NCBI RefSeq assembly: GCF_001632365.1
Contig: NW_024468524.1
Location: forward strand, 299,129 to 312,598
Reading direction: 5' to 3'
Length of the DNA: 13,470 bases
Source of the DNA: Laetiporus sulphureus 93-53
Taxonomy: Eukaryota; Basidiomycota; Agaricomycetes; Polyporales; Laetiporaceae
Under the pieces are notes generated by a model. The model searched no databases and was not told the DNA's origin. It saw nothing but the letters and a program-made list of their open reading frames with translations. Made by a program: the position numbers and the translations under genes. Positions 1-13,470 of this stretch are shown in pieces. Numbering within the stretch: the stretch's first letter is position 1; every line of letters begins with the position of its first letter.

Positions 1-58
1 TGCAGGTCACAAAAGCAGACTTGCCCTTAATTGGGTTAAGTGCTTTGGTGCTTTGTGA
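1..58 (+). repeat. Left terminal inverted repeat of the large element
   Basis: It begins TGCAGGTCACAAAAGCAGAC and is the reverse complement of 13160-13217, with one difference in 58 bases (G at position 18 here, A in the right copy read inward). It contains the internal near-palindrome CTTAATTGGGTTAAG. The repeat may extend left of the window by one or more bases. Confidence 0.95.
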
Positions 59-105
59 CACAATGCTTCTAGAATGTTGCCTCTCTGTCGCATGATTGAG
101 CTCAT

Positions 106-3100
106 TTAGTATAAGCGGTTCTCAGCTCTAGTGCCAGAAGACTCATGGGGTACTTTTGCGAGCACGATGTATGAGCAGACTGTTGGTCCTGGCACTGCTC
201 CATCATGTGAATCACTAGCAGCCAGTTCGAGCGCAGGGCTGCCTAGCAGTGCAAAACCATCGTCTGCAAGATTATTATCTCCTGCATCACTGTTGGGTTC
301 GACTATTGAATGGGTGTATCAGCTGATGCCATTGTCAATCATCAAACCTCTCACGTAGACTTTCATGTTCCGCAGATAGGCAGGAACCCTCTAGTAATCC
401 ATGATCGGAGAAGTCGACATGTGATGCAGCAAGCTTGTCAAGACGCTGATTTGTCAATAGCATCTGCCCCAGAGCATTATAGCGATTGAACTGCCACCAC
501 GGTTCTTTGACAGCTGTGATGTGCTTTGATTCGGTGATTGACGTGCACAATCCATTTGGTGTGCCGTATTCCCAGATGAGGCATTTATAGTGCTTGAGCG
601 AATGCTGTCTCAGAAGAGAGAAGCCATCGATGCAAACACCCCACTTCTCGAAGATGATGCGGTACTGATGGAAGCGAGTCAATGCATCTTCCAGTGCTTC
701 CAGGTTTGTTGGCACATATACGTTGCAACGTGCTATGTAACAGAACTTGAGAAATGCTCGAATTGCCCGAATCATGTCTGGAGGGACATATCCAACAATT
801 GCAGGGAGCCACACCTAAGTATAGGGAGCATGTCAGCATAAAAGATCAACTCTATTCATACGACAGCAGATTGCATCACCTTCATCAAAGCTTTTAAGTC
901 ATCACCTGTCCACTGCTTAAAGCCATGACCCTCGAGAAATTGGCGCAGTCTGGTGAATGCAGGGATGGAAGCAATTCTGATGATTATAAGCTCCTGTCAA
1001 GCCAACAAGGGATCATAACTCACCACCGGTCAATGTCTGCCATAATCACCTTTGCCTGAGCATTGCCATGCGTGATCGAAAAGTACTGTTTGACCCAGTC
1101 CACGAGATGATCTTTGAAGGTCCTCTTGATCAACTGGTGAAGAAGATCGGAAGACAGCATTTCATGGATATTAGCGCATGGAAAATCATTCGTGAATGGC
1201 TGTATCAGGTACAACGAGATTTGTTAGTAAATACACCATGGCACGAAAGCATACAATGTGTTACAAATAGCTAAAGACATACCACTATGTCTCCGATGAT
1301 GCCATAGTCTGCCCAAAGTTCACCCAGCTCAAACTCTCTGACAAGCAACTCAGTATGTTTACACGAGTGTCGTCCATTTGCACCGCCATCAAGGTCCATC
1401 TTTGATGCTGTGCACCTGCATACGTGTAAGGTTTCAATTCAAAACCTTGTAAGGATACTACGACTCACTTTGGGCACCAGCCTTGTATGATGCAGGCTAG
1501 CAGTGCTTGCTCTGGATAATCTGCAATATAAGGCCCAAGTCTATATAAAACATGCCTGAAATGTCCGTCTGAACAGCGAACGACTTGAGGGATGGTCATC
1601 CCGGGCTTCAAACTCTTCAGTATGTGTGATAGTGATGTATGGAACAGCTGACGGCGAAATTTCCGGAAGTCCGGGTCATTCGTGTATCTTCTATCAGCTG
1701 CAAGTATGGAGGTCAGAACGGGCAATGGCTTTTCGAAATTCTAGGATCTGAACATATTTACTCTTCAGAATTGCCAGAAAACTGATCAATGCAACAGTGT
1801 CACGATGCACACGTCGCACATTATTATGCGGGTTACCAATGCTCATGTACAGCGGGTAGTATTCATTTTGACCAGTGGCTACAGAGACGGTGGTCTTATC
1901 GCTTCCGAGGATAATTGGGACAAATGATGCACCATGCATCTTCTGGTCCTCCGCGATAGCATCCTAAAATGCTATAAACTATTTGCGTCGAATGCGCAGA
2001 CTATATTGGATCACGTACTGCTTGTCTCCAGGCTCAATCACCTGACATGAAGTCCCTGAGCTGGCGTTCATCATTGCAGAATTCTCTGAAAGGGGAGTAA
2101 TCCATCTCGCCATCAAAATCAGGATTTGCGAGAATGTTATTTGCAACTTCTTTAGGATCCCAGAACCAAATGTCACACTGTGCAGCCATTCATGGTGGTA
2201 CATCACCGTCAGGATGCTCACCCTGGTAGCTCAATGTAAAACTTTGCCATTTCACATCACCGACCTCTGTAGAGTCGATGAGATGATACAGTTCCTCGGC
2301 ATTCCGAAACGGTGCTTCATTGCCGTGCTTCATAACATGGGCAGCCCAGAGGTGAAGTAGGATGTTGATGTTACCGGCTGACATCTGTTCATGCTTGAAC
2401 AGGAATTCAGCGAGCTCGAATTGAACCCGATTTGCATATGGAGCATAATCGCGGGATGCCTTCGTCAGTCGAGGGTTTGGTCATGTATTCTCTGGCAGGA
2501 AGTGGCCGTTCTCATCGCAAGGTGTTCCTGCTACCATCAGCTTTTGCCAAATAAAGTCAATGCATGTACGAACCATTAAGCTTTGGATGATATTCTCGGA
2601 CGATGTCTCACTGATCTTCTATATGCTCATAGCTCCCAATGTCACCATCACTGTAGAAGTCAATGTTCTCATGGCCTTCAGAGGTGACAAAGCTTTCGTG
2701 GTGCGCACTTTCTGATCTTGCACAGGTTTCATCATCGTTCATGCTTTCTTGATCAGATGATACGCTTGGTGGGTATGGTTGGTCTGAGAGGTCTGCCCTT
2801 CGCTGCAATATACCACTGTTATCATCTATCACATATGGCGTATCATCACATGAGATGCGCTGCAAGCAGAAATTGTTCATACCGTCATAGTGACCATTGC
2901 GCCGTCGGTCTTGCCTGTCATACTTCGGTGAGGATATCTGATCAACAGCTCGATGCTTGTAAGTGTACTTGCTGTCTTCACTCAGACTACGAGGTCTCTT
3001 GCATGCTACAGAAGGTATGTTGTCTCCATTCAGTGCATTTTCAATGTGACGAAGTCCTCACTGGAATGTCGCTTATTGGGAGACCTAATGGCGTCTTCGT

Positions 3101-3212
3101 GGTATAGAAGATCCCCATGGGTGACACGACGGTGCTTTGTTCGACCTGCATTGTTTTGAAAATGCCTGCCGCAGCCAGGAAGGTCACACGCAAAGGGAAA
3201 TATGTCTGACAT
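106..3212 (-). pseudogene. Plavaka-type (CACTA-related) transposase, multi-exon, decayed
   Basis: The chosen start is the ATG at 3212 (MSDIFPFACDLPGC), directly before a C2H2 finger with spacing C-x4-C-x12-H-x4-H (about residues 8-32). An acidic, low-complexity linker follows, then the conserved transposase core. Recognisable blocks are ANRVQFELAEFLFKHEQMSA (about 2400), GASFVPIILGSDKTTVSVAT (about 1900), the LKPGM and GPYIADYPEQALLACI blocks (1500-1620), FTNDFPCANIHEM (about 1180), WLPAIVGYVPPDMIRA (about 800) and SITESKHITAVKEPW (about 520). These are typical of basidiomycete Plavaka transposases. Short introns fit at 2531-2611, 1964-2018, 1698-1761, 1416-1468, 1200-1282 and 815-879; one more lies near 1023. 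The gene is broken: in-frame TGA at 2481-2483, 2190-2192 (a Trp position) and 2034-2036 (also Trp), a frame change between the finger exon and 2880, and a frame change after the stop at 335. A short tail (VPGPTVCSYIVLAKVPHES) continues to a stop at 106, so the usual C-terminal extension looks truncated. Family call is confident; exact exon edges are approximate. Confidence 0.9.
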
Positions 3213-3539
3213 GGATGAAACCAGCAGAATGGATGGGGCGACACTGCAGCACAGAGGAAATGGCGATGCATAACACCAACCCAAGCCAGTCATGCAAAGT
3301 CCAACATTTGGCTAAATGGAATATTGTACAAATGCGGATCGACAGGACTCGCTTCAAACCATTGGGGCTGCTAGATGCAGAAGAGGCTTTCAAAAGGGGA
3401 AATGAGGATTAAGTAACACTACAGTTTAGAGGGCTAGGGTGTGAATGAACCTTGGTTGTTCTCTCCCCATCGTGAATGCACAGTTTCTGACACAACCTCA
3501 CCCTACATTCCAACCTCCTCACTCCTCACTCTTCTAACA
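3213..3539. promoter_or_regulatory. Divergent intergenic region between transposase and DUF6532-like gene
   Basis: These 327 bp separate the start codons of two genes that point away from each other, so they probably hold both promoters. The side next to the plus-strand gene is a pyrimidine-rich tract (CCAACCTCCTCACTCCTCAC, about 3509-3528) ending just before the ATG at 3540, which has A at -3. CT-rich leaders of this kind are common before fungal start codons. No convincing TATA box was found. A shared promoter would co-express the two element proteins; this is inferred from layout only. Confidence 0.5.
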
Positions 3540-5914
3540 ATGTCAGTTGTAACCCACACTGCCAATGCTGAAAAGCATCCTGGAAGGGTCCTGGCCATGA
3601 CACCCAGACATAGCTCAGTGGAGGTTCAAGCAGACAAAGAGAGGAAGCGCGAGATGAAGGAGCAGAAGGAAAACAAGACGAAGCATGCAGTGAAGAATAT
3701 TGCGAGCCTAGAGAACAAGATGGCAGATGAGGATATCAGTGAAGAGCTTAACAGGGTCACTAAGCGGGCCAAGGTCAAGACAGGGCAGCGCAGGCACGGA
3801 GGTCGTAGTAATGCAGAAGGCACAGTAGCAAAGCCAGCGCAGATGCAGCATGCTCTGCAGCCTAAGTGGAAGATGAATCATGCTGATGACAAGTTTGAGA
3901 AGATAGACCTTCCAACATCAGACTCGGAACAGCCACGCAAGAGGCAGAAGGGGGTAGATGAACGTCCCAGAATTGCGATAGAGAGAGCTCGACTTGAAGG
4001 AAGAGAAGTGCCTGCACGTCACAATGATGACAAAGGCAAAGCGCCGAAGCGTACTGGTGTAAGGTCAGTGCTACTCTTTGTCTCTGTGCTGCCACAGTTA
4101 TTCTCGACGATGTTTGTATTCATAGTGCACCAGCCCAGAAGACCCGTACTGTGCCGTCAGGACCTCTTCATGACTGGCAGAGCTCCGCACTGGCTCCATG
4201 GAAGCTTGGATCGATGACCTCTGTTCCTCACTTTGCAACAACTGGCCTGCAAGCTGAAACAGCTGATGGTAAGACTGACGATACTGTTTCATTTTGGATA
4301 GTTCCATCGAGACAAAATGTAGGCAGGCGTAATGCTGAAGTCACCGGAGTTCTCGTGCAAGAAACTGGCTTCGCCAGTGATGACAGCGAAGGTGCCGAGG
4401 AGACTGCTGCCCTCTCGAGTCCCATCAAAGGTGCTGGTACCCAATTGACCAGTGCAGTGAGTGTCAAAAAGCTCCTCTGATGTAGTGCTGATGTCATCCA
4501 TGTACCAAGGGACTCGTCAAACTTGATGAGGACAGCGATCTAGAGGCCACGCCTTTTGCGAGACCCATTTATTCGAAGGTGATATAAGACAGAATGTTAT
4601 CCGTATTTACACTAATCCTGGACTAGGGAAGGAAGATCCATTTTAGAGATGAGTCAAACTATGATGTAGATGATATGTCGCAGCCAGTACGGTTGAAGCG
4701 AGTGACAAATGATGTGCATGTCTGTCTGTTCTGTTCTTTGTGCACTCGATGATTCATATGATTTTATAGGATATCGTGAAAGTTGAGGACCACGCTAGCA
4801 ACTTGGAGGATGCCGATAATGATTCTGAAGACTATGAGGAATCTGTCAAGTCCTCAAACAATGGCCACACAGTCACTATAGGAAGGCGCCCCAACTCGAA
4901 GAAAGCAAACTTACCGGCTGGAGCTAATGACGGCGACCGCTTCACTCGTGTTCTCATCCCCACTCTTCATCAATATGTGGGCAGTCTTCGAGAGCCATGG
5001 GCCGTGAAGGATGAGAAGCTTGTGCATGTGCTGCAGCTCATCTGGAAGGCCATCTACCCACAGATTCCATACATCATTAAGCATCATGACCATGTTTTTA
5101 ATATCGTTCAGTCTTCATGTCTGATCTCGAGATTCTCTTCACTGATATGAGGGTTTTACAGGCTACCCAATGACTTTATGAATGGCGCAGTGGGTTTGGT
5201 ACCTCTGCACTAGCTGTCCTCGATCTCCTTTATGGACGTTCACACTGCACTACTGAAGCCGAGTGCCAGAGGCTTGCAGAGCATTGGAAGGAGAACATGC
5301 GCTTCGTGTATGAGCACGCTGACAGAAGTCCCAAGGTTCATGTATAACATTCACTGATGGCCATGAAATGATGCATATGATGCCAAACTCGCACAGCAAT
5401 GGACAGGACTGTTCCATTCTGAGATCATTTCTCGTCTCCTTGGAAGTCATCTCTCAAACATTAGAGGTGCCATAAGCGACGTGCCGAATTTGATGGATAA
5501 GAACGTGCCACCGGTCAGTGCCATTGGCCTGGCAGCTTCGGCGGTACATGTGCAGGCTGTGATAACTGTGCTTGTGGCTGATTACCTTGTATACAGATCG
5601 AACGCGCTCTCACATTCTGGACAACTGGTATCATGTTCTTGCAGAACGGTGAATCCAAGATGCTTAAGAACACAAACCCAGCATCTGGCAAACTCACAAC
5701 GGCTACAGCCTTTGGCGAAGATAAGTATGCCAAGATGACGAAGTCTTACTCTAAGTTTGCACTCGATCTTCCACCCAAGAAGATGGCGAAAGTGATCGAG
5801 TGTGCCATTTGGTACATGAAAGCTGGTACCAGGCATGCCCCAATCGAGATAGATGATGACGAGGAGGATGATATGCATGCAAAGCTTGCCGATGCTGGGT
5901 CTGATTCTGAGTAA
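3540..5914 (+). pseudogene. DUF6532-like element accessory protein, multi-exon, decayed
   Basis: The first ATG of the open frame is at 3540 (MSVVTHTANAEKHPGR). The N-terminal exon to about 4058 is highly charged, with Lys/Arg/Glu runs (KERKREMKEQKENK, EQPRKRQKG), and is probably disordered and nuclear. A GTAAGG donor at 4059 ends it. A second coding-like stretch in another frame runs to 4480. After a GTGCATG..TTTTATAG intron ending near 4769, the conserved part begins: FTRVLIPTLHQYVGSLREPW, then LYEWRSGFGTSALAVLDLLY (5174 on), then ISRLLGSHLSNIRGAI and PVSAIGLAASAVH, an intron at 5550-5596, and ERALTFWTTGIMFLQNGE, ending in an acidic tail (IEIDDDEEDD) with TAA at 5912. This order matches the DUF6532 family found repeatedly in basidiomycete mobile-element regions; the family name is from memory and its biochemistry is not known to me. 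A TGA at 5171-5173 sits where Arg is expected (CGA to TGA). Roughly 4481-4700 and 5345-5397 are degraded or intronic. Confidence 0.7.
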
Positions 5915-7295
5915 CAGGGAAGCTTCTGAATAGGTAAGTAACCTGTTCTTGATGCCAGTGCTACGTGAGTGCTCAGCTATGCATTCAGAATGGTCAATGA
6001 TGACATCATATGTTGTTAAACTGAGATTCCTGCGTGTTCTTTGTCTGGCTTTTGTGATCCCAGTCCATTCCTTACATCCTTTTACCCAGATTGTACAATG
6101 TTCTCGTGCACTGCTTTTGACGTCTTTTCTGATAGCTAAAGATTTCATTTCACTCTTATGCATTGACTTTTTGTGCGCTGATGTACTTTGTGGCTTACAT
6201 TCCTCACATATTGACCTTTCGATCTTGCTGGATCCATGTGCGACTCGCCACCATCTGAATGTTATTATTTGTCTTATTCAAACCTTTTCTATGTCTTGAT
6301 TTGAGTTTTCTGCATGCGCAAAGTGTGAAAAGCTCAGGAGCTCCACCAGCAATAAAGGAATGTGAGCGTCGATAAGTCCGGTAAGTCTGCATAAGGTATG
6401 GACTGAATACATTTTTCGAGCCTTGACATTCCTGCTGCTTTTAACCGAGTGCAAAAAGTCGATGGAAAGTAAGAAAAGCATTGAGATCTACTTAGAGTAT
6501 GTGAGACTGATCTGCCCTTTCTCACTCAGAAAAGGTGAGAAAAATCTTATAAGTCAGGTAAAGGGTGCGAAAAGCCGGAGTTAGATTTTCCTGATGCGAG
6601 GATGCCAAGAGGCCCAAGGCGTCGTGCCATACTGCTGATACACTCCATTTACTTTCATATTCCTCTGCGATGAATGGTGCAGAGTCAGCAGATTCATCTT
6701 CCTCTGCGTAGCATTGCTCGACTGGAACGATTCAGGAGAATTCCATGCCAGCTTTGAAGTTCTTCAGATGTTGCAGATTCCTACTCAGATGTTGTTCATC
6801 TGTGCGTTCACTTGAAGAGAAGGCTGGCATTCTTTTCATGCTGTAGTTTGTTCCCTCTCTTCAACTGGGAGACCGGAATGCATTTCGTTGCCCCTCATAG
6901 TGGAATGGAGTAATTGGGACATGGTTCATTACCCACTGCCACATCCTAGGCATCAAGACCCATGTGGTTGAGCTATCAACATTGCCCTGTCTCCAGACTA
7001 ATGTGGAACGACATGCAACTAGCACCAACATGAGTCGCACATCAACCGAGAATCATTTTCATGTACAGAGCATCGCTCATATGCTCCCCCAGACAATTTT
7101 TCGCAGGTCATCCTTCTCTGCACCCACAGATCTTTATGTATCCAGTCGAACGAGCCACACGTGATTGTCTCCTTCCTCACATGTGATGTCCTGCGCACGC
7201 TATTCCACTACTGCATCTCGCGGATGCTCCCTCCTGACTCTGCCTCTGACAACATGTTCTCACATATTTCTGTCTGCCTCGTGGCAGTGCATTAG
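5915..7295. other. Gene-poor stretch downstream of the DUF6532-like gene
   Basis: No recognisable gene was found on either strand. The first part (to about 6300) is T-rich on the plus strand and begins with a GTAAGT at 5935, consistent with a 3' untranslated region. From 6300 to 6600 there are several short GTGNAAAAG-type motifs (near 6325, 6451 and 6566) and a hairpin with 8-bp arms (6518-6525 and 6535-6542). From 6600 to 7295 short coding-like runs occur, for example an acidic minus-strand run near 6660-6720, but none extends far enough to identify. It may be decayed cargo older than the fragments to the right. Confidence 0.4.
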
Positions 7296-7301
7296 TTGGC
7301 C

Positions 7302-7764
7302 ATGCCTATCAGCTCCGTGAGGGGTGGCTTCAGTCCCGGTGTGCGAGAGTTCATTTTCACGTGTGGTAGGCACGGCATATGGATCGAGCACAGATGGGGC
7401 AGCGTGAGGAGGGGTGTGGTGGGGTTCATCACTTCCATTGATCTTCTCGAGGAAGAGCCAGATTCAGAGAAGGTGCCGGAGCAGCAAGCTGATGTTGAGT
7501 TGCTAACCGCGACCATAGGAGAATTGGATGATGAAGCAGAGGTCGACTGGTAGGATAGTGCCAATTGCCATACGATAGGAAGGATCGATGATCTACGAGG
7601 TCAACTCTTACGACCTGCACGATACATGAACTCAGCTGTGAAGCGCATACGTCTGATGGTACCTAACGGTCATTTCTCAGATGATATCACTCATCGTGCA
7701 TTCTCCGAAGCAGCAGGACGAGTCATTCTTGGAACAAGGAACAGAGATATTCAATACCTTTGAA
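7302..7764 (+). pseudogene. Unrecognised ORF interrupted by one in-frame TAG
   Basis: An ATG at 7302 opens a frame that runs through an acidic stretch (LEEEPDSEKVPEQQADVELL) to a TAG at 7551-7553. The same frame then continues open for about 70 codons to a TGA at 7762-7764, with a coding-like basic segment (DDLRGQLLRPARYMNSAVKR, then RLMVPNGHFSDDITHRAFSE). The in-frame continuity across the stop suggests one former coding region of about 150 residues, or two exons joined by a small intron around the stop. I do not recognise the family. It sits just outside the captured-gene block and may be another captured fragment or an old element gene. Confidence 0.35.
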
Positions 7765-8029
7765 CGGACTCTCTGCTCTGCCACATTGTTCTGTTTCTGA
7801 AAGCAGTGGATTATTACTCCTGTATACAATACCTACATCACTGACTATGTAGCAACATATATCACAGCACATTTCAGTAGAATTGCGCTGAATGCAAGTC
7901 ACTGGGACGTGCTTAGACACGAGGTGCCCTTAGGCTCAATGCGAGCTTGACCCTTGCAGATGTTGGCCTGTGCCCACCCATCAACACAGAGTCAGTACCG
8001 AATGAGCGCACAAATCTGAAAGCAAATTG
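7765..8029. other. Spacer without recognised features
   Basis: Short open frames exist on both strands, but none shows recognisable motifs. The minus-strand frame of the argininosuccinate synthase fragment runs on to a stop at 7981-7983, but its similarity to the family ends near 8030, so the left capture boundary is probably in this spacer. Confidence 0.4.
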
Positions 8030-9342
8030 CGCTTTTTGATGCAAATGGACTCAATCTGGATGAAGCCCGTCGCACCGGTCGGCTCGAAGCTGCCGAGCTC
8101 ATCCATCGAGGACTGCTTCTCATTATAAAGAACCTGTAGTAGGAGAGCATGAGCGAGAGCCATGTAGAGACAGCTCAACCAACAAACCTCCTCTGACAAC
8201 TGGCCCTCCATGACAAATGGACCCTTGTACAGCTTGAGGCAGATGACGCCGTTCACGGTTTGCTGACTGCTCAGGATCGAGCTCACCATGAACTCGCTCT
8301 TGGCTCGGATATGAACCAGCATTGTACAGGATACAGTTAAGCTCAACGGTCATGAACTGATCACGAAGTGCATGGATGTTGCGGTCGAGTGCGAGGCCCT
8401 CGATGTCTTTGTGTGCGACACGGAGGATCGTCGCCGCAGGTGACTTGTAGCACCCACGCAATTTGATGCCGATGAAGCGGTTCTCGACGATGTTGATGCA
8501 CCCAATGCCATGCCTGCGCATGAGCGCATTCAGCGTGATGAAGATCTCAACTGCATCAGTGTACTCTTCTTCTACGCGGGGACGATGACCTTGATGGGGA
8601 GGCCATGCTCAAAGTGGATCGAGATGCGCTCGGGCATGTCAGGAGCATTCTCGGGTGTGGTGATGAGCTTCCACATGTCGCCGGGGGTGTGGTGTTGGGG
8701 TCCTCAAGGTGCCAGCTTCGTGGGAGATGTGGAACAGGTTCTCGTCGGTGGAAAATGACTTGACGGTGGTCTGCTGGACGGGTATCTTCTTCTCTGCTGC
8801 ATAGGTGAGAAGTGCCTGGCAGCTCACGAATCAGTAGTAGGACTCTAAGACAAGGCATCATCATCACAATGAATGAAGGAGTGCAAGCAGTAGCATACCG
8901 GAAATGCACCAAGGTGCGATCACCTTGATGTCGGGCTTCAAGCCGTAGAAGGCAAATCCGAAACGGACTCAGTCGTTGCCCTTGCCAGTGCAGCCGTGCA
9001 AGATGAAACTGTGTTGCAATTGGTATCAGCCATGAAACAGCACACTGAGGACTTTCCCGCAATCCCCTCTGTCAGCAATGACCATCATTTTGCAAGCGAT
9101 CACTTGGTGATCGAGAGACGTTCTGGGGAGGTAGACGTTCTGAGAATCGCACAATCAATTTCAGCAGCAGTTTGAGTACGAATGTAACAACCTCATAAAT
9201 GCAGTTTGCCTGTACTGCAGGATGAATGAGTTCCGTCACGAACTTGCGCTTCAAATCCTGAGAGGTTTAGAGGGATCTAGTCAGCTCACTGCCTTTTCAG
9301 ATCCAGACTGTGTTACCTCAAAGAAGAACCTCTTCGTGCTGA
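8030..9342 (-). pseudogene. Captured fragment of argininosuccinate synthase (lacks N-terminus)
   Basis: Argininosuccinate synthase joins citrulline and aspartate using ATP in arginine synthesis. Diagnostic blocks appear in the right order: KRFFFE then DLKRKFVTELIHPAVQANCI (9192-9342), NVYLPRTSL, CTGKGND then VRF, LKPDIKVIAPW, LLTYAAEKKIPVQQT, STDENLFHISHEAG, RHGIGCINIVENRFIGIKLR, ALDRNIHALRDQF, TVNGVICLKLYKG, SSMDELGSFEPTGATGFIQI. Introns with GT..AG ends are kept at 9258-9316, 9140-9191 and 8134-8187. The fragment begins about 50 residues into the protein, so the ATP-binding AYSGGLDTS motif at the N-terminus is absent. There is an in-frame TGA (8969-8971) inside the GKGNDQVRF motif, a premature TAG near 8570, and frameshifts near 8690 and 8310. 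Several expected Arg residues are Cys (APWC, GIGC, VICLKL, ESIC). It cannot encode an active enzyme. The corresponding yeast gene is ARG1. Confidence 0.92.
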
Positions 9343-9500
9343 CTACAAGTAGTGGGGAGATAAGGGAGACTGAGGCCAGCTTTTGGAGGCAATCTGTCAT
9401 GTTCGAAAACAGATCAGCACATACAGCGGAGTGAAAGATGATCATGCACCAAGGCAGCCTTTCCCAGCCCGGGGCTCGTCAGATGTATAAATGCACTGAC

Positions 9501-9800
9501 CTTGCAGAAATAGTTCCTGTACTTGAACACCATTTCCACTGCCTGTGCCACATCTACGACAGAGCAAACATTCAGCTTTGGACTTCAGTAGACTACAGGT
9601 TAAGACACCTTCAGGATAGTCTCCATTGACATGCAGTACTGGTGCATTGATCATCCTGCCTATGTCCGACGAATGCAGTCTCGAATGAGCACTAGATGCC
9701 GGAGTTGTGTGACTGATGCTGTCAACAGCGTAATGAATGAGTTAGATAGCTAGATAGGTAGAGGCTGCATACGTACCTATTACTGGGTAACAGATTGAGG
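9501..9800 (-). pseudogene. Captured fragment of a 2-oxoacid dehydrogenase E1 (DHTKD1-like)
   Basis: Two exons are visible. Exon 9609-9718 reads ISHTTPASSAHSRLHSSDIG then RMINAPVLHVNGDYPE. A 55-bp GT..AG intron follows (9554-9608), then exon 9501-9553 reads DVAQAVEMVFKYRNYFCK, with the Asp codon split across the intron. TTPA..RS.L.SSDIG and HVNGD.PE.V mark the thiamine-diphosphate E1 family. The TTPA and SSDIG wording fits the DHTKD1 branch (2-oxoadipate dehydrogenase, lysine breakdown) better than classical KGD1, which has TTDPR and ASDIA. A further, degenerate exon end may lie at about 9780-9800 before an intron at about 9719-9780. Only about 50 residues of a protein of around 900 are present. 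The last residues, YFCK instead of YFRK, show the same Arg to Cys change seen in the neighbours. The catalytic residues are mostly missing, so it cannot be functional. Confidence 0.8.
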
Positions 9801-11612
9801 ATTTAAAACGAATCAGCATCAAGCCAGGCGGTGTAAGCTTGGATCCAGGTGCCATCATCGGCATCCTTGCACTTGACAATCCTGCCCACGTGAAGCACGT
9901 GAAGCCATTCAAGGGCCTCCTGCCTGTTATTGATCCCCCAAATGTCATTGGGAACAAGCCACATCAGCGCCTCCATCACTACTTGAACATCCTGAATGAT
10001 ATTCTGGACGGCTTCGACAACCAGGCAATCATGGCTTCTACCTTTAAGGACCTCATCTCGATGCTCGAGATCCCAGATTTGCCATTCTCAGAAGTGTCAG
10101 CCATCCTGTCGACGTTGTCTGGTTGAATATCTTCGAAGCTCGAGGACGGCATTCGTGCTGCAATCGAGACTGCATGAGGTAAAGGTGATGCGACTGAGTT
10201 CCCGGCGGTGTGCATCAACAAGCTCATGGAGCACTTCATGGAGGACAACATCTGTGCACAGGACCAGCTGATGTTCTGGACACAGCTCAGTGCACTGTTT
10301 CTATGGCGAGCAGGGCAATGATGTTAGGTACGAGGAAAGTGTGATATTTGGATTACTCGTTGCTCATTTGCTTATAGACAACCATCTGCGGATGTGCTGA
10401 GAGAGCTGATCGACTCGAGATATACAGCGTATGACATGCTGCTGACATTCTGTAATTTCCATGAGCAGTGGGTCACATTTGGTGTGTATCAGCAGCTTCT
10501 CACCATCCAATTATTGACACGCTCGGTATTCAGCTGCACTGGAAGTCTATGTCAGGTGTGCATACCGTGCCTACAGCTTGCTATCTATCGATTACGAGGA
10601 AGGTGATGGTCTTGATGACAGAGATGCTCCTCACATCGTCATCTGGCGATTCAACCTTCCTCAGTTACTCTCGCCACCTACAACTCCTAGCCTGTAAGTG
10701 TATCGTGCATGGCTATCCTATTTTCCTATACGAAGGCTGAGATAGTTGTCTAATGCCAACGTTGCTCACAGGCAGGCATCCGTCAGCGATCTGACATACA
10801 TGATCAACAAACACCAGAAGCAACCTCTGCGTACTGGTGTCATCGCATCATTCCCGAATTTTGCGGCACTGACGAGGGGCTTCGACAAGGTCACAAGCAC
10901 CCTGCCGCCATTTGATGTTCAGGAGTACCACGAGCAATACGGAGCTAATAATCAGCCTCCTAATGTCCTGGATATGGCGCTCAGAATCTTCAAGGAGATC
11001 GATGACTTGTCGGTTAGTGCATGGTACAAGAAGGCCCATGAACTGGTTATCCAGCAGAGCCATGTTCTCGCTCAGCATGGTGTTCGACTCTTATCTGCAG
11101 ACTCAGCTTGTACCCGCAATACTTCACTCTGCACAACATGAGCTCATCCTGGGAGGAAGAGCAGGCCATCTGTAATGTTGAGCCAGCACTCACATACCAG
11201 CTGGAGCTCAGCCGGTTGTCAAACTACAACCTTACACCGTGCTTCACGGAGAGCAAGCAACTCCACATCTACCATGCCATCATGCACGAGAACTAACTGG
11301 ACAGCCAATTCTTTATCTGAGCTCTTGTTCGGCCTGGTCGCGTCCGTGGCGACATGAACACGGCCAAGTACCTGATCTCCGAGACCGATCGTCTTGTAAC
11401 GAACATCCTGGACACCCTTGAGGTGGTATCCGCCCAGCACAGAAATGCGGATGTCAACCATATCTTTATGAACTTCATCTACAACCTCCCTGTCACTTAT
11501 GAGGATGTCCTCGAGGCGATTGCAGGATTCATTGAGTGGCATGGCAAGCACCTCTGGCATCTGCATGTCACTGAATCGGAGATCCATATCGTTCTCGAGG
11601 ACAATGAAGGCA

Positions 11613-11619
11613 ATATTAT
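11613..11619 (+). repeat. Left target-site duplication of the nested element
   Basis: ATATTAT stands immediately before the nested element and is repeated at 12980-12986 immediately after it. Deleting the element plus one copy makes the acetyl-CoA carboxylase frame continuous (EDNEGNI joined to MPIRCIVEN). Confidence 0.8.
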
Positions 11620-11692
11620 CAGGTGTAGCTGTCATTTTTATACATGAAACGGCTGTCCGTGTAGTCCAGGTCTGATACATAAATGACTCTAA
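11620..11692 (+). repeat. Left terminal inverted repeat of the nested element
   Basis: It pairs with 12908-12979 in reverse complement. The outermost 16 bases differ at two positions (CAGG versus CACC), and the inner block TGATACATAAATGACTCTAA matches TGATACATAAATTACTCTAA. Identity over the whole repeat is about three quarters by eye with one or two gaps, so the copy is older than the outer element's repeats suggest, or the repeats are naturally imperfect. Confidence 0.85.
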
Positions 11693-11844
11693 AGTCCCTT
11701 GTAGTCAGTTAATGTATAAGCAATACATCAAAAGCAGCTCACCTGTATGCTTGATGTATCACCAATGTATCAGGCCCCAGGCCACCTGGATTGTGTGATG
11801 TATCATTGATTGTGATCGAAAAAGCTGAGGGTTTGGTGATACAT
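11674..11844. repeat. Left subterminal cluster of GATACAT/ATGTATC motifs
   Basis: Copies occur at 11674-11680 (GATACAT), 11723-11730 (variant AATACATC), 11753-11760 and 11797-11804 (GATGTATC), 11765-11772 (ATGTATCA) and 11838-11844 (GATACAT), in both orientations. Subterminal arrays of short motifs are the usual transposase-binding sites in hAT and CACTA elements; that role is inferred here. Confidence 0.6.
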
Positions 11845-12782
11845 TATGAAGCTGCCACACTTGACAAACAGCCAATCAGGTGCTCGCAAGTATTTCCTTT
11901 CTCGGTCCAGTCAAGCATGTGACATAGCATCCTTATATGGGCAGAATGTGGCTGTGGCCGGCGCGGCAGAAAGAACACGATCATGATCGGAGTCTACGCT
12001 TCATTGATCGATCAATGGGAGGCCGAATATTGCTCATACTGAAAATGCGATCTGTGTAGTTTTGGAAGCTACAGATGTATTTTACATATTATTGAGGCAA
12101 TGTAACACTTCACAATGATGGTTTACATGCTAACAGAGCTTCTGAAAGTATTTTGAGAGCTCACATGAATGTGAGACAGGATATATTGCTTGAATTGCAT
12201 TGGGTAAAGCCTGATGCCACCGGAAATGAAGCCTTTGAGTCTTGTGCGCTTTCGGAGCTAAAGTCATCGCTTGTCACTAACTTGTGTTTTCAGTATGCAG
12301 CCAATCCTCAACAGATCCTTACTGCATATTCATACATTGCTATGGCAATGTTTCCTCCCTGAAAAACCTCTCTGACTCTCTTCAATTGAACTCTTCCAAC
12401 TCTGTCATTTTAATACATTTCTCCTTGGGCTTAACAGAATTAGTGTATGATTTTACCAGTAGCTCAGGTAATATAAGGTTATTTCTTATGCCTAAAAATA
12501 AGCATAAGATCTGAATGTAGAAGGCCGCAAGGTGTAGACCTATAATGGCAGCGGGAGTGCATCAGTATTGCCAGCCACACCAGGTGCACCGTGGGATGCC
12601 AGGCACCGTGGAACTTCACCATATAAGGCTGCTGATTCAGCCGCTTGAGAAAGGAAAGCTCCCAAGCACCTGATTGGGTGCTGCTGCTGCTCGGCCCACC
12701 CAGCATGGGCCCGCATTATATGGGAAGGCGCATCAGAAGGTGTGGGTACTGCACTGTTATATCTGTCCAACTTGTACTTGTA

Positions 12783-12927
12783 ATGTATCAAAGGGCAGGA
12801 AAAGATACTTCTGGTATGATACATCAAGGCAGATGGCACAAGGTAATATATCACACAGAATGATATATCAAAGCTCCGGAAAGCTCACCTGTAGGCCAGA
12901 CACTCGATTAGAGTAATTTATGTATCA
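12783..12927. repeat. Right subterminal cluster of GATACAT/ATGTATC motifs
   Basis: Copies occur at 12783-12790 (ATGTATCA), 12818-12824 (GATACAT), 12862-12869 (variant GATATATC) and 12920-12927 (ATGTATCA). The word AGCTCACCTGTA is also present once near each end (about 11747 and 12883) in the same orientation. Confidence 0.6.
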
Positions 12928-12979
12928 AGGCTATACTACAGTGACAGCAATGCATGTATTATTATGACAGCTACAGGTG
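12908..12979 (-). repeat. Right terminal inverted repeat of the nested element
   Basis: Reverse complement partner of 11620-11692. It ends ATGACAGCTACAGGTG at 12979, directly before the second ATATTAT. Confidence 0.85.
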
Positions 12980-12986
12980 ATATTAT
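12980..12986 (+). repeat. Right target-site duplication of the nested element
   Basis: ATATTAT, identical to 11613-11619. The acetyl-CoA carboxylase coding sequence resumes within it and continues with PIRCIVEN. Confidence 0.8.
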
Positions 12987-13159
12987 GCCGATTCGCTGCA
13001 TCGTCGAGAACCTCTCCGGCTTCATCGTAAACTATCACGGCTACCAGGAGATCACCACAGACAAGAGTACTACAATCCTGAAATCGATTGGTGAGAAAGG
13101 CCCTCTTCATTTGCAGCCAGCTCACCAACCGTATCCGATCAAGGAGTCGCTGCAGCCTA

Positions 13160-13217
13160 TCACAAAGCACCAAAGCACTTAACCCAATTAAGGGCAAGTT
13201 TGCTTTTGTGACCTGCA
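13160..13217 (-). repeat. Right terminal inverted repeat of the large element
   Basis: Reverse complement of 1-58 with a single mismatch. It ends TTTTGTGACCTGCA at 13217. The acetyl-CoA carboxylase similarity stops about three bases before it begins, so the capture junction and the repeat are practically contiguous. Confidence 0.95.
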
Positions 13218-13470
13218 CAAATGATCCCACATAAAAAGCCTGCCACAAGGGCTAGGCTGAGGACACGCGCAGTGATATGCAGTCTGAAAAAGGGGCTCAA
13301 AGGGCCCTTAGCCTTATGCTCACAACTAGGGGGTGAATTGGCTTGTTAGGCCGCATGCAATAGAATAATGAATCTAAGATCCTCCCTTAGATCCTTATGG
13401 GCTTTATATACATGTAGGGCAGGGCCCCTGGCACTGTGCTACTGTGAGACCTCAGATACCTACATGTGAA
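13218..13470. other. Right flank of the element; possible LTR-like end from 13344
   Basis: No gene is visible. From 13344 the sequence TGTTAGGCCGCATGCA, followed by a short imperfect palindrome (TCTAAGATCC and TTAGATCC) and a TATA-like TTTATATAC at about 13403, resembles the start of a Ty3/gypsy LTR from a basidiomycete. The window ends before a second end, primer-binding site or coding region could confirm it. Treat the LTR reading as a guess. Confidence 0.2.

Follow-up and report, generated by a model that had tools for sequence, protein, structure and literature searches.

Does a stretch of fungal DNA that is bounded by near-perfect inverted repeats, and that holds both a transposase gene and pieces of unrelated host genes, represent one gene-capturing transposon? 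We addressed this question in a window of 13,470 nucleotides from Laetiporus sulphureus 93-53 (contig NW_024468524.1, positions 299,129 to 312,598); contigs of the genome used in the analysis are given below by C-numbers (C6, C32, C40 and so on), and the window itself lies on C15. The best-known cases of Pack-type gene capture come from plants, such as those of Pack-MULE and Pack-CACTA elements. A preliminary description had read most of the window as a 13.2-kb Plavaka transposon of this type, with 58-bp terminal inverted repeats (TIRs) and captured genes that move with it as a unit. We recomputed the match between positions 1-58 and 13160-13217 and obtained the near-perfect inverted repeat that had been claimed (57 of 58 bases, 98%). 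This repeat, and the Plavaka transposase and captured pieces that lie between its two arms, are what speak for a single unit. The anatomy of the interval is, however, very probably that of a nest of separate events: two ends of long terminal repeats (LTRs), part of a decayed PlavakaB element, and a patchwork of host-gene copies.

The 58-bp repeat is the 5' end of an LTR of about 984 bp. With up to 3 mismatches it has 58 matches in the genome, against none for a reversed control. We compared 30 of these 58 loci, all chosen as exact matches and including the left copy of the window itself (L028). The far end of the LTR was visible in 20 of the 30, nine are masked, and no end was found in one. 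Among the 20 copies, 12 are solo LTRs with a perfect 5-bp target site duplication (TSD), one has a duplication that agrees at four of five bases, four continue into a common internal start and three share internal upstream sequence; the last seven appear to be single sides of elements that continue further. The copies have TG..CA ends and the 5-bp TSD is flush with the repeat, as in LTR retroelements. On C24, two directly oriented LTRs enclose an internal region and a single TSD lies outside them: ACATT precedes the 5' copy and recurs behind the 3' one. Same-strand repeat pairs 3.1-3.2 kb apart occur on five contigs (C14, C24, C29, C30 and C69). The internal region measures about 2.2 kb, and the portions of the C24 copy that were covered show open frames of 89-98 aa. 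We take this to be a small non-autonomous LTR retroelement of the TRIM/LARD-like kind, which it resembles in its TG..CA LTRs, 5-bp TSD, many solo LTRs and internal region of this length. A DNA transposon was also considered for the ~984-bp repeat, PlavakaA ends being given as TGT..ACA in the text of PMC12730594, and was rejected because of the 5-bp TSDs and the direct-repeat pair on C24.

In the window, the left LTR is represented by its first 60 bp (1..60, minus strand, body leftward), which agree at 60 of 60 positions with the beginning of the LTR at all 30 loci, a figure that reflects the selection of these loci as exact matches and includes the left copy itself; positions 61-65 next to it read CAATG. 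The right LTR (13158..13470, plus strand, body rightward) is another copy of this LTR, with 94.2-98.1% identity to 12 copies over 311-312 bp; alignments to the remaining copies are shorter and range from 79.5 to 98.9% identity. It interrupts a copy of an acetyl-CoA carboxylase (ACC) gene after GAGTCGCTGCAGCC, at a point where the donor continues straight through, and the gene copy matches the donor up to the last base before the LTR. The right LTR begins with TA and not TG, which is a point against the reading of its anatomy as an LTR. Judging from the LTR homologues, the bodies of both copies should lie outside the interval 1-13217. The two LTRs face outward relative to each other, and their 5' ends thus mimic a long inverted repeat.

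With their bodies outside the interval, the repeats were ruled out as the TIRs of one element; each is the 5' end of an LTR copy of its own. A second, divergent repeat pair, 10 kb apart on C98 (known from genome match positions only), could be taken as another unit of the proposed kind, but with 58 copies placed at random, about 1.1 pairs within 13.2 kb are expected, whatever their orientation. The window is a warning that two LTR ends facing outward can pass for a long and nearly perfect inverted repeat.

The coding content of the left half was described correctly. Positions 61..6596 hold the right-hand part of a decayed PlavakaB transposon that is colinear with an element on C40. Its transposase gene (335..3311, minus strand) is covered by four PF18759 genome matches above the cut-off, three of which contain read-through stop codons (some could be introns). 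Single reading-frame pieces gave E-values of 2.4e-30 and 4.5e-28, with a third piece below the cut-off at 2.7e-05, and the N-terminal C2H2 finger is weak (16.5 bits, cut-off 25.2). On sequence grounds the gene is probably a pseudogene. Head to head with it stands a DUF6532-like companion gene (3541..5914, plus strand), which is colinear by tblastx with the C40 companion. Its hand-spliced translation scores 24.3 bits, barely above the DUF6532 cut-off of 24, and an exon-by-exon scan of the genome for DUF6532 did not list it. PF20149 and PF18759 are also found head to head at C38, C24, C52 and C2.

PlavakaB DNA transposons of the CMCT clade are described in PMC12730594. The elements studied here resemble that description in their PF18759 transposase, their CATCA..TGATG terminus and the 2-bp TSDs at C40, C22, C38 and C24. 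They differ from it, as far as its main text goes, in the head-to-head DUF6532-like companion, the word DUF6532 being absent there, and, at C40 and C22, in carrying copied primary-metabolism genes in a transposase intron, whereas the gene uptake given in that text concerns TET/JBP genes.

The right end of the window element could be located directly. At 6585..6596 on the minus strand, ATTTTCCTGATG matches exactly, over 12 bp and in the correct orientation, the termini that pair up in the elements at C40 and C22; past this 12-mer, the subterminal DNA has diverged too far from both for an alignment. The two bases after 6596 are CG. A search of the window for a left terminus found none with fewer than 3 mismatches, and the left end would lie beyond it. 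The left end of the C40 element is about 1.2 kb before the point that matches window position 411, and the left LTR would sit inside the Plavaka element of the window.

Host-gene pieces begin only at 6657. Since the right terminus at 6596 precedes the first of them, the cargo does not, in what is visible of the element, lie between the Plavaka ends. A check for further copies, with the same ends and the same or different cargo, found no second composite in the DNA that was searched, so that the count of one is a lower bound. The Plavaka end at 6596, the single composite and the 5-bp TSDs on solo copies of the repeat together make a 13.2-kb Pack-type unit extremely improbable. The patches could still move with the transposase if 6596 were an old internal end of a larger Plavaka element whose working right end lies past the right LTR. 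They begin 61 bp past the terminus, and the C40 and C22 elements discussed below show that copied host genes can sit inside Plavaka in this genome. However, 6597-13157 contains no further terminus in the correct orientation at fewer than 3 mismatches, and the composite is single-copy within the DNA searched; we regard the larger element as improbable.

Beyond the terminus, the donors and the order of the pieces are plain from comparison with the rest of the genome. After 60 bp of non-C6 DNA (6597-6656), which separates the Plavaka end from the patches, positions 6657..9350 are a copy of C6:32294-35128 (83.0% and 83.6% identity). It comprises the 3' portion of an adjacent gene that is probably of the F-box kind, and the C-terminal part of argininosuccinate synthase on the minus strand, with Pfam matches on copy and donor. 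A filler of 139 bp (9351..9489) separates this block from a copy of C32:347638-347979 (9490..9830, 88.6% identity), a piece of a DHTKD1-like 2-oxoglutarate dehydrogenase E1 gene. The central part of ACC follows at 9830..13157 on the plus strand as a copy of C15:433391-435839 (91.5%, 92.1% and 94.9% identity; PF08326), without about 485 bp of the donor at window position ~10300. A genome search found no donor for 9351-9489 or 6597-6656. The C32-to-ACC junction, the only one that can be placed precisely, shares about one base. Comparison with the donor at both edges delimits a 1.36-kb TIR element, CAGGTGTAGCTGTC...GACAGCTACAGGTG, within the ACC copy (11620..12979); it is flanked by the target duplication ATATTAT (11613-11619 and 12980-12986) and has a diverged relative at C43.

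The pieces thus come from three unlinked loci that are still present elsewhere in the genome (C6, C32 and C15:433-436 kb) and were brought together in the window, in agreement with the earlier reading of them as fragments of unrelated genes. That the cargo consists of fragments of three primary-metabolism genes needs some amendment. The synthase (PF20979) and ACC (PF08326) pieces give clear profile matches; the E1 piece alone reaches only E 0.28 against E1_dh and is identified by its donor, which is closest to DHTKD1 (Pfam E1_dh, PDB chains); and the probable F-box piece is additional. A retrocopy origin of the C6 block was ruled out because the block takes in portions of two oppositely oriented genes together with the DNA between them. 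At codon positions 1 and 2, the ACC copy differs from its donor at 23 of 430 sites and the synthase exon at 51 of 462 (Fisher p 0.002). The two copies may possibly differ in age, or the gap may instead reflect faster evolution at the C6 locus; divergence did not differ between the C32 and C6 pieces (p 0.22).

The wider idea of gene capture by Plavaka holds outside the window, while the window itself does not display it. Two elements, one of 11.9 kb at C40 and one of 15.7 kb at C22, have matching termini and 2-bp TSDs (GA and TG, respectively), and in both the intron of the transposase gene holds a copy of an aconitase gene; the C40 element also carries a coatomer-delta patch. The homology between the two begins at the first base of the terminus. 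With a copied host gene between paired termini and a TSD at both sites, Plavaka in this genome can carry copied host genes. The aconitase capture is shared by descent, and coatomer-delta would have been added later in C40. Some 5.3 kb of extra DNA near the right end of the C22 element gave no Pfam match in four frames (about 1.7 kb of it left out). The C38 and C24 elements have 2-bp TSDs as well (TT in both). The former, which is compact (5.16 kb), was compared only with the other elements, and the extra DNA of the latter (7.0 kb) matches high-copy short repeats, with no host gene recognised from the pattern of matches. Plavaka termini were not seen at C52, and about half of C2 was covered. 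Host genes are therefore carried by two of the four elements with both ends seen. The loci resemble Pack-type elements in that unlinked host-gene pieces, copied as DNA, adjoin or lie inside a cut-and-paste transposon, between paired ends in C40 and C22; they differ in that the window pieces lie outside the transposon end, and in that C40 and C22 retain the transposase gene, with the cargo in its intron.

A nest of separate events could have been assembled as follows. A PlavakaB element with its transposase and head-to-head companion ends at 6596, and the three-locus patchwork just beyond would most likely stem from repair of chromosome breaks near the transposon, with ectopic templates copied in by filler synthesis or template switching and possibly over two or more rounds. 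We give this repair mechanism roughly even chances, and the causal tie from Plavaka to the patchwork is a proposal drawn from sequence comparison. In the presumed order of events, the 1.36-kb TIR element would have inserted later into the ACC copy, and copies of the short LTR retroelement into the Plavaka element on the left and the ACC copy on the right, beyond which the ACC copy would resume. Alternatively, the patchwork could be the cargo of an older, unrelated transposon such as a Helitron, with Plavaka jumping beside or into it afterwards. Helitrons are marked by a Rep-helicase and a 3' hairpin with a CTRR end, and their cargo resembles tandem fragments of unlinked genes such as those seen here; the 60 bp between the Plavaka end and the patches would also fit. 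We nevertheless consider this origin unlikely.

PlavakaB may acquire copies of unlinked primary-metabolism genes time and again through gap or break repair, with whole genes in the intron (aconitase in both C40 and C22, followed in C40 by coatomer-delta) and patches at the right flank (synthase, DHTKD1-like E1 and ACC in the window), a reading that we advance tentatively and hold at somewhat below an even chance. If true, Plavaka would be a gene-shuffling system of basidiomycetes, with the DUF6532 protein as a standing second gene. The two cargo-bearing elements suggest that Pack-type capture is also possible in mushrooms, and C40 and C22 offer a concrete pair of loci in which an ancestral capture can be studied alongside a more recent one. 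The DUF6532 gene that recurs head to head with the transposase suggests a function to test for a domain of unknown function. The CATCAGGAAAAT termini have 32 exact matches in the genome.

The preliminary description had taken window positions 1-13217 for a single gene-capturing (Pack-type) Plavaka transposon bounded by 58-bp terminal inverted repeats. The repeats at 1-58 and 13160-13217 are real, with 57 of 58 bases identical. On the genome assembly the window occupies C15:299129-312598. A pattern search of the whole source genome (38.6 Mb, 124 contigs) returned 58 matches to the 58-mer at three or fewer mismatches, both window copies counted in, and none at that threshold to a control pattern, the 58-mer read backwards. 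Thirty of the 58 matches (all exact matches, the window's left copy among them) were compared together with their flanks, and in these loci the 58-mer falls within the opening 60 bp, TGTCACAAAG..., of a longer repeat, whose far end reads ...TGTGACA and whose length is 984 bp in the reference copy. The far end was readable in 20 loci, masked in nine and without recognisable form in one. Perfect 5-bp duplications flank 12 of the 20 readable copies, and one more shows four of five bases; four continue into a common internal start (CTACCC...), and three share internal upstream sequence, with TATAA before TG. On contig C24, ACATT precedes the 5' copy and follows the 3' copy of a pair with an internal region of ~2.2 kb, as in a complete long terminal repeat (LTR) element; same-strand spacings of 3.1-3.2 kb, read from match positions alone, also occur on four further contigs.

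The two LTR copies of the window point away from each other, the left one extending to the left and the right one to the right; the bodies of both are thus outside the supposed element. The 13.2-kb unit therefore does not hold up as one transposon: its ends are the 5' ends of two LTRs. Both copies were read up to the window edges; the right one shares 94.2-98.1% identity with 12 copies aligning over 311-312 bp, and 79.5% (locus L032) to 98.9% with copies giving shorter alignments. About 1.1 pairs within 13.2 kb would be expected among 58 randomly placed copies, and three were observed besides five element-like ones, on C7 (same strand), C98 (divergent) and C15 (divergent). The second divergent pair of LTR ends, C98:8734-8791 (+) and 18742-18799 (-), is 10 kb apart.

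Seven Plavaka loci were examined (on C15, C40, C22, C38, C24, C52 and C2), and both ends were seen in four. Homology between the C40 and C22 elements begins exactly at CATCAGGAAAAT; the former occupies 110576-122507 (11.9 kb) between two GA dinucleotides, and the latter 488555-504273 (15.7 kb) between two TG dinucleotides. Elements of 5.16 kb on C38 and 7.0 kb on C24 have similar ends, with one to two mismatches, and TT on both sides. All four fit the description of PlavakaB in PMC12730594. Termini were looked for at the C52 locus and none were found, and the view of the C2 locus covered about half of it. At C12:24669-24890 (locus L073), an exact Plavaka terminus stands on each side of a 222-bp sequence, which is probably a non-autonomous miniature of the element and has an ambiguous target duplication (CGTG or GT).

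The window carries a diverged relative of the C40 and C22 elements (66-81% DNA identity over matching pieces). Its transposase lies on the minus strand and is matched four times by the profile, three of these matches containing stops. Across the transposase and the companion gene that stands head to head with it, the window and C40 are colinear. The window has a single exact copy of the inverse Plavaka terminus, at 6585-6596, ~0.7 kb past the companion gene. No left terminus was found in the window, the best candidates having three mismatches. The left end of the C40 element precedes the counterpart of window 411 by ~1.2 kb, so the left end of the window element is expected left of the window, and we infer that the left LTR sits inside the Plavaka element.

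Copies of host genes are indeed present, as first proposed, but all of them lie beyond the right end of the Plavaka element, the first beginning 61 bp past it; no second terminus in right orientation with fewer than three mismatches follows 6596 within the window. Window 6657-9350 copies C6:32294-35128 (83.0 and 83.6% identity), which holds argininosuccinate synthase and a neighbour that is probably an F-box gene. The closest named protein matches of the donor synthase, among the best 120 of 5887, are from Agaricomycetes such as Daedalea, Trametes and Grifola (87-89% identity), and point to a polypore-like mushroom as the likely host. Window 9490-9830 copies C32:347638-347979 (88.6%), whose top PDB match carries the label DHKTD1, meaning DHTKD1, and window 9830-13157 copies acetyl-CoA carboxylase (ACC) at C15:433391-435839 (91.5, 92.1 and 94.9%). 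The C32-to-ACC junction has ~1 base in common; of the donor DNA, ~485 bp in ACC and 73 bp in the C6 block have no counterpart in the copies. Mismatches of the CpG-decay type number 22/40, 49/87 and 2/9 in the three ACC stretches, 147/371 in the C6 block and 15/38 in the C32 piece. At codon positions 1 and 2, the ACC exon stretches (9830-10300 and 12983-13157) differ at 23/430 sites versus 51/462 in the synthase exon (8101-8800; p 0.002). The C32 piece (38/341) and the mixed ACC stretch 10301-11619 (87/1311) differ (p 0.008), and no difference was found between the C32 piece and C6 DNA outside the synthase exon (251/1825; p 0.22). This unequal divergence suggests separate copying events, with the proviso that donor loci may evolve at unlike speeds. 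The parts of the 13.2-kb unit are a new PlavakaB member and, next to it, host-gene copies in a patchwork. A general habit of the genome of patching breaks with copied DNA is possible, and it forms part of the best explanation for the window.

At the right LTR the ACC copy breaks off after GAGTCGCTGCAGCC, a point at which the donor continues, so the copy was most probably longer when the LTR inserted into it. The ACC copy also holds a 1.36-kb element with terminal inverted repeats (11613-12986 with its 7-bp duplications, ATATTAT). Its ends, CAGGTGTAGCTGTC, look hAT-like, and diverged relatives occur at C43 and C71.

Gene capture by Plavaka, though not by the 13.2-kb unit, is supported at C40 and C22. 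A transposase intron of ~80 bp in the window is expanded to ~4.6 kb in C40 (112577-117150) and 3.9 kb in C22 (about 490550-494440), the acceptor side being still recognisable. Each expanded intron holds an aconitase copy (Pfam PF00330, E 7e-23, and PF00694, E 1.3e-05, in C40; PF00694, E 6.4e-19, in C22) oriented as the transposase and common to both elements at ~75-80% identity. It is 80-88% identical to C42:104190-106675 and 72-84% to further aconitase-like places on C42, C28 and C111. There are at least five such places (C42:104-121 kb, C28:170 kb, C111:8 kb), three of them ~7 kb apart on C42, which may be many for a fungus. In C40 only, a 1.35-kb coatomer-delta piece lies within the aconitase copy, flanked by short filler and replacing ~16 bp of C22 sequence; its donor, C10:619709-621039 (91%), was identified by PDB chains 5mu7_B and 5a1u_H. 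This amounts to capture inside a transposon that has occupied two sites; of the two acquisitions, one is older than the other. Near its right end, the C22 element carries ~5.3 kb of extra DNA (498450-503785), without Pfam match in four frames tried.

Host genes thus occur in two of the four Plavaka elements with both ends seen, as one capture shared by descent and one later patch; in the C24 element, high-copy repeats were seen and nothing was recognised as a host gene. This count covers Plavaka loci rather than repeat-rich DNA in general, so we make no claim that host-gene patches favour Plavaka. Uptake of TET/JBP genes, reported in PMC12730594, means that gene uptake by Plavaka as such is already known. 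Beyond the papers cited here, titles and abstract openings, with subscription literature mostly outside reach, yielded nothing on Plavaka gene capture or gene fragments; for Pack-type transposons and gene fragments in fungi, a single review came up. PMC8290104 gives Plavaka terminal motifs in a supplementary figure, PMC4289320 treats Helitron capture in Pleurotus, and PMC9674265 describes how a Plavaka site underwent a deletion that, unlike clean excision, also removed flanking DNA, which fits with breaks near such elements. The broader case for Plavaka gene capture in Laetiporus sulphureus, supported at C40 and C22, deserves a survey.

A genome profile scan placed DUF6532 (PF20149) on C24, C52, C12, C38 and C2. 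All but the C12 place, which has no Plavaka match nearby, stand head to head with a Plavaka match 1.5-2.9 kb away. The companions of the window, C40 and C22 were absent from these matches; the hand-spliced window protein scored 24.3 bits, the cut-off being 24, and it is colinear with the C40 companion by tblastx. No DUF6532 was found near weaker Plavaka matches on C6, C67, C35, C41, C30, C49, C9, C12 and elsewhere on C2; on C24, one such weaker match and the DUF6532 match are 5.3 kb apart. In the accessible literature, the word DUF6532 appeared in one paper, within a list of domains beside Plavaka. A transposase head to head with a DUF6532 or DUF6532-like gene is seen at C38, C24, C52, C2, C40, C22 and window 335-5914.
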